From Serratia inhibens (GTDB lineage: Bacteria; Pseudomonadota; Gammaproteobacteria; Enterobacterales; Enterobacteriaceae): a stretch of 64,000 nucleotides of DNA. Below, one piece after another: positions 1-64,000 of the stretch. Every line of letters starts with the position of its first letter. Positions within the stretch are counted from its first letter, which is position 1. The notes beneath the pieces were generated by a model. It worked only from the letters and a program-made list of their open reading frames with translations, did no database searches and was not told the DNA's origin. The position numbers and the translations under genes are program-made. The stretch is taken from assembly GCF_003591175.1 (NCBI RefSeq), contig NZ_QYYG01000002.1:186001-250000 (forward strand), read 5' to 3'.

Positions 1-13
1 GCGCCTGTTTCAT
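1..13 (-). CDS. possible start of the next chemotaxis gene (partial)
   Basis: An ATG on the minus strand at position 13 opens a frame (M-K-Q-A) that runs off the left edge. It lies 29 bases beyond the stop of the first chemoreceptor gene and points the same way. In enterobacteria of this arrangement cheR often follows the receptor genes, so it may be the start of cheR, but four codons cannot prove it. Confidence 0.3.
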
Positions 14-41
14 GCCCTATTACTCATAAAAAACGTGCTGC

Positions 42-1667
42 TTATGCGGTTTGACAATCTGAGGCTTCCTTTACCACGGGTGAAACTGCGTCTTGATTGT
101 TGCCCGGCGCAGCGAAGTTATCGTCCGCCAGGCGGAATACCGATACTGCGTCGGCCATGGTTATCGCCTGATCTTCCAGTGCGGCCGCCGCCGAAGCGGC
201 TTCCTCCACCAGCGCGGCGTTCTGCTGGGTCACCTGATCCATTTGGGTCACCGCCTGCGTGACCTGCTCGATGCCGCGGCTCTGTTCATCGGACGCCGAG
301 GCGATTTCGCCCATAATGTCGGTAACCCGGGTGACCGAACGCACGATGTCCTGCATGGTGGCGCCGGAGCTTTCCACCAGCACCGAACCCTGTTTCACGC
401 GGCTGACCGATTCGTCGATCAACCCTTTGATTTCTTTTGCCGCCTGCGCGCTGCGGCTGGCCAGATTGCGTACCTCGCCGGCCACCACCGCAAAACCGCG
501 TCCTTGTTCGCCGGCACGCGCCGCTTCCACCGCCGCGTTCAGCGCCAGAATGTTGGTTTGGAAAGCAATGCCGTCGATCACGCTAGTAATGGCGCCGATT
601 TTCTGCGAACTGTTGGCGATATCCTGCATGGTGGTCACCACGTCGCCGGCCATTTCGCCGCCCTTGGCTGCCGTGGCGGAGGCATCACGCGCCAGTTGCG
701 AGGCCTGGCGTGCGTTGTCGGCATTCTGCTTCACCGTGGCGGTCAACTGCTCCATGCTGGCGGCGGTTTCCTCCAGCGAGGCGGCCTGCTGTTCGGTGCG
801 CGAAGAGAGATCGTTGTTACCCTCGGAGATTTCCTGCAGGCCAATCAGAATGGATTCTGCGCCATCACGCACTGCGCCGACGGTGCCAATCAGCGACTGC
901 TGCATGCGCTGCAGGCTGGCGAAAAGCTGGCTGATCTCATTGCGGCCATAAACCTGGATCGGCGTAGCCAGATCGCCGCCGGCGATGCGGTCAAAATGGC
1001 TGCGCATGATATTCAGCGGTTGCACCAGCATATTGCGCAGCCACCACAGGGCGCTGCCGGTCACCAGGATAAGCATCAGCACCGCACCGCCCACCAGCCA
1101 CCCCGATAAAGTGAAGGATTGCTGATTGGCGGCATTGGCCGCATCGACGTTGGCATTCACCAGTTGCAGATACTGGACAAAGTCGGCCTCAAACAGGTCC
1201 TGGGTTTTCTGCGTCGGCTGGTCCATAAACGCCTGCAGATTGTTGTTCTCCAGGAAGCCAATCAGCTCACGCAGCGCGCTGCGCAGCTGGTCATAGCTGG
1301 CCTGGGTGGTTTCGGTCAGTTGCTGTTCCTGCTCGCTGTGGCGCGGTACCGCCAGGAACTGGTTGAAATAGAGATCGGCTTTCTGCAGTGAACTGCGCGC
1401 ATTGCCCATCAGCGCATTCACCTGCTCTTGCGGCAACTTGAGCGCCGAGCGGGTACCGGCGCGGTTCAGCGTATTGCGGGCCTGCAACAATGAGACCCAG
1501 CTCAGGCTGAGGGCATCGCGCTGCTGGCTGCCGAGCGTGATCAGGTTGAGATTGTAGTGATCGGAACGGAAAGCGGTGTACGACAAGCCGCTGGTGGCCA
1601 ACTGCATAACACAAAAAGTCATCAACAACAGAAACAGGCTGGTAGAGACGCGGATTCGGTTAAACAC
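42..1667 (-). CDS. methyl-accepting chemotaxis protein without C-terminal tether
   Basis: A 541-residue Tar/Tsr-type chemoreceptor that senses periplasmic ligands and controls CheA through CheW. It has a membrane segment near residues 7-27, a periplasmic four-helix-type domain to about 185, a second membrane segment near 190-212, a HAMP linker and the conserved cytoplasmic hairpin ([20 protein letters not shown] tip). The protein ends in ASDCQTA and lacks the NWETF-type pentapeptide that binds CheR and CheB, unlike its neighbour at 1753-3420. It would therefore depend on other receptors for efficient adaptation. It is last in view of the flhDC-motAB-cheAW direction. The two receptors share nearly the whole signalling domain but differ in the ligand domain, which suggests duplication and divergence. 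The ligand cannot be told from sequence. Confidence 0.93.
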   Translation of the reverse strand: MFNRIRVSTSLFLLLMTFCVMQLATSGLSYTAFRSDHYNLNLITLGSQQRDALSLSWVSLLQARNTLNRAGTRSALKLPQEQVNALMGNARSSLQKADLYFNQFLAVPRHSEQEQQLTETTQASYDQLRSALRELIGFLENNNLQAFMDQPTQKTQDLFEADFVQYLQLVNANVDAANAANQQSFTLSGWLVGGAVLMLILVTGSALWWLRNMLVQPLNIMRSHFDRIAGGDLATPIQVYGRNEISQLFASLQRMQQSLIGTVGAVRDGAESILIGLQEISEGNNDLSSRTEQQAASLEETAASMEQLTATVKQNADNARQASQLARDASATAAKGGEMAGDVVTTMQDIANSSQKIGAITSVIDGIAFQTNILALNAAVEAARAGEQGRGFAVVAGEVRNLASRSAQAAKEIKGLIDESVSRVKQGSVLVESSGATMQDIVRSVTRVTDIMGEIASASDEQSRGIEQVTQAVTQMDQVTQQNAALVEEAASAAAALEDQAITMADAVSVFRLADDNFAAPGNNQDAVSPVVKEASDCQTA

Positions 1668-1752
1668 TGTGAACCTCCTTGCAGCCGGCCGACGGCCAGC
1701 TTACGACGGGGAATAAGCCTCCTCCGGAACGGGCGAGGAGGCCCAATGCCGG

Positions 1753-3420
1753 TTAGAACGTTTCCCAGTTATCCTGCAGATCGCTGGCGTTCGTTTTTTT
1801 ATGATTGATTACCGGGGTAACGACCGTTTTGCCGGCGGGCATTTTGAATTCGTCCTTGCCTTCCGCTTTCAGTCGGAACACCGCCACCGACTGGGTCAGC
1901 ATGCTGGCTTGCTCTTCCAATGCCGCCGCCGCAGAAGCGGATTCTTCGACCAGCGAGGCGTTTTGCTGGGTGACGCGGTCCATTTCCGCCACCGCCTGGC
2001 CGACCTGATCGATACCGCGGCTCTGTTCGTCGGACGCCGAGGCGATTTCACCCATGATGTCGGTGACGCGGGTGACCGCGTTGACGATGTCGCCCATGGT
2101 TTCACCGGCGCTTTCCACCAGTACCGAGCCCATATCGACGCGACTGACGGAGTCTTCGATCAGGCCTTTGATTTCCTTCGCTGCCTGCGCGCTGCGCTGG
2201 GCCAGGTTACGCACTTCGCCCGCTACGACGGCAAAACCACGGCCCTGTTCGCCGGCGCGCGCCGCTTCTACCGCCGCATTCAGTGCCAGAATGTTGGTCT
2301 GGAAAGCAATGCCGTCGATAACGCCGGTAATGTCGGCAATTTTCTGCGAACTGCCGGCAATGTCGTGCATGGTCTGCACCACGTTGGCCACCACTTTGCC
2401 GCCCTTCTGCGCGGTTTCGGAGGCGCTCAGCGCCAGTTGGCTGGCCTGACGGGCGTTTTCGGCGTTCTGTTTCACCGTGGCGGTCAACTGTTCCATGCTG
2501 GCGGCAGTTTCTTCCAGCGAGGCAGCTTGCTGTTCGGTACGGGAAGAGAGATCGTTATTGCCGGCGGCAATTTCGGAGGCACCGCTGTAGATGGCATCGG
2601 CCCCCTGACGCACGCCGCTGACGGTCTCGATCAGTTCGCTCTGCATGTGTTTGAGGCTGGCAGCCAACACACCCATTTCATTGCGGCTGGTCACGGCGAT
2701 CGGTTGGGTCAGATCGCCGGCGGCAATCATTTTGATGTGCTCGATCATGCGGTTCAGCGGGCGCACCAAAATGTGGTGAATGCCGCTCCATACCAATACG
2801 ATCACCGCCAGCACCACGACCAACACCACGACCAGCGTCCAGACAGCGAAGCTGAAGGAATTGTTGCTGTCTTCCACCGCGGTTTGGTAGAGCTTGTCGT
2901 TTTGCGCCAGGTAGGTGTTGTAGATCTCTTCAAAGCCGTTCTGATAGCTTTGCGTCGGCTGGTCAAAGAAAGCGTTGATCTTGCCTTCGCCCAGCAGTTG
3001 GACCAACTCGGACAACGCGCCGTGCAAAATGCCGTATTGCTGTTTGAGTTTTTCGGCAGACTGCGCATCCTGGCGAGGATTTAAAGGGATTTTGTCATAG
3101 GCGGCATAATGTTGTTCCGCCACCACCAGGTTGTTCTTGGCCGCAGCCAGCAGTTCGGTAACGCTGGCGCCGCTGCCAATTTTATTGGCGTCCATCATGT
3201 AGCGGATACCCGCACGATTCAGCGTGTTGCGGGTTTGCAGCAGGTTAACCCAGCTTTCGTTCAGCTCGGACTGCTGCTGGCGAATGGTCTGCAATACGGT
3301 GAAGTTTTCCTTGTCATTCTTCAGTGAGGAGAAAAAGAGCCCGCCCGAAACCAGCTGCAAGGCGCCAAATAACACCAGCACCAGCAACAGGCTGGTGACC
3401 ACCTTCATACGATTAAACAT
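1753..3420 (-). CDS. methyl-accepting chemotaxis protein with NWETF tail
   Basis: A 555-residue Tar/Tsr-type chemoreceptor: N-terminal membrane segment, periplasmic helical ligand domain (about 30-190), second membrane segment rich in Val (about 192-215), HAMP and cytoplasmic signalling hairpin. The C-terminus is NWETF, the pentapeptide that in E. coli Tar and Tsr docks CheR and CheB, so this is a full-function receptor. It lies 85 bases upstream of the tail-less paralogue and reads the same way, downstream of cheW. A gap of about 500 bases separates it from cheW and holds an opposite small gene, so it probably has its own promoter. The ligand is unknown. Confidence 0.94.
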
Positions 3421-3621
3421 GTTTTCCCTTGTTGAAAGCCCGCGCGGACAGGCCCGGAGTCTGTTGATTGACAGAGTTATCGGCGCGAGGGGGCAGAACT
3501 TTATGCGAGGAGGTAACTATTTTTGGTTGGGGGCAGCATACGCCTCCCTAACGAGGGCTTGGTTCGTGCGCCTGCCAGGCGTAACATCCTGTCATCATCG
3601 GAAAGCCTTTGTGAGAACGAG

Positions 3622-3825
3622 ATGGAGAGTCGACGAATCAAACGGGCGGCGTGGGTCTTTGCAGGATTCTTGATCATCAATCTGCTGAGCAGCCTGTTGA
3701 GCTCAACGACGCAGATCAGCCTGTTGCGTAGTGCCACGGTTGCGGCGCTGTTCGCTGCCGGCTACTTGCTGGTGACCTGCCGTGTCTGGAAAAAATACGT
3801 GCTGCGATTGAAGGATATCGATTAG
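3622..3825 (+). CDS. small membrane protein, function unknown
   Basis: A 67-residue protein starting MESRRIKRAA. It has two predicted membrane segments (about 9-27 and 33-53) with positive charges before the first and after the second (WKKYVLRLKDID). The ATG at 3622 is chosen because the protein is membrane-like from there; the extension upstream is not. The ribosome site is weak (GAGAACGAG). It is the only plus-strand gene inside the minus-strand chemotaxis block. I do not recognise the family. Confidence 0.55.
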   Translation: MESRRIKRAAWVFAGFLIINLLSSLLSSTTQISLLRSATVAALFAAGYLLVTCRVWKKYVLRLKDID

Positions 3826-3876
3826 TCTGGCAGCCCTGCCCACGTGCATCACCAGGCGCTGCCCGTTTTTGAGCGC

Positions 3877-3907
3877 AGCATGCGGCGCAGAGCAATTGCC
3901 GCATGCT
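3877..3907. terminator. hairpin between small gene and cheW
   Basis: AGCATGCGGC and GCCGCATGCT form a perfect 10-bp stem around an 11-base loop, between two convergent genes. There is no clear T-run on either side, so termination is inferred from position only. Confidence 0.4.
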
Positions 3908-3926
3908 GAACCCGTCTCACAGTGAA

Positions 3927-4436
3927 TCAGGCGCTTTTCGCCACGCTGTCGACCAGCGACATCTCTTCGCTGCTCAGCAACTTTTCGATATCCACCAGAA
4001 TCAGCATGCGATCGCCCAGCGATCCCAGGCCGGTCAGGTATTCGGTGGCCAGCGTTACGGCGAATTCCGGTGCCGGGCGGATCTGTTCGGTGGTCAACGA
4101 CAGCACGTCGGATACGCCGTCAACCACAATCCCCACCACCCGCAGGCCAAAGTTCAGCACGATCACTACGGTGTTTTCATCGTAGGACACGTCCTGCTGG
4201 GCAAATTTCACCCGCAGATCGATAATCGGCACAATCACGCCACGCAGGTTGGTAACGCCCTTGATAAAGGCCGGCGTATTGGCAATGCGCGTAACCTGAT
4301 CGTATCCGCGGATCTCCTGCACCTTGAGGATATCGATGCCATATTCCTCATTGCCCAAGGTAAAAATCAGGAATTCCTGCCCTACCGTTTCGCCAGCCAA
4401 TTTGCTGACGGTTGCCAGTCCTGCCATATCATTCAC
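3927..4436 (-). CDS. cheW: chemotaxis coupling protein CheW
   Basis: A 169-residue CheW, the scaffold that links chemoreceptors to the kinase CheA at the cell-pole arrays. The SH3-like CheW fold covers most of the protein ([21 protein letters not shown] near residue 18 onward, then [14 protein letters not shown]). Length and motifs match the enterobacterial protein. It starts 22 bases after cheA ends and is presumably cotranscribed with it in the motAB-cheAW operon, a class-3 flagellar unit in relatives. Confidence 0.97.
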
Positions 4437-4458
4437 CTCTACACCAATCGATTAATTA

Positions 4459-6432
4459 TTATGCAGCCGCGTCCGTCAGTCGTTGTTCGCGGTTCAGCGT
4501 TTGCAGCGCCGACACATCGACAATCAGCGCCACGCTGCCGTCGCCCAGAATGGTCGCGGCGGAGATCCCCGGCACTTTGCGATAGTTGCTTTCCAGGTTC
4601 TTCACCACCACCTGATGCTGGCCGATCAGTTGATCCACCAGCAACGCATAGCGGCGGCCGGCGCTTTGCAGGATCACCACAATGCCCTGCGTGGCGTCGG
4701 TTTTGGCGCCTGCCACCTCGAACACCCGGAACAGCTCCACCAGCGGCAGATATTCGCCGCGCACCTGCAACACCCGTTCGCCACCGGCCAACGGATGCAG
4801 GTCTTCGGCCTGCGGCTGCAACGATTCCATTACCGCGTTGAGCGGCAGGATAAACACTTCATCGTTCACCTTGACCGACATACCGTCGAGGATCGCCAGC
4901 GTCAACGGCAGCAAAATGCGAATGGCGGTGCCCTTGCCTGCCTGCGAATGGATTTCTACATGCCCACCCATTTCCTGAATATTTCGCTTCACCACGTCCA
5001 TGCCGACACCGCGGCCGGACACGTCGGTCACCTGCTCTGCGGTGGAAAAACCCGGTGCGAAGATCAGCATGCCGACCTCTTCATCACTCATGCTGTCGCT
5101 GACCGCCAACCCCTGCGACGCCGCCTTGGCGAGAATTTTTGCCCGGTTCAGCCCGGCGCCGTCGTCGGTCACCTCAATGCAGATATTGCCGCCCTGATGC
5201 TCCGCCGACAGAACCAGATTACCCACTGCCGATTTACCGGCAGCAACGCGCGTGGCCGGGTCTTCAATGCCGTGATCCAGGCTGTTGCGCACCAGGTGCG
5301 TCAGGGGATCGATAATGCGTTCGATCAGGCTCTTGTCCAGCTCGGTAGAACTGCCCTGCAACTGCAGCTCCACCTGCTTGTTCAGCTTGCCGGCCAGATC
5401 GCGCACCAGGCGCGGAAAACGGCTGAACACGTATTCCATCGGCATCATGCGGATCGACATCACCGACTCTTGCAGATCGCGCGCGTTACGCTCCAGCTGG
5501 CTCATGCTGTTGAGCAGATCGCCGTGGTTGACCGGGTCCAGGCTGCCGGAACGCTGCGCCAGCATCGACTGGGTGATCACCAGTTCCCCCACCAGGTTGA
5601 TCAATTGGTCAACTTTCTCCACCGCCACGCGGATGCTGGTAGATTCGCCGGCCTTGGCGCGAACCTTCGGCGCTTCGGCAGCCGCAGGTACCGGTTTGGC
5701 TACCGGCGGCTCTGCGGCCTGAACGGCAAGGGGCTGCGGCGCTGCCGGCGGCAACTCGGCCGGCGGCGGCGTGGCGAAGCTGATTTGCTCCGGCTCCAGC
5801 ACGAAACACAACACCGCGCTGATATCCTCTTCGCTGGCGGAAGTCAGCAGCGTCGCTTCCAGGCTGCTTTCGGTCTGCTGCGGATTTTTCACCTCGCCCA
5901 GGTTGCCCAACTCTTCCAGCATCAGCGGGATTTCATTCGGCTTCAGGCCACTAAGGCAAACCCGCATCCCGCCTTCTATCGCCGAAGGCGCGGCGACAGC
6001 AGTTTCCGTCAACGCAAGCGCAGCGGGAGCATCCTGCTGCTGTGCGTCCAGCGCAAGCTGCCGCAACGCCTGACAGATATATTCAAAGCTGTCGGCGTCT
6101 GGTTTTTGCGACGTTTTATAGGCGTCCAGTTGCTCCTGCATAATGTCTTTGGTTTCCAGAAACAGGTTGATAATTTCAGTGCTCAGGCTCATCTCCTGAC
6201 GCCGCGCACCGTCCAGCAAGTTCTCCAGCAGATGGGTGGTTTCCTGCAGCACCGAAAAGCCGAAGGTCGCCGCGCCGCCCTTGATCGAGTGCGCTGCGCG
6301 GAAAATGGCGTTCAGCGGTTCAATGTCCGGGGCCAGCGGATCCAGCTCCAGCAGGTGTTGCTCCATGTCGGCCAGCAGCTCATCTGCTTCATCAAAAAAG
6401 GTCTGATAAAAAGCGCTAATATCCATGCTCAC
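4459..6432 (-). CDS. cheA: chemotaxis histidine kinase CheA
   Basis: A 657-residue CheA, which phosphorylates CheY and CheB in response to receptor state. The order is HPt domain with phospho-acceptor His48 in AAHSIKGG, a P2 CheY/CheB-binding region (about 160-225), a Pro/Ala-rich linker (225-260), dimerisation helices, an ATPase domain with LVRNSLDHGIEDP (N box) and DDGAGLNRAKI and GRGVGMDVV (G boxes), and a C-terminal CheW-like domain. It begins five bases after the motB stop, consistent with one motAB-cheAW transcript. All catalytic motifs look intact. Confidence 0.98.
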   Translation of the reverse strand: MSMDISAFYQTFFDEADELLADMEQHLLELDPLAPDIEPLNAIFRAAHSIKGGAATFGFSVLQETTHLLENLLDGARRQEMSLSTEIINLFLETKDIMQEQLDAYKTSQKPDADSFEYICQALRQLALDAQQQDAPAALALTETAVAAPSAIEGGMRVCLSGLKPNEIPLMLEELGNLGEVKNPQQTESSLEATLLTSASEEDISAVLCFVLEPEQISFATPPPAELPPAAPQPLAVQAAEPPVAKPVPAAAEAPKVRAKAGESTSIRVAVEKVDQLINLVGELVITQSMLAQRSGSLDPVNHGDLLNSMSQLERNARDLQESVMSIRMMPMEYVFSRFPRLVRDLAGKLNKQVELQLQGSSTELDKSLIERIIDPLTHLVRNSLDHGIEDPATRVAAGKSAVGNLVLSAEHQGGNICIEVTDDGAGLNRAKILAKAASQGLAVSDSMSDEEVGMLIFAPGFSTAEQVTDVSGRGVGMDVVKRNIQEMGGHVEIHSQAGKGTAIRILLPLTLAILDGMSVKVNDEVFILPLNAVMESLQPQAEDLHPLAGGERVLQVRGEYLPLVELFRVFEVAGAKTDATQGIVVILQSAGRRYALLVDQLIGQHQVVVKNLESNYRKVPGISAATILGDGSVALIVDVSALQTLNREQRLTDAAA

Positions 6433-6436
6433 GGGG

Positions 6437-7402
6437 TCACCTCTGCTGTGAGTCGCTGTTAGTCGGTGAAGGGACAGCCACCGGCTGCTCCGGAGTGATA
6501 AGGGTGGCCGGGGCCGTCGCCGACGGTGCCAAAGGCTTCAGGTCTACCGGCCGGGCGACGCCCATCGCGTTGCTTTCGGCATTTTCGTGTTCAATGCCCT
6601 GCTGGGTTTGCTTGTTCAGTACCAGCACGGTGATGCGGCGGTTGATGGCATCATCGGCGCCGTGCTGTTTCAGGCTCATGGTCGCGGCCATGCCCACCAC
6701 CCGCAGCACTTTGCCCTCCGACAGCCCACCGGCGATCAGCTCGCGCCGTGAGGCGTTGGCACGATCGGCTGACAACTCCCAGTTGCTGTAGCCGCGCTCG
6801 CCGGTGGCATAGGGAATGTCATCGGTATGGCCAGACAGGCTGATTTTATTCGGCAGGTCATTCAGGATCGGCGCAATCGCCCGCAGGATGTCGCGCATGT
6901 AGCTTTCCACCTGCGCGCTGCCGGTTTTGAACATGGGCCGGTTCTGGCTATCGATGATCTGAATGCGCAAGCCTTCATCCATCATGTTGATCAGCAGATG
7001 CGGGCGCAGCGCTTTCAGGCGCGGGTCGGACTCAATCAGCTCATCGAGTTTTTCCCGCAGCTTGTTGAGGCGCAGTTCCTCGTCGCGCTTCTCCAGCGTC
7101 TCGATCTGTTTTTTCACCAGCCCCTCCTGCTGGGTGGGATCATCCCCGCCCCCCGGGATCGGGCTGCTCTCCGAACTGCTCTTGTCGCCGGTGGTCAGCG
7201 CCACCTTCAACGGCGTGCGAAAATATTCGGCGATTTGCGTCAGCTCCTGCGGGCTGGCGATCGCCAACAACCACATCACCAGGAAGAACGCCATCATGGC
7301 GGTCATAAAGTCAGCATAAGCAATCTTCCAGGAGCCACCGTGGTGCGCCGCATGATGCGATTTGCGTTTCCTGACCAGCACAACCGGGTGATTCTGCTTC
7401 AT
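6437..7402 (-). CDS. motB: flagellar motor stator protein MotB
   Basis: A 321-residue stator subunit. It has a short cytoplasmic basic N-terminus and a single membrane helix (about 28-49) carrying Asp31 in [17 protein letters not shown], the proton-binding Asp equivalent to E. coli Asp32. A periplasmic plug and an OmpA-like peptidoglycan-binding domain follow (about 150-270, with [10 protein letters not shown]). Together with MotA it forms the proton channel anchored to the wall. Its start overlaps the motA stop by four bases, a translational-coupling arrangement. The C-terminal tail is Pro/Ala-rich. Confidence 0.97.
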
Positions 7403-8295
7403 ACCTGTTCTTCTTCCGTCGCCTGCTGCACCGGCGCTTTCACCCGGCGCACGTGCTCTTCCAGCTCAACGAAGGACGGTCGCTCGGTGGTGTACAGCGT
7501 TTTACGGCCGAATTCGACCGCAATCTGCGGTGCATAACCGTTCAGGCTCGACAGCAGCGTTACCTTGATGCACTGCATCATTTTGACGTTTTCCGCGCTT
7601 TTCTGCCGCAGCAGGGTCGCCAGCGGCGAGATGAAACCGTAGGCCAGCAAAATGCCGAGGAAAGTACCGACCATCGCGTTGGCGATAAGCGCCCCCAACT
7701 CGGCCGCCGGGCGATCGGCCGAGGCCAGCGCATGCACCACGCCCATTACCGCCGCCACAATGCCGAACGCCGGCAACGAGTCGCCGACCATCGCCAGGCT
7801 GCCTGCCGGTACCTCGCTTTCCTGTTCGAAGGTTTCGATCTCTTCATCCATCAGCGCTTCAATCTCAAACGCATTCATGTTGCCGCTCACCATCAGCCGT
7901 AAGTAATCGGTTATAAATTCCACCAGGGTGTTATCGGCAAGGATGCGGGGATAATTAGAGAAAATTTCACTTTCCTGCGGGTTATCGATATCGAACTCGA
8001 GGGACAGCATGCCCTGCTGACGGGATTTGGCCAGCAGCCGATACAGCAGCGCCATCAGATCCATATACAGATCCTTGCTGTACTTTGAACGACGCATCAG
8101 CTTGGGAATGGCGCGCAGGGTGGATTTTATCGCCTTACCGTTGTTACCTACGATAAAGGCGCCGATGCCTGCACCGCCGATAATCAAAAACTCCGCCGGT
8201 TGATAAAGCGCACCGAGATGTCCCCCCACAATCAGGTACCCGCCAAAGACCGCACCCAATACCACGAGATAACCCAAAATAACTAACACACGCAT
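7399..8295 (-). CDS. motA: flagellar motor stator protein MotA
   Basis: A 298-residue MotA with four membrane helices (about 2-22, 34-52, 170-190, 200-222) and a large cytoplasmic loop that contacts FliG. It aligns with E. coli MotA through nearly its whole length, including [28 protein letters not shown] and [29 protein letters not shown] in shortened form. The start matches the E. coli start plus one residue. It is the first gene of motAB-cheAW, 152 bases after flhC. Confidence 0.98.
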
Positions 8296-8377
8296 TCCTT
8301 AAATTAACAATGTGGATGGAAGGTGGGATAAGCGCGCTTTTGAGCCGCAAGGCCGCAGCAGGCCAGGCTGCGCCTGC

Positions 8378-8448
8378 GGGTTCGGTATGCCGAACCCTGC
8401 GTTTCACAAGTCTGTTCAGATCTGGCTGAACCGGCGCTGCCGCCGGCT
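8378..8448. other. two hairpins in the flhC-motA gap
   Basis: GGGTTCGG/CCGAACCC (8378-8397, four-base loop) and AACCGGCG/CGCCGGCT (8429-8448, overlapping the flhC stop) form stems. Neither is followed by a T-run on the minus strand. They could be partial terminators or RNA-stability elements between flhDC and motA. A sigma-28 promoter for motA is expected here from relatives, but I could not find a convincing one by eye. Confidence 0.4.
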
Positions 8449-9032
8449 CAAATTGCGCGTTTAACCTGCTCGTCCAGCAGTTGAGGAATAATATCGGCCA
8501 GTTGCGGCGAAAGTTTACGTCTTTTTACTGCGCGGGAAGGAGGCTGGCATAAACTGCAAACAAAACTGTTCAAGGGTTGGTGTGCGTGGGTGATGAAAGT
8601 GCCGCCGCAGCAGTTGCAGGCGGAGAGCTGCAACATGCCGCTATCGACGAAGCGCACCAGCGTCCAGGCGCGGGTCAGCGCCAACAGCGGCGTCTCCCCC
8701 GGCTGGTGCGGACACTGCTCCAGATACAGACGATAGGCTTTGATCACCGCCTCAACGCCGGTGCAATGCCCGCTCTTCATCAAGAAACTGTAGGCGTTGT
8801 AAAACATGGACGAATGGATGTTCTGTTCCCAGGTCATAAACCAGTCGGTAGAGAACGGCAACATCCCCTTCGGCGGCGGGCTGCCGCGCAATTCCTTATA
8901 GAGTTTGATCAACCGCCCGCGGCTGAGCTGGGTTTCGCTTTCCAGCATCTGCAAACGCGCACCCAGCGTAATCAATTCCATAGCCAGCTGAATGTCCTTG
9001 GCTTCCTGAACAATACTTTTCTCTACCATCAT
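8448..9032 (-). CDS. flhC: flagellar master regulator subunit FlhC
   Basis: A 194-residue FlhC. With FlhD it forms the FlhD4C2 activator of class-2 flagellar genes. The C-terminal zinc site is visible as SACNCCGG and FVCSLCQP, giving four zinc-ligand cysteines with one extra Cys. The start codon overlaps the flhD stop by one base, so the two are translationally coupled. The length matches the enterobacterial family (about 192 residues). Confidence 0.98.
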
Positions 9033-9391
9033 CAGGCTCTTTTCTTCGTCGCACTACCGTTTTTATCCGATAGTTCTTGCAGTAAATGGCTTGATAGCAA
9101 AATGCCCGTATGGATTTGCTGCAGATCGTCCACGCGTGACTCTTTCGTCAGGCGCTCGATGGTATGGCTTTCGTTAAAACGGAAGTGACAGACCAACTGG
9201 TTAGTCTCAGCCAGTTTGACCATTTGCGGTAACGTGAGTTGAGCGAGCGCGTCGGCCATGGCTTCGTCGATACCCAGACGGAACATTGCCGATGCTTTTT
9301 CATCATTAATCAGACGCTGTGCTAAAAGTAAATATGACAAATTTATGTCATAAATATGCTTAAGTAATTCAGACGTACCCATATTCCCCAT
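9032..9391 (-). CDS. flhD: flagellar master regulator subunit FlhD
   Basis: A 119-residue FlhD with the family signature near the N-terminus ([21 protein letters not shown]). It lacks the four-cysteine zinc site, as expected; that site belongs to FlhC. It starts at ATG 9391, aligning with the conserved [10 protein letters not shown]; an extra Met-Gly-Asn precedes it in the same frame. It is preceded by a leader of about 255 bases and a regulated promoter (see 9629-9726). Confidence 0.97.
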
Positions 9392-9628
9392 CCCGACAGA
9401 CTATGTTTAAAAACATACGCTGGGTGATAATTTTTATCGCCCGTGACCTGGGTTTGTTCCCGAAGTTGGCAAATGAATCCCTGAATAACGGCCGTTATAA
9501 ATTTTTCAACATCTCTAAATTCGGACCATCATTCAGTATTTGATACGTGCGTAAACCAACGTGTATGGATGTACAGCATTTTGCTTCGATAGTGTGTAGT
9601 CACCATGAAACTATTTTTACAAAATTAA
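9392..9628 (-). other. flhDC 5' leader
   Basis: AT-rich untranslated leader between the RcsAB-like box and flhD. The flhDC leader in E. coli is about 200 bases and is a target of CsrA and several small RNAs. The long leader here suggests similar control, but I did not identify individual sites. Confidence 0.55.
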
Positions 9629-9642
9629 TAAGATTATTCCTA
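9629..9642 (-). promoter_or_regulatory. RcsAB-like box at flhDC
   Basis: TAAGATTATTCCTA differs at one position from the published RcsAB consensus TAAGAATATTCCTA. It sits at about +5 to +18 from the inferred start site (9646). As I recall, the E. coli flhDC RcsAB box also lies just downstream of the start site. This predicts repression of motility by the Rcs envelope-stress system. Confidence 0.65.
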
Positions 9643-9652
9643 AAGCAGCGCA

Positions 9653-9682
9653 ACTCTACCCCCGAACCATTAGCACACACAA
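9653..9682 (-). promoter_or_regulatory. predicted flhDC promoter
   Basis: Reading the minus strand, TTGTGT (-35, 9682-9677) and TAGAGT (-10, 9658-9653) are separated by 18 bases, which is slightly long. The -35 is poor, as expected for an activator-dependent promoter. The inferred start is near 9646. The support is the spacing to the CRP site (about 72 bases upstream) and to the RcsAB box, not the hexamers themselves. Confidence 0.5.
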
Positions 9683-9710
9683 TGTAAGTAAGAGGCAATT
9701 TTAAATACAA

Positions 9711-9726
9711 TGTGATGCGGATCACA
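9711..9726. promoter_or_regulatory. CRP-cAMP site upstream of flhDC
   Basis: TGTGATGCGGATCACA is a perfect match to the TGTGA-N6-TCACA palindrome. Its centre is about 72 bases upstream of the inferred flhDC start, the place of the CRP site in E. coli flhDC, so catabolite activation of motility is predicted. Confidence 0.85.
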
Positions 9727-10165
9727 AAAATAAAAAATAATTAAGCCAAACCCCCGCTTATTCGGCCATTTTTCACCCGTGTTTTTGCTCAAAAAGCCGC
9801 CATAAGTAAAAAAACGTCTTAAAAACAATGTATATAAGCCAAAAACATATCATTTTTAGATCAATTCGAACAAAAGCATTACCAAACCAAAATAACAGAA
9901 CAAAAATCTGCTTACAGGCAATAAACACAGTATAAATAACCGTTTAATTAACAATAAACTATCAACAACAACAAAGTAACCCATGAAAACTATAAGGGTG
10001 TTGGGTTTCGGATTTGACTTAAAAAACGGCAGATTGCCTGTTTTAATTTTCAGCGAATGGGGATATTAGGTTAACGAGGACTCGCTTAGGTTGTGAACAA
10101 GAAAACAGAGGTAACGATATGTTTCTCGATAAGCAGAGTTAAAGCGACAAGCCTGGGTTTATTTT
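9727..10165. other. AT-rich region upstream of flhDC
   Basis: A run of strongly AT-rich DNA without a supported gene. It is probably the extended flhDC control region, which in relatives binds H-NS and several other regulators. A seven-codon frame with a fair ribosome site (AGAGG, ATG near 10119, plus strand) is too short to support. Confidence 0.5.
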
Positions 10166-10196
10166 TATTAAAAAATCCCCCGATACGTTTTATCGG
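10166..10196 (-). terminator. minus-strand intrinsic terminator with no clear gene before it
   Basis: On the minus strand CCGATA-AAACG-TATCGG is followed by GGGATTTTTTAAT, a plausible rho-independent terminator. No convincing minus-strand gene precedes it. A 64-codon Lys/Arg-rich frame (10168-10362) ends inside the hairpin and has a weak ribosome site. The hairpin may end a small RNA or an antisense transcript. Confidence 0.5.
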
Positions 10197-10821
10197 CAGC
10201 GATAATTAAAACTTTAATCATTTTTTCTTCATTGGCGAAAAGCTTAAATCTCAACAGACGCCTCTTGGTCAATAAAAATTCCCAACGTATTTTTGGCAAC
10301 CCTATAAAATAAAGCGCAAGTTTGTTTTTATTTTTGCTCACCGGGTTGATCCGTTTCGTCATTCACTACCGTCGGAGAGCTCATGCATATAGTGCCGGTC
10401 ATATCGCCATCGCCAGCGGTGAGAGGATTGAAGATTCCCAGCGGAAGTTTCAGATGGATACAGCCACCCGCCGAAAGATTGCAGCGTGACGCAAAACATC
10501 CCCGCCATAGGGGGGTAACCCAGCATTTGCCCCCGGTTTGCTCAGGGCGCGTTGCTCCCTGTCCCCTTTACGCCCTCCCCCTGCAATCTGAGACTTTCCT
10601 TAATTCACGTCTTTAGCGGCAGGATGGCATTGCCGATACCGCGTGGGCATATTATTATTCTTGGCGTAAAGGCGCTGGTAACGCAGCCGATTATTACCCT
10701 ATTGCAATTTATTTATTTGAAATTAATTTTCAGGTCGCACATCACGCTTTTGGCTCACCCCTGCATGACCGCGTGATGTTTCTTCGTCCGGCTACAACTA
10801 TTAACAGGCTATATTTTAATC
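10197..10821. other. gap before cnu, no supported gene
   Basis: About 620 bases. The right part contains GC-rich runs (CCCCCGG near 10530) and the last 150 bases are AT-rich and promoter-like for cnu. I see no protein with family features on either strand. Non-coding RNA cannot be excluded given the minus-strand terminator at 10166-10196. Confidence 0.4.
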
Positions 10822-11037
10822 ATGACTGATACCTTCGATTACCTGATGACGTTCCGCAAGTGCTCCAGTCTGGACAGCGTGGAAAAAGTGTACGACAAGC
10901 TGAACTACTCCATTGATAATGATATTGAAATCAGTAACATGTACCGCGCAGCCGATCATCGTCGCGCCGAGTTGGTTGCCGGTAAATTGTTCGATCTTGG
11001 CAAGGTGCCAAAAACGCTGTGGGCGCAGGTGTTTTAA
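10822..11037 (+). CDS. cnu: Hha/Cnu-family nucleoid modulator
   Basis: A 71-residue protein that matches Cnu (YdgT) and Hha: [21 protein letters not shown], then [29 protein letters not shown] in pieces. The family binds H-NS and StpA and modulates silencing of AT-rich DNA; Cnu also binds an oriC site in E. coli. The FDLGKVPK segment resembles Cnu more than Hha. It stands alone, divergent from flhDC across an AT-rich region, which itself is a likely H-NS target. Confidence 0.9.
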
Positions 11038-11188
11038 TTTTCCTTCATTGCGCGCGAACGCCCCTTTATCTTTTATTGCTAAATAACGGCAATAATCTCC
11101 GATTTATTGTCGCGCGTGATACAAACCACATTTATCAAATGCATCAGGCTCTACTCTTTACCCTAAGTATGGGAAACGGGGGTGGAAG

Positions 11189-11608
11189 ATGGGATATCAA
11201 AACGTTCTGGTTACTGTTGCCGTGGCGGCTGACAGCCACCGCCTGGTTGAAAAAGCCGTCTCCATCGTGCGCCCCTCCAACGGCAAAATCACCCTGCTGA
11301 GCACGATTGCCAATCCGGAAATGTACAACAACTTCGCCGGGCCGATGTTGGGCGATCTGCGAGCACTGATGGAAGAAGAGACGCTGCTGTTTATGGAGGA
11401 GTTGCGGCTGCGAGCCGATTATCCCATCACCGAGACGCTGATCGTTCATGGTGAACTGAGCGACAGTCTGAGCTATGCCCGCCAGCGCCAGCCGTTTGAT
11501 CTGGTGATCTGCGGCAACCACAGCGACAGCATGATGAACAAGATCTCCTGTTCTGCGGCGCGCTTTATCAATACCAGCCATATCGACGTGCTGATCGTCC
11601 CGCTCTGA
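11189..11608 (+). CDS. uspC: universal stress protein UspC
   Basis: A 139-residue UspA-type protein. It starts MGYQNVLVTVAVAADSHRLVEKAVSIVRP and keeps the C-terminal DLVICGNHSDS and DVLIVPL strands of E. coli UspC. In E. coli uspC also lies beside flhDC, so synteny supports the name. UspC is a cytosolic stress protein linked to motility and to KdpD scaffolding there. It ends shortly before a GC-rich hairpin near 11612-11640. Confidence 0.9.
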   Translation: MGYQNVLVTVAVAADSHRLVEKAVSIVRPSNGKITLLSTIANPEMYNNFAGPMLGDLRALMEEETLLFMEELRLRADYPITETLIVHGELSDSLSYARQRQPFDLVICGNHSDSMMNKISCSAARFINTSHIDVLIVPL

Positions 11609-11778
11609 TACCCGGCGGCTTGATGGCAAGACCGCCGCTACGCCGCCCTTATTCTTCATGACTCGCTTTTGGTTCTGTGATGGCCCTGCCGATTTAAGGG
11701 ACGCCGAAGCACATTAGGCCATTTCCCCTTACCGATGATTGACTAGACTTAGGATTCTGTCCGCATAAGGAGTTCCTG

Positions 11779-12813
11779 ATGTCTCAATCTGAACAGCAAA
11801 ATCGCCGCATCCTGCTGGCCTCACGTCCGCACGGTGAACCTACCGCAGACAATTTCCGCCTGGAAACGACGGATATACCTCAACCCGCCACCGGCCAGGT
11901 GCTTTTACGCACCGTTTATCTGTCGCTTGATCCCTATATGCGCGGCCGTATGAGCGATGCCCCTTCTTACGCCCCACCGGTGGAGATCGGCCAGGTCATG
12001 GTCGGCGGCACGGTGTCGCGCGTTGTTACATCGCAACACCCGGATTTTAAACCCGGTGACTGGGTGCTGGGCTACGATGGCTGGCAGGACTATGCGCTGT
12101 CTGACGGCAACGGCTTGCATAACCTCGGCGCGCAGCAAACACAGCCTTCCCGCCTGCTCGGGGTCCTGGGCATGCCGGGCTTTACCGCTTATATGGGCCT
12201 GCTGGATATCGGCCGGCCGCAACCCGGTGAAACCCTGGTGGTTGCCGCAGCCAGCGGTGCCGTCGGCTCGGTCGTTGGCCAGGTAGCCAGGCTGAAGGGT
12301 TGCCGCGTGGTCGGCGTGGCGGGCGGTGCGGAAAAATGCCGCTATGTGGTGGAAGAACTGGGCTTCGACGCCTGTGTCGATCACCGGGCTGCCGATTTTG
12401 CCGAACAGCTGGCCGCAGCCTGCCCACAGGGGATCGACATTTATTACGAGAACGTCGGCGGTGCGGTATTCGATGCGGTGATGCCGCTGCTGAACGCCAG
12501 AGCACGTATTCCGGTCTGCGGCATTATCGCCCACTATAACGCTACCGGTTTGCCCGACGGCCCGGATCGCCTGCCGATGCTGCAGGGGCTGATTTTGCGC
12601 AAGCGCATCCGCATGCAGGGCTTTATTATTTTCGATGACTATGGTTCAGAATATGGCGACTTCCTGCAGCAAATGGGCGAATGGGTCGGGCAGGGAAAAA
12701 TCAAATTCCGCGAGGATATGGTCGACGGGCTGGAAAATGCGCCGCAGGCGCTTATCGGCCTGTTGCAGGGCAAAAACTTCGGCAAGCTGGTGATCCGCGT
12801 CGCCGACGAGTAA
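11779..12813 (+). CDS. curA: NADPH-dependent curcumin/alkenal reductase-like protein
   Basis: A 344-residue zinc-independent medium-chain oxidoreductase of the leukotriene B4 dehydrogenase/CurA (YncB) group. The N-terminal GroES-like part has LSLDPYMRGRMSD, and the Rossmann nucleotide site is VVAAASGAVGSVVGQVARLKG with GGAEKC and YENVGG downstream. These enzymes reduce activated double bonds of alkenals or alkenones with NADPH. It has a good ribosome site (AAGGAG, 8 bases before ATG). Monocistronic, convergent with pcp. The substrate is not defined by sequence. Confidence 0.88.
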   Translation: MSQSEQQNRRILLASRPHGEPTADNFRLETTDIPQPATGQVLLRTVYLSLDPYMRGRMSDAPSYAPPVEIGQVMVGGTVSRVVTSQHPDFKPGDWVLGYDGWQDYALSDGNGLHNLGAQQTQPSRLLGVLGMPGFTAYMGLLDIGRPQPGETLVVAAASGAVGSVVGQVARLKGCRVVGVAGGAEKCRYVVEELGFDACVDHRAADFAEQLAAACPQGIDIYYENVGGAVFDAVMPLLNARARIPVCGIIAHYNATGLPDGPDRLPMLQGLILRKRIRMQGFIIFDDYGSEYGDFLQQMGEWVGQGKIKFREDMVDGLENAPQALIGLLQGKNFGKLVIRVADE

Positions 12814-12820
12814 CCGAAAG

Positions 12821-12849
12821 CCAGGGCGCAGCGGTCCGCTACGCCCTGG
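12821..12849. terminator. hairpin between curA and pcp
   Basis: CCAGGGCG and CGCCCTGG pair, with an inner AGCGG/CCGCT extension interrupted by one mismatch. It lies between two convergent stops. There is no T-run, so it is a probable bidirectional terminator by position. Confidence 0.5.
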
Positions 12850-12870
12850 TATGACTTCAATCCAACGGCC

Positions 12871-13518
12871 TCAGTGCAGCGCGCCGCCACCGATCGCCAA
12901 ATCCTCTTCATTCGTCAACGTGGTATGCACGATGCTGCGCACCGCTTCGATCATGGTCGCCAACGCCATGCTCGGCTTGCCCGGATGATTGACCGCCAGT
13001 TCATGGCTGTACGGAATGTGAATAAACCCACCTTTTATCGCCAGATGATGACTGGCAATATGGTGGCTCAGCCCGTAAAAAAGCTGGTTGCAGTTATAGG
13101 TACCGGCAGTATGAGACACTGCCGCCGGAATACCCTGCCGGCGCAGGTGATGCACAATCGCCTTCACCGGCAGCGTAGCGAAGTAACCGACCGGCCCGCC
13201 CTCTACCACCGGCACGTCTATCGGCTGTTTACCGGCGTTATCGGGAATGCGGGCGTCGATCAGGTTGACGGCCACCCGCTCAACGGAGATCTCCCCGCGC
13301 CCGCCGGCCAACCCCAGGCAGATCACCGCCACGGGATGCAGCTCTTCGATCGCCGCAATCAGCTGTTGGTTGGACCGCCCCAACACACAGGCAAGCTCGC
13401 GCACCACCACCTCCGCGCCGGCGATGCGTTCCCCCGCCAGAGCCTGTGCAACCTGCCATGAAGGGTTTACGTCGTCCCCGTCAAACGGCTCGATGCCGGT
13501 CACCAATACTCTCTCCAT
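12871..13518 (-). CDS. pcp: pyroglutamyl-peptidase I
   Basis: A 215-residue C15 cysteine peptidase that removes N-terminal pyroglutamate from peptides in the cytosol. Counting from ATG 13518, the catalytic triad is Glu80 (ISVERVA), Cys143 (TAGTYNCNQ) and His167 (GGFIHIPY), exactly the numbering of the family. That start also has AAGGTG at the right distance; a GTG two codons earlier is the alternative. Convergent with curA. Confidence 0.95.
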
Positions 13519-13645
13519 CGTCACACCTTATGCTGTGTTTAAATTCGTAGGGTATCAGCCTAAACGCGACAATATGATTATGGAAATATGTTATCCGCAT
13601 ATGTCAATGCGTCGGGCCTGCGGTTATATCTTCTGCACCGATTCG

Positions 13646-14488
13646 CTAAGCACCAATTTCGGTGCGCACATCCAGCAGTTCGGGGAAGAAAGTCAGATCC
13701 AGCGCCTTTTTCAGGAAGCTGACGCCGCTGGAGCCGCCGGTACCCGATTTGAAGCCGATAATCCGCTCCACCGTCTTCATATGACGGAAACGCCACAGGT
13801 GGAAGCTTTCTTCTATATCCACCAGTTTCTCGGCCATTTCATAGGCTTCCCAGTATTTTTGCGGATGGTCGTAGATCTCTTTGAACGCCGGCAACAGATT
13901 TGGGTTGCGCTGGTACGGCTGCGTCCAGTCGCGGTCGATACACTCCTGCGGGATCGGCAGGCCGTGGCGTGACAGGTAAAGCAGGTATTCGTCGTACAGG
14001 CTTGGGGCTTCGAGGATCGCCTTCAGCGCCGCATGTTTTTCCGCATCATTACTGAACACCGCCAGCATGGCCGCATTCTTGTTGCCCAGCAAAAACTCGA
14101 TGGAACGGTACTGATGGGATTGAAAACCCGACGAGTTGCCCAGCACGTCGCGAAACTCTACATACTCCGACGGCGTCAGGGTTTCCAGCACCGCCCACTG
14201 TTCAAACAGCAGCCGCTGGATCTGTTTGACCCTGGCCAGGATCTTGAAACAGTGGCTGAGCTTGTCCTGCTGCACCAGCGCCCGCGCCGCCTGCAGTTCG
14301 TGCAGCATCAGTTTCATCCACAGTTCAGAGGTTTGGTGCTGCACCACGAACAACATTTCATCATGATGCTGCGGGTTGGACAGCGGATGCTGGCAATCCA
14401 GCAACTGGTCCAGGCACAGGTAATCGCCGTAGCTCATGCGTTTGGAAAAATCGGTGACAATCGCGCTTTCTAATTCTCGTTTGTTCAT
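13646..14488 (-). CDS. kynA: tryptophan 2,3-dioxygenase
   Basis: A 280-residue heme dioxygenase that opens the indole ring of tryptophan to N-formylkynurenine, the first step of the kynurenine pathway. Family motifs are visible: [32 protein letters not shown] in pieces, [17 protein letters not shown] and the C-terminal [15 protein letters not shown]. The start at 14488 gives the normal protein and has a CGGAGA ribosome site; a longer open frame upstream is not family-like. No kynB or kynU is in view, so the pathway partners lie elsewhere. Confidence 0.96.
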
Positions 14489-14921
14489 CTGTATTCTCCG
14501 CGGTACCACGGCCGGAAGCGGCGTGGAACGTGCTGCAAAGAGAAAACAATAGTACAGAACCCTCACACCCGAAGGACTATAAACGAGAGTTGCCTCGCAG
14601 ATCTCGGTCTTGGCGTGGCTGGGGTAATCCCGTATCGCTAAAGGTACGGGAGAGATATCACGCCTGACACAGAACGCGGGCGCGAGAGCCGCGAACAACG
14701 CAAATAAATAACAAGTCGAGCACGAACATTACAGATTAACTATACCGATTAACCTTACGAGTATTAATTAACGTTTAGACTTACCCTAACCAATAATATA
14801 AATAGCCTGCCAACTTAATTTAATAAAATAACACTTGATATGACGATTACGATGAGATAATAATTAATCACCTTACAGAGGCCTGTTTTAAAATAAATCA
14901 TATATTCAAAAGGAGTTGGTT
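14489..14921. other. AT-rich promoter region before the microcin candidate
   Basis: The right 230 bases are strongly AT-rich compared with kynA and umuC. A possible promoter for 14922 is TTGATA (14836-14841) with GATAAT about 15 bases later. No gene is seen. The base composition marks the left edge of an islet between kynA and umuC. Confidence 0.45.
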
Positions 14922-15272
14922 ATGGAAACAGTTGATGCGATTTGGTTAGACTCTATCGCCGGCGGCCGCGGTAATAATGGCGGCGATCGTACCGACAATG
15001 GCGGAAGAAATAAGGGTAGAAGTAGTTCCAACAACAAGAGTGGTTCAGGTAATTACTACGCCAACAATACCTCGGCAGACTGTATCAATGGGATGGGCGT
15101 TGGTGCGGCATTGGGCGTATTTGGTGGATTACCCGGTGTGGCCGCTGGATTGATTGGCGGTGCGATTACCGGAAAATGTTTCCAGGACACCAGTAAAGGC
15201 GGCGGCAACGTAGGAATGGGCAAAGGCGGCAACAAGTGCGGGTCAAGCGCTGGCGGCAGTTGTTCCTGGTAA
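14922..15272 (+). CDS. candidate class II microcin precursor with double-glycine leader
   Basis: A 116-residue precursor. The first 15 residues, METVDAIWLDSIAGG, match double-glycine leaders of exported microcins: same length as the microcin V leader (MRTLTLNELDSVSGG), with Leu9-Asp10-Ser11, a hydrophobic residue at 12 and Gly14-Gly15. The predicted mature 101 residues begin with a Gly/Asn/Arg/Ser-rich stretch. A hydrophobic Gly-zipper follows (GMGVGAALGVFGG, then LIGGAITG), flanked by cysteines, and the chain ends in a Gly/Ser/Cys tail with a terminal Trp. Four cysteines allow two disulfides. ATG 14922 follows AAAGGAG by seven bases; the in-frame TTG two codons earlier is less likely. The peptidase-ABC transporter such a peptide needs is not in the window. 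Assignment is by pattern, not by homology search. Confidence 0.7.
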   Translation: METVDAIWLDSIAGGRGNNGGDRTDNGGRNKGRSSSNNKSGSGNYYANNTSADCINGMGVGAALGVFGGLPGVAAGLIGGAITGKCFQDTSKGGGNVGMGKGGNKCGSSAGGSCSW

Positions 15273-15445
15273 GGGTTACCTCTAAAAAATTATTTTTATA
15301 TTTTTTGCCAGGTTCACTTTCGGCAAGTCTCCTATAGAGAGTTAAACTGCCAATCTTTAATTGAAACAACGCAAGCACCTGGGAATTCATTAATTAAAGG
15401 CGGCAGTTAACACCTGTCGCCTTATAAATTAACAAAGAGTTATAT

Positions 15446-15646
15446 ATGGACAAAATCATCAGGCCCATAATTATATTTTTCGCTATACTTTCCATCTCCC
15501 CTTTCCTTAGTGGTGCCGGAGTGATGGCCTCTGGCCTGGGGTTCTCCGCACCCGCGGGCCTATCCAAATTTATGGTTACCCTCGCCACCGGCTACTTTTT
15601 TGTTTCTTTATCCTTAAGGATCTATGAGTTCTTAAGAAAAAAGTAA
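15446..15646 (+). CDS. candidate immunity protein, small two-helix membrane protein
   Basis: A 66-residue very hydrophobic protein with two predicted membrane helices (about 5-30 and 42-60) and a basic C-terminus (EFLRKK). It has a fair ribosome site (AAAGAG, six bases before ATG). It lies 173 bases after the microcin candidate, on the same strand and in the same AT-rich islet. Immunity proteins of class II microcins are usually small inner-membrane proteins encoded beside the toxin, so this role is inferred from size, topology and position. I see no recognisable family. Confidence 0.55.
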   Translation: MDKIIRPIIIFFAILSISPFLSGAGVMASGLGFSAPAGLSKFMVTLATGYFFVSLSLRIYEFLRKK

Positions 15647-15714
15647 ATTCATATAGCAGAAAACCACTAAAATCTGGTTTAAGACTCAATCCCCTGCTCG
15701 GTATTGGGCCGGAC

Positions 15715-16983
15715 TCAGCCCATCCTGACCCTGAGAATATCGCTAAATTTAGTGGTATAGGCCGGCGATAGCATTTCGCGTTTCATCTGCCAGGGTTTGG
15801 CGATGCCCTGCCCGGCAAACCAGATGCGGCCGCGCCCTTCCCGGTTGAGCTTGTCCAGCGTCGCCATCAGTTGGCCGCTGTTGCGCCGTGGCGGGCAGTC
15901 GTCGAACAAGTCAATTTGCGCCATGGCGCCTGCGCTGAAATCCCCCAGTATTACGCCGCCTTTCAGGTAACGGTGCCCCTCCCGCCAGATGCTTTCCAGC
16001 GCACGCACCGCCATGGCGATAATATCGCGGCTGTCGTTGCTCGGCGTTTGCAACCGGGCGGTACCCAGATTGCTGTAGTAACCCTCGCCTGCGGAATGCG
16101 GGCTGGTCTTGATAAAGACCGACACGCTGCGGCAGTAGCGTTCGTCTTGCCGCAGTTTTTCCGCCGCGCGCTCCGCATAGCTGCAAATCGCCTCCCGCAT
16201 ATGCGGATAATGGGTCAACCGCTGGCCGAACGAGCGTGAACAGATGATCTGCTCTCTGGCTGCGGCCTCATCCTCCCATTGCAGGCAGGATTCCCCGCGC
16301 AACTCACGCACCGTGCGTTCCAGCACCACGCTGAAGGTTTTGCGTACCAGCCGGGTGTCGCAGTCCGCCAGTTGCAATGCGTTTTCAATCCCCATCGCAC
16401 GCAGTTGCCGGGTCAGTCGGCGGCCGACGCCCCACACTTCCTCTACCGGTATCAACGCCAGCAGCTTGCGTTGGCGGACAGGATCCGAAAGATCCACCAC
16501 ACCCCGGGTGCCTGGCCAACGCTTGGCTGCGTAATTGGCCAACTTGGCCAGCGTCTTGCTGGGCGCGATGCCCACGCCGACGGCCAAATGCGTCTCCTGT
16601 AAAATCCTTTGTTGCACCTGGCGACCAAACTGCGCCAGATCGGCACAGCGGTTAACGCCATCCAGCCACAGAAAGGCTTCGTCCAGCGAATAGATTTCTA
16701 CCGCCGGCGCCATCTCGTCCAGAATGCTCATCACCCGGTGGGACATATCGGCATACAGTGCGTAGTTGGAAGAGAACACCGCCACATTGCGGCGGCGCAT
16801 CTCCTCCTTGATCTTGAAATACGGCGCCCCCATCGGCACGCCCAGCATCTTGGCCTCGGCACTGCGGGCAATCACGCAACCATCGTTATTGGACAGCACT
16901 ATCACCGGCCGCCCCTTCAGATCCGGCCGAAAAACCGTCTCGCAGGAAGCATAAAAGCTGTTCACATCGACCAGGGCAAACAT
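15715..16983 (-). CDS. umuC: translesion DNA polymerase V catalytic subunit UmuC
   Basis: A 422-residue Y-family polymerase. The catalytic start FALVDVNSFYASCE and the YSLDEAFL motif carry the acidic residues, and IAPSKTLAKLAN and the C-terminal little-finger region follow. The start at 16983 gives the conserved N-terminus and has GGAG upstream; a longer frame reaches almost to the LexA box and would not be fully transcribed. Unusually, umuD is not beside it but 16 kb away (32860-33282). UmuC needs processed UmuD' to form Pol V, so the two must work in trans. Confidence 0.95.
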   Translation of the reverse strand: MFALVDVNSFYASCETVFRPDLKGRPVIVLSNNDGCVIARSAEAKMLGVPMGAPYFKIKEEMRRRNVAVFSSNYALYADMSHRVMSILDEMAPAVEIYSLDEAFLWLDGVNRCADLAQFGRQVQQRILQETHLAVGVGIAPSKTLAKLANYAAKRWPGTRGVVDLSDPVRQRKLLALIPVEEVWGVGRRLTRQLRAMGIENALQLADCDTRLVRKTFSVVLERTVRELRGESCLQWEDEAAAREQIICSRSFGQRLTHYPHMREAICSYAERAAEKLRQDERYCRSVSVFIKTSPHSAGEGYYSNLGTARLQTPSNDSRDIIAMAVRALESIWREGHRYLKGGVILGDFSAGAMAQIDLFDDCPPRRNSGQLMATLDKLNREGRGRIWFAGQGIAKPWQMKREMLSPAYTTKFSDILRVRMG

Positions 16984-17071
16984 CGTCAGACCGCTCCATA
17001 GTAAAGGCTTGGCATGATCGCATCGGGTTCTGGGCAACAGGGTTGATGTGTCTTCATAATGCATAACTTAA

Positions 17072-17087
17072 CTGTATATATATACAG
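17072..17087 (-). promoter_or_regulatory. LexA box of umuC
   Basis: CTGTATATATATACAG is a perfect LexA palindrome, about 90 bases upstream of the umuC start. It predicts SOS control of umuC. Confidence 0.92.
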
Positions 17088-17586
17088 CTAATGATAAACA
17101 AAAATCACCGCCCTGCAAGCAACTTTGCCGGCAGAATGCGGTGTTAATCGCTAAGGCAATCATTTTCTGTGAAATTTGACTGGCTGGCCCCCCCTGAGCC
17201 GAAAGCGCATTCCGCCCTACATGAATGCCCGGTTGGTATGCAGGCTTCGCTACAGACTCCCCCTAAACATGCAGTTCATCATAAAGGCATGCATAACATC
17301 ACAGCGTCATCATTAGCTATTCCCTTCCCCTATTTAGGAATATTTATACTTAACCTATCGATTATATTAATTAATGCCGCACTAAGGTTGCTCATCTGCA
17401 CTATACCCGTGCGAAATATCATTCATCAATCCCACCAAAATTTAATTTAAACGTATCTTTAATCTAAAAAAATAAAACATATCAGATTGTTAAATAACAA
17501 CTTTATTATTTGTTTTTTATTCTGGCACGCTTAATGCTCACACTGACATACCGACAGACACAACACTTATATCTTGGGAGATTTAA
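17088..17586. other. gap between umuC and MFS gene
   Basis: The left half is mixed and the last 150 bases are AT-rich and promoter-like. A 93-codon frame (17169-17450) lacks a ribosome site and protein features and is taken as chance. No other feature is seen. Confidence 0.5.
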
Positions 17587-18843
17587 ATGACCCTGGTCAG
17601 CGAGTCAGTAATAGAAAAAAGCAATCAACGGTGGACACAACTCCTTTTGGGATTGATCTGTATGGCGGCGATTTCCAGCCCGCAATATGTCTGGACATTA
17701 TTGACCAAATCGCTGTCGGCCAAACTGGGGGTTGATCTGCCTGCGTTACAGGTCACCTTTTCGCTGCTCATCATATTGCAAACGTTCTTCTCGCCCTTTC
17801 AGGGCAAGCTTATCGATCGCTTTGGGCCACGGATATTAATCTCCATAGGTACGCTGCTTTCGGGATTTAGCTGGATTATTTCATCCCAGGTCAGCGACCT
17901 GACTGAGCTTTATCTGGTTTATGGCTGCCTCGGCGGGCTGGGTACCGGCATTGTGTATATCGGCGTAGTTGGGCTGATGGTTAAGTGGTTTCCGCAACAG
18001 CGCGGTTTTGCCGCCGGAGCCGTGGCTGCCGGATATGGCATGGGGGCGATTTTAACCACCTTCCCCATCAGTATCTCCCTGGGGACCTACGGCCTTGAGC
18101 AGACCATGATGGTCTTCGGCGGCCTCTTTGCCCTGGTGGGTTTCCTGGCCAGCCAAGGGTTGAAAGTGCCGGTCAATATTACTGCGCAACCCGCCAATAC
18201 CAAGCTGGAGCAGAATAAACGCCAGTTCACGTCAAAAGAAATGCTGCGTCAGCCTCTGTTCTGGCTGATGTTTGTCATGATGGCAATGATGTCCACCTCC
18301 GGATTGATGGTGACGTCACAGATGGCTATTTTCGCGGAAGATTTTGGCATCAGCCAGGCGGTGGTCTTTGGCCTGGCGGCGCTGCCCCTGGCGTTAACCC
18401 TAGATCGCTTCACCAATGGGCTGACTCGCCCATTGTTCGGTTTCATTTCCGATCGCTATGGCCGGGAAAAAACCATGTTTATCGCCTTTGCGCTCGAAGG
18501 TGTCGCAATGACGCTGTGGCTGATGTGCCGTGAGGATCCACTGTTATTCGTTTTGCTTTCTGGGGTGGTGTTTTTTGGTTGGGGGGAGATATTTTCTTTG
18601 TTCCCTGCCACATTAACCGATACCTTCGGCAGCCAAAACGCCACCGCCAACTATGGCTGGCTGTACATGTCGCAAGGGATCGGCTCTATTTTTGGCGGCC
18701 CGTTGGCGGCATTGCTTTATCAGCACACGCAAGGATGGCACGTTGTTTTTGGCATGGCGATTTCCTTTGATTTTATCACCGCCGCACTGGCCCTTTGGGT
18801 GTTGAAACCCTGGCGTTCACGCTTTATGCGCCAACACGGCTGA
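17587..18843 (+). CDS. MFS transporter of the oxalate/formate-antiporter (OxlT/YhjX) type
   Basis: A 418-residue major-facilitator protein with 12 predicted helices. The first-half signature is GKLIDRFGPRILISIG and the second-half copy GFISDRYGREKTMFIA. The central MVKWFPQQRGFAAGAVAAGYG stretch is typical of the OxlT/YhjX (oxalate:formate antiporter) group of monocarboxylate carriers. It has a good ribosome site (TGGGAG). It stands alone, followed by a strong hairpin. The substrate is probably an organic anion but cannot be fixed by sequence. Confidence 0.82.
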   Translation: MTLVSESVIEKSNQRWTQLLLGLICMAAISSPQYVWTLLTKSLSAKLGVDLPALQVTFSLLIILQTFFSPFQGKLIDRFGPRILISIGTLLSGFSWIISSQVSDLTELYLVYGCLGGLGTGIVYIGVVGLMVKWFPQQRGFAAGAVAAGYGMGAILTTFPISISLGTYGLEQTMMVFGGLFALVGFLASQGLKVPVNITAQPANTKLEQNKRQFTSKEMLRQPLFWLMFVMMAMMSTSGLMVTSQMAIFAEDFGISQAVVFGLAALPLALTLDRFTNGLTRPLFGFISDRYGREKTMFIAFALEGVAMTLWLMCREDPLLFVLLSGVVFFGWGEIFSLFPATLTDTFGSQNATANYGWLYMSQGIGSIFGGPLAALLYQHTQGWHVVFGMAISFDFITAALALWVLKPWRSRFMRQHG

Positions 18844-18850
18844 TAATAAA

Positions 18851-18878
18851 CCGGGTGACCTGAGCCGCGGTCACCCGG
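18851..18878. terminator. terminator between MFS gene and dsbG
   Basis: CCGGGTGACC and GGTCACCCGG form a perfect 10-bp stem with an eight-base loop. On the minus strand it is followed by TTTATTAT, so it probably ends dsbG. It may also end the MFS transcript. Confidence 0.75.
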
Positions 18879-18893
18879 CAAACGGCATGCGAA

Positions 18894-19655
18894 CTATTTA
18901 CAAGCCACAAGATTGGCCATCTGATCTTTATCCGGCAGACCGACGATCTGTTGCAGCATATTGGCGTGGTTCAGATAATAAATTGCCGGCGTGCCGTTGG
19001 CGCCCAGATCGTCCATCAATTTCTGGTTGTACTGGATCTGGGAAAAAATCGGCTGTGGCGTTTTTTCCAAAAGTGTCGGCTTGTTTTTGCCGCCAGACAG
19101 CTCGAAATCCTGCCAGACCTGCGCGGGGTTATCGGCAGACAATATCGCCGCCGCATAACGGCCGCTGTCGGGCTGCATGACAGCGACCAACTGCGTTTTC
19201 ATGGCGATTTTATTGTCTTTGATATAGGGCTGCACTTCCTGCCTGAACTTTTTACAGTAAGGGCAAAACGGATCGGCAAACACGACAACCTGGCAATTTG
19301 CCTTATCGCTGCCTTCCATGATGCCTGGCGCTTTTAAGAGCGTTTTCCACATCTCCCGGCCAGCCGGCAGGTATATCTCCTCTTTTATGACTTTTTCGCT
19401 CAGGTTATTTCCATTCTCATCGTACATATAGCCTGATATGGCATGTTTTTTATCCGGGGTCAGATAAATTGTCACCCCCGTTCCCTGATATTTGCCCAGC
19501 CATCCCTGAACGCCACCTGGCGCAGTGAAGGGTTTGATGATTTCAATACCTTGTTTTTCCAATTGTTTGACCGGTGCGGGAAGCGCCGCAGGCGTTGCAG
19601 CCTGAACCTGCGAGCCGATAAGCACCGCAGATAATGCGAGGATGCATTTGTTCAT
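18894..19655 (-). CDS. dsbG: periplasmic thiol:disulfide protein DsbG
   Basis: A 253-residue DsbC/DsbG-family protein with a signal peptide (about 1-19, VQA/A). The N-terminal dimerisation domain has GVTIYLTPDKKHAISGYMYDENG in pieces, and the thioredoxin domain has Cys131-Pro-Tyr-Cys134 in FADPFCPYCKKF. The cis-Pro loop is GTPAIYY. It aligns with E. coli DsbG along its length. It protects single cysteines from sulfenylation and acts as an isomerase, kept reduced by DsbD. Divergent from the thioredoxin-like gene at 19944. Confidence 0.95.
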   Translation of the reverse strand: MNKCILALSAVLIGSQVQAATPAALPAPVKQLEKQGIEIIKPFTAPGGVQGWLGKYQGTGVTIYLTPDKKHAISGYMYDENGNNLSEKVIKEEIYLPAGREMWKTLLKAPGIMEGSDKANCQVVVFADPFCPYCKKFRQEVQPYIKDNKIAMKTQLVAVMQPDSGRYAAAILSADNPAQVWQDFELSGGKNKPTLLEKTPQPIFSQIQYNQKLMDDLGANGTPAIYYLNHANMLQQIVGLPDKDQMANLVACK

Positions 19656-19943
19656 TCTTATCTCCCTATAATAGGTACTCGTTATGGGCCTTTATATCAC
19701 AAACCACCGCCCCTCCCGTCACTCGCTAAAGGGCAACACTCGCCTCTATCTCATAGTAACAAATTCTCCTGCCCCGTTTGGCTGAGGTAGAATGGCAATA
19801 TCTAACGCTACGGGGGAAGCAGGTACCAAAAGGGTACGGCGCTCCCAGTCAAGACGACAGTAATTGCAAAACAGATCCCATTGGCCTTTATCATTGCCAG
19901 AGTTATGTGAAGCCGAATGCCCGTTACTATCAAAGGAGAACAC

Positions 19944-20438
19944 ATGCAAGATTTCAAAACACTGCTTGATGCCGCATCGGATTACAGCGAATTTGTTGCC
20001 GGCGGAACAGAAGAAGACAGCAAGGCATTGCGTCATTTTGAGGCGCTTGCCAACGCGGCATTACCTGACGATGTCATCAGTAAGCTGTCCCGGCTTCCGG
20101 GTTCGTACAGCATTCTGGTTGCGGCCGAAATGTGGTGCCCCGACTGCCATAAAAACCTGCCGGTTATCCATGCCGTTGCCGCGTCAGCGCCGGCTATTCG
20201 TCTGGGCATAGTCACGCGCGATAAGGCTGAAGCCATCTTTAAAGCACACTTTGGTGTCGATAAAGTCAAAATTCCGTTTGCGGTGGTTCTGGATGAGAAC
20301 GCTACGCCGCTGGGGCAATTTATTGAACGGCCTAAAACAGCTATCGGCAAGAACGGAGAAGTGAGCGAGAGTTACAAAAACGGTGAGCTTTTGGCCGATA
20401 CCGCCCGTGAAGTGACTTCAATTTTTCCAGAAAAATAA
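19944..20438 (+). CDS. thioredoxin-family protein
   Basis: A 164-residue thioredoxin-like protein with Cys65-Pro-Asp-Cys68 (AEMWCPDCHKNLP) preceded by about 55 helical residues, as in small bacterial members annotated only as thioredoxin family. There is no signal peptide, so it is probably cytosolic. AAAGGAG lies just before ATG 19944, which is preferred over an in-frame start nine codons earlier. Its partner is unknown. Divergent from dsbG. Confidence 0.82.
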   Translation: MQDFKTLLDAASDYSEFVAGGTEEDSKALRHFEALANAALPDDVISKLSRLPGSYSILVAAEMWCPDCHKNLPVIHAVAASAPAIRLGIVTRDKAEAIFKAHFGVDKVKIPFAVVLDENATPLGQFIERPKTAIGKNGEVSESYKNGELLADTAREVTSIFPEK

Positions 20439-20469
20439 GCGATCGATAAAGTTAAATTAATTAATGCGT

Positions 20470-20502
20470 CTCAACTTTCAGGTAAAAATCCTGAAAGTTG
20501 AG
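20470..20502. terminator. 13-bp perfect inverted repeat after the thioredoxin gene
   Basis: CTCAACTTTCAGG and CCTGAAAGTTGAG pair perfectly around a seven-base loop (TAAAAAT), 31 bases after the stop. No T-run follows on the plus strand. It is either a terminator or a binding site. Confidence 0.5.
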
Positions 20503-20520
20503 CAATGACTTATGCGCCCT

Positions 20521-20742
20521 CTAAATGTAAGCAGAACTCCAGGCAAGGATAATCCCGGCAACATATTCCGCATCCTGAGGATGCGTCAGAAGATGATCCG
20601 CTTCGGTTACGACCGCTCTGGCCTCAGGCACTTTGCCTGCAATAAAGAGGATTGCCGAACCGCCAAGGCTGTGACCAATCAGCAATGAAGGAGCTTCGTA
20701 TTCCCGACGAAGATAATCGACCGCGCACAGCAGATAGGGCAG
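20521..20742 (-). pseudogene. remnant of an alpha/beta hydrolase (OsmC-fusion type)
   Basis: The minus strand translates to a fragment containing SLLIGHSLGGSAILFIAGKVPEA, the nucleophile elbow of alpha/beta hydrolases. It then jumps to EADHLLTHPQDAEYVAGIILAW and a stop. In bifunctional alpha/beta hydrolase/OsmC proteins these two segments are normally separated by a long stretch, which is missing here. There is no start codon region and no OsmC domain. This is the product of internal deletion and truncation at both ends. Confidence 0.65.
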
Positions 20743-20996
20743 CTAAAGTCATCATTTGTCTGGCAACCTGGCACCCGCGGGTGGCAACATCGTATGCCCG
20801 GTGTGGGCGTGCAAAAGTGCAAAGTTTAAATTTTATATTCTGCGGCTTTAAGAAATAGAATCTCTGCAACAAACTTATCTGCCATTCAGGAAAATAATCG
20901 CCGCCGCTAATAGGCTGCATACTATTACGCAATTCCTCCCACGACCTGCTGCAATAAACCACGAGCATGTTGATATTGGCCATCAAATTGGCGGTT
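20743..20996. other. decayed or non-coding stretch
   Basis: No convincing gene. Frames here overlap the hydrolase remnant out of phase and carry no family features. It may be part of the same decayed region. Confidence 0.4.
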
Positions 20997-21161
20997 TTAC
21001 TGCATGCCATCATTCATGGAAAATAACACCGTACCTTCTTTCATCACAAATACCGGCTCGGCGATACGTGCGCTATGGCCAACAGAACTTAAAGAAAAAA
21101 ACAGCACCATAGCTGCTGCAAATACCAATACGATGCCACCGAACAATTGAATGTTTTTCAT
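20997..21161 (-). CDS. small exported or membrane-anchored peptide, possibly a truncated gene
   Basis: A 54-residue frame, MKNIQLFGGIVLVFAAAMVL and on, with one hydrophobic helix (about 6-26) and a short outer tail ending NDGMQ. GAGG lies ten bases before ATG. After the stop the same frame reads on for about 24 more protein-like residues, so it may be the broken start of a longer gene. I do not recognise it. Confidence 0.35.
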   Translation of the reverse strand: MKNIQLFGGIVLVFAAAMVLFFSLSSVGHSARIAEPVFVMKEGTVLFSMNDGMQ

Positions 21162-21341
21162 AGCTGACAAACCTCAGTAATTAAGTGATGGAAATTGACG
21201 ATTCGGCGCAATGCCGTAACCTGGAGTGAAGTATAAAGAAGCGTTGGAACAGCGAATATCTGACTAGTCAGAAAAGCGATTCGTAGCTAAACCTAGAGGA
21301 GGTTGTTAACATTTTACGCAAAGACGACAAGGGAGATAAAT

Positions 21342-22607
21342 ATGAACGCCGGGCGTATCTCACGTCGTTACGGCTTGTTGCGTTGGCTGATATTTGTCGC
21401 GGTTTACTTCTTGCTCGCCACCATCAGTCTCGAAACACGCGATCCCTGGAGCCTGTCCAGCACCATTTGGTTGCCGGCCGGCCTGTTGCTGGGCCTGTTG
21501 TGCACCCGCTCCCCGGCACAGTGGCCGATGTGGGCGATCAGCGCAGGCGTACTGCATTTTTCGGTCAGCCTGCTGCACGATCGTCCCTGGGATATTGCAC
21601 TGGCGTTCGCCCTGCTCGATTTAGCGATCATTTGCCCGCTGGCGTTAATCTGGAATGGGCTGCACCGCTATTCAAACGGTTTGTCGCATCCTGGAGAAAC
21701 GTTGCTTTTGCTGGCCGGCGTATACCTTGCCAGCGCCGTGGGCGGTCTGTTTAGTGATTTAATTCTTAAAGCTCTCGGCTATCCGACGCGGGTTTCGCAT
21801 TTCATCAGCTGGGGAATTTCCAATGCTACCGGCTGCCTGGCGATCGCGCCGCTATTTATTATTTATCGTTTGAATCCCGGCCAGTGGCAATGGCCCTCCC
21901 GTCAACAAGCCTATATTGCAGCGTGGGTTTTTCCGTTAGTTATAGCCGTTTTTTTTCTGCCTTCCAGTCTGTTAAGCAACGACCTGTTGAATAACGCTTT
22001 ATTGTATTCCGTGTTGGCGCTATCGCTGTTGCTGTCCGCTTTGTTGTCCCTGTTGCCGCTGGCGCTGTACTTTATTCTGCTCACGCTGCTGGTTAGCCTG
22101 GCCACTCTCTACGGCTATGGCCCATTTCGCCCAGCGTTGGCCGGCATGCAGGCGGTCGAAGCTTCACAACTGTACTTGCTGATGATCATCTCACTGGGTT
22201 TGTTAGTGGCAACGCGGGAACAACGACATCGCTCCCGGCGCCAACAAACGCAACAACAGCAGTTATTGCTGAACGCGTTGCTGCAAACACGCCACCCAGC
22301 CTTTTTTCGCCTGTCGGCGGAAGCTGAACTGTTGGATTGGCAGCCACACGAAGCCGTTTTCGGCATGCCGCCACGTCAGTTAGCCAATCTGACTCTGCTG
22401 CTGGCGCATGTTCACCCCGACGATCGCGAGGTGCTGAAAACATTGCTGCGCACCGCAAGCGAATCACGCAATACACCACAACATTGCTCATTACGCCTGC
22501 TGCTGCCCGATGCACATTATCATCATGTCGAATGCCGTTTGTTGCACCATCCGCAACAAGGGGTGGCCGGCGTATTGGCACTGGCGAAAGCGGATTCACT
22601 ATACTGA
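21342..22607 (+). CDS. MASE1-type membrane sensor with PAS-like tail and no output domain
   Basis: A 421-residue protein. Residues about 10-285 form eight to nine membrane helices of the MASE1 sensory type (LETRDPWSLSSTIWLPAGLLLGLL, then ATGCLAIAPLFIIY). A cytoplasmic part of about 130 residues looks like a PAS fold (VHPDDREVLKTLL). There is no kinase, GGDEF or EAL domain after it, which is unusual for MASE1 proteins. GGGAGA precedes ATG 21342; longer frames upstream lack this. It starts a three-gene unit with the response regulator and BvgS-type kinase and is probably an accessory input for them. Confidence 0.75.
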   Translation: MNAGRISRRYGLLRWLIFVAVYFLLATISLETRDPWSLSSTIWLPAGLLLGLLCTRSPAQWPMWAISAGVLHFSVSLLHDRPWDIALAFALLDLAIICPLALIWNGLHRYSNGLSHPGETLLLLAGVYLASAVGGLFSDLILKALGYPTRVSHFISWGISNATGCLAIAPLFIIYRLNPGQWQWPSRQQAYIAAWVFPLVIAVFFLPSSLLSNDLLNNALLYSVLALSLLLSALLSLLPLALYFILLTLLVSLATLYGYGPFRPALAGMQAVEASQLYLLMIISLGLLVATREQRHRSRRQQTQQQQLLLNALLQTRHPAFFRLSAEAELLDWQPHEAVFGMPPRQLANLTLLLAHVHPDDREVLKTLLRTASESRNTPQHCSLRLLLPDAHYHHVECRLLHHPQQGVAGVLALAKADSLY

Positions 22608-22635
22608 TTGCATTGCCTGCTCCGAGGAGTCATTT

Positions 22636-23244
22636 GTGCAAAAAACCGTGGTAATAGCCGATGATCACCCCGTATTCCTGATTGGGCTGCGAACCGTGGT
22701 GACCACGGCCTTTGGCGATAATTTTACGATCACCGGTGAAGCGCAAACGGTGGATCAACTGTTGGCCTTACTGGCGGAAAAATTGCCGGATGTGCTGCTC
22801 ACTGATTTCAATATGCCGGGTGAACAGCAGTCCGACGGTCTGCGGCTGATTAGCACGCTACGCCGCAAATACCCGCAGTTGCCGATTGTAGTCATTACCG
22901 TGATGACCAACCCCGGGCTGATCAACTCCATTCTGGCTACCGGCGTGTTAGCGGTGATCAATAAGCAGAGCCTGACCACTGAGCTGACCGCTTGTTTGAA
23001 AGCGTTACAACAGGGGCGTCGACCGCCGGGCAACGCCGTATCATCGCCCTCCACAGTGGCGATGAGCCCACGCGAGTTGGAGGTCGTGCGCCTGTTGGCC
23101 CAGGGCCACAGCGTTAACCATATCGCCGCCATGCTCAGTCGAACCAAACAAACCATCAGCGCACAAAAGAAAAGCGCCATGTTAAAAATCGGCGTCAGCT
23201 CCGATGTCGATTTGTTCGCCTATTTGCGCGAAGCCGGGCTGTGA
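22636..23244 (+). CDS. response regulator, LuxR/NarL type (EvgA/BvgA-like)
   Basis: A 202-residue regulator. The receiver domain has VIADDHPVFLIGLR and phospho-acceptor Asp57 in TDFNMPG; a C-terminal LuxR-type helix-turn-helix follows (MSPRELEVVRLLAQGHSVNHIAAML). GTG 22636 is chosen because GAGGAG lies just upstream and the receiver begins there. It is 28 bases after the MASE1 gene and overlaps the kinase start by four bases, so the three are one operon. It is the expected phosphorylation partner of the BvgS-type kinase. Confidence 0.88.
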   Translation: MQKTVVIADDHPVFLIGLRTVVTTAFGDNFTITGEAQTVDQLLALLAEKLPDVLLTDFNMPGEQQSDGLRLISTLRRKYPQLPIVVITVMTNPGLINSILATGVLAVINKQSLTTELTACLKALQQGRRPPGNAVSSPSTVAMSPRELEVVRLLAQGHSVNHIAAMLSRTKQTISAQKKSAMLKIGVSSDVDLFAYLREAGL

Positions 23245-25964
23245 AGATGAGACGGCCTTGGCTGGTGCTGCTCACCCTGCTGCCTGCGTGGGCCTGGGCA
23301 ACCGGGGACATTCACGTCGGTCTGCTCGACGATCGTCCGCCCTACAGCGATTTTGACGCGAACCATCAACTGCAGGGTGCGGCGACAGATTTGCTGAGCG
23401 CCCTTGCGGCTCAAAATGGGTTGCACTTCACCCCACAGGCCGCATCCAGCCACAGTCAATTGGCGCAGATGTTGAATACGCAAAGTATCCAGGTAGCCTT
23501 GCCGCCGCCGCAAAGTTCAGCGCCACCGCCGGGAATACTGGTTTCGCATCCGCTGTTGCAACAGCGCTGGGCGCTGGTGGTTCGCCAGGATCGGTTGCCG
23601 TTACAGCACGATGCGTCGCTGGATCTGCGTCATCAGCGGGTGCTGATATTACGTCACAGCCCGGCGCAGGCGGGATTACTGGCGGCTTACTCCGGCGTGG
23701 AACTCGTTGAGGCGGCGTCATTGCATGAAGCGATCCGGCTGCTGAATGCCGGTGCCGCGCAAGGCATCGTCTGCGATGCCACACAGGCGGCGTTGTTAGC
23801 CAGCAATCTTTACCCCGGCAGGCTGAGCGTACGCCCACTGCCGGCGATCGTCAGCAACCAGCCACTGTGGCTGGCACCGGGTCAGGACGCGCTGTTGCAG
23901 CGTATTAATCACGCCATCGACGCCCTGCCCGCAGGCGTTGCACAATCGATCAATGAACGCTGGCTGTTGAACTCAACGCTAAGTGCGATGCAACCGAGCG
24001 GTACCGCCGGCGATCGTTGGTTCAAACCGCTGACGGCGGTCAGCGCCGCGCTATCGCTGTTCCTGATCGGTTTCCTGTCGACTGAAATTTTCCGCCGCCG
24101 CCGTGCCGAACGCGGTTTGCGCGATGCGTTGAAATACTGGCAAACGCTGCTCAACAGTATCCCAACGCCACTGCTGGTGTGTGATCCGCTCGGTAACATC
24201 ACCCATTGCAATCAGGCCTTGCTAAAGTCACTGACGCTAACGCAGCAGCAAGTGATTGGGCATTCCCTGGAGCAATTTACCGCGCGAAATCCGATTATCC
24301 CCGCCATCAGCCAACAAGAGCGCATAGCGGCCATCGGCAATATGCAACCGCAGTTTTCCGACCGTGCAATGGTGATACAGGGAGCGCAACGGGAAATAGC
24401 CCAATGGCTGGCGGCTTACAGTGACAGCCGTATGACGCCGCAAGGGCTGCTGCTCGGTTGGTATGACATCAGCGAGCGCAAACGCCTGGAGCGCGATCTC
24501 GCCGATGCCTTGCAACAGGCCACCAACGCCAGTCGCGAAAAAAGTCATTTCCTGGCACGCATGAGTCATGAAATTCGCTCACCGATGAACGCTATCCTCG
24601 GTATCCTCGAGTTGGAAACCCAGCGCCCTGAAACCGCCGGGACGTCGCTACCGATAGCCTATGCAGCCTCACGCCAGTTGCTGCAAATTGTCGGGGACGT
24701 GTTGGATATTTCCAAGATTGAGGCCGGTGAAATGCACTTGCAGGCTCACCCCACAGAGCTGCATCCCTTGCTGACGCAGGCGCTGGATACCTACGCCGCG
24801 CTGGCGGCGCAAAAAGCGCTGCGGCTGGACAGCGATATCGAAGCCGTCTGGCAGCATCAGTATCTGCTGGATGGCGCCAAGCTGACGCAAATTCTCAATA
24901 ATTTGCTCAGCAACGCCATCAAGTATACCGAACGGGGTTTTGTGGCATTGCAGGTCGATGTACAGCCACAGGATCCCCATCACGACAATCTTACGTTCAG
25001 TATCAGCGACAGCGGCATCGGTATCGCACCGCCCCTGCAACAGAAGATTTTGCAGCCCTATGCTCAGGTTGATGCCAACGCGCCGGCCAGTACGGGGCTC
25101 GGGTTGGCGATTTGTACCCAGCTGGTACAACTGATGGGCAGCGAGTTGCGGATTGACTCTACGCCGCAGCAGGGTTCACGGTTCTCTTTCACGCTAACGC
25201 TACCTCGCACCACCGCAAACGATGAGGCGCAAGAGACGCTCACCGCCCCCCTCGTTGAACACTCGCTGCGGGTGCTGGTTGTGGATGATTTGCCCGCAAA
25301 CCTGACGGTGATGAAACTGCAACTGGAAAAGCTCGGACATCAGGTCACCACCTGTGACAGTGGTCGCCAGGCGCTGCAATGGCTGGAGCAATCCCCCTTC
25401 GATTTGGTGCTGACCGATTGTCAGATGCCGATTTTCACCGGTTATCAACTGGCGCAATGGCAAAGAGAGCGAGAACAAGGCTACCGTCGATATCTGCCGA
25501 TCGTCGGCTGTACCGCCAATGCGTTTAACGATGAGCAATACCGCTGTCTGGCGGCGGGTATGGACGCCGTGCTGATCAAACCGCTGACCCAGCAGGATTT
25601 GCGCACCTTAGTGTCGGAGCAACAAGCCATTCGTGTGGACATGCGGGAAATCCAATTGATGGCCGCCGGGCAGCCGCAGGTCATAACTACCTTGATTGAC
25701 GAATTGCAACGCAGCAGCGACGCTGACCGCCAACGGCTGCTCGCAGCCACCGCACAGCCGGACGTATTCGCCGCGGTGCTGCATCGGCAGAAAGGCAGCT
25801 TTGCGCTGGCGGGCTACCAAAGCGGGGTCAATCTTTGCCAACAGTTGGAACAACATCCCCCTGCTTCGGCTGAACCGACGGTGGCTCTGCTGCGTATGAA
25901 TGCGCTAATTCTGCGTTTTATCGCTTTACTGGAACGACAACGTGATGAGTTAAGGCGAACCTGA
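23241..25964 (+). CDS. BvgS/EvgS-type unorthodox hybrid histidine kinase
   Basis: A 907-residue hybrid kinase. It has a signal segment (about 5-19), one periplasmic Venus-flytrap domain (about 22-245), a membrane helix (about 262-280), a PAS domain (300-415) and an HK core with His443 (ARMSHEIRSP). The N box is ILNNLLSNAIKYTERG and the G boxes are SDSGIGIAPP and STGLGLAIC. A receiver with Asp726 (LTDCQMP) and a C-terminal HPt with His848 (LHRQKGSFALAGYQ) follow. A four-step relay to the regulator upstream is predicted. BvgS has two flytrap domains; this has one. GTG 23241 or ATG 23247 could be the start. Confidence 0.9.
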   Translation: MKMRRPWLVLLTLLPAWAWATGDIHVGLLDDRPPYSDFDANHQLQGAATDLLSALAAQNGLHFTPQAASSHSQLAQMLNTQSIQVALPPPQSSAPPPGILVSHPLLQQRWALVVRQDRLPLQHDASLDLRHQRVLILRHSPAQAGLLAAYSGVELVEAASLHEAIRLLNAGAAQGIVCDATQAALLASNLYPGRLSVRPLPAIVSNQPLWLAPGQDALLQRINHAIDALPAGVAQSINERWLLNSTLSAMQPSGTAGDRWFKPLTAVSAALSLFLIGFLSTEIFRRRRAERGLRDALKYWQTLLNSIPTPLLVCDPLGNITHCNQALLKSLTLTQQQVIGHSLEQFTARNPIIPAISQQERIAAIGNMQPQFSDRAMVIQGAQREIAQWLAAYSDSRMTPQGLLLGWYDISERKRLERDLADALQQATNASREKSHFLARMSHEIRSPMNAILGILELETQRPETAGTSLPIAYAASRQLLQIVGDVLDISKIEAGEMHLQAHPTELHPLLTQALDTYAALAAQKALRLDSDIEAVWQHQYLLDGAKLTQILNNLLSNAIKYTERGFVALQVDVQPQDPHHDNLTFSISDSGIGIAPPLQQKILQPYAQVDANAPASTGLGLAICTQLVQLMGSELRIDSTPQQGSRFSFTLTLPRTTANDEAQETLTAPLVEHSLRVLVVDDLPANLTVMKLQLEKLGHQVTTCDSGRQALQWLEQSPFDLVLTDCQMPIFTGYQLAQWQREREQGYRRYLPIVGCTANAFNDEQYRCLAAGMDAVLIKPLTQQDLRTLVSEQQAIRVDMREIQLMAAGQPQVITTLIDELQRSSDADRQRLLAATAQPDVFAAVLHRQKGSFALAGYQSGVNLCQQLEQHPPASAEPTVALLRMNALILRFIALLERQRDELRRT

Positions 25965-26007
25965 AGATGCGAATGAGCAAAAGAAGCTGGCAGAGAGGAT
26001 TAACCAT

Positions 26008-26793
26008 TCAACTGTCCCTCTCAATACCCTCTCGAATCAAACGCGAAAAATCCTCATTGATCACGGCATTGTCCGGTCTTTTGATGAGGCATCGTTTTTT
26101 CAACCGTTCAAAAGACAGGCTATTATCCAATAAGCCAAGCTCATAGATATATTTATCGGCATAGCCGCTGACCAAGACTTTCCAGCTATAGCGAATGTCG
26201 GCAGAAACCGCAGTAGCATGATGCAATATATTGCTCGTGCAGTTATTAAATAACGTGTGATAAAACTCGGGTTGGTGGCTCAGTTGATCGATACGTTGCA
26301 AATAGCTCAGGAAAAGAGCCTGGGCCGTGTCTGGCGAAATCTGAAGGGGATAAAGATAAACCCGCTCTTTGCGGACATCGGTTCTGACGCCAATCAAGTC
26401 CCGTTCATCGGCAAGCACATAGGTCAACATGTAATGTTTAAAAAAGCCGCGCCAGGTCGAATATCGCTGGTCGCGGCTACGCCGCGTTTCTATCGAGACA
26501 GCCAAATGGCGACCGTCTTCGAAACCGAAGCTCAAAAACAGATGCGCAATAGCCTTGCCAGACCAATAGGAGGAGACCACATCAACCGTTTTTAACTGGC
26601 TGATATCGATATCAGCATCGTACCAATCGGGCACATAATCGTCGCGGGTAGGTTGATATCTGAAATTGCGAATATTGCGCAGTACAATTTTACCCTGCTC
26701 TCCCCATTCCACCTGCGGTAGCCTGGCGTATTCCAACACCCAGTCTTGTTCGTTGCTTGCCGCTGGTGAGGTCAACCACGAAAACATGGCCAT
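26008..26793 (-). CDS. DUF4105 (Lnb-like) protein
   Basis: A 261-residue protein of the DUF4105/Lnb N-terminal-like family: SFGFEDGRHLAVSIETRR and the FNNCTSNILHH motif with the conserved Cys. Enterococcal Lnb uses such a domain for lipoprotein N-acyl transfer; bacterial homologues are often annotated only by domain. There is no clear signal peptide (MAMFSWLTSPAAS). It begins five bases after the upstream gene's stop, so the two are coupled. The catalytic role is inferred. Confidence 0.75.
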   Translation of the reverse strand: MAMFSWLTSPAASNEQDWVLEYARLPQVEWGEQGKIVLRNIRNFRYQPTRDDYVPDWYDADIDISQLKTVDVVSSYWSGKAIAHLFLSFGFEDGRHLAVSIETRRSRDQRYSTWRGFFKHYMLTYVLADERDLIGVRTDVRKERVYLYPLQISPDTAQALFLSYLQRIDQLSHQPEFYHTLFNNCTSNILHHATAVSADIRYSWKVLVSGYADKYIYELGLLDNSLSFERLKKRCLIKRPDNAVINEDFSRLIREGIERDS

Positions 26794-26798
26794 AATAG

Positions 26799-28199
26799 CT
26801 ACTTGCCTTTGTCATTTGAGGGTTCGTGGCTGGCGGTTGGCGCTGTCGTGCCCTGCGCTTTTTCATCGCGCCATTGCTTGCGCAAAGAAAACATTTTCTT
26901 TAGGGCACGGCGTATGGTGGCTATCCAGCCGGCCGGCCGGGGATCCGCCAACATGCTTAATGCACGTGCATAGTCGAGCGTCAGCCCTGGCGTCCAGGCC
27001 ATCGTTTTTGCGCGTTTACGTATTTGTACCGCCACCCATAACTCCGGCGTCGTGAGAATTTTACTCAACACCCACCAGTGGCCACGCTGCCCCCATATCT
27101 TGCCCACCACGCCTTCCAATGCCGCTTCAAGGCCCCGCGCCACACTGCTTGAGCAGTTACGATGCGTAAGGTTATAGGTATTGTCTTCCCGATAGATTTC
27201 CCAGAAGCGTTTCAAACGTTCGGCATCGTAGTTCCTGATCCGCACCTGCATGGTTGAAGGACACCATTTTTCGGATTCAGTCACATAATCCGGTTGAAAT
27301 TGCCCTTCGACATTATTATCTGCCGTTGCCCGCAGCAAGCGGGTAAATTGATCGGGCGACCTGTCGATATCGACTGCCGGATACAGGCTGATATAGACGC
27401 CCTCCGGAGATTCCAGCGCAGCATGGCCGGTGGAAATCACCCCATTTTTATCCACCGCAGCAATATAACGATCAATGACAGGATGAGGCACTACTGCACT
27501 CTTCGAGGATCCCACCGGTGTCCAGACATGTATGGTCAGTGCAGGTTCATCGGCAGCAGGAGGGCCGTCCCATTCAGTGACCAACGGCGCCGTTTCTGCA
27601 CTGCTGGCTTCCTCGGCGGCCGTATTGCCCAACACCGCGGGGTTGACCTCCAGCTTTTTGACGCGCATCGCCAGCATAACCATATTCCACCCGCCGAATA
27701 TCAACCCCAGACCTAAACAATAAGGTACGGTGCCGACATAATGGGTCGGATAGGGTTGAAAGAAGAAAATGGCCAACATGACTTCTATTACGCCGCCGGC
27801 CACCACAAACTTCCAGTTTTTATAGCGCACAACGCTGGCCGAGGCGATTTGCAATAACCCGTCGGTCAAAAACAGAATGCCAAAAATCATCGATAGAATA
27901 AAATGACCATGGTGATGCCCGCTCAAGATCAATAACGCGGCCAGTGAAAATGCCCCTCCTTTTACGTAACGCAAGGTACGTTGCCCGCCGATGCCGGTAT
28001 GCGCGACCGTCAAGGTTGCCAGGCCCTCGACCAACAGCAGGAAAGCAAAGGGATGCAAGGGGAAATAAATCGCGTTATCCAACGCATCGATGAAGACGAT
28101 TAAGCCAGCCAACACACCTAACCAACCGGCAATCATCAACCCTCGCCAGCGGTTACGCAAATAATCCACCCCCAGTAAAATCATTACCAACTGCACCAT
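26799..28199 (-). CDS. HdeD-like membrane protein with a C-terminal thiol-hydrolase-like domain
   Basis: A 466-residue two-part protein. Residues about 1-180 form six membrane helices of the HdeD/DUF308 type. The soluble part has HAALESPEGVYISLYP (His) and a later NLTHRNCSSSVARGLEAAL (Cys). The Cys motif resembles FNNCTSN of the next gene, as in papain-fold or Lnb-like enzymes. Start ATG 28199 has AGAGGTG upstream; a GTG three codons earlier is possible. The C-terminus is basic. Together with 26008-26793 it suggests a membrane-linked acyl- or peptide-modifying pair, but no function is established. Confidence 0.65.
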   Translation of the reverse strand: MVQLVMILLGVDYLRNRWRGLMIAGWLGVLAGLIVFIDALDNAIYFPLHPFAFLLLVEGLATLTVAHTGIGGQRTLRYVKGGAFSLAALLILSGHHHGHFILSMIFGILFLTDGLLQIASASVVRYKNWKFVVAGGVIEVMLAIFFFQPYPTHYVGTVPYCLGLGLIFGGWNMVMLAMRVKKLEVNPAVLGNTAAEEASSAETAPLVTEWDGPPAADEPALTIHVWTPVGSSKSAVVPHPVIDRYIAAVDKNGVISTGHAALESPEGVYISLYPAVDIDRSPDQFTRLLRATADNNVEGQFQPDYVTESEKWCPSTMQVRIRNYDAERLKRFWEIYREDNTYNLTHRNCSSSVARGLEAALEGVVGKIWGQRGHWWVLSKILTTPELWVAVQIRKRAKTMAWTPGLTLDYARALSMLADPRPAGWIATIRRALKKMFSLRKQWRDEKAQGTTAPTASHEPSNDKGK

Positions 28200-28713
28200 G
28201 CCTATCACCTCTACCCATAGTTTTTAATTATAAGATAGCTAGCAACCCACCAGACGAGTCTTGGAGTCCCCCCCTAAACTGCCCTCTTGAGATCCAGAGA
28301 TAAATGGAAGTTTTTAATTCCATTAAACCTAGCAGATGATTTATGAATGCGCTGTCGCAGGCGTTCACTTCAGATAAAACCGAGGATTGGATTGCATAAC
28401 CCATTGAAAATTAATTACAAGCGCAATTAAGGATTGAGCATCCATAGGCGACACGCCTTTTTAAAGCGTCCTCAGGTAACACCGGCCTCCAGCCCTGCAA
28501 CCCAGTCCGGAATACGCTGCCGCCACCCATTTCGCCCTTTAAGCCCTAATGGATTTATCCGAACACTGCCCACCGAGTCGCAAGAAAAACGGGTGCAACC
28601 ACCACAAAAACAATGCGTTAATCATAATTATCAACAAATTAAAAACCAATAAACTCAATTAATCATCATAATCTATAATCATATTCACCCTGCATTAAGC
28701 CAGAGACATTCAG
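28200..28713. other. divergent promoter region
   Basis: About 500 bases between divergent genes. The right 100 bases are AT-rich, with a TATAAT-like box near 28673. A 72-codon frame inside has no family features and is ignored. Confidence 0.45.
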
Positions 28714-29106
28714 ATGAATAAAAGCGCATTAACATTAACCCTGTCATTATTTTTCATGGCGAAAATGGCAATATCCGCTCAAGATTGCGGGTCTTTAAAG
28801 AAAGACATCAATACTGACAACATGGGCTTCTACCAAGCGTTGGTGCAAAAATCTCTTACCCAAAAAATAAAGCTAAACACCATAGAAGTCTCTCAGGTTT
28901 TGGCCGAAAGCGAATGGCTTGCCATTTCTGCCGCAACAGACATCTCCGATCCTGGCGTACTATTCTTTAAAAACAATGAATTTATCGATGTTTGGGGCGG
29001 TGATGCATCGCCAGAAGAAAAAAACCATGTATTAAAATGGACGCGTGGCATTCATGTTCCCGATAAATTAGCGCAATGTTTTTTCGATTCCATTGTTATT
29101 CGATGA
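28714..29106 (+). CDS. small periplasmic protein, function unknown
   Basis: A 130-residue protein with a signal peptide (about 1-22, KMAISA/QDCG). The mature part has two cysteines near its ends (Cys25 and Cys122) that could form a disulfide. Charged, soluble and AT-rich in base use. It lies 147 bases before the autotransporter on the same strand and may be cotranscribed. I do not recognise the family; an inhibitor or folding factor for the neighbouring protease-like passenger is a guess from position only. Confidence 0.6.
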   Translation: MNKSALTLTLSLFFMAKMAISAQDCGSLKKDINTDNMGFYQALVQKSLTQKIKLNTIEVSQVLAESEWLAISAATDISDPGVLFFKNNEFIDVWGGDASPEEKNHVLKWTRGIHVPDKLAQCFFDSIVIR

Positions 29107-29253
29107 ACACAAGCCTACAACACCACCGCCAAAATAATAAAATCAAGCCAATTTTCATTTTCAGAATGACTGGCTGCATTTCCACAATAAACCTTGAAAT
29201 AACTTTCCCACTTACCTTTTACTTTCAATCAATTGCAAATATGGGGTATGGAT

Positions 29254-32200
29254 ATGATAAAAAAAATCAAACCATTGAGACTCGCGATCAGTTCGCTATT
29301 GCTTTTACATCCGGTACCTTATGCTCTGGCGGCACCGGCGCCCATCAACATTCCCCTTGGACATTTAGAGGACCGCCTAACCATTAATGTCGGCGTCAAC
29401 GGCGGCCCCGCGCAAAAATATATCTTTGATACGGGTTCGGATCAGTTCAACACCGTTCTCGGGCAACAAGATACCTCTCGCTTGCCGAATGTGAATCAGG
29501 CATACGAATATCTCTATGGCAACGATGGCTGGGGTGGATATTGGTTACAACGCAAGCAAATAACGGACCTGACCTATTACACCGATGATGCCACCCCGAT
29601 ACCGGTAGCGACTCCCGACAGCAACAATAAAGGCTACGTCATTGGCCAGATTGAACATCTGTTGCTCGACCACCCCCAGCAAACAAATCAAAAACCTTTT
29701 AAGGTCATAGGGGACAAAACTTACTATATTGATTTAGCTGCGGAAAAAAACATTACCACCGGAAAACCGACCGAAGAAAAACACTTCTACGGCACCTTTG
29801 GCGTAGGGGATTTTCTTTTTACGGATGCAAAAGGCAATCCCAATGGCGGCAGCCCCTTTAGCACCATCACGAAAACCGGTTTTATCGTCGCCGGTAATGA
29901 CAATGCCAATGAAAATGGAACAACGCTTTCACCGGGTTGCGCGCCTTGTACCATCCTCAATTTGACGCCCAGCCTGCGGGCGCAGTTTGATACCCTGGTC
30001 CCCTGGGCACCTAAACGCGAAGAGGGAGATATCACCCATTTCCCCAACTCTGGCGCACCGGCGTCATCGCAACATGAAGGCCGCTTCAAATACGCTTTCA
30101 CACTCAATATCAATGGCCAGTCGAGCACCGTTGAGCTTCCCGCAGAGGCGCTGAGCGGCGCAATTTTATTCGATACCGGCAATCCCACTCACGCGACGAT
30201 AGACAGCAAAAAATTCGGCGACATCCTCGAACAGCATGGCGTGAAATTTGACAAGGATGGAGAGAACAACACATCGGTGACCGCCCTGACGCTTCAGCCT
30301 GTCGACGCCAATGGACAGAAAGTCGGCAGCGGGATCACTCTGCAGGGAGGCAGCGATGATCGCCTGGTTATCGATCGCGACAGCAGTGATACCGAGACCT
30401 GGAACATTACGTTGGGTTTAGGTTTTTTCGCTCAATATTCAGTGATGTATGATTTGCAAAATCAGCTTACGGCGTTTACTCCTTTCGTCGTCAATGCCGA
30501 TAATTTCTCTACCGATGCCAACGGCAGCGGATTGCACCTTAACCGCGTGACCAGGCAAATGGGAAATCTGATGAGTGCCCCTGCCGGCGATCCCTCGGGT
30601 GATCCTAACGGAGGAAAAGGTTATCTGGGGTTGGCGGGCGCCATCTCCGGCGCCGGCGACTTAACGCTGATGCCGGATGTGGTGGTCAACATGACCGGCA
30701 TGAACACCTATACCGGCGTGACCCGGGTGAATAAAGGCGCGGTGTTATACCTCACCGGCCCCGGCAGCCTCGCCCGCTCCGCATCGCTGGAAAATAACGG
30801 TTGGTTTGACATCACCGAACACGGTAATTTCAATCCGCTGTGGGGCGTCCCAGACAGCATGAACAACGTCACCCTCCGCAGCTTAAGCGGCAATGGCGTG
30901 GTCACGCTGGGAGACAGAACGCTGGTATTGAGCCAGGCCAAGGATAATTTCTCGGGCCGTATCACGGACGTTGACCTCGGCAATCCTGACGGAACGCACT
31001 ATAAAGGCGGCCTGACAATAGCGGGCGGTAGCCAAACGCTCAGCGGGAATAATGACTATGCCGGCCAGACGCGGATTGCCAAAGGCGCTGTGTTGCAACT
31101 GGCCAACACCGGCACGTTAGCCAGCGATGTCGCGACTGACGGGCTCTTTATCGCCAACGGTAAAGCCGCCGGCGCTACTGTGGTGCGCGACGGTGGGCTG
31201 GTAGGCGGCAGTGGGCATATCGGCACGCTGACGGCCAATAAAGGGGGCTCGGTGGCACCCGGCAATTCTATCGGTACCTTGACGATTGATAACGATCTGA
31301 CACTGGGGAATGGCTCCCGTTATCTGGCTGAAATTGAGGCTGGCTACAGCGATTTGCTGCAGGTCAATGGTCAGGCGACACTGAACGGCGGCGAGATTGC
31401 GGTGGTGCCGCAAGCGGGGCAAAACCTGCTGGCTTCGACATCCTCCGCCGGCAATATCCTGGCACAGCGTTATACCCTGCTCACTGCCGCGCAAGGTATT
31501 ACCGGGCAATTTGGCTCTGCCGACGCCGGGCTGTTTTTAAGCCCCGATCTGGCCTATCAGCCCACTAGCCTCTCATTGGGTTTACAACGTAGCGCCACCC
31601 GTTTTGCGGATGTCGCCGTCACGGCCAATCAACGTAACCTCGCGACGGCAATTGAACGCTTACCGGCTGATAACCCCGTGTATCAAAGCTTGTTGATAGC
31701 CCCTTCTGCCGAACTGGCGCGTCAAGCCTATCGTCAATTGTCCGGGCAGATACACGCGGATATCGCCTCCGCGCTGGTGAATAACAGCCGTTATGTTCGG
31801 GATACGCTTAACGGCCGTTTGCGCCAGACTCAGGGCGCAGCGGACAGCAGCGACATCAAACAAGACGAGGACGGCGCATGGGTCAGTTTGCTGGGCAACT
31901 GGGAGCACGCCAGCGGCAATGATAATGCCACGGGTTTCCACGACTCCACCTTTGGGGTATTGCTCGGTGCGGATAATGAACTGGCCGATCGTTGGCGTCT
32001 GGGATTGGCCACCGGTTACACCCGCACCTCGTTGCACGGAGACGGCGCATCTGCCGACAGTGATAACTATCATCTGGCCGTCTATGCCGGCAAAACCTAT
32101 GACAACCTGAATCTGCGCGCAGGTACCGCCTATACCTGGCACCGGATTGAAACCTCCCGGGGTATCGGGTACTACGGCCAGTCCGATAACGCCAAGGCGC

Positions 32201-32688
32201 GCTATAACGCGGGAACGGGCCAGATCTTCGCGGAGGCGGGTTACCGTCTGGACAATACCTGGTTCAATCTGGAGCCGTTCGCCAACCTGGCGTGGGTAAA
32301 TTACCGCAGTGATGATATGACGGAAAATGGCGGTGCCGCCGCATTGAAAGCGGACAGCCAGAGCACCAGCGCAACATTATCCACCCTGGGTATGCGCGCG
32401 GACAAACGCTGGAGTACCGGTAAAGACAGCGCCGTCACCCTGCGTGGTGAACTGGGTTGGCAGCATCAGTACAACGCTACCGAACGCGAAGTCGGCTTGC
32501 GCTTTGCCGGCACTGACGCCACCTTCAATACCGCCACGGTCGCAGCCTCACGCGACGGTATGGTGATGAAGGCGGGGGCAGAAATCAACGTCACAAAATC
32601 GGTTGCCGTTTCCCTCAACTACACCGGTTTGTTATCTCAGAACTATCAGGATAACGGTATGAATGCCGGCGTGGTATGGCATTTCTGA
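29254..32688 (+). CDS. autotransporter with a pepsin-like aspartic-protease passenger
   Basis: A 1144-residue type V secretion protein with a signal peptide ending ALA/APAP. Residues about 35-412 read as a two-lobed A1-type aspartic protease: Asp59-Thr-Gly-Ser in YIFDTGSDQ, a flap-like YLYGNDGWGG, YGTFGVG where pepsins have GILGLG, and Asp307-Thr-Gly-Asn in ILFDTGNPTH. WNITLGLGFFAQYSVMYDL resembles the conserved pepsin C-terminal segment. Then come passenger repeats of beta-helix type (LSGNNDYAGQTRIAKGAVLQL) with SVAPGNSIGTLTI, and a C-terminal beta-barrel (about 880-1144) ending in WHF. The second motif has Asn instead of Ser/Thr after DTG. ATG 29254 is preferred for the signal peptide. Known pepsin homologues in bacteria are rare; proteolysis is inferred. 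Confidence 0.82.
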   Translation: MIKKIKPLRLAISSLLLLHPVPYALAAPAPINIPLGHLEDRLTINVGVNGGPAQKYIFDTGSDQFNTVLGQQDTSRLPNVNQAYEYLYGNDGWGGYWLQRKQITDLTYYTDDATPIPVATPDSNNKGYVIGQIEHLLLDHPQQTNQKPFKVIGDKTYYIDLAAEKNITTGKPTEEKHFYGTFGVGDFLFTDAKGNPNGGSPFSTITKTGFIVAGNDNANENGTTLSPGCAPCTILNLTPSLRAQFDTLVPWAPKREEGDITHFPNSGAPASSQHEGRFKYAFTLNINGQSSTVELPAEALSGAILFDTGNPTHATIDSKKFGDILEQHGVKFDKDGENNTSVTALTLQPVDANGQKVGSGITLQGGSDDRLVIDRDSSDTETWNITLGLGFFAQYSVMYDLQNQLTAFTPFVVNADNFSTDANGSGLHLNRVTRQMGNLMSAPAGDPSGDPNGGKGYLGLAGAISGAGDLTLMPDVVVNMTGMNTYTGVTRVNKGAVLYLTGPGSLARSASLENNGWFDITEHGNFNPLWGVPDSMNNVTLRSLSGNGVVTLGDRTLVLSQAKDNFSGRITDVDLGNPDGTHYKGGLTIAGGSQTLSGNNDYAGQTRIAKGAVLQLANTGTLASDVATDGLFIANGKAAGATVVRDGGLVGGSGHIGTLTANKGGSVAPGNSIGTLTIDNDLTLGNGSRYLAEIEAGYSDLLQVNGQATLNGGEIAVVPQAGQNLLASTSSAGNILAQRYTLLTAAQGITGQFGSADAGLFLSPDLAYQPTSLSLGLQRSATRFADVAVTANQRNLATAIERLPADNPVYQSLLIAPSAELARQAYRQLSGQIHADIASALVNNSRYVRDTLNGRLRQTQGAADSSDIKQDEDGAWVSLLGNWEHASGNDNATGFHDSTFGVLLGADNELADRWRLGLATGYTRTSLHGDGASADSDNYHLAVYAGKTYDNLNLRAGTAYTWHRIETSRGIGYYGQSDNAKARYNAGTGQIFAEAGYRLDNTWFNLEPFANLAWVNYRSDDMTENGGAAALKADSQSTSATLSTLGMRADKRWSTGKDSAVTLRGELGWQHQYNATEREVGLRFAGTDATFNTATVAASRDGMVMKAGAEINVTKSVAVSLNYTGLLSQNYQDNGMNAGVVWHF

Positions 32689-32727
32689 CGGTTTTTCCCT
32701 GAACCGGCAAGGATGCCGGCAGTCACA

Positions 32728-32766
32728 TCCGGGAGGCAGCTCAGCAGCCAAAAAACGCCTCCCGGA
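32728..32766. terminator. hairpin between autotransporter and umuD
   Basis: TCCGGGAGGC and GCCTCCCGGA form a perfect 10-bp stem with a 19-base A-rich loop, between convergent genes. No T-run; termination inferred by position. Confidence 0.55.
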
Positions 32767-32859
32767 GTTAGGCGTTATATGGCTTTGATGCCTGGGTAAC
32801 CAAAGATGTCCCCCCTACCGCCAATCTTACCCGCGCAACCCCCTGGCGGGTTCACCCCC

Positions 32860-33282
32860 TCACAGCGCAGCATAGACAATAAAGGTAACCACGCCGAAGA
32901 TCTCCAGCGCATCTTCGTCACCGAAGACGATCGGCGCATAGGCCGGGTTCATCGGCAACAGCCGCAGATCGGGATGGCGCTGCAGCTTCTTCACCGTGAA
33001 CTCGCCGTCGATGGCGGCAATGACAATGTTCCCGTGCTCCGCCCGCAGTGAACTGTCGACGATCAGCAGATCGCCATCCTTGATGTTGCCGTCGACCATC
33101 GAATCGCCGCTGGCGCGCACAAAGTAAGTGGCATTGGGGTGCCGCACCAGCAGTTTGCCGATATCCAGCCGGGCCTCCACATAATCCTGCGCCGGAGAAG
33201 GGAAACCGCAAGCCACGGGATCGGCAAACAGCGGCAGTGCCGGCGTGGTTTTATTTTCTTCGCAAGGGGAAATGAGCAGCAT
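32860..33282 (-). CDS. umuD: SOS mutagenesis protein UmuD
   Basis: A 140-residue UmuD, precursor of the Pol V accessory UmuD'. The self-cleavage site Cys25-Gly26 (VACGFPSPA) is present, and the catalytic dyad is Ser61 (SGDSM) and Lys98 (FTVKKLQ). ATG 33282 aligns with the E. coli start; a TTG three codons earlier leaves no room for a ribosome site. It is not followed by umuC, which lies 16 kb away with its own LexA box. Confidence 0.95.
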
Positions 33283-33301
33283 AATGAACAACTCTATTTA
33301 A

Positions 33302-33317
33302 CTGTGTTTTTATACAG
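33302..33317 (-). promoter_or_regulatory. LexA box of umuD
   Basis: CTGTGTTTTTATACAG has both CTGT and ACAG arms of the LexA consensus with the right eight-base spacing, 20 bases from the umuD start. Confidence 0.88.
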
Positions 33318-33819
33318 TAACCCATGAGGTTTATAGCGTTCAAGTGGTTTCCCTGAGGGTTCCGGGAACCGATTGATGCCGCGGGAAATTTAGCGGTTCT
33401 GGCTGGCCGACAGCTTATCTGCATTTTCGCTCCAGGTATAAGCAAACACCTTTACGGCAAGAATATGCTATAGCTATAATGACATGATTTTTCACAGGAA
33501 ATGATCAATTTATTCTCGATTTGCCTATCATTTCAGCTGGTCTGCTGACCGATGAGCAGAGCTTCTGCGCCGGGATGATCGCTCTGTGTTCATCGTCTAA
33601 ACTACAAGTCTTTATCTTTTACATTGGGGTGTAACCAGCCTGAATGGCCTGCGGGCGCAGAGCAGCCTGATTATCCTCCGTGATGTCTTCATTTTGACAT
33701 CCGATTCGGGTTAATTAGGGGGGTAGCATGAGAGCATTTGCCGGCCAAAGAACCGGCGGGATGCGTGGGGTTCCCTTGGGTACATGCCCGGTTTCAGGGC
33801 GTAATTGCAGAGGCAAACT
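33318..33819. other. intergenic region before the FixJ-type regulator
   Basis: Contains a 13-base palindrome GGTTCCGGGAACC (33358-33370) and a GC-rich segment close to the regulator gene. A 52-codon frame starting at 33728 after GGGGGG overlaps the regulator start out of phase and is not supported. No other gene seen. Confidence 0.45.
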
Positions 33820-34440
33820 ATGGAACATGTCGTTTATGTCGTCGATGATGACCATTCGGTCAGGCAATCTATTGTCAGGCTGTTAAGCTCTGCCGGCTAC
33901 AGTGCCGTTGATTTTGACTGCGCAGAGGCCTTTCTTTCACACTCCTTTCCCGCCATTCCCGGCTGTATCATTCTGGATATGCGCATGCCGAGCGGAGACG
34001 GTTTCGAGGTAACCGATGCGCTGAAAGCGAGCGGCCGGGAAATGCCGGTAATCTTCCTTACCGGTTACGGCACCATCCCGCTGTCGGTGCAGGCGATGAA
34101 AGCCGGGGCGCATGAGTTTTTGACCAAACCCGTCGCTTCCGAGGATCTGCTGAAGGCGGTTCAGGAAGCCCTCAATCTGGCAACGGAGAATTCAGATCAG
34201 CTGCGCGAGCATTACGAACTGAAACAGCGACACCTCACGCTGACACCGCGCGAACAGGAAGTGCTGGAGCTGACGATTAAAGGCTTGATGAATAAACAGA
34301 TTGCCGCAGAACTGGGCGTCAGTGAAATTACGGTCAAGGTACATCGGCGCAGGGTGATGGATAAAATGCAGGTGCGTTCTCTCGCGGATTTGGTGCGTGA
34401 TGCCGAGCGGTTGAATCTCAGTAAGTCCAAAGCATCCTGA
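33820..34440 (+). CDS. FixJ/TodT-type response regulator
   Basis: A 206-residue regulator: receiver with VVDDDHSVRQ, phospho-acceptor Asp in ILDMRMPSGDG, FLTGYGTIPLSVQAMKAGAHEFLTKP in pieces, then a LuxR-type helix-turn-helix (LTPREQEVLELTIKGLMNKQIA). AGAGG sits seven bases before ATG 33820. Family members work with cytoplasmic PAS kinases on catabolic or stress genes. The kinase at 41299 is the nearest candidate partner. It ends at a strong shared terminator. Confidence 0.9.
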   Translation: MEHVVYVVDDDHSVRQSIVRLLSSAGYSAVDFDCAEAFLSHSFPAIPGCIILDMRMPSGDGFEVTDALKASGREMPVIFLTGYGTIPLSVQAMKAGAHEFLTKPVASEDLLKAVQEALNLATENSDQLREHYELKQRHLTLTPREQEVLELTIKGLMNKQIAAELGVSEITVKVHRRRVMDKMQVRSLADLVRDAERLNLSKSKAS

Positions 34441-34446
34441 CAAATC

Positions 34447-34486
34447 GGCTCATGTGCAGGCATACAGAGCTCCCTGCACATGAGCC
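34447..34486. terminator. strong bidirectional terminator
   Basis: GGCTCATGTGCAGG and CCTGCACATGAGCC form a perfect 14-bp stem with a 12-base loop followed by ATTTTGC. It separates the regulator from the convergent hydrolase. Confidence 0.88.
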
Positions 34487-34493
34487 ATTTTGC

Positions 34494-35315
34494 TTAGCGA
34501 GCCTGCAAGAACGCCAGGAGGTCGTCGTTTAACCGGTCCTGATGCGTTACGGCAAAGCCGTGAGGCGCATTGTCATACACCTTCAGTTCAGCGCCAGGGA
34601 TCGTTTCGGCGGCCACTTTACCGGTGACATCAATCGGAACGATTTGATCGTTGCTACCGTGGATCACCAGCGTAGGCACATCAATCTTCAGCATATCGTC
34701 ACGGAAGTCGGTTTCCGAGAACGCAGTCACGCACTCAATGGTCCCCTTCAATGATGCCAGCAGAGCAATGTTCAGTGTCTGGGTCAATACGCCTTCAGAG
34801 ATCGTCTGGCCGGCATTGATGCCGTAAAAGGGCACGTTGAAATCGCTGATGAACTGGGCGCGATCTTTACGTAACCCACTGCGGATCCCTTCGAAAACGG
34901 ACAAGTCCACGCCTTGCGGATGCGTTTCGCTTTTGCCAAACATCGGCGTAACCGCGCCTAACAGCACCAGGCCAGCCACACGCGCGCTGCCGTAGCGGCC
35001 GATGTAGCGGGCCACGTCGCCACCGCCCATGGAGAAACCCACCAGCGTGACGTCCTGCAGATCAAGCTGCGTGATCAGTTCATTGATGTCCGATGCGAAA
35101 GTGTCGTAGTCATAGCCGGTCCAGGGCTGATCTGAACGGCCAAAACCGCGGCGGTCGAACGCAATGGCACGGTAGCCGCGTTCAGCCAGAAAGTTCAGCT
35201 GGCTGTCCCACATATCCGCGTCCAGCGGCCAGCCGTGGCTGAACAGCACCGGCTTCCCCTTTCCCCAGTCTTTGTAGTAAATCTGCGTACCGTCGTTCGT
35301 TTTAATCGTGCTCAT
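34494..35315 (-). CDS. alpha/beta hydrolase of the non-heme chloroperoxidase type
   Basis: A 273-residue enzyme with the nucleophile elbow GFSMGGGD (Ser95), an acidic residue in IHGSNDQIVP and a catalytic His in APHGFAV. The first half (FSHGWPLDADMWDSQL, FDRRGFGRSDQPW) is typical of cofactor-free haloperoxidases and esterases. Cytosolic by lack of a signal. It is last in a minus-strand run with the MFS, DoxX and amidohydrolase genes. The physiological substrate is unknown; perhydrolase or esterase activity is typical. Confidence 0.88.
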   Translation of the reverse strand: MSTIKTNDGTQIYYKDWGKGKPVLFSHGWPLDADMWDSQLNFLAERGYRAIAFDRRGFGRSDQPWTGYDYDTFASDINELITQLDLQDVTLVGFSMGGGDVARYIGRYGSARVAGLVLLGAVTPMFGKSETHPQGVDLSVFEGIRSGLRKDRAQFISDFNVPFYGINAGQTISEGVLTQTLNIALLASLKGTIECVTAFSETDFRDDMLKIDVPTLVIHGSNDQIVPIDVTGKVAAETIPGAELKVYDNAPHGFAVTHQDRLNDDLLAFLQAR

Positions 35316-35364
35316 AACAGACCCCTTGGCAGTGTTTAATAAACTCAGAGACTGACGGACCCGG

Positions 35365-36993
35365 TTAAACCGGCGCCACCAGGTAACGGATCAGCGGCAG
35401 TGTTTCGCCCTGATGAAATGCGCAAATACGGTTTTGTATTTTCTGGTCATTGATGGTGTAACGCTCCTGCTGGCGCAGGTACTCCATCCAGGAACCGACC
35501 ACAAACGTCTCGACGAAAACGCCGGGCTGAAGAATGTCCTCATACACGGACCAGTTGATGGCACCGCCGCGCCGCCTGACGCGCCGCATGTCCTGCATGC
35601 ATACCGTGAAGGCGCGCGCATCCTCTGCGGTAACCAAATATTCATAGCTCACCATCACCGGCCCGCGGTCATGACGCACATCCAGCTCTGGCGTGGCGCC
35701 ATGTTCCGTACTGATGTCCAGGTTCAGGTCGGGATCCTGGTCCAGACGCCAGCGGTAAACCGTGCTGCTGGCCAAAATCATGCCCAACGCGGCCACGCAC
35801 AGCGAGACAGGAATTCCATAATGCGAGGCCAACTGCCCCCAAATGGCGCTGCCGGCGGTCATGGAGCCAAAGAAGACGGTCAGATACACCGCCAACGCGC
35901 GCGCTTTCACCCATTTCGCCGCGCTGCGCTGTGCGCCGAGATTCAGCGTAGACAGCACCGCTATCCAGGAAAAGCCGGTAAAAAATTCAAACGCGTTGAG
36001 CAACCAGACGTTACGGACAAACGCCAGCGCCAGCATCGTGACGGCAAACATCAGGCTTGCCAGCACCATCAGCCGATCCGGGTTGAAGGACTTACGCAAG
36101 CGAGGCAGCAACACGGCACCGAAGATCGCCCCTACGCCGATAAAGGCCAGCATGATCCCGTAACCGCCCGGGCCAAGCCCAAGTTCACGCCGCGCGACCA
36201 GCGGCAGCAAAGCCCAGCCCGCACTGCCGAACGTGAAAAAGGCCACCGTGCGGACCAGCACATTGCGCAAAACCGGTGCGGCATGCACATAGCGAAACCC
36301 GGCGCGTACGGCGGAGAAAAAGTGCTCGGGCGGCAGGCGCTGAACGCTCGGTTCCGCCTTCCAGCGGTAGAGCACCCAGGCCACGCCCAGCACCGAGATG
36401 GCGTTGAGCAAAAACACCATCCAGGGGCCGGCGAAGGAAAGAATCAGCCCGCCCAATGCCGGGCCGATGGCGCGGCTGATATTGATACCCAATGAATTGA
36501 GCGCAATGGCCGGCCCCATCTCATTTTTGCTGACCAAATCAGGCACGATGGCCTGGAACGGCGGCGAACTCATGGCCGCACCGGTGCTCAGCAGGAATGC
36601 CGCAACCAGCAACACCCCTGGGGTGACGTGGCCCGTCACCGACAAGAGGGTCAACCCGGCCGCGGCGATAAACACCCAGACCTGCGAAAACAGCAGGTAT
36701 TTACGGCGATCGACAATATCCGCCATCACCCCGGAAGGCAGCGCAAACAGAAACATCGGCAAGCTGCTGGCCACCTGGACCATGGCGACGGACAGCGGAT
36801 CGGCACTGAGCGTCAGCATGGTCCAGTTCACCCCAATATCGTTCATCCATGAACCGATATTGGAGACGACGGTGGCTATCCACAGCATGCGGAACACGCG
36901 TTGGCGCAGCGGTTGCCACGGCGATGCATTCACCGCCGGCACTTCTTTCAGCGCTTCAGCTGTGACGCTGTGGATATCATTAATCTGCGTCAT
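35365..36993 (-). CDS. MFS exporter (MFS_3/EntS type) with C-terminal soluble domain
   Basis: A 542-residue protein. Residues about 20-415 are 11-12 membrane helices of the MFS_3 group (GVMADIVDRRKYLL, FQAIVPDLVSKNEMGPAIALN in pieces). About 110 further residues form a soluble tail (VMVSYEYLVTAEDARAFTVCM and on) that resembles a dimeric alpha/beta-barrel domain of the monooxygenase-like type. ATG 36993 has GGAG upstream and overlaps the DoxX stop as ATGA, so the pair is translationally coupled. Likely an efflux pump; substrate unknown. Confidence 0.82.
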   Translation of the reverse strand: MTQINDIHSVTAEALKEVPAVNASPWQPLRQRVFRMLWIATVVSNIGSWMNDIGVNWTMLTLSADPLSVAMVQVASSLPMFLFALPSGVMADIVDRRKYLLFSQVWVFIAAAGLTLLSVTGHVTPGVLLVAAFLLSTGAAMSSPPFQAIVPDLVSKNEMGPAIALNSLGINISRAIGPALGGLILSFAGPWMVFLLNAISVLGVAWVLYRWKAEPSVQRLPPEHFFSAVRAGFRYVHAAPVLRNVLVRTVAFFTFGSAGWALLPLVARRELGLGPGGYGIMLAFIGVGAIFGAVLLPRLRKSFNPDRLMVLASLMFAVTMLALAFVRNVWLLNAFEFFTGFSWIAVLSTLNLGAQRSAAKWVKARALAVYLTVFFGSMTAGSAIWGQLASHYGIPVSLCVAALGMILASSTVYRWRLDQDPDLNLDISTEHGATPELDVRHDRGPVMVSYEYLVTAEDARAFTVCMQDMRRVRRRGGAINWSVYEDILQPGVFVETFVVGSWMEYLRQQERYTINDQKIQNRICAFHQGETLPLIRYLVAPV

Positions 36994-37409
36994 AACGCCT
37001 TCTCCAGCAGCCTGCCTGCGCCGATACGCCATTTACCCGGCCCGGTTATCGCCAGCGTGGTAAAGATGATCAGCAGCAGCCAGCCGAACTGCCCTTCAGC
37101 GATGGACCAACCTGGATGCACGAACAGCATCGCCACCAGCAGCACGCCGATAATGGGCAGACAGGCGATACGCGTACCGACCCCCAGAATAATGAACACC
37201 GGGCAGACAACTTCCGCCAAAATGGCGGGCAACAGGCTCATGTAAGGCCCGAGGCCAAAAGGATCTTCGATGCGTGTCAGTTCTTCGCTGAAATTAAACA
37301 CCTTCGGCAAACCGTGCACATGCAGCAAGAGCAGGCTGCCGGTCAGGCGCAGGAAGAACAGCCCCAGATCGATCCGGGGCGCGATGAAAAATGCAGATGA
37401 CGTTTTCAT
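36990..37409 (-). CDS. DoxX-family membrane protein
   Basis: A 139-residue protein with four predicted helices. The family motif appears as FFLRLTGSLLLLHVHGLPKVF. DoxX proteins are linked to redox and sulfur-stress complexes in some bacteria. ATG 37409 gives the family length; an open frame continues upstream into the amidohydrolase. It begins five bases after the amidohydrolase stop and overlaps the MFS start. Confidence 0.85.
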   Translation of the reverse strand: MKTSSAFFIAPRIDLGLFFLRLTGSLLLLHVHGLPKVFNFSEELTRIEDPFGLGPYMSLLPAILAEVVCPVFIILGVGTRIACLPIIGVLLVAMLFVHPGWSIAEGQFGWLLLIIFTTLAITGPGKWRIGAGRLLEKAL

Positions 37410-37413
37410 GGGA

Positions 37414-39291
37414 TTAAAACGCAAAGCAGCTGCAGCCGAGCGTGCCCCAGAATGCATTGTCATCTGCAACGGGTACGCTGGAGCCGCGGGCAATATCATG
37501 ATTGTGGGTGTGCACCCCACAAGGGCCGCTGCAGTGATGCGCCTGTGACATCATGCCGACGCGTGCGTTCGCTACCGGCGGTGCGCTGCGATAGTGACCC
37601 GGCACCTTCACCACTGGCGACCAATCCGGCAGCACCGGAATGGACGGCGGTGCCAGCGGCCCGAACGCGCCTGCGGCATAAACGATGTCGCCACCGACCA
37701 CCGTCAGCACGGATTCGATGCCCTTGATCTCCTCTTCAGGCACGCAGAAGTAGTCCTTGCTGAGCACGGCCATGTCCGCCAGTTGGCCCGCTTTGATCTG
37801 CCCTTTTTTGCCCTGTTCGCTGGAGAACCAGGCGCTGCCCTGCGTCCACAGCATCAACGCGGTATCGCGATCCAGACGCGCATTGGCGTCATACATCTGC
37901 ATGCCGCCCACGGTGCGGCCGGAAACCAGCCAGTAAAGCGCTGTCCACGGGTTGTAGCTGGCCACGCGGGTCGCGTCCGTCCCCAGCCCCACCGGCACGC
38001 CGGTTTCCAACATGCGGGCCACCGGTGGCGTGTGGCGGGTAGCCTCAATGCCGTAACGCTCGGCAAAGTATTCGCCCTGGAAGGCCATGCGGTGCTGTAC
38101 CGCGATACCGCCGCCAAGCTCCTTGATGCGATCGATGTTTTTCTGGGTCACGGTTTCTGCATGGTCAAAGAACCAGTGCAGGCCATTGAACGGGATCTCG
38201 CGGTTGACCTTTTCAAACACGTCCAGCATGCGGCTGATGGATTCGTTGTAGGTCGCATGCAGGCGGAACGGCCAGCGATGCTCGACCAGGTGGCGTACGA
38301 CACGCTCCAGCTCGTCTTCCATGCCTGGCGCCAGATCCGGGCGCGGCTCCAGGAAGTCTTCGAAGTCCGCGGCGGAAAACACCAGCATTTCACCTGCGCC
38401 ATTATGGCGGAAGAAGTCACTGCCCTGGCCCGGCGTCAGCATGTCGGTCCATTTTTCGAAATCTTCCAGTTCATGCCCCGGCCGCTGGGTAAACAGGTTG
38501 TAAGCGATGCGCAACGTCATCTGCTTTTTCTCATGCAGCTCGGCGATCACTTGATAGTCTTCCGGATAGTTTTGGAAGCCGCCGCCCGCATCGATGGCGC
38601 TGGTCAGGCCCAGACGGTTCAGTTCGCGCATGAACTGACGGGTCGAGTTCACCTGCTGTTCCAGCGGCAACTTCGGCCCTTTGGCCAGTGTGGCATAGAG
38701 GATCATGGCGTTAGGGCGCGCAATCAGCATGCCGGTCGGGTTGCCGTTACTGTCGCGCTGAATTTCGCCGCCTGGGGGGTTGGGCGTATCTTTGGTGTAG
38801 CCCACCACTCTCAGTGCGGCGCGATTGAGCAGCGCGCGATCGTAAAGATGAAGAATAAACACCGGCGTGTCCGGCGCGGCTTCGTTAATCTCATCCAGCG
38901 TTGGCATGCGGCGTTCGGCAAACTGGAACTCCGTCCAGCCGCCCACCACGCGCACCCATTGTGGCGATGGCGTGCGCAGCGCCTGATCTTTCAACATCCG
39001 CAAGGCATCCGCCAGTGACGGCACGCCTTCCCAGCGCAATTCGAGGTTGTAGTTCAGGCCACCGCGGATCAGGTGGAGGTGCGAGTCATTAAGCCCCGGC
39101 ACCGCGGTGTGTCCCTTAAGATCCACCACTTTCGTACCTTCGCAATGGTGCTGCATCACTTCGGCGACGGTACCGACCTGGAGGAATTTACCCTCGCGGA
39201 TCGCCACGGCTTCCGCCAGTGGATTTTCGCGATCGACAGTATGAAACTGCCCGTTAACCAGTATCAAATCAGCTTTGCCCAGCGAAACCAT
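37414..39291 (-). CDS. YtcJ-type amidohydrolase with Cys/His-rich tail
   Basis: A 625-residue Amidohydro_3 enzyme. The N-terminal metal-site region is VPGLNDSHLHLIRGG; AIDAGGGFQNYPEDYQ, HWFFDHAETVT and GLGTDATRV mark the barrel. ATG 39291 follows AAAGGAGG, a strong site; the longer frame upstream is not family-like. Unusually the last 45 residues include HHCSGPCGVHTHNH (about 585-598) and GCSC, which look metal-binding. These enzymes hydrolyse cyclic amides or related ring compounds; the substrate is unknown. First gene of the minus-strand arm. Confidence 0.87.
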   Translation of the reverse strand: MVSLGKADLILVNGQFHTVDRENPLAEAVAIREGKFLQVGTVAEVMQHHCEGTKVVDLKGHTAVPGLNDSHLHLIRGGLNYNLELRWEGVPSLADALRMLKDQALRTPSPQWVRVVGGWTEFQFAERRMPTLDEINEAAPDTPVFILHLYDRALLNRAALRVVGYTKDTPNPPGGEIQRDSNGNPTGMLIARPNAMILYATLAKGPKLPLEQQVNSTRQFMRELNRLGLTSAIDAGGGFQNYPEDYQVIAELHEKKQMTLRIAYNLFTQRPGHELEDFEKWTDMLTPGQGSDFFRHNGAGEMLVFSAADFEDFLEPRPDLAPGMEDELERVVRHLVEHRWPFRLHATYNESISRMLDVFEKVNREIPFNGLHWFFDHAETVTQKNIDRIKELGGGIAVQHRMAFQGEYFAERYGIEATRHTPPVARMLETGVPVGLGTDATRVASYNPWTALYWLVSGRTVGGMQMYDANARLDRDTALMLWTQGSAWFSSEQGKKGQIKAGQLADMAVLSKDYFCVPEEEIKGIESVLTVVGGDIVYAAGAFGPLAPPSIPVLPDWSPVVKVPGHYRSAPPVANARVGMMSQAHHCSGPCGVHTHNHDIARGSSVPVADDNAFWGTLGCSCFAF

Positions 39292-39408
39292 AGATCCTCC
39301 TTTCTGAGACGTCCGGTTCAGGCAGAAAGCCGCCGGACACAAGGTGCGCGGCCCTTCAGAGCGGCGCGAATTGAAAGGATTATGGAATATGAATGGGAAA
39401 AGACCAGT

Positions 39409-39472
39409 TATACAAAGGGATAGATATACCAAAGTATAGGTATACGAAAGGTTAGTTATACCAACAGATAAT
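39409..39472. repeat. four 16-bp direct repeats between divergent operons
   Basis: TATAC begins at 39409, 39425, 39441 and 39457, exactly 16 bases apart. The units are TATACAAAGGGATAGA, TATACCAAAGTATAGG, TATACGAAAGGTTAGT and TATACCAACAGATAAT. The array lies between the amidohydrolase and the YcaC-type hydrolase. It looks like a multi-site operator for a regulator of this cluster. Iteron-type replication repeats are the other reading, but no initiator gene is present. Confidence 0.8.
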
Positions 39473-39603
39473 AGTTTTGCCCCCGCCCCCAGCCTAACAT
39501 TCAATCCGTTGATAGCGTTTACCACCCGGTAGCTTTCGGCTCTGTCGCTGCGCCAACGGTGTGACGACCTTGTTACTTTTAACCTCATCCCAAGGGTATT
39601 TTT

Positions 39604-40290
39604 ATGACAACCTCTAAGCTCGAAGTCCTTACGCCTGCCAACTGTCAGATGATTTTTATCGACCACCAACCTCAGATGGCTTTCGGCGTGCAGTCGATCG
39701 ACCGCCAGGTGCTGAAAAACAACACCGTTGCCCTGGCGAAAGCCGCGAAGGTATTCAACATTCCAACCCTCATCACAACCGTTGAAACCGAGAGCTTCTC
39801 AGGTAATACCTACCCGGAACTGCTGGACGTGTTCCCAGGCAAGGACATCCTCGAGCGGACCTCGATGAACTCGTGGGACGATCAGAAAGTGCGTGACGCG
39901 CTGGCCGCCAACGGCAAGAAAAAAGTGGTGGTTGCCGGCCTGTGGACCGAAGTCTGCAACAACAGCTTTGCCCTGTGCGCCATGCTGGAAGGCGACTATG
40001 AAATCTATATGGTGGCCGACGCGTCAGGCGGCACCTCTAAAGAAGCGCACGATTATGCCATGCAGCGCATGATTCAGGCAGGCGTGATCCCGGTAACCTG
40101 GCAGCAGGTGATGCTGGAATGGCAACGTGACTGGGCGCACAAAGAGACCTACAACGCGGTGATGGATATCGTGAAAGAGCATTCGGGCGCTTACGGCATG
40201 GGCGTGGATTATGCCTATACCATGGTGCACAAAGCGCCTTCACGTCAGAAGAGCGAGCACCGCACTCTGGCACCGGTCGCCGCCCGCTAA
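39604..40290 (+). CDS. isochorismatase-family hydrolase (YcaC type)
   Basis: A 228-residue cysteine hydrolase: Asp20 in MIFIDHQPQM, ERTSMNSWDD for the basic residue region, Cys118 in AGLWTEVCNNS. It resembles E. coli YcaC-type proteins in core and adds a C-terminal extension of about 30 residues. Substrates of the group are amides such as nicotinamide or isochorismate; none is assigned. It starts the plus-strand arm, opposite the amidohydrolase, and is followed by a terminator hairpin. Confidence 0.87.
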   Translation: MTTSKLEVLTPANCQMIFIDHQPQMAFGVQSIDRQVLKNNTVALAKAAKVFNIPTLITTVETESFSGNTYPELLDVFPGKDILERTSMNSWDDQKVRDALAANGKKKVVVAGLWTEVCNNSFALCAMLEGDYEIYMVADASGGTSKEAHDYAMQRMIQAGVIPVTWQQVMLEWQRDWAHKETYNAVMDIVKEHSGAYGMGVDYAYTMVHKAPSRQKSEHRTLAPVAAR

Positions 40291-40296
40291 CTGCGG

Positions 40297-40328
40297 GAAG
40301 CCGGCCGGCGCAAAGCCCGGCCGGCTTC
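40297..40328 (+). terminator. terminator or attenuator after the YcaC-type gene
   Basis: GAAGCCGGCCGG and CCGGCCGGCTTC form a perfect 12-bp stem with an eight-base loop followed by TTCAC. The next gene starts only 17 bases on, so it may attenuate rather than stop transcription. Confidence 0.7.
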
Positions 40329-40344
40329 TTCACTGGAGATAATG

Positions 40345-40587
40345 ATGAGCGCAGGATTGATTTCCCTTTCCGCCGGCGTCCTTATTGGCCTGATCTATGG
40401 GCTGCTTAAGGCCCGCTCGCCCGCGCCCCCGGCACTGGCGCTGGTGGGGCTACTGGGAATGCTGGCCGGAGAAAGTTTGATGGGACAGGTGCTGCAACCT
40501 GAACAGACCGCCAACGCACAGCGTTGTCAGGCACAGCCCGGCATGGCGGCCTCTTCCACTGTAGCCTGCCCGGCGAAAGGGGACTGA
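40345..40587 (+). CDS. XapX-domain small membrane protein
   Basis: An 80-residue protein with two predicted helices (about 3-22, 30-50) and the XapX (DUF1427) pattern SAGVLIGLIYGLLKARSPAPPALALVGLLGMLAGE in pieces. GGAG lies six bases before ATG 40345; another ATG three bases earlier is possible. It resembles the next gene, so the two probably arose by duplication. Function unknown. Confidence 0.82.
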   Translation: MSAGLISLSAGVLIGLIYGLLKARSPAPPALALVGLLGMLAGESLMGQVLQPEQTANAQRCQAQPGMAASSTVACPAKGD

Positions 40588-40591
40588 TGAT

Positions 40592-40858
40592 ATGAAAGCA
40601 TGGCTTGTTTCGCTGGCAATCGGCCTTCTGGCCGGTATTATCTATGCTGCGTTGGATATTCATTCACCGGCTCCGCCGGTTATTGCCCTGCTGGGCCTGT
40701 TGGGAATGCTGATCGGCGAACAGATTATCCCGGTCACCCGGCGGTTGATAAACCGACAGCCGCTGACGCTGGCGTGGTTTCGCCATGAATGCGTCCCCAA
40801 AATATGCGGAACTCCACCGGTCAAGGCTCAGACAACAACAGAGGACCCTCCGCTTTAG
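40592..40858 (+). CDS. second XapX-domain small membrane protein
   Basis: An 88-residue protein with the XapX core (IGLLAGIIYAALDIHSPAPP, LLGLLGMLIGEQ) and a longer hydrophilic tail. It starts four bases after its paralogue's stop, so the pair is coupled. XapX genes often lie beside oxidative or hydrolase genes; the role is unknown. Confidence 0.83.
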   Translation: MKAWLVSLAIGLLAGIIYAALDIHSPAPPVIALLGLLGMLIGEQIIPVTRRLINRQPLTLAWFRHECVPKICGTPPVKAQTTTEDPPL

Positions 40859-40884
40859 TAATGATTTGTCAGAGGAATATCAGC

Positions 40885-41268
40885 ATGATGCTGCCGCAGC
40901 GCATTGCCATTGTCGATGATGAACGTTCTGTCCGCAGCGGGTTAATCAACCTGCTGCAGTCGGACGGTTACACGACATGCGCCTTTGAATCCGCAGAGGC
41001 GTTTTTAAACGAAAAAACCGCGCTGTCAGACGCTTCGTTGGTCATTATCGACATCAAGCTAAAAGGAATGGGTGGATTCGAGCTTTATGAAAAAATAAAG
41101 GCTTACGCAACGCCGCCACCGGTGATATTTATATCCGGCCACGGTGATGAGAATATGCAACGGTTTGCCCTTAAACTCGGCGCCGTTGCTTTTTTGCGTA
41201 AGCCTATCGACATCGATACGCTCCTGGGCCTGATCCAACACGCATTGAAAGGCGATAAAAACGCCTGA
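40885..41268 (+). CDS. receiver-only response regulator
   Basis: A 127-residue CheY-like receiver: IVDDERSVRSGL, phospho-acceptor Asp in VIIDIKLKGMGG, FISGHGDENMQRFALKLGA and LRKPI with Lys. There is no output domain. GAGGAA precedes ATG 40885. It ends 30 bases before the giant kinase and is probably its direct phosphate acceptor, perhaps passing signal by protein contact or back to the FixJ-type regulator. Confidence 0.85.
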   Translation: MMLPQRIAIVDDERSVRSGLINLLQSDGYTTCAFESAEAFLNEKTALSDASLVIIDIKLKGMGGFELYEKIKAYATPPPVIFISGHGDENMQRFALKLGAVAFLRKPIDIDTLLGLIQHALKGDKNA

Positions 41269-41298
41269 TGACAAGACCGCTGCCTGCGAGAGACCCGA

Positions 41299-44200
41299 AT
41301 GAATGACCCGCTGATACCGCCAGACCGGGCTGCCCTTCCTGATTTTCAGGATGGGCAGTTTTTTGCATTTAAAGATGATGTCATTTTTACCCCCTTGGTT
41401 CATGAGGGCTGCATCGTCTGGATGAACGGGCGGCACCCTTTTTCGAGCGGGGCTTTCATCCTCGCCACGGCGGTCAGCGATGAGGCGGAAGCGGACGCGA
41501 CCCGGCTGCTGAAAAATGAATTCATCCTGCGGCCCTACCTGTCTGACGCCTGGGCGGTGAAACCCGCCGCCTGCACGCAGTACCGTGGCCGGTACGCTCT
41601 GGTCTATCCGTCTTTTGCCTTTGACTCCCTGGCCCGCATCACGGGGCAGCCGATGGCCTGCATTGCCAGCTTTCTGGAGCTTGCCATCCGGATATGTGCT
41701 CCGTTGCGTCAAATGCACAGGCACAACCTGATCCACGGCGATATCAAGCCGGGTAATATCTTTATCCAGAACGATACCTCATGCCGCCTTGCCGGGTTTG
41801 GTCTGACGACGGGCACTGCGGAAGAGCTAAAACAGACCCGCCTGCCGTTTTTTGGCGGCACGCTCGCCTATATGTCACCCGAACATACCTCGCGCACGCG
41901 AAGATCGGTGGACAGCCGCAGCGATCTCTATAGCCTTGGCATCGTCTTTTATGAACTGCTGACCGGCTCTTTGCCCTTCGACCTCAGCGAAGGCGGCCTG
42001 GAAGAATGGACGCATCACCATATCGCTTCAGAGCCACGTCCGCCTCATCTGCTGCGCGAACAGGTACCGGCCATGCTTTCAACCCTGGTCCTGAGGCTGT
42101 TGGCAAAATCGCCCGATAACCGTTACCAGACGGTCGACGGGCTGGTCGCTGACCTGCGCCGCTGTCAGGCCACCTTGACCAGTGACAATGACATCTTGCC
42201 CTTTCCTCCCGGGTTGCAGGATCGCGCACCTGAGTTTCATCTCGCCGATACGTTGTACACCCCCCATCCACAGGGCCGCGAGCTTATCGCCGCGTTCGAC
42301 AAGGTTAATCAGAGCGGAACCCACACGCTTGCGATCATCAGCGGGCCTTCGGGCATCGGTAAATCCTCGTTGATCGCCTCAGCGTTAAAAGAGCTGAAGA
42401 ACCGGCGTACGCTGCTTGCCGTGGGTAAAGTCGACCAGTTCTCGTCGTCGCTGCCTTATGGCGTGCTGACCTCCGCTTTCCGGGCGCTGACCCTGAAGCT
42501 GCTGGGGTTGCCGGCAGAAGATGTCGCGCTCTGGAAAACCCGCCTGGCGCGCACGCTGGACGGTTACGAGGGATTGGCCATTAACCTGGTGCCGGAACTG
42601 GGCCTGTTGCTGGAGAGAAAATCCCGGCAGGCCCCCGACTCGCTGTCGACCGATGCCCGGGCCCGCTTTAATCTTATGATAGTCAGCCTGGTCAATACCT
42701 TTGCCACCCCCGGTTGTCCGCTGGTGTTGCTGATTGACGATATTCACTGGATCGATGCCGCCAGCTTGCAGGTGTTGGAATATCTGCTTAAAAACAGCGA
42801 TGCCCTGCCGTTGCTGTTGGTGGTTGCCCTGCGCGATCCCTCCTCAACCGACAACCTTTCGGTATCTGAGGCGCTGGGCCGGCTTCGTGATGCGGCTCAA
42901 CGTAAAATCGACATCATACCGGCGCCGCTCTCGGTTAAAGCCGTCGCTCGCTGGCTGGCCGACGTCTTCCAGCGGCGCTCGACCGACACCCTCGACCTGG
43001 CTCGTCTGATACATGAAAAAACCGGCGGCAATCCGCTGTTCGTGCATGAGTTTTTCAAACGTATCGTCGATGACGGCCTGGTGACGCACAACAAGTATCA
43101 AGGCAAGTGGTATTACGACGTGCCGACCATTCAGGCACGCCATTACACCGAAAACGTCGTCGGGCTGGTATTGCAGCAACTGGAGAAAATGCCCGAAGAA
43201 ACCCGCAAGCTGTTGGGCAGCCTGGCCTGTCTGGGCAGCAGCGGTGAGCTTGGCACCATCAGCCGCGTCCTGAATCTCTCAGATACGGATATCCGCTATC
43301 AATTGCACCCTGCGGTTACCGCCCAATTGATTACCCTGTCCGCCGACACCTATATGTTCCCCCATGATCGCGTGCAGGAAGCGGCCTTCGCCCTGCTGGA
43401 TGCCGGCGAGCGGGGGCATCTGCACCTCACGACGGCCAGCCTGCTGGCCGAAGCTTCACGCCAGGCGGCGGGCAATGAGATGCTGTTCCGCGCCATTCAC
43501 CATGTATCCGCCGCCATTGACTGCGTACAGCCGCCGCCACAGCGCAAAATGTTCCGCGAATTGAGCATGCTGGCAGCCCGCCGTGCGAAGCGTTCCGGCG
43601 ACTACCTCTCCGCACAGCGATATCTGCAGACCGCCCGTGCACTCGGCGGCCCTGCGTCTGATGATGCGCCCGATTTCGCGCTGGAGCTGGAAGAAGCCGA
43701 ATGCGCGTTTTTACTGGGTAACCTGGTCGCGGCGCGGCATTTGAGCGACCGGTTGCTGGCTTCGCCTGGCGGGTTGGCGGAAAAAATCTCCGCAGCCAAT
43801 TTGCTGGCGGAAGTGCATATGCGCCAGTCGGATAACCCGCTGGCGCTGGAGACCGCATTAAGCTGGCTGACGGTATCCGGCATTACGCTTAACCGGCACC
43901 CCGACGATGCGGAATGCGAGACGGCCTGGAAAATGCTCCATGCCCGCATCGGTGAGAGCCCGGCCGCGATTTTCAACCAATTGCCGCTCATGGCCAATCC
44001 TGAAACGGAAGCCGCGATGAGTTTACTGGCCCGTGCCGGCCTGTCCGCCAGTTTCATCAGCCCACGCCTGCACTTCATGCTGCTGTGCCAGATGCTGCAT
44101 CTGACGCTGGAACACGGCATTACCGGTGCATCAACGTCGGCGATGGGCTGGTTTGGCGTGCTGATTGGCCACCGCTATGCCGAATATCGGTTGGGCTTCA

Positions 44201-46905
44201 AATACGCGGTACTGGCCCGTGAACTCGTGACGCGCCACGGTTACAGCGTTTACGAAGCGAAGACGCTGCTGCCGCTCGATCAGTTGAGCGTCTGGACCCA
44301 GCCGCTCTCCTACACCACCGAATGCGCCAAAGCCTGCTTCACGGCGGCGGTGACGCACGGCGATCTGACCGTCGCCTCTTTTGCCGCCTGTCATCAGATC
44401 ATTAACTTTTTAAGCCGCGGCGATCATCTCGATAACGTGCTGATCAGCATCGAACGGGGGCTGGCCTTCGTGCGGAAATCCCATTTTCCGGACGTTGAAC
44501 GCATTATGTTGATCCAAAAGCATTATGTTGAGCATTTACGCACCGTATCTCCCGGATATTGGGGCGGCATGGATGCGCTGCCCGACTCACTGCTGCCAAC
44601 CGCGCCGGAACAGGCGCCGCAGCAAATGTCCACCATGATGTTCTGGTTCTGGCTATATCGGGGCATGACGCATTTTGTCGCCGGCGAATACCCGCAGGCG
44701 GAAGAGTCGCTGGCGCAGGCCGAATTCTTTGCCTGGTCTGCGCCGGGGCATATCCACCTGCTGGATTTGCATCTGTACAGCGCGCTGACGTTAACCGCTC
44801 AACTGACGCCGGATACCTTCTCCGTCGAGCACCGGCGCAGGCTGCAAAAACACTACGACAAAATCGCGCTTTGGGCGCGCATTAATCCAGGTACATTCGC
44901 CGACAAAGAGGCCCTGGTGTATGCGGAGATTGTCCGCCTTGACGGCATGAACAGCATTGCGCTCGAGCAGTATGAAAAAGCGGTGAGGCTCTCGCGGGAC
45001 TCGGGGTTCAATCCCAGCAATGGGCTGGCTCATGAACTCGCGGGGCGCTTCGCGCTCAGTTGCGGCTATCATACGGCCGCAGATGCCCACTTTAGGGGCG
45101 CAATGGCGGCATGGGGGCGCACAGGGGCGCAGGCCAAGGTGAATCAGCTGAAACAGGCTTACCCCCATCTGGTGTCCCCCGGCCAGGCAACGCCTTACGA
45201 CACCATCGCCTTTGCCCAGAATGAAGAAATCCGCGATCTGCAAAGTGTCATCAAAGCCTCGCGTGCCCTGTCTGAAGAGATCAATCTGGAACGGCTTATT
45301 CAGATACTGATGACTATGCTGCTGGAACGTGCCGGCGCCCAACGCGGCCTGTTGATCCGCGTATTGGATAACAACATTCCTGAAATCGAGGCAAGTGCCT
45401 ATACCGGCAGCGACGGCGTCAGGGTACGGATTATAAAAGATGTGCCGATGGCTACCGACATGCCGCTGTCGGTACTGTCGGCCGTGATCCGTACCGGGCA
45501 AGAGATACGCACCGGAAAACCGGAAGAGTTCAGCCCCTTCTCGCAGGATCCTTACCTCGTGACTTCCGGCGCTGCCGTATTGTGCGTGCCGATGTTCAAG
45601 CAGGCGCGGCTGGTCGGCGTGTTGTATCTCGAAAATCGTTTAATGCCTGAAATCTTCACCGCCGAGCATTCGAAAGTGGTTAACCTGCTCGGCGCACATG
45701 CCGCCGTGTCGCTCGAAACCGCAAGGCTGTATGCCGAATTGCTTGAGGAGAACATCCAGCGCAGACGGGTGGAAAAAGAGCTAAGAGCAAGCCAGACCTC
45801 GCTGATGCTGGGCGAACAGATCAGTCATACCGGCAGTTGGCGTTGGGAGCTGGAGCAGGACCTGATGTTCATGTCCGAAGAATATGCCCGTATTCTCGGC
45901 CTGCCCGAGAAGCAGAAAATGATTTCCATGGCCGAGTTTCTTACCTTCGTTCATCCGGACGACTATGCGCGAGTCAGCACCGTCGTCACCGACGGGGTGA
46001 GAGACGGGCTGCCCCTGCGGGCCGAGTTTCGCATCATGAGCGCGGATGGCGTTTGCCGCTACATATTGGGCATCGGTAACCCGGTCGGCGTAGGCACCGA
46101 GGTCTATGAATACTACGGCACCATCACCGACATCACCGCCCAGCGGCAGACGGAGGACGCCGTCAGGGTCGCCCAGGCCGAGCTGGCCCGCGTTTCCCGC
46201 GCGACCACCGTCGGCCAGTTGACCTCATCCATTGCGCACGAAATCAATCAACCCTTGATGTCGATTGTCTCGAACGCCGGAGCAAGCCTGCGCTGGCTGA
46301 ACCACGACCCTGTCCGGCATGACAATATTCGTACCGGGCTGGAGGAGATCATTGCGGAAGGCCAGCGCGCAGGCGAAATCATTCGCAGCCTGCAAACCCT
46401 GACGCGCAAGCAGGAACCGGTCTTTTCCCGTATCGATCTGCACTATCTTGTCCGCCATATCATGACCCTGTCACGCAGCGAAATCGAGCAGCGCCGCGTG
46501 GCGGTGGATTATGAACTGAAGGCCGTCGACAGCTTCATCTTTGGCGATAGCGTTCAGATTCAACAGGTATTGATTAACCTGGTGATGAACGCGATCGAGG
46601 CTCTGTCTGAAGTGAGCGATCGTACGCGAACGCTGAGGATAACCACGCTAAATTCCGATGAAAAAACGGTCGAGTTGCGTATCGCGGACAACGGAATCGG
46701 GCTGGATCCTGACGTAATGGAGCGGGTTTTCGATTCTTTCTACACCACAAAAGCGCAGGGAATGGGAATGGGGTTGACCATCAGCCACACCATTATTGAA
46801 CGCCATCGGGGCACGCTGAAAGCGCAGATGGCGGAAACCTACGGCAGTTGCTTCAGTTTTGTGGTGCCAATTGCCGGCAATGAAGGTGCCATCAAGCCGC
46901 AATGA
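41299..46905 (+). CDS. giant pseudokinase/AAA-ATPase/GAF/PAS/histidine kinase
   Basis: A 1868-residue cytoplasmic sensor. The N-terminal Ser/Thr-kinase fold has HGDIKPGN (His146-Gly-Asp148) but LAGFG where kinases have DFG, so the metal Asp is Gly (166); I also see no glycine loop or VAIK Lys. An AAA_16-type ATPase follows, with Walker A SGPSGIGKS (Lys355) and LLIDDIHWID. Then come a long helical repeat region (about 650-1300), GAF (1330-1490), PAS (1510-1610) and a histidine kinase with His1647 (SIAHEINQPL) and intact ATPase boxes. No membrane segment. It probably signals through 40885 and 33820. The layout is known in proteobacteria; the stimulus is not. Confidence 0.88.
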   Translation: MNDPLIPPDRAALPDFQDGQFFAFKDDVIFTPLVHEGCIVWMNGRHPFSSGAFILATAVSDEAEADATRLLKNEFILRPYLSDAWAVKPAACTQYRGRYALVYPSFAFDSLARITGQPMACIASFLELAIRICAPLRQMHRHNLIHGDIKPGNIFIQNDTSCRLAGFGLTTGTAEELKQTRLPFFGGTLAYMSPEHTSRTRRSVDSRSDLYSLGIVFYELLTGSLPFDLSEGGLEEWTHHHIASEPRPPHLLREQVPAMLSTLVLRLLAKSPDNRYQTVDGLVADLRRCQATLTSDNDILPFPPGLQDRAPEFHLADTLYTPHPQGRELIAAFDKVNQSGTHTLAIISGPSGIGKSSLIASALKELKNRRTLLAVGKVDQFSSSLPYGVLTSAFRALTLKLLGLPAEDVALWKTRLARTLDGYEGLAINLVPELGLLLERKSRQAPDSLSTDARARFNLMIVSLVNTFATPGCPLVLLIDDIHWIDAASLQVLEYLLKNSDALPLLLVVALRDPSSTDNLSVSEALGRLRDAAQRKIDIIPAPLSVKAVARWLADVFQRRSTDTLDLARLIHEKTGGNPLFVHEFFKRIVDDGLVTHNKYQGKWYYDVPTIQARHYTENVVGLVLQQLEKMPEETRKLLGSLACLGSSGELGTISRVLNLSDTDIRYQLHPAVTAQLITLSADTYMFPHDRVQEAAFALLDAGERGHLHLTTASLLAEASRQAAGNEMLFRAIHHVSAAIDCVQPPPQRKMFRELSMLAARRAKRSGDYLSAQRYLQTARALGGPASDDAPDFALELEEAECAFLLGNLVAARHLSDRLLASPGGLAEKISAANLLAEVHMRQSDNPLALETALSWLTVSGITLNRHPDDAECETAWKMLHARIGESPAAIFNQLPLMANPETEAAMSLLARAGLSASFISPRLHFMLLCQMLHLTLEHGITGASTSAMGWFGVLIGHRYAEYRLGFKYAVLARELVTRHGYSVYEAKTLLPLDQLSVWTQPLSYTTECAKACFTAAVTHGDLTVASFAACHQIINFLSRGDHLDNVLISIERGLAFVRKSHFPDVERIMLIQKHYVEHLRTVSPGYWGGMDALPDSLLPTAPEQAPQQMSTMMFWFWLYRGMTHFVAGEYPQAEESLAQAEFFAWSAPGHIHLLDLHLYSALTLTAQLTPDTFSVEHRRRLQKHYDKIALWARINPGTFADKEALVYAEIVRLDGMNSIALEQYEKAVRLSRDSGFNPSNGLAHELAGRFALSCGYHTAADAHFRGAMAAWGRTGAQAKVNQLKQAYPHLVSPGQATPYDTIAFAQNEEIRDLQSVIKASRALSEEINLERLIQILMTMLLERAGAQRGLLIRVLDNNIPEIEASAYTGSDGVRVRIIKDVPMATDMPLSVLSAVIRTGQEIRTGKPEEFSPFSQDPYLVTSGAAVLCVPMFKQARLVGVLYLENRLMPEIFTAEHSKVVNLLGAHAAVSLETARLYAELLEENIQRRRVEKELRASQTSLMLGEQISHTGSWRWELEQDLMFMSEEYARILGLPEKQKMISMAEFLTFVHPDDYARVSTVVTDGVRDGLPLRAEFRIMSADGVCRYILGIGNPVGVGTEVYEYYGTITDITAQRQTEDAVRVAQAELARVSRATTVGQLTSSIAHEINQPLMSIVSNAGASLRWLNHDPVRHDNIRTGLEEIIAEGQRAGEIIRSLQTLTRKQEPVFSRIDLHYLVRHIMTLSRSEIEQRRVAVDYELKAVDSFIFGDSVQIQQVLINLVMNAIEALSEVSDRTRTLRITTLNSDEKTVELRIADNGIGLDPDVMERVFDSFYTTKAQGMGMGLTISHTIIERHRGTLKAQMAETYGSCFSFVVPIAGNEGAIKPQ

Positions 46906-46994
46906 GTGCAGGTATTTGCGTGATCGTCGGGTGAAATCCCGGCGGCTTGCCTCAGCCAGATTGCCCCGACTGAGGTGGGCCACCGCGTTAGCGG

Positions 46995-47831
46995 CTACAG
47001 CAGCAACGCCAACTCCATCGCCGCGCGTTGCAGCTGTGGCAGCACCCGTTCACGCAGCTCCGCCGAGGAAATTTGCGAAGCATTGACCCCCACGTTCATT
47101 GCCGCCACCACGCCGCCGCCCTTGCGCGAATGCATCGGCACCGCGATCGAACGCAGGCCAATCTCCAACTGCTGATCGTTGATGGCATACCCCTGCCTGC
47201 GCACTTTAGCCAACTGTTCACGCAACTGTTCCGCGCTGGTCACGGTGTGCTCGGTCAGCGGTTCGAACCGCACCCGCGACAGATAATCCTCCAGTTGTTC
47301 CTCGTCCAGCGCACTGAGCAAAACCAGCCCCATTGACGTGGCGTAGGCCGGCAAGCGGCTGCCGCGCCCCAGATCGATCGTCATGATGCGCTTCACCGAG
47401 GCGCGGGCGATATACAATATGTTGTCGCCGTCCAGCGTCGCCACCGAGCAGGATTCATTGAGCAGCTTGCTGAGGTAATCCAGCGAGTTCTGCGCCGCCT
47501 TCGCCAGCTCGGAAGAGGAAAGATAAGCATGGCCGATGGTGAGCACCCGCGGCAGCAGCCGGTAATGTCGGCCATCGGGGCAATGCACGAAACCCAGCGC
47601 CCGCAAAGTGTAGAGGCAACGACGCACCGCAGCGCGCGGAATGCCGGTAATCTGGCTGATCTCGGAAACCGACATCTGCGAATACTGCGGTTGGAAGGCC
47701 TGCAGCACCTCTAACCCTCTGGCCAGCGACGCCATAAAGTTGGGATCGCCCTTGTACCTATCGTTGCTTAAATCGCCGATCTCCTGCAGCCGACGCAGCT
47801 CCCCGCCGCCAAACTCTGAAACATCATCCAT
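46995..47831 (-). CDS. pcaR: IclR-family regulator of the beta-ketoadipate pathway
   Basis: A 278-residue IclR-type regulator. The N-terminal winged helix has MSVSEISQITGIPRAAVRRCLYTL, and the C-terminal effector domain has ATSMGLVLLSAL and INDQQLEIGLRSIAVPM. It resembles PcaR/PcaU, which respond to beta-ketoadipate or protocatechuate. ATG 47831 follows GGGGAG. It is divergent from pcaI across a region with a PcaR-like operator. Confidence 0.9.
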   Translation of the reverse strand: MDDVSEFGGGELRRLQEIGDLSNDRYKGDPNFMASLARGLEVLQAFQPQYSQMSVSEISQITGIPRAAVRRCLYTLRALGFVHCPDGRHYRLLPRVLTIGHAYLSSSELAKAAQNSLDYLSKLLNESCSVATLDGDNILYIARASVKRIMTIDLGRGSRLPAYATSMGLVLLSALDEEQLEDYLSRVRFEPLTEHTVTSAEQLREQLAKVRRQGYAINDQQLEIGLRSIAVPMHSRKGGGVVAAMNVGVNASQISSAELRERVLPQLQRAAMELALLL

Positions 47832-47944
47832 TCTGATCTCCCCTTCTTTCGATAACATCTGAATTTATACGTCCGCAGTACCGGAACAACGCCAATAGCG
47901 ATTTAGTTACCTGCATCACAAAACGAATAGCCAAACCATCAATG

Positions 47945-47978
47945 CTTCGATAATCGCACAACACGCTGATATTCGCAC
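47945..47978. promoter_or_regulatory. PcaR-like operator with two direct repeats
   Basis: CTTCGATAATCGCAC (47945-47959) differs at one base from the P. putida PcaR site GTTCGATAATCGCAC as I recall it. GATATTCGCAC (47968-47978) is a second copy, 19 bases on. Placed about 85 bases before pcaI, between divergent pcaR and pcaI. Confidence 0.65.
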
Positions 47979-48063
47979 TTGTCGCTGTATTTTTCATCAT
48001 TTAACGTAGATTAGAACCACTCGTATGACGCTGGAATAACCGCAGCCTACTCAGGAGTAGCAG

Positions 48064-48750
48064 ATGATCGATAAAAACGTGGCGTCCGCAGACGCCGCCG
48101 TCGCAGATATACCGGATGGCGCCACCATTATGGTCGGTGGTTTTGGCCCTGCCGGCCAACCCTGCGCCCTGTTGGATGCGCTGATCCGCCACCGCCCGCG
48201 CGAACTGACGCTGATCAGCAATAACGCCGGCAACGGGGATTTCGGCCTGGCGGCGTTACTGAAGGCCGGCTGTGTGCGCAAAGTGGTGTGCTCTTTTCCG
48301 CGCCAGTCCGACTCCTGGGTATTTGACGATCTGTATCGCCGCGGCGAACTGGAGTTGGAGCTGATCCCGCAGGGCAATCTGGCTGCCCGCATTCAGGCCG
48401 GTGGTGCCGGCCTCGGCGGCTTCTACACGCCGACCGGTTACGGCACCAAACTGGCGGAAGGCAAGGAAACCCGTGAAATAGACGGCCGCCAGTATGTGTT
48501 TGAACTGCCGCTGAAGGCCGATTTTGCCCTGATCAAGGCTGAAAAAGGCGACCGCTGGGGCAACCTGCTGTATTACAAAACCGGGCGCAACTTCGGGCCG
48601 ATCATGGCGATGGCGGCTCATTGCACCATTGCTGAAATCAATCAGTTAGTGCCGCTGGGCGAGCTGGATCCCGAAACCGTCATCACGCCGGGGATCTTCG
48701 TGCAACGCCTGGTGACCACCCCGGCAAGCGCCGTGCAACTGTCGGCTTAA
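48064..48750 (+). CDS. pcaI: 3-oxoadipate CoA-transferase subunit A
   Basis: A 228-residue class I CoA-transferase alpha subunit: MVGGFGPAGQPCALLDAL, then GNLAARIQAGGAGLGGFYTPTGYGT in pieces. With PcaJ it moves CoA from succinyl-CoA to 3-oxoadipate. First of pcaIJFD. GGAG-like site before ATG (CAGGAGTAGCAG). Confidence 0.96.
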   Translation: MIDKNVASADAAVADIPDGATIMVGGFGPAGQPCALLDALIRHRPRELTLISNNAGNGDFGLAALLKAGCVRKVVCSFPRQSDSWVFDDLYRRGELELELIPQGNLAARIQAGGAGLGGFYTPTGYGTKLAEGKETREIDGRQYVFELPLKADFALIKAEKGDRWGNLLYYKTGRNFGPIMAMAAHCTIAEINQLVPLGELDPETVITPGIFVQRLVTTPASAVQLSA

Positions 48751-48761
48751 GGAACGGATTT

Positions 48762-49442
48762 ATGTCAAAACTCACTCATCAGCAGTTGGCCGAGCGCATT
48801 GCGCGCGACATCCCGGAAGGCGCCTATGTGAATCTGGGCATCGGCATCCCGACGCAAATCGCCAACTACCTGCCGGCGGACAAAGAAATCTTCCTGCACA
48901 GCGAAAACGGCATTCTCGGCATGGGGCCGGCACCGGCCGAAGGAGAGGAAGATCCTGATCTGATCAACGCCGGCAAACAGCCGGTCACCCTGCTGAAAGG
49001 CGGTTGCTTTTTCCATCACGGCGACTCCTTCGCCATGATGCGCGGCGGCCACCTGGATATTTGCGTACTGGGTGCCTATCAGGTCTCCGAACGGGGCGAT
49101 TTGGCCAACTGGAGTACCGGTGCGCCAGGGGCGATACCGGCGGTCGGCGGTGCGATGGATTTGGCGATTGGCGCACGTCAGGTATTTGTGATGACCGAAC
49201 ACCTGACTAAAAAAGGCGAATGCAAGATTGTCCGCCATTGCACCTATCCGCTGACCGGCGTCGGCTGCATTGATCGCATCTACAGCGATCTGGCGGTCAT
49301 GGACGTCACGCCTCAGGGCCTGGTGGTACGCGAAATATTCGGCGGGCTGACCCCGCAACAATTACAGGAAATCACCCCGGTCGAGTTGACCTTTGCCCTT
49401 CAGCACGGAGAACCAACGCATGAATCCAGCTTATCTGTGTGA
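48762..49442 (+). CDS. pcaJ: 3-oxoadipate CoA-transferase subunit B
   Basis: A 226-residue beta subunit. HSENGILGMGPAP carries the catalytic Glu that forms the glutamyl-CoA intermediate. Eleven bases separate it from pcaI. Its 3' end overlaps pcaF by 23 bases in another frame. Confidence 0.96.
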   Translation: MSKLTHQQLAERIARDIPEGAYVNLGIGIPTQIANYLPADKEIFLHSENGILGMGPAPAEGEEDPDLINAGKQPVTLLKGGCFFHHGDSFAMMRGGHLDICVLGAYQVSERGDLANWSTGAPGAIPAVGGAMDLAIGARQVFVMTEHLTKKGECKIVRHCTYPLTGVGCIDRIYSDLAVMDVTPQGLVVREIFGGLTPQQLQEITPVELTFALQHGEPTHESSLSV

Positions 49443-50622
49443 CGCCGTCCGTACGCCTTTTGGCCGCCTGAACGGCAGTCTCGCCACCGTCCGCGCCGAC
49501 GATCTGGCCGCCCTGCCGCTGAAAGCGTTGCAGGCGCGCCACCCGCAGCTTGACTGGGGCGCGGTAGACGACGTGCTGTTCGGTTGCGCCAATCAGGCCG
49601 GGGAAGATAACCGCAACGTGGCGCGGATGGCGTTGCTGCTGGCCGGCCTGCCGGTGCAGATCCCCGGTTGCACCCTCAACCGTCTGTGCGGATCCAGCCT
49701 GGATGCGGTGGCGATGGTGGCCCGCACCATCAAAACCGGTGAAAGCGAGTTGATGATTGCCGGCGGCGTGGAAAGCATGTCCCGGGCGCCGTTTGTGATG
49801 GGCAAAGCGGAAAGCGCCTTCAGCCGGGCGATGAAAATAGAAGACACCACCATGGGTTGGCGGTTTATCAACCCGCAGATGCAAGCGCAATACGGCGTGG
49901 ACTCTATGCCGCAAACCGCCGAAAACGTGGCCCTGAAGTTTGGCATCAGCCGCCAGGATCAGGATGCCTTCGCTCTGCGCAGCCAGCAGCGTACCGCTAG
50001 CGCCCAGGAAAGCGGTTTTTTCGCCGGGCAACTGATTGAAGTCAGCCTGGCGCAGAAAAAAGGCGACCCACTGCTGTTTCGCCAGGATGAACACCCGCGC
50101 GCCACGACGCTCGACGCGCTGGCGAAGTTGAAACCGGTAGTTAATCCGCAAGGTACCGTCACTGCCGGTAATGCCTCCGGGCTGAACGACGGTGCCTGCG
50201 CACTGTTGCTGGCCGGTGAACGCGGGGTGGCCCGCCACGGCTTGCAACCGATGGCTCGTATCGTCGCCAGCGCGGTGACCGGCATTGAGCCTGCAATTAT
50301 GGGGTTTGCCCCGGCGGAGGCGGTGCGCAAGGTGCTGAAGATTGCCGGTCTGACGCTCGATCAAATGGACGTTATCGAACTTAACGAAGCCTTTGCGGCA
50401 CAGGCGCTGGCCGTGACGCGTGAACTGGGGCTGAAGGACGATGCCGCGCAGGTGAATCCGAACGGCGGCGCCATTGCGCTGGGCCATCCATTGGGTGCTT
50501 CCGGCGGCAGGCTGGTGATGAATGCCGCCTGGCAATTGCAGAAAACCCGGGGCCGTTACGGGTTGTGCACCATGTGTATCGGCGTTGGTCAAGGTATTGC
50601 GCTGATCATCGAACGGGTATGA
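49420..50622 (+). CDS. pcaF: beta-ketoadipyl-CoA thiolase
   Basis: A 400-residue thiolase that splits 3-oxoadipyl-CoA into succinyl-CoA and acetyl-CoA. Nucleophile Cys in [13 protein letters not shown], His in [16 protein letters not shown], second Cys in [12 protein letters not shown] 49420 has CGGAG upstream and gives the family N-terminus [13 protein letters not shown]. Overlaps both neighbours, so the operon is tightly coupled. Confidence 0.96.
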
Positions 50623-51386
50623 ATATGGACATTGAATATCGTCTTGATGGCCGTGCCGGTGCGCCGCTGTTGGTCCTGTCCAACTCGCTCGGCACCACCT
50701 TCGACATGTGGCAGGCGCAGTTGCCGACCTGGTATGAACACTTTCACGTGTTGCATTACAACCAACGCGGCCACGGTGCTACGCCGCTGCCGAGAACCCC
50801 GCTGCAGCTGGAAACGCTCGGCAACGACGTTATCGCCCTGCTCGACAGGCTGGATGCGCCAAGCGCCCACTTTTGCGGCATCTCGATGGGTGGGCTGACC
50901 GGGTTGTGGCTCAACCGCTACCACCCGCAACGCATCGATCGCCTGGTGGTAGCGAATACCGCCGCACGCATCGGCAGCAGCGAGGGCTGGCAGCAGCGTG
51001 CGCAGCAAGTGCGCAACCAAGGGTTGGCAGCCATCGCCGCCGCCTCCCCTTCCCGTTGGTTTACCGAAGACTTTTTGCAGCGATCGCCGCAGCGGGTTGC
51101 GGCGCTGGTCGACGGGCTGGCAGCCGGCAATGCCGCCGGTTACGCCGCCTGCTGCGACGCGCTGGCGCAGGCCGACCTTCGTGACCAAACCCGCCAGATG
51201 ACGCGGCCAATGCTGGTCATCGCCGGGGAGCATGATCCGGTCACCACCGTGGCGGACGCCGAATTTTTGGTCGCCAATGCGCCGTGCGCCAAATTAAAAG
51301 TGTTGCCGGCCTCGCATATCTCCAACGTGGCCTGCGCGGAGATGTTCGGCCAAAGCGTTGTTGATTTCCTCACTGATAAGGAATGA
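50619..51386 (+). CDS. pcaD: 3-oxoadipate enol-lactonase
   Basis: A 255-residue alpha/beta hydrolase that opens 3-oxoadipate enol-lactone to 3-oxoadipate. Nucleophile elbow in CGISMGGLTG, Asp in IAGEHDPVT, His in ASHISN. ATG 50619 overlaps the pcaF stop (ATGA); ATG 50625 is the alternative. In this operon it supplies the substrate of PcaIJ. pcaB, pcaC and pcaGH are not in the window. Confidence 0.93.
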   Translation: MNMDIEYRLDGRAGAPLLVLSNSLGTTFDMWQAQLPTWYEHFHVLHYNQRGHGATPLPRTPLQLETLGNDVIALLDRLDAPSAHFCGISMGGLTGLWLNRYHPQRIDRLVVANTAARIGSSEGWQQRAQQVRNQGLAAIAAASPSRWFTEDFLQRSPQRVAALVDGLAAGNAAGYAACCDALAQADLRDQTRQMTRPMLVIAGEHDPVTTVADAEFLVANAPCAKLKVLPASHISNVACAEMFGQSVVDFLTDKE

Positions 51387-51396
51387 CTGTGGATTA

Positions 51397-51430
51397 TTAG
51401 GGCCGACGATAACGTCGGCCCTAACGTTTT
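51397..51430 (+). terminator. pcaIJFD terminator
   Basis: TTAGGGCCGACG and CGTCGGCCCTAA form a perfect 12-bp stem with an ATAA loop followed by CGTTTT. Confidence 0.88.
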
Positions 51431-51458
51431 CAGTGCACAAAAACCTCGACGAACGCAT

Positions 51459-51484
51459 TATATTTCCATTATTCTGGAAATATA
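51459..51484. promoter_or_regulatory. operator of arsR-arsH
   Basis: TATATTTCCA and TGGAAATATA form a perfect inverted repeat with a six-base spacer, 19 bases before the ArsR-type gene. Such palindromes are typical ArsR/SmtB operators, so autoregulation is expected. Confidence 0.8.
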
Positions 51485-51502
51485 GTTTAAAGAGGTGCGC
51501 CA

Positions 51503-51802
51503 ATGGAATTGAATGACGTCGCAGATGCCCTGAAAGAACTGGGTCACCCCACCCGATTGAGCATCTATAAACAGCTGGTTCGCGCGGGTCATGGTGGCCT
51601 GCCGGTAGGCGAACTGCAAAAAAGACTGGATATCCCCAACTCAACGCTCAGCCACCATATCGCCGCGTTGGTTTCCGTCGGTCTGGTGCATCAGCAACGT
51701 GAAGGCCGCACGCTGTTTTGCCTGCCGCAATATGACGTACTCAAGGGTATCGTCGCTTTCCTGATTGAAGAGTGCTGCGCCGATCAACCACAGCGCTGCT
51801 GA
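51503..51802 (+). CDS. arsR: ArsR-family regulator with C-terminal cysteine site
   Basis: A 99-residue ArsR/SmtB repressor with helix-turn-helix PVGELQKRLDIPNSTLSHHI. It lacks the ELCVC site of E. coli ArsR and instead has Cys91, Cys92 and Cys99 at the C-terminus (EECCADQPQRC). This resembles the Acidithiobacillus ferrooxidans-type ArsR, where a CC plus a distal Cys bind arsenite. It lies 22 bases before arsH and is divergent in type from the ArsR at 54387. Confidence 0.9.
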   Translation: MELNDVADALKELGHPTRLSIYKQLVRAGHGGLPVGELQKRLDIPNSTLSHHIAALVSVGLVHQQREGRTLFCLPQYDVLKGIVAFLIEECCADQPQRC

Positions 51803-51824
51803 CCCCTGACCAAGAGAATGAATC

Positions 51825-52547
51825 ATGACCGATAAATTATCCGATCTGCCGCAGATTGACCCGCTACTGTTTGACCGCGCCATTAGCCATGAAAGGCTAC
51901 AGTCGGTGCCGCCGGCACACCCACCGCGTATTTTGATGCTTTACGGTTCGGTACGTGAACGCTCCTACAGCCGCCTGGCAACGGAAGAAGCCGCACGCCT
52001 ATTGGCTGCCATGGGCGCGGAAGTGCGTATTTTCAACCCGTCCGGTTTGCCCCTGCCGGATGACGCGCCGGAATCACATCCCAAAGTTCAGGAACTGCGT
52101 GAGCTGGTGTTGTGGTCGGAAGGCATGGTGTGGTGTTCTCCGGAACGCCACGGTGCCATGACCGGCATCATGAAGAGCCAAATCGACTGGATCCCGTTGA
52201 GCGTCGGCGCGGTACGCCCATCACAGGGAAAAACCCTGGCGGTGATGCAGGTCAGCGGGGGTTCGCAGTCATTCAACGCGGTCAATCAAATGCGCATTTT
52301 AGGGCGCTGGATGCGGATGCTCACTATCCCCAATCAGTCTTCGGTCGCCAAGGCCTGGCAGGAATTTGAAGAGGATGGCCGCATGAAACCCTCCGCTTAC
52401 TACGATCGTATTGTCGATGTCATGGAGGAACTGATGAAGTTCACCCTGCTGACGCGGGGCAATGCCGATTACCTGGTCGACCGCTACAGCGAGAGGAAGG
52501 AAAGCGCGGCTGAACTGTCTGCGCGGGTCAATCAACGCAGCATTTGA
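51825..52547 (+). CDS. arsH: organoarsenical oxidase ArsH
   Basis: A 240-residue flavodoxin-like NADPH:FMN protein. [22 protein letters not shown] in pieces is the FMN phosphate loop, and the [20 protein letters not shown] segment is characteristic of ArsH. ArsH oxidises trivalent organoarsenicals such as methylarsenite. Convergent with arsC across a strong terminator. Confidence 0.95.
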
Positions 52548-52579
52548 CAAATCAGGCCCGCGCTGCGGGCCTGATTTGT
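52547..52579. terminator. bidirectional terminator between arsH and arsC
   Basis: ACAAATCAGGCCCGC and GCGGGCCTGATTTGT form a perfect 15-bp stem with a three-base loop. It starts at the arsH stop and ends three bases before the arsC stop. Confidence 0.88.
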
Positions 52580-52582
52580 TCA

Positions 52583-53011
52583 TTATCCCGTGATTCGTTG
52601 CCCCTGCGCATCAATCACCGGCTCGCCGTCTTCTTTGCTGAACGCGCCTTGCTGGGGATCCGGCAGGATATCCAGCACCGCTTCCGACGGACGGCACAGC
52701 CGCGTGCCCAACGGCGTCACCACGATCGGCCGGTTAATCAAAATCGGCTGCTGCAGCATAAAGTCGATCAGTTTATCGTCGCTCCACTGCGCGTCCGCCA
52801 GCCCCAATTGTTGATAAGGTTCGACATTTTTGCGCAGCAACTCACGCGCGGCAATGCCCATATCGGCAATCAGTTTGACCAGTTGCTCACGGCTGGGCGG
52901 CGTCTCCAGATACAGAATCACCGCAGGCTCCACACCGCTGTTGCGGATCAGTGCCAGCGTATTGCGCGAAGTGCCGCAGGCCGGGTTATGGTAAATGGTT
53001 ATCTGGCTCAT
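52583..53011 (-). CDS. arsC: glutaredoxin-dependent arsenate reductase ArsC
   Basis: A 142-residue E. coli-type ArsC. ITIYHNPACGTSRNTLALI contains the catalytic Cys12, and the arginine site is in NRPIVVTPLGTRLCRP. It reduces arsenate to arsenite for ArsB. ATG 53011 has GAGAG upstream; the longer open frame runs into arsB and is not family-like. Twenty bases after arsB. Confidence 0.96.
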   Translation of the reverse strand: MSQITIYHNPACGTSRNTLALIRNSGVEPAVILYLETPPSREQLVKLIADMGIAARELLRKNVEPYQQLGLADAQWSDDKLIDFMLQQPILINRPIVVTPLGTRLCRPSEAVLDILPDPQQGAFSKEDGEPVIDAQGQRITG

Positions 53012-53031
53012 GGGGTTCTCTCTTGTAAACA

Positions 53032-54315
53032 CTAAAGCGACAGGCGCAGGGCCAGAGCCGCCAACGCAACGAACAACACCGGAAGTGTCATCACTATCCC
53101 CACCCGGAAGTAATATCCCCAGGTGATGACGATATTTTTCTGCGACAGCACATGCAGCCACAGCAACGTAGCCAGGCTGCCGATTGGCGTAATTTTCGGC
53201 CCCAGATCGCTGCCTATTACGTTGGCGTAAATCATCGCCTGCTTGATCACGCCGTCTGCGTTGCTGCCGTCGATCGACAGCGCGCCCACCAGCACGGTCG
53301 GCATGTTGTTCATGATCGAAGACAGGAACGCCGTCAGGAATCCGGTGCCGAACGTGGCCACCCACAACCCCCGTTCGGCCAGGCCATCCAGCATACCGGA
53401 CAGCAAGTCGGTCAGCCCCGCGTTGCGCAGCCCATAAACCACCAGGTACATGCCCAACGAGAACACCACGATCTGCCAGGGCGCGCCGCGCAATACTTTA
53501 CCGGTATCAATCGCATGGCCTCTTTTCGCCACAGCCAGCAGGATCAGCGCACCCACGGCGGCGACCAGGCTGACCGGAACGCCGAGCGGCTCCAGGCCAA
53601 AGAACCCTACCAGCAGCAAGGCCAGCACGCCCCAACCGGCTTTAAAGGTCGGCAAATCGCGGATAGCCTCACGCGGCGACCGCAGCAGCGTCAGGTCATA
53701 GCTCACCGGAATGTCCTTGCGAAAATACAGGTGCAGCATCACCAACGTCGCGACGATGGCGGCAATGTCCACCGGCACCATCACCGCAGCATATTGAGTA
53801 AAGCCCAGCTTGAAAAAATCTGCCGAGACAATGTTCACCAGATTAGAAACCACCAGCGGCAGGCTGGCAGTGTCGGCAATAAAGCCCGCGGCCATGACGA
53901 ACGCCAGCGTGGCACCAGAGCTGAACCCCAGGGCCAGCAGCATCGCAATCACAATCGGCGTCAGGATCAGCGCCGCACCATCGTTGGCGAACAGCGCCGC
54001 CACGGTCGCCCCCAACAGCACGATATAAGTGAACAACCAGCGCCCTTTACCCTTGCCCCAGCGCGCCACGTGCAACGCCGCCCACTCAAAGAAGCCGGAT
54101 TCATCCAGCAGCAGACTGATGACGATCACCGCGATAAAGGTCGCCGTGGCGTTCCAGACAATGTGCCAAACCAGGGGAATATCACCGAGGTGCACTACAC
54201 CGGTCAGCAGTGCCAGCACCGCCCCGAGCGAAGCGCTCCAGCCAATACCCAACCCTTTTGGCTGCCAGATCACCAAAATGAGCGTCAGAATAAAAATTGC
54301 TCCAGCCAGTACCAT
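53032..54315 (-). CDS. arsB: arsenite efflux pump ArsB
   Basis: A 427-residue, 12-helix arsenite/antimonite carrier closely similar to E. coli ArsB ([19 protein letters not shown] at the start, [35 protein letters not shown]). ATG 54315 has AGGGAG five bases upstream and matches the E. coli start; another ATG lies three bases earlier. Second gene of arsRBC. Confidence 0.96.
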
Positions 54316-54386
54316 CATCGCTCCCTGGCGCATTACGCCATAAATACATATGATTTTTCGAATATATAAAAACAAATTTTTTAACG

Positions 54387-54725
54387 TTACCGGCAGAGCG
54401 CCCGGCCACCCGCTGCGGTTTGCTGCGCCAGTTCGCTGAACCGTTGTTGCTGGCTGAGCCAGGCTTGCTCGATAATCGCCGCGGCCCAGGCCGGCATATG
54501 CGGCGACAACCGGTAATAGATCCACTTACCTTCACGACGATCGAGCAACAGGCCGCTTTCACGCAGCATAGCGAGATGCCGGGAGATTTTTGGCTGCGAT
54601 TCGCCTAACGCGCCGGACAGTTCGCACACGCACAGTTCCCCCGCCTGGCGCAACAACAACACCAGGTTCAGCCGGGTGTCGTCCGACAGATTTTTAAACA
54701 GTTTCAGCGGCGTCAGTGATGGCAT
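54387..54725 (-). CDS. arsR: arsenical repressor ArsR (E. coli type)
   Basis: A 112-residue repressor closely similar to E. coli Ars[38 protein letters not shown]. The arsenite site Cys32-Val-Cys34 is kept; the third Cys of E. coli (37) is Ser, which is reported not to be needed for induction. First gene of arsRBC, with a strong promoter upstream. Confidence 0.95.
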
Positions 54726-54751
54726 AAATTTCTCTCCGAATGATCACCGCC

Positions 54752-54805
54752 ATCATAATCCGCAGCCGGGCGATGTCAACAACACATATGGATAATCAAA
54801 TGTAA
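54752..54805 (-). promoter_or_regulatory. arsRBC promoter and ArsR operator
   Basis: On the minus strand TTGACA (54779-54774) and TATGAT (54757-54752) are 16 bases apart, a strong sigma-70 promoter. Just upstream CATTTGATTATCCATATGTG leads into TTGTTGAC. ATGTGTTGTTGAC matches the ArsR-protected region of plasmid R773 as I recall it. Confidence 0.78.
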
Positions 54806-54890
54806 TGACCGCTTCACCCGGTATCCGCAAACGCTAAAACCCCACTGGCGCACTATACTGAATGCACCGCCGTAGATCTGGAGGTGTGTA

Positions 54891-56000
54891 ATGCCGCTAC
54901 CCTTCAAACGTTCGAAAAGGCTTACCCTGGGCACAGAGATAGAACTGCAACTGGTGGATAACGAAAACTACGATCTGTCACACAAGGCCGATCGGTTGGT
55001 TGAAGACATCGGCGACCCAAAACGCGTCAAGCACGAGCTGACCAAATCGATGGTGGAGTTAAACAGCTCGGTGCATACCAATCTTGGCGAACTGCTGGCC
55101 GAGCTGAACGAACTGACCGGGAAGATACGCGCCGGAGCGCAGCGCATTGATTGCGACGTCTGCGGTGGAGGCCGCCATCTGAGCAACGACTGGCGTCAAC
55201 AGGTCATTACCGACTCCGAACGCTACAAATTGCTGGCCAGCCGCTTTGGCTATCTTTCCAAACTGGCCTGCGTGTTCGGCCAGCATATTCATATCGGCGT
55301 CAACGACGGTGATGAGGCTATGTATCTGTGTCATGCCATGACGCCCTATTTGCCCCATCTGATTGCCCTGAGCGCCTCTTCGCCGATCTACCAGGGGGTC
55401 GATACCCTGTTTGCCAGTTCCCGCTTCAGCGCGCAAAATTCTTTCCCCAACTACGGCTGCCTTGAGCAAATCTATAATTGGGACGAATTCACCCTGTATT
55501 ATGAAAGGCTTACCAGCGCAGGGGTGATTGAAAGCATCAAGGACATTTATTGGGACGCGCGGCCAAAGCCGGAGTTGGGTACGGTGGAAATCAGGGTCTG
55601 CGATACGCCGTTGCATATTCATCATGCGGTGACATTGGCCGGCTATTGTCGTCTGCTGGCCAGATACCTGTTGGATAACAGGCAAAAGGTGGTTGCGGAA
55701 TATGCCGCCTTTACCAACTACAACAAGATCAACGCCTGTCGCCACGGCTTTGGCGCCGACTATGTGGATCCCGCCACGCTGCGCCGTTACAGCCTGACGT
55801 CTCATATGCTGGCCACCTTCGCCGCACTGCGGCCCGGCGTGCAAAATAGCGAAGAAAACGCGCTGCTCGACGATGTTGAGCATTACGTCAAAATCGCGGT
55901 GAACGATGCGGACCACATACGCCGCCTGCGACATAACGGCCTGCAGCAAGAGGAAGTGATCAAACAACTCTGCCACGAACTGTTGCAGCCGCAACATTAA
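54891..56000 (+). CDS. ybdK: carboxylate-amine ligase YbdK
   Basis: A 369-residue member of the glutamate-cysteine ligase type 2 family. Its motifs include LGTEIELQLVD, MVELNSSVHTNLGE, HIHIGVNDGDEAM and TVEIRVCDTP, the metal and substrate strands of the family. E. coli YbdK has weak glutamate-cysteine ligase activity in vitro; its true substrate is not known. Plus-strand, monocistronic, GGAGG before ATG. Confidence 0.92.
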   Translation: MPLPFKRSKRLTLGTEIELQLVDNENYDLSHKADRLVEDIGDPKRVKHELTKSMVELNSSVHTNLGELLAELNELTGKIRAGAQRIDCDVCGGGRHLSNDWRQQVITDSERYKLLASRFGYLSKLACVFGQHIHIGVNDGDEAMYLCHAMTPYLPHLIALSASSPIYQGVDTLFASSRFSAQNSFPNYGCLEQIYNWDEFTLYYERLTSAGVIESIKDIYWDARPKPELGTVEIRVCDTPLHIHHAVTLAGYCRLLARYLLDNRQKVVAEYAAFTNYNKINACRHGFGADYVDPATLRRYSLTSHMLATFAALRPGVQNSEENALLDDVEHYVKIAVNDADHIRRLRHNGLQQEEVIKQLCHELLQPQH

Positions 56001-56132
56001 AACGGCTCACCACGGCGAAGAGGCCACACAGGTTTCAGCTATCGATTCCATACGCCAAAGCGACTGTTCATTACGTGCTATTCCCCTACAATCAGCCTTA
56101 ACAAAACATCACTTATTCTCACCGGGGGCACG

Positions 56133-56312
56133 ATGTACAATTTCTCACGCTATCAGGCAAAAGAGCTGGCGCTGGCTTATATGAGCGGCAAAAAACACGA
56201 TCTGTCGCCGCAAGAATTTCTGCAGCAGTTGAAAAGCAGCGAAAGATCTTTTGAATACTTGCTGAAGCACGGCGCCGAGCAGCCGCGCGAAATGTTGGTC
56301 AAAAGCTTTTAA
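56133..56312 (+). CDS. small conserved-looking cytosolic protein
   Basis: A 59-residue frame beginning MYNFSRYQAKELALAYMSGK and ending MLVKSF. It is helical and charged, with no membrane segment. GGGGGC lies seven bases before ATG. Its codon use resembles its neighbours. I do not recognise the family but it reads like a real enterobacterial small protein. Confidence 0.6.
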   Translation: MYNFSRYQAKELALAYMSGKKHDLSPQEFLQQLKSSERSFEYLLKHGAEQPREMLVKSF

Positions 56313-56383
56313 CCCCTACCGCCGCCTTCGCCGGTGGCATGCCAAACAGGCGTGCGTCTTCCCGGCCGAATGGCAATGCGCTT

Positions 56384-57304
56384 TCATGAGTCACGCAGAA
56401 CGTCCCAATAAGGCCGTTCCCCACCCAATTGCGCCAGCAGAAAATCGACAAAGGCCGTGACCTTCGCCGGCACGTGTTTGCGTTCCGGGTACACGGCATA
56501 AATCGCGTGTTCCGGCAGCCGGTAATCCGGCAACAGTTCGACCAATCGCCCCTGCGCAAGATCCTCACCGACGATAAAGGTCGGCATCTGACAAATCCCC
56601 AGGCCGGCGAGCAAGGCTTCGCGCAGCGCCTCACTGTTATTCACCTGGTAATTCCCTCGCGGTTGAAAACGCACTCCCCCTTCCGGCCCCTGAAACTGCC
56701 ATTCGCTGCCCGCACGATAGTAGCTGTAAAACAGGCAGTTATGCTGCGCCAACTGCGCCAGATCCTTTGGCGTGCCGCTGCGCGCCAGATAAGCCGGTGC
56801 GGCGCACAATACGCTGTAGCAGGGCGCGATGCGCCGGGCGATCAGGCTCGAATCGGCAAGCCGACCAATGCGGATCGCCAGGTCATAGCCCCCTTCCACC
56901 AGATCGACCAGCTTATCGTCCATCATCATATTGATTTCCACCTCCGGGCTGGCGGTCAAAAAAACCGGAATCAACGGCGCAATATGCAAACGGCCGAACA
57001 CCATCGGCACGCTGAGCCGCAAAATGCCCTGCGGCTGCCCCTGCAAACGCGTGATGGCGTCTTCCCCTTCTTGCGCCACCGCGCAGGCGTTCCGGGCATA
57101 ACCGAAATACTGCTCGCCCGCCTCGGTCAGGCTCAGACTGCGGGTGGTGCGATGCAGCAACTGCACGCCCAGCGAGCCTTCCAACTGGGCAATGCGTTTA
57201 CTTACCGCAGACTTGGTAATACCCAGCCGCTGGCCGGCCGCTGAAAAGCTGCCGCATTCCACTACCGCCACAAACAGCGGGATCGCCGCAAAGTTATCGG
57301 TCAT
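56384..57304 (-). CDS. LysR-family regulator
   Basis: A 306-residue LysR regulator: helix-turn-helix GSFSAAGQRLGITKSAVSKRIAQLE, hinge, then effector domain. It belongs to the large group close to DhcR/PtxR-like regulators. It is divergent from the paired YdcZ transporters, which it may control. Effector unknown. Confidence 0.92.
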   Translation of the reverse strand: MTDNFAAIPLFVAVVECGSFSAAGQRLGITKSAVSKRIAQLEGSLGVQLLHRTTRSLSLTEAGEQYFGYARNACAVAQEGEDAITRLQGQPQGILRLSVPMVFGRLHIAPLIPVFLTASPEVEINMMMDDKLVDLVEGGYDLAIRIGRLADSSLIARRIAPCYSVLCAAPAYLARSGTPKDLAQLAQHNCLFYSYYRAGSEWQFQGPEGGVRFQPRGNYQVNNSEALREALLAGLGICQMPTFIVGEDLAQGRLVELLPDYRLPEHAIYAVYPERKHVPAKVTAFVDFLLAQLGGERPYWDVLRDS

Positions 57305-57393
57305 TTATCGTCAACTTTTACTCAACAATGAGTTTCCAGTGTAGTGGATTATGGCGATAACGAAAACAATGTACGCTACTCGCCACAGTAAAA

Positions 57394-57870
57394 ATGGAAC
57401 CTGAGATGATGATACGCGGACGTTTTTCCGATCCTTTGCTGGCGTTAACCGCCGGTGCTTTGCTCGCCCTGATGATCAGTGTCAACAGCGGGCTGGCGAG
57501 CTATAACAGCCCGCTATTCGCTTCGTGGGTGGCTCATGGCGTTGGCGCGATCGCCGCCTGGTTGTTGTTGCAGTTGCTGCCGTTCCGCCGTACGCCCCTC
57601 TCCTCTGCGGCGGCTGTGGCAGCCCCCCGTTGGGCCTATTTGGGCGGCATTCCCGGCGCCCTGACGGTGGTAGTGGCCGCCATCACCGTCAATAGCCCGC
57701 TGGCGCTTTCCGGCAGCCTGGCGCTCATGCTTACCGGCCAGGTGTTGTTCGGCATGCTTTCCGACAGCCGCGGTTGGTTTGGCGTCATTAAACGCCGCCT
57801 GCGCGCCAACGACATTATCGCCACGTTGCTGATCCTCTTCGGCTGCGCCCTGCTTATTTTTGTGAGATAG
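57394..57870 (+). CDS. YdcZ-family (DMT) transporter, first of a pair
   Basis: A 158-residue membrane protein with five predicted helices of the DUF606/YdcZ type (PRWAYLGGIPGALTVVVAAI, LALSGSLALMLTGQVLFGMLSD). ATG codons at 57394, 57406 and 57409 compete; none has a strong ribosome site. Four bases separate its stop from the next gene. Pairs of such half-size proteins probably form one transporter. Confidence 0.85.
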   Translation: MEPEMMIRGRFSDPLLALTAGALLALMISVNSGLASYNSPLFASWVAHGVGAIAAWLLLQLLPFRRTPLSSAAAVAAPRWAYLGGIPGALTVVVAAITVNSPLALSGSLALMLTGQVLFGMLSDSRGWFGVIKRRLRANDIIATLLILFGCALLIFVR

Positions 57871-57874
57871 CCCC

Positions 57875-58324
57875 ATGCTAACCCTGATACTCCTCGCACT
57901 GTTCAATGGCGTCCTCATCAGCATCAGCCGTGCGGTCAATGGCCGCCTGGCGTTGAGCCGCGGCGCTTTCCACGCCTCGCTGTGCAATCACATCCTCGGT
58001 TTTTTGTTCCTCAGCCTGCTGCTGGCGATGGGCGGTGGGTTCAATGGCCTCGCCCTTGGTCATGCCCCGTGGGGAGCCTATTTGGGCGGGGTCATCGGTG
58101 CGCTGTTCGTGGCGCTGAACAGTTATGTGCTACCGCGCCTTGGCACGCTGCGCGCCGCACTGCTGATTATCAGCGGCCAGATGTTGGCGGGCGTCGTCAT
58201 CGATCGCCTGCGCGACAGCGGCGGTTCCGCCGGCGCGCAGATCCTGGGGGTTGGGCTGATCCTGCTCGGCGTCTATCTGGCGCGGAGGGAAAAACCCCTT
58301 ATTACGCTGCTCCAACGCCCTTAA
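57875..58324 (+). CDS. YdcZ-family (DMT) transporter, second of a pair
   Basis: A 149-residue paralogue: GRLALSRGAFHASLCNHILG, APWGAYLGGVIGALFVALNSY, LLIISGQMLAGVVIDRLRDSG. Five helices. Same operon as the first; divergent LysR gene at 56384. Substrate unknown. Confidence 0.85.
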   Translation: MLTLILLALFNGVLISISRAVNGRLALSRGAFHASLCNHILGFLFLSLLLAMGGGFNGLALGHAPWGAYLGGVIGALFVALNSYVLPRLGTLRAALLIISGQMLAGVVIDRLRDSGGSAGAQILGVGLILLGVYLARREKPLITLLQRP

Positions 58325-58329
58325 ATTGC

Positions 58330-58414
58330 GCGAATAATTCGCCTGTAGAAGCGAATAAACCAAAAATTCGCATTCAGATGCGAATAATTGACATATTCGT
58401 ATTTAGATGCGAAT
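58330..58414 (+). promoter_or_regulatory. GCGAAT operator array and promoter of the SatD gene
   Basis: Six hexamers GCGAAT/ATTCGC (one with T in place of C) are packed here. They form GCGAATAATTCGC (58330-58342), ATTCGCATTCAGATGCGAAT (58366-58385) and ATTCGTATTTAGATGCGAAT (58395-58414). The two 20-bp palindromes start 29 bases apart and flank TTGACA (58388-58393); a -10 near GAATTT follows. The layout predicts a repressor that blocks the promoter. Confidence 0.8.
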
Positions 58415-58451
58415 TTTAACGGTGAGTTATCGCTTCAAAGCAGAGAAAAAC

Positions 58452-59048
58452 ATGCAAACACAACTCAGCGTGATCACCGGCGATCTGGTCAACTCGCGGC
58501 AGCTCGACACCGCAAATTACATTACCGGGCTAAATGCCCTGCTCAACCGACTGCAACAGGCCAAGCTTATACAGCGGTTCGAGATTTTCCGCGGCGACAG
58601 CTTCCAGGCGGTGGCCGAACCGCAATCCGGCCTGCTGCTGGCGGCGTATATCCGCATCGCGCTCAAAGCGATGGACGCCGGCCAGTGGGATGCCCGTATC
58701 GCTGTGGGCCTGGGTGACGGCCAGGCGCAAGCAGCCGGTTATGCCAGCGCCTTTGTCAATTCCGGCCACGCACTGGACAGCCTGGAGAAAAATTGCAGGC
58801 TGGCTCTGAAAAATGACCATGCCGAGACGAATACCATTGTCAGCGATCTGCTGCCGATGTTAGATCATGTGATTGGTCGCCTGTCGCAAGCCGAGGCGCA
58901 GATAGTACAGGCGAGGATGTTTGCCGCCACCAACCTGGAGGTGGCCGAGAAACTGCATAAAGCCGCGTCCACGGTCTCCGCAACGCTAAAACGAGCGGCC
59001 TATGAGGAGATCATGCGATTTATTCACGCGATTAACAGGATCACCTGA
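58452..59048 (+). CDS. SatD-family protein with C-terminal helix-turn-helix
   Basis: A 198-residue SatD-type protein. The N-terminal part has LSVITGDLVNSRQLD and FRGDSFQAVAE, resembling a nucleotide-cyclase-like fold in this family. The C-terminus has AATNLEVAEKLHKAASTVSATLKRAAYEEI, a helix-turn-helix. ATG 58452 follows AGAGA. Biochemical role unknown. With the palindromes upstream it is a likely autoregulator. It begins the pair with the DUF3307 gene two bases downstream. Confidence 0.8.
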   Translation: MQTQLSVITGDLVNSRQLDTANYITGLNALLNRLQQAKLIQRFEIFRGDSFQAVAEPQSGLLLAAYIRIALKAMDAGQWDARIAVGLGDGQAQAAGYASAFVNSGHALDSLEKNCRLALKNDHAETNTIVSDLLPMLDHVIGRLSQAEAQIVQARMFAATNLEVAEKLHKAASTVSATLKRAAYEEIMRFIHAINRIT

Positions 59049-59050
59049 AT

Positions 59051-59824
59051 ATGGATTTGACCTACGCGCCGTTACTGACCTGGTTGCTGATTGCCCATTT
59101 ACTGGCTGATTTCCCGCTGCAACCACTCAGTTGGGTGGAGGATAAAACCCGCCGGCGCGCACGCTCGCCTTTGCTGCTGTTGCACGCCTTGCTGCACGCT
59201 GTACTGGCCGCCTGCGCAGTGGCGGGTTTCAGTCTGCAGCATGGCGGGCTCTCCACAGCCGGGGCGCTGGCTACTTTGCCGGTTATCGCCATCAGCCACT
59301 ATATTATCGACCTGCTGAAAGTCACGCTCCTGGCTCGCCTCAGCCGGGCCGGCGGTTTTCTGCTCGATCAATGCCTGCATCTGGCGGTGATTGTTTTGCT
59401 GTGGTTGTGCCTGATGCCGGAACCCCGCAGCCTGCTGGCCACGCTTGGCACCGCCGTTACCGGGGCGCAGTTTGGGCTGCTGTTGCTGGCGTATTTAGTG
59501 ATTTACATGCCGATGGGCGTACTGATTGGGCAACTGCTGGCGCACTGGACACCGCAAATGCCGCTCTCGGCCAAAGCCGACAACGACTCGCTGTTGCGCG
59601 CGGGCAAGCAGATTGGCTATCTGGAAAGAACGCTGATCCTGACGTTTGTGTTGATCGGCCAAATTCCGGCGATCGGCTTTTTGCTGGCCGCAAAGTCTAT
59701 TTTTCGCTTTGGCGATCTGCGGCAGAGCGATGACAAAATGCGTACCGAGTATGTACTGCTCGGTACGCTGTTTTCCTTTACGCTGACCATCTTGCTCGGT
59801 CTGCTGGTGAAAAAATTGTTATAA
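59051..59824 (+). CDS. DUF3307 membrane protein
   Basis: A 257-residue membrane protein: LLIAHLLADFPLQPLSWVEDK is the DUF3307 start, with six to seven predicted helices and HYIIDLLKV and LERTLILTFVLIGQIPAIGFLLAAKS. It is often paired with SatD in other bacteria. Function unknown. Coupled to SatD (two-base gap). Confidence 0.82.
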   Translation: MDLTYAPLLTWLLIAHLLADFPLQPLSWVEDKTRRRARSPLLLLHALLHAVLAACAVAGFSLQHGGLSTAGALATLPVIAISHYIIDLLKVTLLARLSRAGGFLLDQCLHLAVIVLLWLCLMPEPRSLLATLGTAVTGAQFGLLLLAYLVIYMPMGVLIGQLLAHWTPQMPLSAKADNDSLLRAGKQIGYLERTLILTFVLIGQIPAIGFLLAAKSIFRFGDLRQSDDKMRTEYVLLGTLFSFTLTILLGLLVKKLL

Positions 59825-59847
59825 CCGCCGGGTATTGCGCCCGGCGG
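59825..59847. terminator. terminator between DUF3307 and mgtA
   Basis: CCGCCGGG and CCCGGCGG form an eight-bp stem with a seven-base loop between convergent stops. No T-run. Confidence 0.6.
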
Positions 59848-59856
59848 TCAGGGTAA

Positions 59857-62556
59857 TTACAGCCACTCACCAAAGCGGCGAATATAGAAACGCTTCATCA
59901 TCTGCGCCACGACGCAATAGCTGACCAGCGTGCCGGCCAGCCACGGGAAGTATTCCCACGGCAAGGGCTGCAACCCAACCCAGGCACCGAGCGGCGAGAA
60001 CGGCAGATAAATGCCCAACGCCATGACCAGCGCCGTGGTCAGCAGAACCGGCAATGCGGCGGTGCTTTGGATGAACGGGATCTTCTGGGTGCGCAGCATG
60101 TGCACCACCAGCGTTTGCGACAGCAACCCTTCAATAAACCAGCCAGACTGGAACAATGCCTGATGTTCGACACTGTTGGCGGCGAAGACGAACCACATCA
60201 GCGCATAAGTGGTGATATCAAAAATGGATGAGGTTGGCCCAATCCACAGCATAAAGCGGCCGATGTTCTTCGCATCCCACTTGCGCGGCTTGCGCAGGAA
60301 CTCTTTGTCCATCTTGTCCCACGGCAGCGACAACTGGGAAATATCGTACATCAGGTTCTGAATCAACAGATGGATCGCCAGCATCGGCAAGAACGGGATA
60401 AACGCGCTGGCCACCAGCACCGAAAACACGTTGCCGAAGTTGGAGCTGGCAGTCATGTTCAGGTATTTGATGATATTGCCGAAGGTTTCCCGGCCTTTGA
60501 TTACTCCCTCTTCCAGCACCATCAGGTTTTTTTCCAGCAGAATGATATCCGCCGACTCCTTGGCAATATCGGTACCGGTATCCACCGAGATACCGACGTC
60601 CGCATCGCGCAGCGCCGGGGCATCGTTAATGCCGTCGCCGAGGAACCCGACGGTATGGCCATTCGCCTGCAACATCTTCAACACCCGCGATTTCTGCAGC
60701 GGCGTCAGTTTGGTAAAGACCGTGCGTTGTTCCACTTCGCGCGCCAGCGTTTCATCGTCCATCTGTTCGATTTGCGGGCCGGAGAGCGGCTCGCCCGGCT
60801 CCAGCCCCACATCGCGGCAAATCTTGCAGGTGATCACCGGGTTATCGCCGGTCAGCACCTTCACCGTCACGCCGTTTTCCTGCAATGCGGCTATCGCTTC
60901 CTGCGCGCTCTCTTTTGGCGGGTCGAGGAAGGTCAGGACGCCCTGAATCACCATGTCGCGCTCATCGGCCACGCTCAGCGGCAAGGATGCTTTCCGCTCG
61001 CCCAGCTCCCGCGTCGCCAGCACCAGCACGCGGAACCCGTCCTCATTATACTGAGCGGCAAGCGCCTGCAGCGCTACACGCCGCGCCTCATCCAGCACCA
61101 GCGTCTGCTGCCCCTCACGCACGTGGGTGGCGATGTCCAGCATCTCCTCCACCGCCCCTTTGCAGATCAGCCGCTGTTGACCATTTTCATCCGCCACCAC
61201 GATCGACAAACGGCGGCGCACAAAATCGAACGGCAGCTCATCCACCTTGCTAAAACGCCCCAGCGCCTCAATGCCCGGCTTGCCGCGCCCGAAGCGGATC
61301 ACCGCCTGATCCATCAGGTTTTTCATGCCGCTTTGGTGGGCGCTGTTCAACCACGCCAGATGCAACACCTGATTGTCTTTGGTGCCGCCGGCGTCCAGAT
61401 GATGTTCGAGGATAATGCGATCCTGGGTCAGGGTGCCGGTTTTATCCGTACAGAGCACGTCCATCGCACCGAAGTTCTGAATGGCGTTCAGGCGCTTGAC
61501 CACCACTTTGCGCCGCGACATGGCGATTGCGCCCTTCGCCAGGTTGGAGCTGACGATCATCGGCAGCATCTCCGGCGTCAAACCCACCGCCACCGCCAAA
61601 GCAAACAGCGCCGCTTCGCTCCAGTCGCCTTTGGTAAAGCCGTTGATCAGCAACACAATCGGCACCATCACCAGCATAAAGCGGATCAGCAGCCAGCTGA
61701 CGCTGTTCACCCCACGGTCGAAGGCGGTTTGCGAACGGGAACCGACGATCGACTTGGCCAGCGAACCAAAATAGGTGCGCCCTCCGGTCGCCACCACAAC
61801 CGCCGTGGCGGTGCCGCTGGCAACATTGGTACCCATCAGGCAGATGTTCGGCAGCTCCAACAGCGCATGCTCGCTGGAGACTTCTTCCTCGCTCGATTTT
61901 TGGCTGACGTTGCCCATCGCATCGTATTTCTCGATCGGGATCGCCTCCCCGGTCAGGATCGCCTGGCTGATGAACAGATCGCGTGAGGCAAGCAGGCGCA
62001 CGTCCGCCGGCACCATGTCCCCGGCGGAAAGCTGGATGATATCGCCCGGCACCAGTTCGCGGATGGGGACTTCCAACGTCAAGGGTTGTGCGCTGAAGCT
62101 GCTGCGACGCAAGACCGTTGCGGTGGTACGCACCATCGATTTCAGCGTTTCCGCCGCCTTGTTGGTGCGGTATTCCTGCCAGAAACGCAGCAGCCCACTG
62201 AGTGCAACCATCACCAGTATGATGATCACGCCAATGAGATCGGTTTCTTCACCGCGCCGGAGAGGCAACCAGTAGTCGGTAAAGAAACTGATCGCAGCCA
62301 GCACCATCAGAACAAAGATAAACGGGTTATTAAACGCGCCAATCAGTTGCACCAGCGCGTGCGGCGCTTTCTCATGGGCGACCTGGTTAACGCCAAATTG
62401 CTCCAGGCGTTCATCGGCATCCTCCTGGGTCAGGCCGGTGCGGTTGCATTTTAAATTTGCCAGCGTCTGGTCGAGGCTATTTTTCGCCTCTTGCGCGATG
62501 GCGTAAGGTGCCTTTTTTTTATCGCGGCGGCGCAGGTTGTCATTGATATAGGTCAT
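59857..62556 (-). CDS. mgtA: magnesium-transporting P-type ATPase
   Basis: An 899-residue P3B-type ATPase that imports Mg2+. The actuator loop has ILTGEAIP, the phosphorylation site is DKTGTLTQ (VLCTDKTGT), the nucleotide site KGAVEEML and the hinge TGDNPVITCKICRDVG and GDGINDAPALRDADVGISVD. About ten membrane helices. It could equally be called mgtB. It follows mgtC on the same strand with a 200-base gap that holds a leader peptide. Confidence 0.96.
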   Translation of the reverse strand: MTYINDNLRRRDKKKAPYAIAQEAKNSLDQTLANLKCNRTGLTQEDADERLEQFGVNQVAHEKAPHALVQLIGAFNNPFIFVLMVLAAISFFTDYWLPLRRGEETDLIGVIIILVMVALSGLLRFWQEYRTNKAAETLKSMVRTTATVLRRSSFSAQPLTLEVPIRELVPGDIIQLSAGDMVPADVRLLASRDLFISQAILTGEAIPIEKYDAMGNVSQKSSEEEVSSEHALLELPNICLMGTNVASGTATAVVVATGGRTYFGSLAKSIVGSRSQTAFDRGVNSVSWLLIRFMLVMVPIVLLINGFTKGDWSEAALFALAVAVGLTPEMLPMIVSSNLAKGAIAMSRRKVVVKRLNAIQNFGAMDVLCTDKTGTLTQDRIILEHHLDAGGTKDNQVLHLAWLNSAHQSGMKNLMDQAVIRFGRGKPGIEALGRFSKVDELPFDFVRRRLSIVVADENGQQRLICKGAVEEMLDIATHVREGQQTLVLDEARRVALQALAAQYNEDGFRVLVLATRELGERKASLPLSVADERDMVIQGVLTFLDPPKESAQEAIAALQENGVTVKVLTGDNPVITCKICRDVGLEPGEPLSGPQIEQMDDETLAREVEQRTVFTKLTPLQKSRVLKMLQANGHTVGFLGDGINDAPALRDADVGISVDTGTDIAKESADIILLEKNLMVLEEGVIKGRETFGNIIKYLNMTASSNFGNVFSVLVASAFIPFLPMLAIHLLIQNLMYDISQLSLPWDKMDKEFLRKPRKWDAKNIGRFMLWIGPTSSIFDITTYALMWFVFAANSVEHQALFQSGWFIEGLLSQTLVVHMLRTQKIPFIQSTAALPVLLTTALVMALGIYLPFSPLGAWVGLQPLPWEYFPWLAGTLVSYCVVAQMMKRFYIRRFGEWL

Positions 62557-62659
62557 AACGCTATTCTCTTATCTTATTCTGCGCACAGGGTTACCCCGCC
62601 TGATTAACAGGTGAATAGGCGCAGAATGGGATTTATTTAATTAGCGTAATTACCGCTGT

Positions 62660-62713
62660 TTATAATTGCAGGCAATTACGCCGAATAATTGACATTATGG
62701 GGTCACCGTCCAT
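62660..62713 (-). CDS. MgtL-like leader peptide between mgtC and mgtA
   Basis: A 17-codon frame, MDGDPIMSIIRRNCLQL, with a very strong ribosome site (AAGGAGG, 62727-62721). E. coli/Salmonella MgtL is also 17 residues ([17 protein letters not shown]) and shares the acidic-Pro start, an Arg run and a Leu-x-Leu end. Acidic and Pro-rich starts can destabilise ribosomes at low Mg2+. A GC-rich hairpin region (CGCCT ... AGGCG, 62598-62622) follows before mgtA, consistent with attenuation. Not found by homology; inferred from position and pattern. Confidence 0.6.
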   Translation of the reverse strand: MDGDPIMSIIRRNCLQL

Positions 62714-62756
62714 ACCACCTCCTTATCACCAAAACAAAGTGAATATGAATTAAAAA

Positions 62757-63455
62757 TTAAACCGGCAATTCAGAAACCACGCGCCAGCGTACGGCGCTAA
62801 CGCTTTTTTCCAGACTGACGCGGCAGACAATACCTTCAATTTCTTTTTGCGCTGCGGGATTGGCCGTTATCTCCGCACAAACCTCAAGCTGACCTGGGAG
62901 GGATATATCGGCGCTGCGCAAGGATTGCAATCTTAATGCCACGCCATTCAGCGCCTGCAATATCAGGGTGCGTACCAGTATTTCATCTTGTTCGCCGCAG
63001 GTAACCTGAATGCGATAACACAATTCCAGATCGATCGCCTGCTGTTGCGGTTGCAGATTGATGCGCTGGGCCGCTTCGCGCAACAGAATATTCGCGCACA
63101 GGATCACCAGCGTCGCCAGTACCGCATTCCAGTACTGCCCCAGGCCGCACAGCACACCAATCGCCGCCGAGCACCACAGCGTGGCGGCGGTATTCAGGCC
63201 ACGGATGTTCAGCCCTTCCCGCATGATCACCCCGGCGCCCAGAAAGCCGATGCCGGAAACAATTTGCGCGGCAACCCGCCCGGCGCTGGAAGGATCGGTG
63301 GACATGGAACTGAGAATAAACACCGCCGCACCGGTGGCCACCAGCGCATTGGTACGCAGGCCGGCCATACGCTGACGCCACTGCCGCTCGGCGCCAATAA
63401 CCGCGCCCAGGCTCATCGCCAGTAATAAATTTAAAACGAAAGGAGTCATAGCCAT
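62757..63455 (-). CDS. mgtC: Mg2+-stress/virulence protein MgtC
   Basis: A 232-residue MgtC: membrane part with LGAVIGAERQWRQRMAGLRTNALVATGAA and SGIGFLGAGVI, then a cytoplasmic ACT-like domain. MgtC protects cells at low Mg2+ and acid pH and restrains the F1Fo ATP synthase in Salmonella. ATG 63455 follows AAGGGGA; another ATG is two codons on. Upstream is a long leader and a PhoP box. Confidence 0.95.
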   Translation of the reverse strand: MAMTPFVLNLLLAMSLGAVIGAERQWRQRMAGLRTNALVATGAAVFILSSMSTDPSSAGRVAAQIVSGIGFLGAGVIMREGLNIRGLNTAATLWCSAAIGVLCGLGQYWNAVLATLVILCANILLREAAQRINLQPQQQAIDLELCYRIQVTCGEQDEILVRTLILQALNGVALRLQSLRSADISLPGQLEVCAEITANPAAQKEIEGIVCRVSLEKSVSAVRWRVVSELPV

Positions 63456-63834
63456 GACTGTCCCCTTAATAAACTGCAGGAGATAAAATCATGTGCTTTT
63501 TAGCACACGCGAAATTGCGCCAATAATATATTAGCGAACGAGCGCGTCAGTGCCTGGAGGGAAAAGACTGTGGTTGCAAATTACCATAATAACGTCCAAA
63601 TCAATTCGCCTGATGCCATTGGGCCTCAGGTACAACAATGAGATTCGGGTTTGCACAGCTCGGAATAACAAGAGAGGGGTGCTGCCCGCCGTTTTCGGCA
63701 AGCAACAAATCAGAAGAGGATTGGTCAGCTTGCCTTATTTATATCGCTACAACTAAAACTGTCCAATTTTGTTTCCTCACTGAAATTTTGGCTGAGTATA
63801 GTGACGCAGGGTAATGATGTAAAGGCGAATTTAT
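63456..63834 (-). other. mgtC 5' leader
   Basis: A leader of about 340-380 bases. TGTGCT/AGCACA (63492-63507) forms a short hairpin followed on the minus strand by TGATTTTATC, attenuator-like. Two short frames precede mgtC: MVICNHSLFPPG and on (18 codons, start 63586) and MILSPAVY (start 63492). In Salmonella the mgtC leader senses ATP and proline through short frames; whether these do is unknown. Confidence 0.5.
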
Positions 63835-63851
63835 TAAACGGAAATTAAACT
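63835..63851 (-). promoter_or_regulatory. PhoP box of mgtC
   Basis: On the minus strand AGTTTA-ATTTC-CGTTTA matches the PhoP direct repeat (T/G)GTTTA-N5-(T/G)GTTTA. The -10 is ambiguous: the region 12 bases on (TTTACATC) or TATACT at 63800-63795. PhoPQ control of mgtC is expected. Confidence 0.75.
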
Positions 63852-63964
63852 GAATAACGCCATTTATTTGACCTGCAACGCAATCTGCCGAATTGGTTTT
63901 GGGTAATACCTCTATTATCTATAGACTGGCGCCTCAACAGGACAATAATCCCCGAACGATAAAC

Positions 63965-64000
63965 ATGCTTCTCCTTGCCATCAGCCTCGCCCTGCTTTGC
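63965..64000 (+). CDS. possible start of a membrane or exported protein (partial)
   Basis: ATG 63965 opens a frame MLLLAISLALLC that runs off the right edge. It is hydrophobic like a signal or first helix. The ribosome site is weak. Divergent from mgtC. Confidence 0.3.
   Translation, partial: MLLLAISLALLC

What the first reader, a model, noticed from the sequence alone, without database searches (positions are those of the whole stretch)
14922..15646. Candidate double-glycine microcin and its immunity gene in an AT-rich islet
The leader METVDAIWLDSIAGG has the length and residue pattern of microcin V-type leaders. The mature part has a Gly-zipper hydrophobic core, four cysteines and a Gly/Ser/Cys tail. 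A small two-helix membrane protein follows on the same strand. The pair sits between kynA and umuC in AT-rich DNA. I know no described microcin with this Cys-bounded Gly-zipper and GSSAGGSCSW end. No exporter is near, so it would use one encoded elsewhere.
Basis: partly seen in the sequence, partly recalled or inferred. Interest (0 to 1): 0.88.

Follow-up and report, generated by a model that had tools for sequence, protein, structure and literature searches.

The report
Serratia microcin with exporter elsewhere
A Serratia genome carries, in a small AT-rich insert, a gene for a probable secreted antibacterial peptide (a class II microcin) and a small membrane protein that may protect the producer; the kind is known, but this family has no model in the family libraries searched here and its exporter lies elsewhere in the genome.

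Summary
ORF 14922-15272 encodes a 116-aa precursor: 15-aa double-glycine leader, 101-aa mature part. It is the only leader-like ORF in the window. A two-helix membrane protein follows at 15446-15646. The host is a Serratia near S. plymuthica.

Relatives occur in 19 of 30 Serratia genomes; the membrane protein's family in 20 of 392 genomes of the wider family. Over 25 pairs the membrane protein's divergence tracks the hydrophobic core more than the tail (weaker contrast within the window's own subgroup): a toxin-immunity signature. The genome has three CvaB-type exporters elsewhere. One has a broken cis microcin; in six related genomes that exporter is the only one, no cis microcin was found, yet it stays under purifying selection. 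That suggests export in trans.

Serratia marcescens class II microcins were published in 2026 (PMC13101503). Verdict: new member of a known kind, unusual layout. No activity tested.

The parts
14835..14863 (+). Promoter-like TTGATA-N17-TAATAA upstream of the microcin gene
   Evidence: Same hexamers and spacing in L002, L003, L004, L005 and L098, not in most other relatives; consensus scan 10 of 12, but 5 sites found against 2.6 expected in the stretch, so not proof
14910..14915 (+). Ribosome-binding site AAGGAG, 6 nt before the ATG
   Evidence: Read directly; similar purine-rich sites in relatives
14922..15272 (+). Microcin precursor gene, 116 aa
14922..14966 (+). 15-aa double-glycine leader METVDAIWLDSIAGG (V -12, L -7, I -4)
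   Evidence: leader length 15 in 24 of 27 members parsed
14967..14990 (+). Family block RGNNGGDR just after the cleavage site
   Evidence: Alignment A1; kept in relatives with quite different cores
15081..15182 (+). Cys-bounded Gly-zipper hydrophobic core CINGMGVGAALGVFGGLPGVAAGLIGGAITGKCF
   Evidence: core divergence tracks that of the downstream protein
15183..15269 (+). Gly/Ser tail with a Cys pair, ending CSW; cysteine third from the end in 27 of 27 members parsed
15397..15423 (+). 10-bp hairpin AAGGCGGCAG-7-CTGTCGCCTT between the two genes
   Evidence: similar hairpins before the same immunity subtype in L009 and L020 and after the other immunity subtype in L003 and L092; z-score of the whole stretch only -1.58
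15446..15646 (+). Putative immunity protein, 66 aa, two helices (2-23, 37-65) joined by LSGAGV...FSAP
   Evidence: AlphaFold2 model mean pLDDT 72.5, pTM 0.48

Best explanation
A class II (IIa-like) microcin cassette. The precursor is made in the cytoplasm; a CvaB-type peptidase ABC exporter (PCAT) encoded elsewhere in the genome, with its HlyD-type adaptor and presumably TolC, cleaves after Gly15 and exports the 101-aa peptide. The tail with its terminal Cys loop probably binds an outer-membrane receptor on a related bacterium; the Cys-bounded Gly-zipper core then acts on the inner membrane or a protein in it. The 66-aa two-helix inner-membrane protein, its conserved loop presumably facing the periplasm, protects the producer. 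Shown by sequence: leader, family, linked membrane protein, core-immunity co-variation, exporters in trans. Inferred: cleavage, export by a given PCAT, receptor, killing, protection.
For: Only leader-like ORF in the window. 19 of 30 Serratia genomes have the family; all 19 have a C39 hit over 110 bits, against 3 of the other 11 (Fisher p 2.8e-5, or 0.0023 without the four genomes under 4 Mb; the 110-bit line was drawn after seeing the scores and relatedness is not corrected). Seven family members lie about 0.3-2.7 kb from a PCAT, facing it, two of them with an otherwise different core. 27 of 39 places were parsed for a partner: 27 of 27 have a hydrophobic 55-100-aa ORF 40-174 bp downstream, against 68 of 679 mechanical ORF ends; L037, complete but left out of that parse, showed none of 45-169 aa. 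Mantel over 25 pairs: immunity distance against core r 0.84, linker 0.77, tail 0.73, leader 0.31, host gene 0.27; core given tail 0.61, tail given core 0.13. Own genome: three CvaB-type PCATs with Cys, His and Asp motifs. The contig 1 exporter's cis microcin is broken here; in six genomes no cis microcin was found beside the orthologue, which has dN/dS 0.047-0.089 in four pairs. In G009 the orthologue of the window microcin has lost its core and the membrane protein gene is broken too.
Against: No Pfam, NCBIfam or PADLOC bacteriocin match for the window peptide; the nearest support is a relative, L043, matching Bacteriocin_IIc at E 3e-5, below its cut-off. Mature length 101 aa and 28.7% Gly lie just outside the ranges given for class II microcins (<100 aa; 12-26%; PMC11494933, passages). 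No exporter in cis. Within the window's own tail group (13 pairs) the core-immunity correlation is 0.64, and with the window and G019 pairs removed the tail also carries signal (tail given core 0.53, core given tail 0.67). The window's small protein is an outlier: core 0.81/0.78 similar to L003/L004 and 0.78 to L177, but immunity only 0.17/0.24/0.12, with a 173-bp gap and hairpin between the genes. No activity data.
Confidence: 0.83

Rival explanations
1. Microcin yes, but the 15446 protein is not its cognate immunity: the true partner was lost or replaced, and 15446 is a secondary (orphan) immunity protein against a neighbour's microcin.
For: Its subtype (IIRP..PFLSG) matches L006's second immunity gene (0.58), L020's third (0.56) and L009's (0.52), not the partners of the closest cores. 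L006 and L020 carry two and three immunity-type genes in a row. The gap holds a stretch 85% identical over 40 bases to the hairpin region after the first immunity gene in L092. Removing the window and G019 pairs raises the group's core-immunity correlation from 0.64 to 0.75.
Against: The pair is kept together in S. plymuthica with dN/dS 0.27; both genes are broken in G009; in L009 the same subtype is the first gene after a microcin; no other hydrophobic ORF of that size lies between. Immunity proteins also diverge fast among matching pairs: L003 and L177, cores 0.74 alike, have immunity 0.37.
Confidence: 0.3
2. Class IIb siderophore microcin: the Ser/Gly tail carries a siderophore added by modification enzymes.
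For: Tail GSSAGGSCSW is Ser/Gly rich; one HlyC-type acyltransferase gene exists in the genome.
Against: The tail ends C-S-W; 27 of 27 members parsed have Cys third from the end and end in W, R or I. The acyltransferase stretch (L162) gave no leader peptide in the scan used, and none of the five C39 places is on that contig. PMC13101503 reports that none of its 93 putative Serratia microcins has the canonical motif. Other modification enzymes were not searched for.
Confidence: 0.05
3. Cdz-like contact-dependent Gly-zipper protein that stays as aggregates on the producer's surface.
For: Gly-zipper core, leader peptide, type I exporter and small transmembrane immunity protein, as in the Caulobacter Cdz system (PMC5380434, passages).
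Against: Cdz uses two peptides encoded together with its exporter; here one leader-like ORF in the window and no exporter in cis. The mature part is hydrophilic overall (GRAVY -0.53), with a long polar linker and a conserved tail.
Confidence: 0.07
4. Decaying relic: gene intact but no longer produced or exported.
For: Exporter not in cis; four broken alleles of the family seen (L098, L132, L020, L048).
Against: dN/dS 0.18 with dS close to that of kynA (0.28 against 0.32); promoter-like and ribosome-binding sites shared with close relatives.
Confidence: 0.08

Closest known systems
Class II microcins of Serratia marcescens SM001-SM080 (Parker et al. 2026, PMC13101503; parts 1-5 of 8 of the text read)
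   Same: Same genus; double-glycine leader; non-IIb tails; several per genome; PCAT in all but 5 of 1,562 microcin-bearing assemblies; SM020 and SM064 encoded elsewhere than the PCAT cluster in strain SM39; adjacent immunity proteins; 17 shown active.
   Different: Other species here; the SM sequences are in supplements that I could not read, so identity with any SM clade is untested. A relative (L031, L052) lies in a record named S. marcescens MSU97, so members may well be among the SM set. The parts that I read do not describe this family's motif, its immunity family or exporters kept without a cis microcin.
Microcin V (CvaC/Cvi/CvaAB)
   Same: Leader type, Gly-rich hydrophobic core, Cys near the C-terminus (recalled), CvaB-type exporter, small membrane immunity protein.
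   Different: No Pfam MccV match for the window peptide; exporter not in cis; a direct sequence comparison with CvaC or Cvi was not made.
Pfam Bacteriocin_IIc (PF10439), double-glycine class II bacteriocins
   Same: A relative, L043, matches over leader and Gly-zipper at E 3e-5, below the family cut-off.
   Different: The window peptide itself gives no match; polar linker and Cys-loop tail.
Caulobacter Cdz system (PMC5380434, passages)
   Same: Gly-zipper peptide, type I export, small transmembrane immunity protein.
   Different: Two peptides with cis exporter, surface-bound; here one peptide, polar linker, Cys-bounded core.

Membership tests
Class II microcin | 15-18 aa leader ending GG/GA with hydrophobic residues at -4, -7, -12 | tested here: met
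   15 aa, GG, I -4, L -7, V -12; only such ORF in the window; criteria from PMC11494933 (passages)
Class II microcin | Gly content 12-26%, mature part under 100 aa and 10 kDa | tested here: inconclusive
   28.7% Gly, 101 aa, 9.61 kDa: just outside two of the three ranges
Class II microcin | Peptidase-containing ABC exporter and adaptor in the genome | tested here: met
   Five C39 hits; three are CvaB-type with C/H/D motifs. HlyD-type adaptor confirmed by profile for contig 1; adaptor-sized ORFs beside the other two not tested by profile
Class II microcin | Encoded near its PCAT | tested here: not met
   No C39 hit on the window's contig; 7 relatives are PCAT-linked, and PMC13101503 reports unlinked cases
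Class II microcin | Adjacent small inner-membrane immunity protein with two or more TM helices | tested here: met
   66 aa, hydrophobic, two predicted helices; location in the membrane inferred; cognacy uncertain
Class II microcin | Antibacterial activity and specific immunity | not testable with these tools
   Needs an experiment
Class IIb siderophore microcin | Serine/glycine-rich C-terminal siderophore motif and co-located modification genes | tested here: not met
   Ends CSW; flanking genes are kynA and umuC; lone HlyC-type gene on another contig
Class IIa microcin | No modification except disulfides | not testable with these tools
   Four cysteines are compatible; needs mass spectrometry
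MccV (PF17508) | Match above the Pfam cut-off | tested here: not met
   No match
Cdz contact-dependent system | Two adjacent Gly-zipper peptides with cis exporter | tested here: not met
   One leader-like ORF, no cis exporter

The most novel reading that the evidence does not exclude
Serratia microcin production is a split, mix-and-match network: an exporter that has lost its own microcin is kept by selection to serve several exporter-less microcin-immunity cassettes scattered at other sites; a common leader block is shared while core and immunity change together; and in the S. plymuthica lineage one cassette (this one) has exchanged its immunity partner for a different subtype. (Odds lowered from 0.45 to 0.42 on rechecking, because within the window's subgroup the tail also tracks immunity.)
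Probability: 0.42. Interest if true: 0.6.

Novelty: new member of a known kind. Interest (0 to 1): 0.45.

Why it matters
It gives a family-level handle on class II microcins: a set with shared leader, block GNNGGDR, Gly-zipper core and C-x-W/R end, and an immunity family that a profile can find across genera, although a 2022 review (PMC10233263, passages) says that immunity proteins cannot be located by conserved sequence. It makes exporter sharing testable: genomes with one exporter and no microcin found beside it still carry intact microcins elsewhere. The apparent immunity swap is a natural test of what sets immunity specificity.

Tried and rejected
Family libraries: Pfam, NCBIfam and PADLOC gave nothing for the two window proteins beyond weak chance-like matches (Dsc3_C, YobH, HpaX). 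PDB by profile: nothing. Plasmid collection, E. coli genomes, viral contigs: no relative, so no sign of a known plasmid or phage. Rfam over the window at gathering thresholds: nothing. Terminator scan found none in 14.5-15.76 kb although the hairpin folds; its role is unknown. Remnant of a first immunity gene in the gap: no convincing match. Class IIb modification genes: one HlyC-type gene on another contig. Two broken alleles keep frame after losing the core and two do not, so I dropped the idea of a selected core-less form. Literature searches; a search for the block GNNGGDR inside words found no paper. Papers seen: PMC13101503, parts 1-5 of 8; passages only of PMC9746304, PMC13174018, PMC11494933, PMC10233263 and PMC5380434; the rest as search listings. 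Microcin structure was not predicted because the machine was busy.

Rows dropped or limited: alignment A1 holds 18 rows, several cut at one end because match limits were used (L008, L010, L015, L016, L019 and others). Of 39 places, 27 were parsed; L037 (complete, no ORF of 45-169 aa listed downstream), other unfetched places, partial and broken places were left out. Two of the 27 were dropped as near-identical before the Mantel test; the immunity protein of L009 was replaced by the first half of a fused ORF. Leader length of L046 was parsed as 13, probably a wrong start. The family-wide search scored at most 15 candidates a genome, so 20 of 392 is a lower bound.

Full report
What is there. The window lies on contig 12 of a 5.38-Mb, 29-contig genome. 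Its relatives are Serratia: the genome with a 91% identical orthologue (G019) has a contig of the same length as one of S. plymuthica NBRC 102599, which gave the same hit. Between kynA and umuC (both confirmed by NCBIfam) a stretch of lower GC (0.42-0.45) holds two same-strand ORFs: 116 aa at 14922-15272 and 66 aa at 15446-15646. The first starts 6 nt after AAGGAG and opens with a 15-aa leader that meets the published class II microcin criteria (for the criteria, for the test). No other ORF in the window meets them; shuffles give 0.3 per window, and none with both Gly >= 12% and a Shine-Dalgarno. The mature part is 101 aa, 9.61 kDa, pI 9.5, 28.7% Gly. Cys54 and Cys86 bound the Gly-zipper core; Cys106 and Cys114 lie in the tail.

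It is a family. A one-sequence search found it in 17 of 60 genomes, all of the same genus. A profile (A1) found 39 places in 19 of 30 Serratia genomes and matches in 6 of 394 genomes drawn from the order, of which only the window's own is intact over its full length. The parts behave differently. The leader and the block GNNGGDR directly after the cleavage site change little even where the core is quite different, although one branch has GNF.(D/N)(N/K)R instead. The tail has two main types, GGGNVGMGKGGNK..C...CS(W/R) and ..NSVNGQC(R/H)W, and cysteine is third from the end in 27 of 27 members parsed. The host genome has a second member on contig 23 with a RELTLDEM leader (that this is the usual microcin V-type leader is recalled).

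The downstream protein. Of the 39 places 27 were parsed: all 27 are followed within 40-174 bp by a 55-100-aa hydrophobic ORF; among 679 mechanical ORF ends in fetched loci 68 are. One more complete member, L037, had none in the listing. For the window's tail type these proteins form one family with invariant L21, G23, A35, P36, S40 over 17 sequences. AlphaFold2 gives two helices, 2-23 and 37-65, joined by the conserved loop (mean pLDDT 72.5, pTM 0.48). Basic residues near both ends suggest that the loop faces the periplasm (inference). The family occurs in 17 of 30 Serratia genomes, all among the 19 with the microcin, and in 20 of 392 genomes of the wider family, 14 of 154 genera (a lower bound). 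Two immunity-type genes, L144 and L150, have no microcin-like ORF listed upstream. I fetched 20 places outside Serratia: in 10 an upstream ORF ends near a cysteine; by eye 7 of these look like complete microcins (L168, L169, L171, L172, L174, L177, L184), 2 are partial (L167, L175) and 1 is not one (L186); in the other 10 nothing was recognised. L177 has a PCAT about 1.4 kb beyond its immunity gene.

Toxin and immunity co-vary. Over 25 dereplicated pairs, distance between downstream proteins correlates with core distance (r 0.84) more than with linker (0.77), tail (0.73), leader (0.31) or host kynA (0.27). Core given tail is 0.61, core given linker 0.61; tail given core 0.13, linker given core 0.39, leader given core 0.22. 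This is what a core-recognising immunity protein would give. Within the window's tail group the picture is less clean: 13 pairs give core r 0.64 and tail given core 0.12; without the window and G019 pairs core r is 0.75 but tail given core rises to 0.53.

The window pair is an exception. Its core is closest, outside G019, to L003, L004 and L177 (0.81, 0.78, 0.78), but its small protein is 0.17, 0.24 and 0.12 similar to theirs. It resembles instead L006's second immunity gene (0.58), L020's third (0.56) and L009's (0.52). L003 and L177 themselves share only 0.37 in immunity, so some of the gap is fast divergence. Between the window's genes lie 173 bp with a 10-bp hairpin; similar hairpins stand before the same subtype in L009 and L020 and after the other subtype in L003 and L092; a different hairpin stands before L006's second gene. 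The simplest story is an ancestral microcin, immunity 1, hairpin, immunity 2 order that lost one or the other gene (inference). Against calling 15446 a bystander: it is conserved with the microcin in S. plymuthica (dN/dS 0.27), and in G009 both genes are broken at this same site. In three other broken microcin alleles (L020, L048, L132) the immunity gene is intact.

Export. The genome has five C39 peptidase hits. Three belong to CvaB-type exporters with Cys, His and Asp motifs, on contigs 24, 28 and 1; an HlyD-type adaptor is confirmed beside the one on contig 1 and adaptor-sized ORFs stand beside the other two. The first two have their own double-glycine peptides. The contig 1 exporter's cis microcin is broken here, the damage running into its immunity gene, whereas G019 (L157, S. 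plymuthica) and G007 (L154, S. proteamaculans) keep an intact one. In six other genomes (L152, L153, L155, L156, L159, L160) the orthologous exporter, 83-84% identical, is the only C39 hit of the genome; no cis microcin was found there by leader scan or tblastn, yet the exporter has no stop, keeps its motifs, and has dN/dS 0.047-0.089 in four pairs among five of the six. The adaptor ORF is 422 aa in L152 and L153 but 387 aa in L155; I did not look at it in the other three. Each of the six genomes has at least two family places elsewhere, weak or partial ones counted. All 19 family-bearing genomes have a C39 hit above 110 bits, against 3 of the other 11 (p 2.8e-5, or 0.0023 without the four genomes under 4 Mb; the line was drawn after seeing the scores, and relatedness is not corrected). 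Seven family members sit beside a PCAT of about 58-60% identity to the one on contig 28; in the other 27 stretches of 9.7-18 kb tested no PCAT was found. I infer that the window peptide is exported in trans, the contig 1 exporter being the best candidate; nothing here shows which exporter it uses.

History of the site. G019 has the same cassette at the same site; microcin dS (0.28) is close to that of kynA (0.32), so it seems to have descended with the chromosome there. In five genomes including G010 and G013 an intact cassette lies about 10 kb from kynA (G001 has a remnant there), after a peptidase-like gene (family match below cut-offs). In L092 a Dyp-type peroxidase gene follows directly; in L091 three further genes intervene. 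In two genomes without the family and without a C39 hit (G015, G026) the gap between those two genes is about 205 bp. I saw no transposase or plasmid link, but searched for one only through.

What is known. Class II microcins of S. marcescens were described in 2026 (PMC13101503; I read parts 1-5 of 8 of the text, not the supplements): 93 putative, 40 tested, 17 active, found in 96% of assemblies, sometimes away from the PCAT, whose specificity 'remains to be determined'. The kind is therefore known, and members of this family may well be in that set (a relative lies in S. marcescens MSU97). I found no description of this family's motif, of its immunity family or of exporters kept without a cis microcin in the searches named, which cover open-licence papers only.

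Verdict. New member of a known kind; antibacterial activity, cleavage, receptor, target and immunity are untested inferences.

Noticed in passing
L026 (G000 contig 24), 8138-12207: A CvaB-type exporter with an adaptor-sized ORF and two further double-glycine peptides (107 aa, weak Pfam MccV match E 0.0015, below cut-off; and 69 aa): another microcin-like locus of this genome.
   Followed up: partly
L027 (G000 contig 28), 7497-11872: A second exporter locus with a 99-aa double-glycine peptide and, on the other side of the exporter, a 60-aa one with proline/cysteine repeats.
   Followed up: no
L029 (G000 contig 29), 7111-11366: A different C39 ABC exporter (708 aa) after a 102-aa peptide with an IIGG motif and two further proteins (232 and 316 aa); may be another peptide-export system.
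   Followed up: no
L158 (G009), 7671-8276: Two extremely Gly-rich double-glycine peptides with many GGN repeats, both beside a PCAT-adaptor pair.
   Followed up: no
L006, L009, L020: Two or three immunity-type genes in a row, one pair fused in a single ORF (L009); in L020 they follow a microcin gene that lost its core.
   Followed up: partly
L144, L150: Immunity-type genes with no microcin-like ORF listed upstream: apparent orphan immunity.
   Followed up: partly
window 15715-17586: UmuC ORF with no ORF of umuD size listed beside it on that strand, followed by about 500 bp of AT-rich DNA (GC 0.39-0.40) without a clear gene.
   Followed up: no
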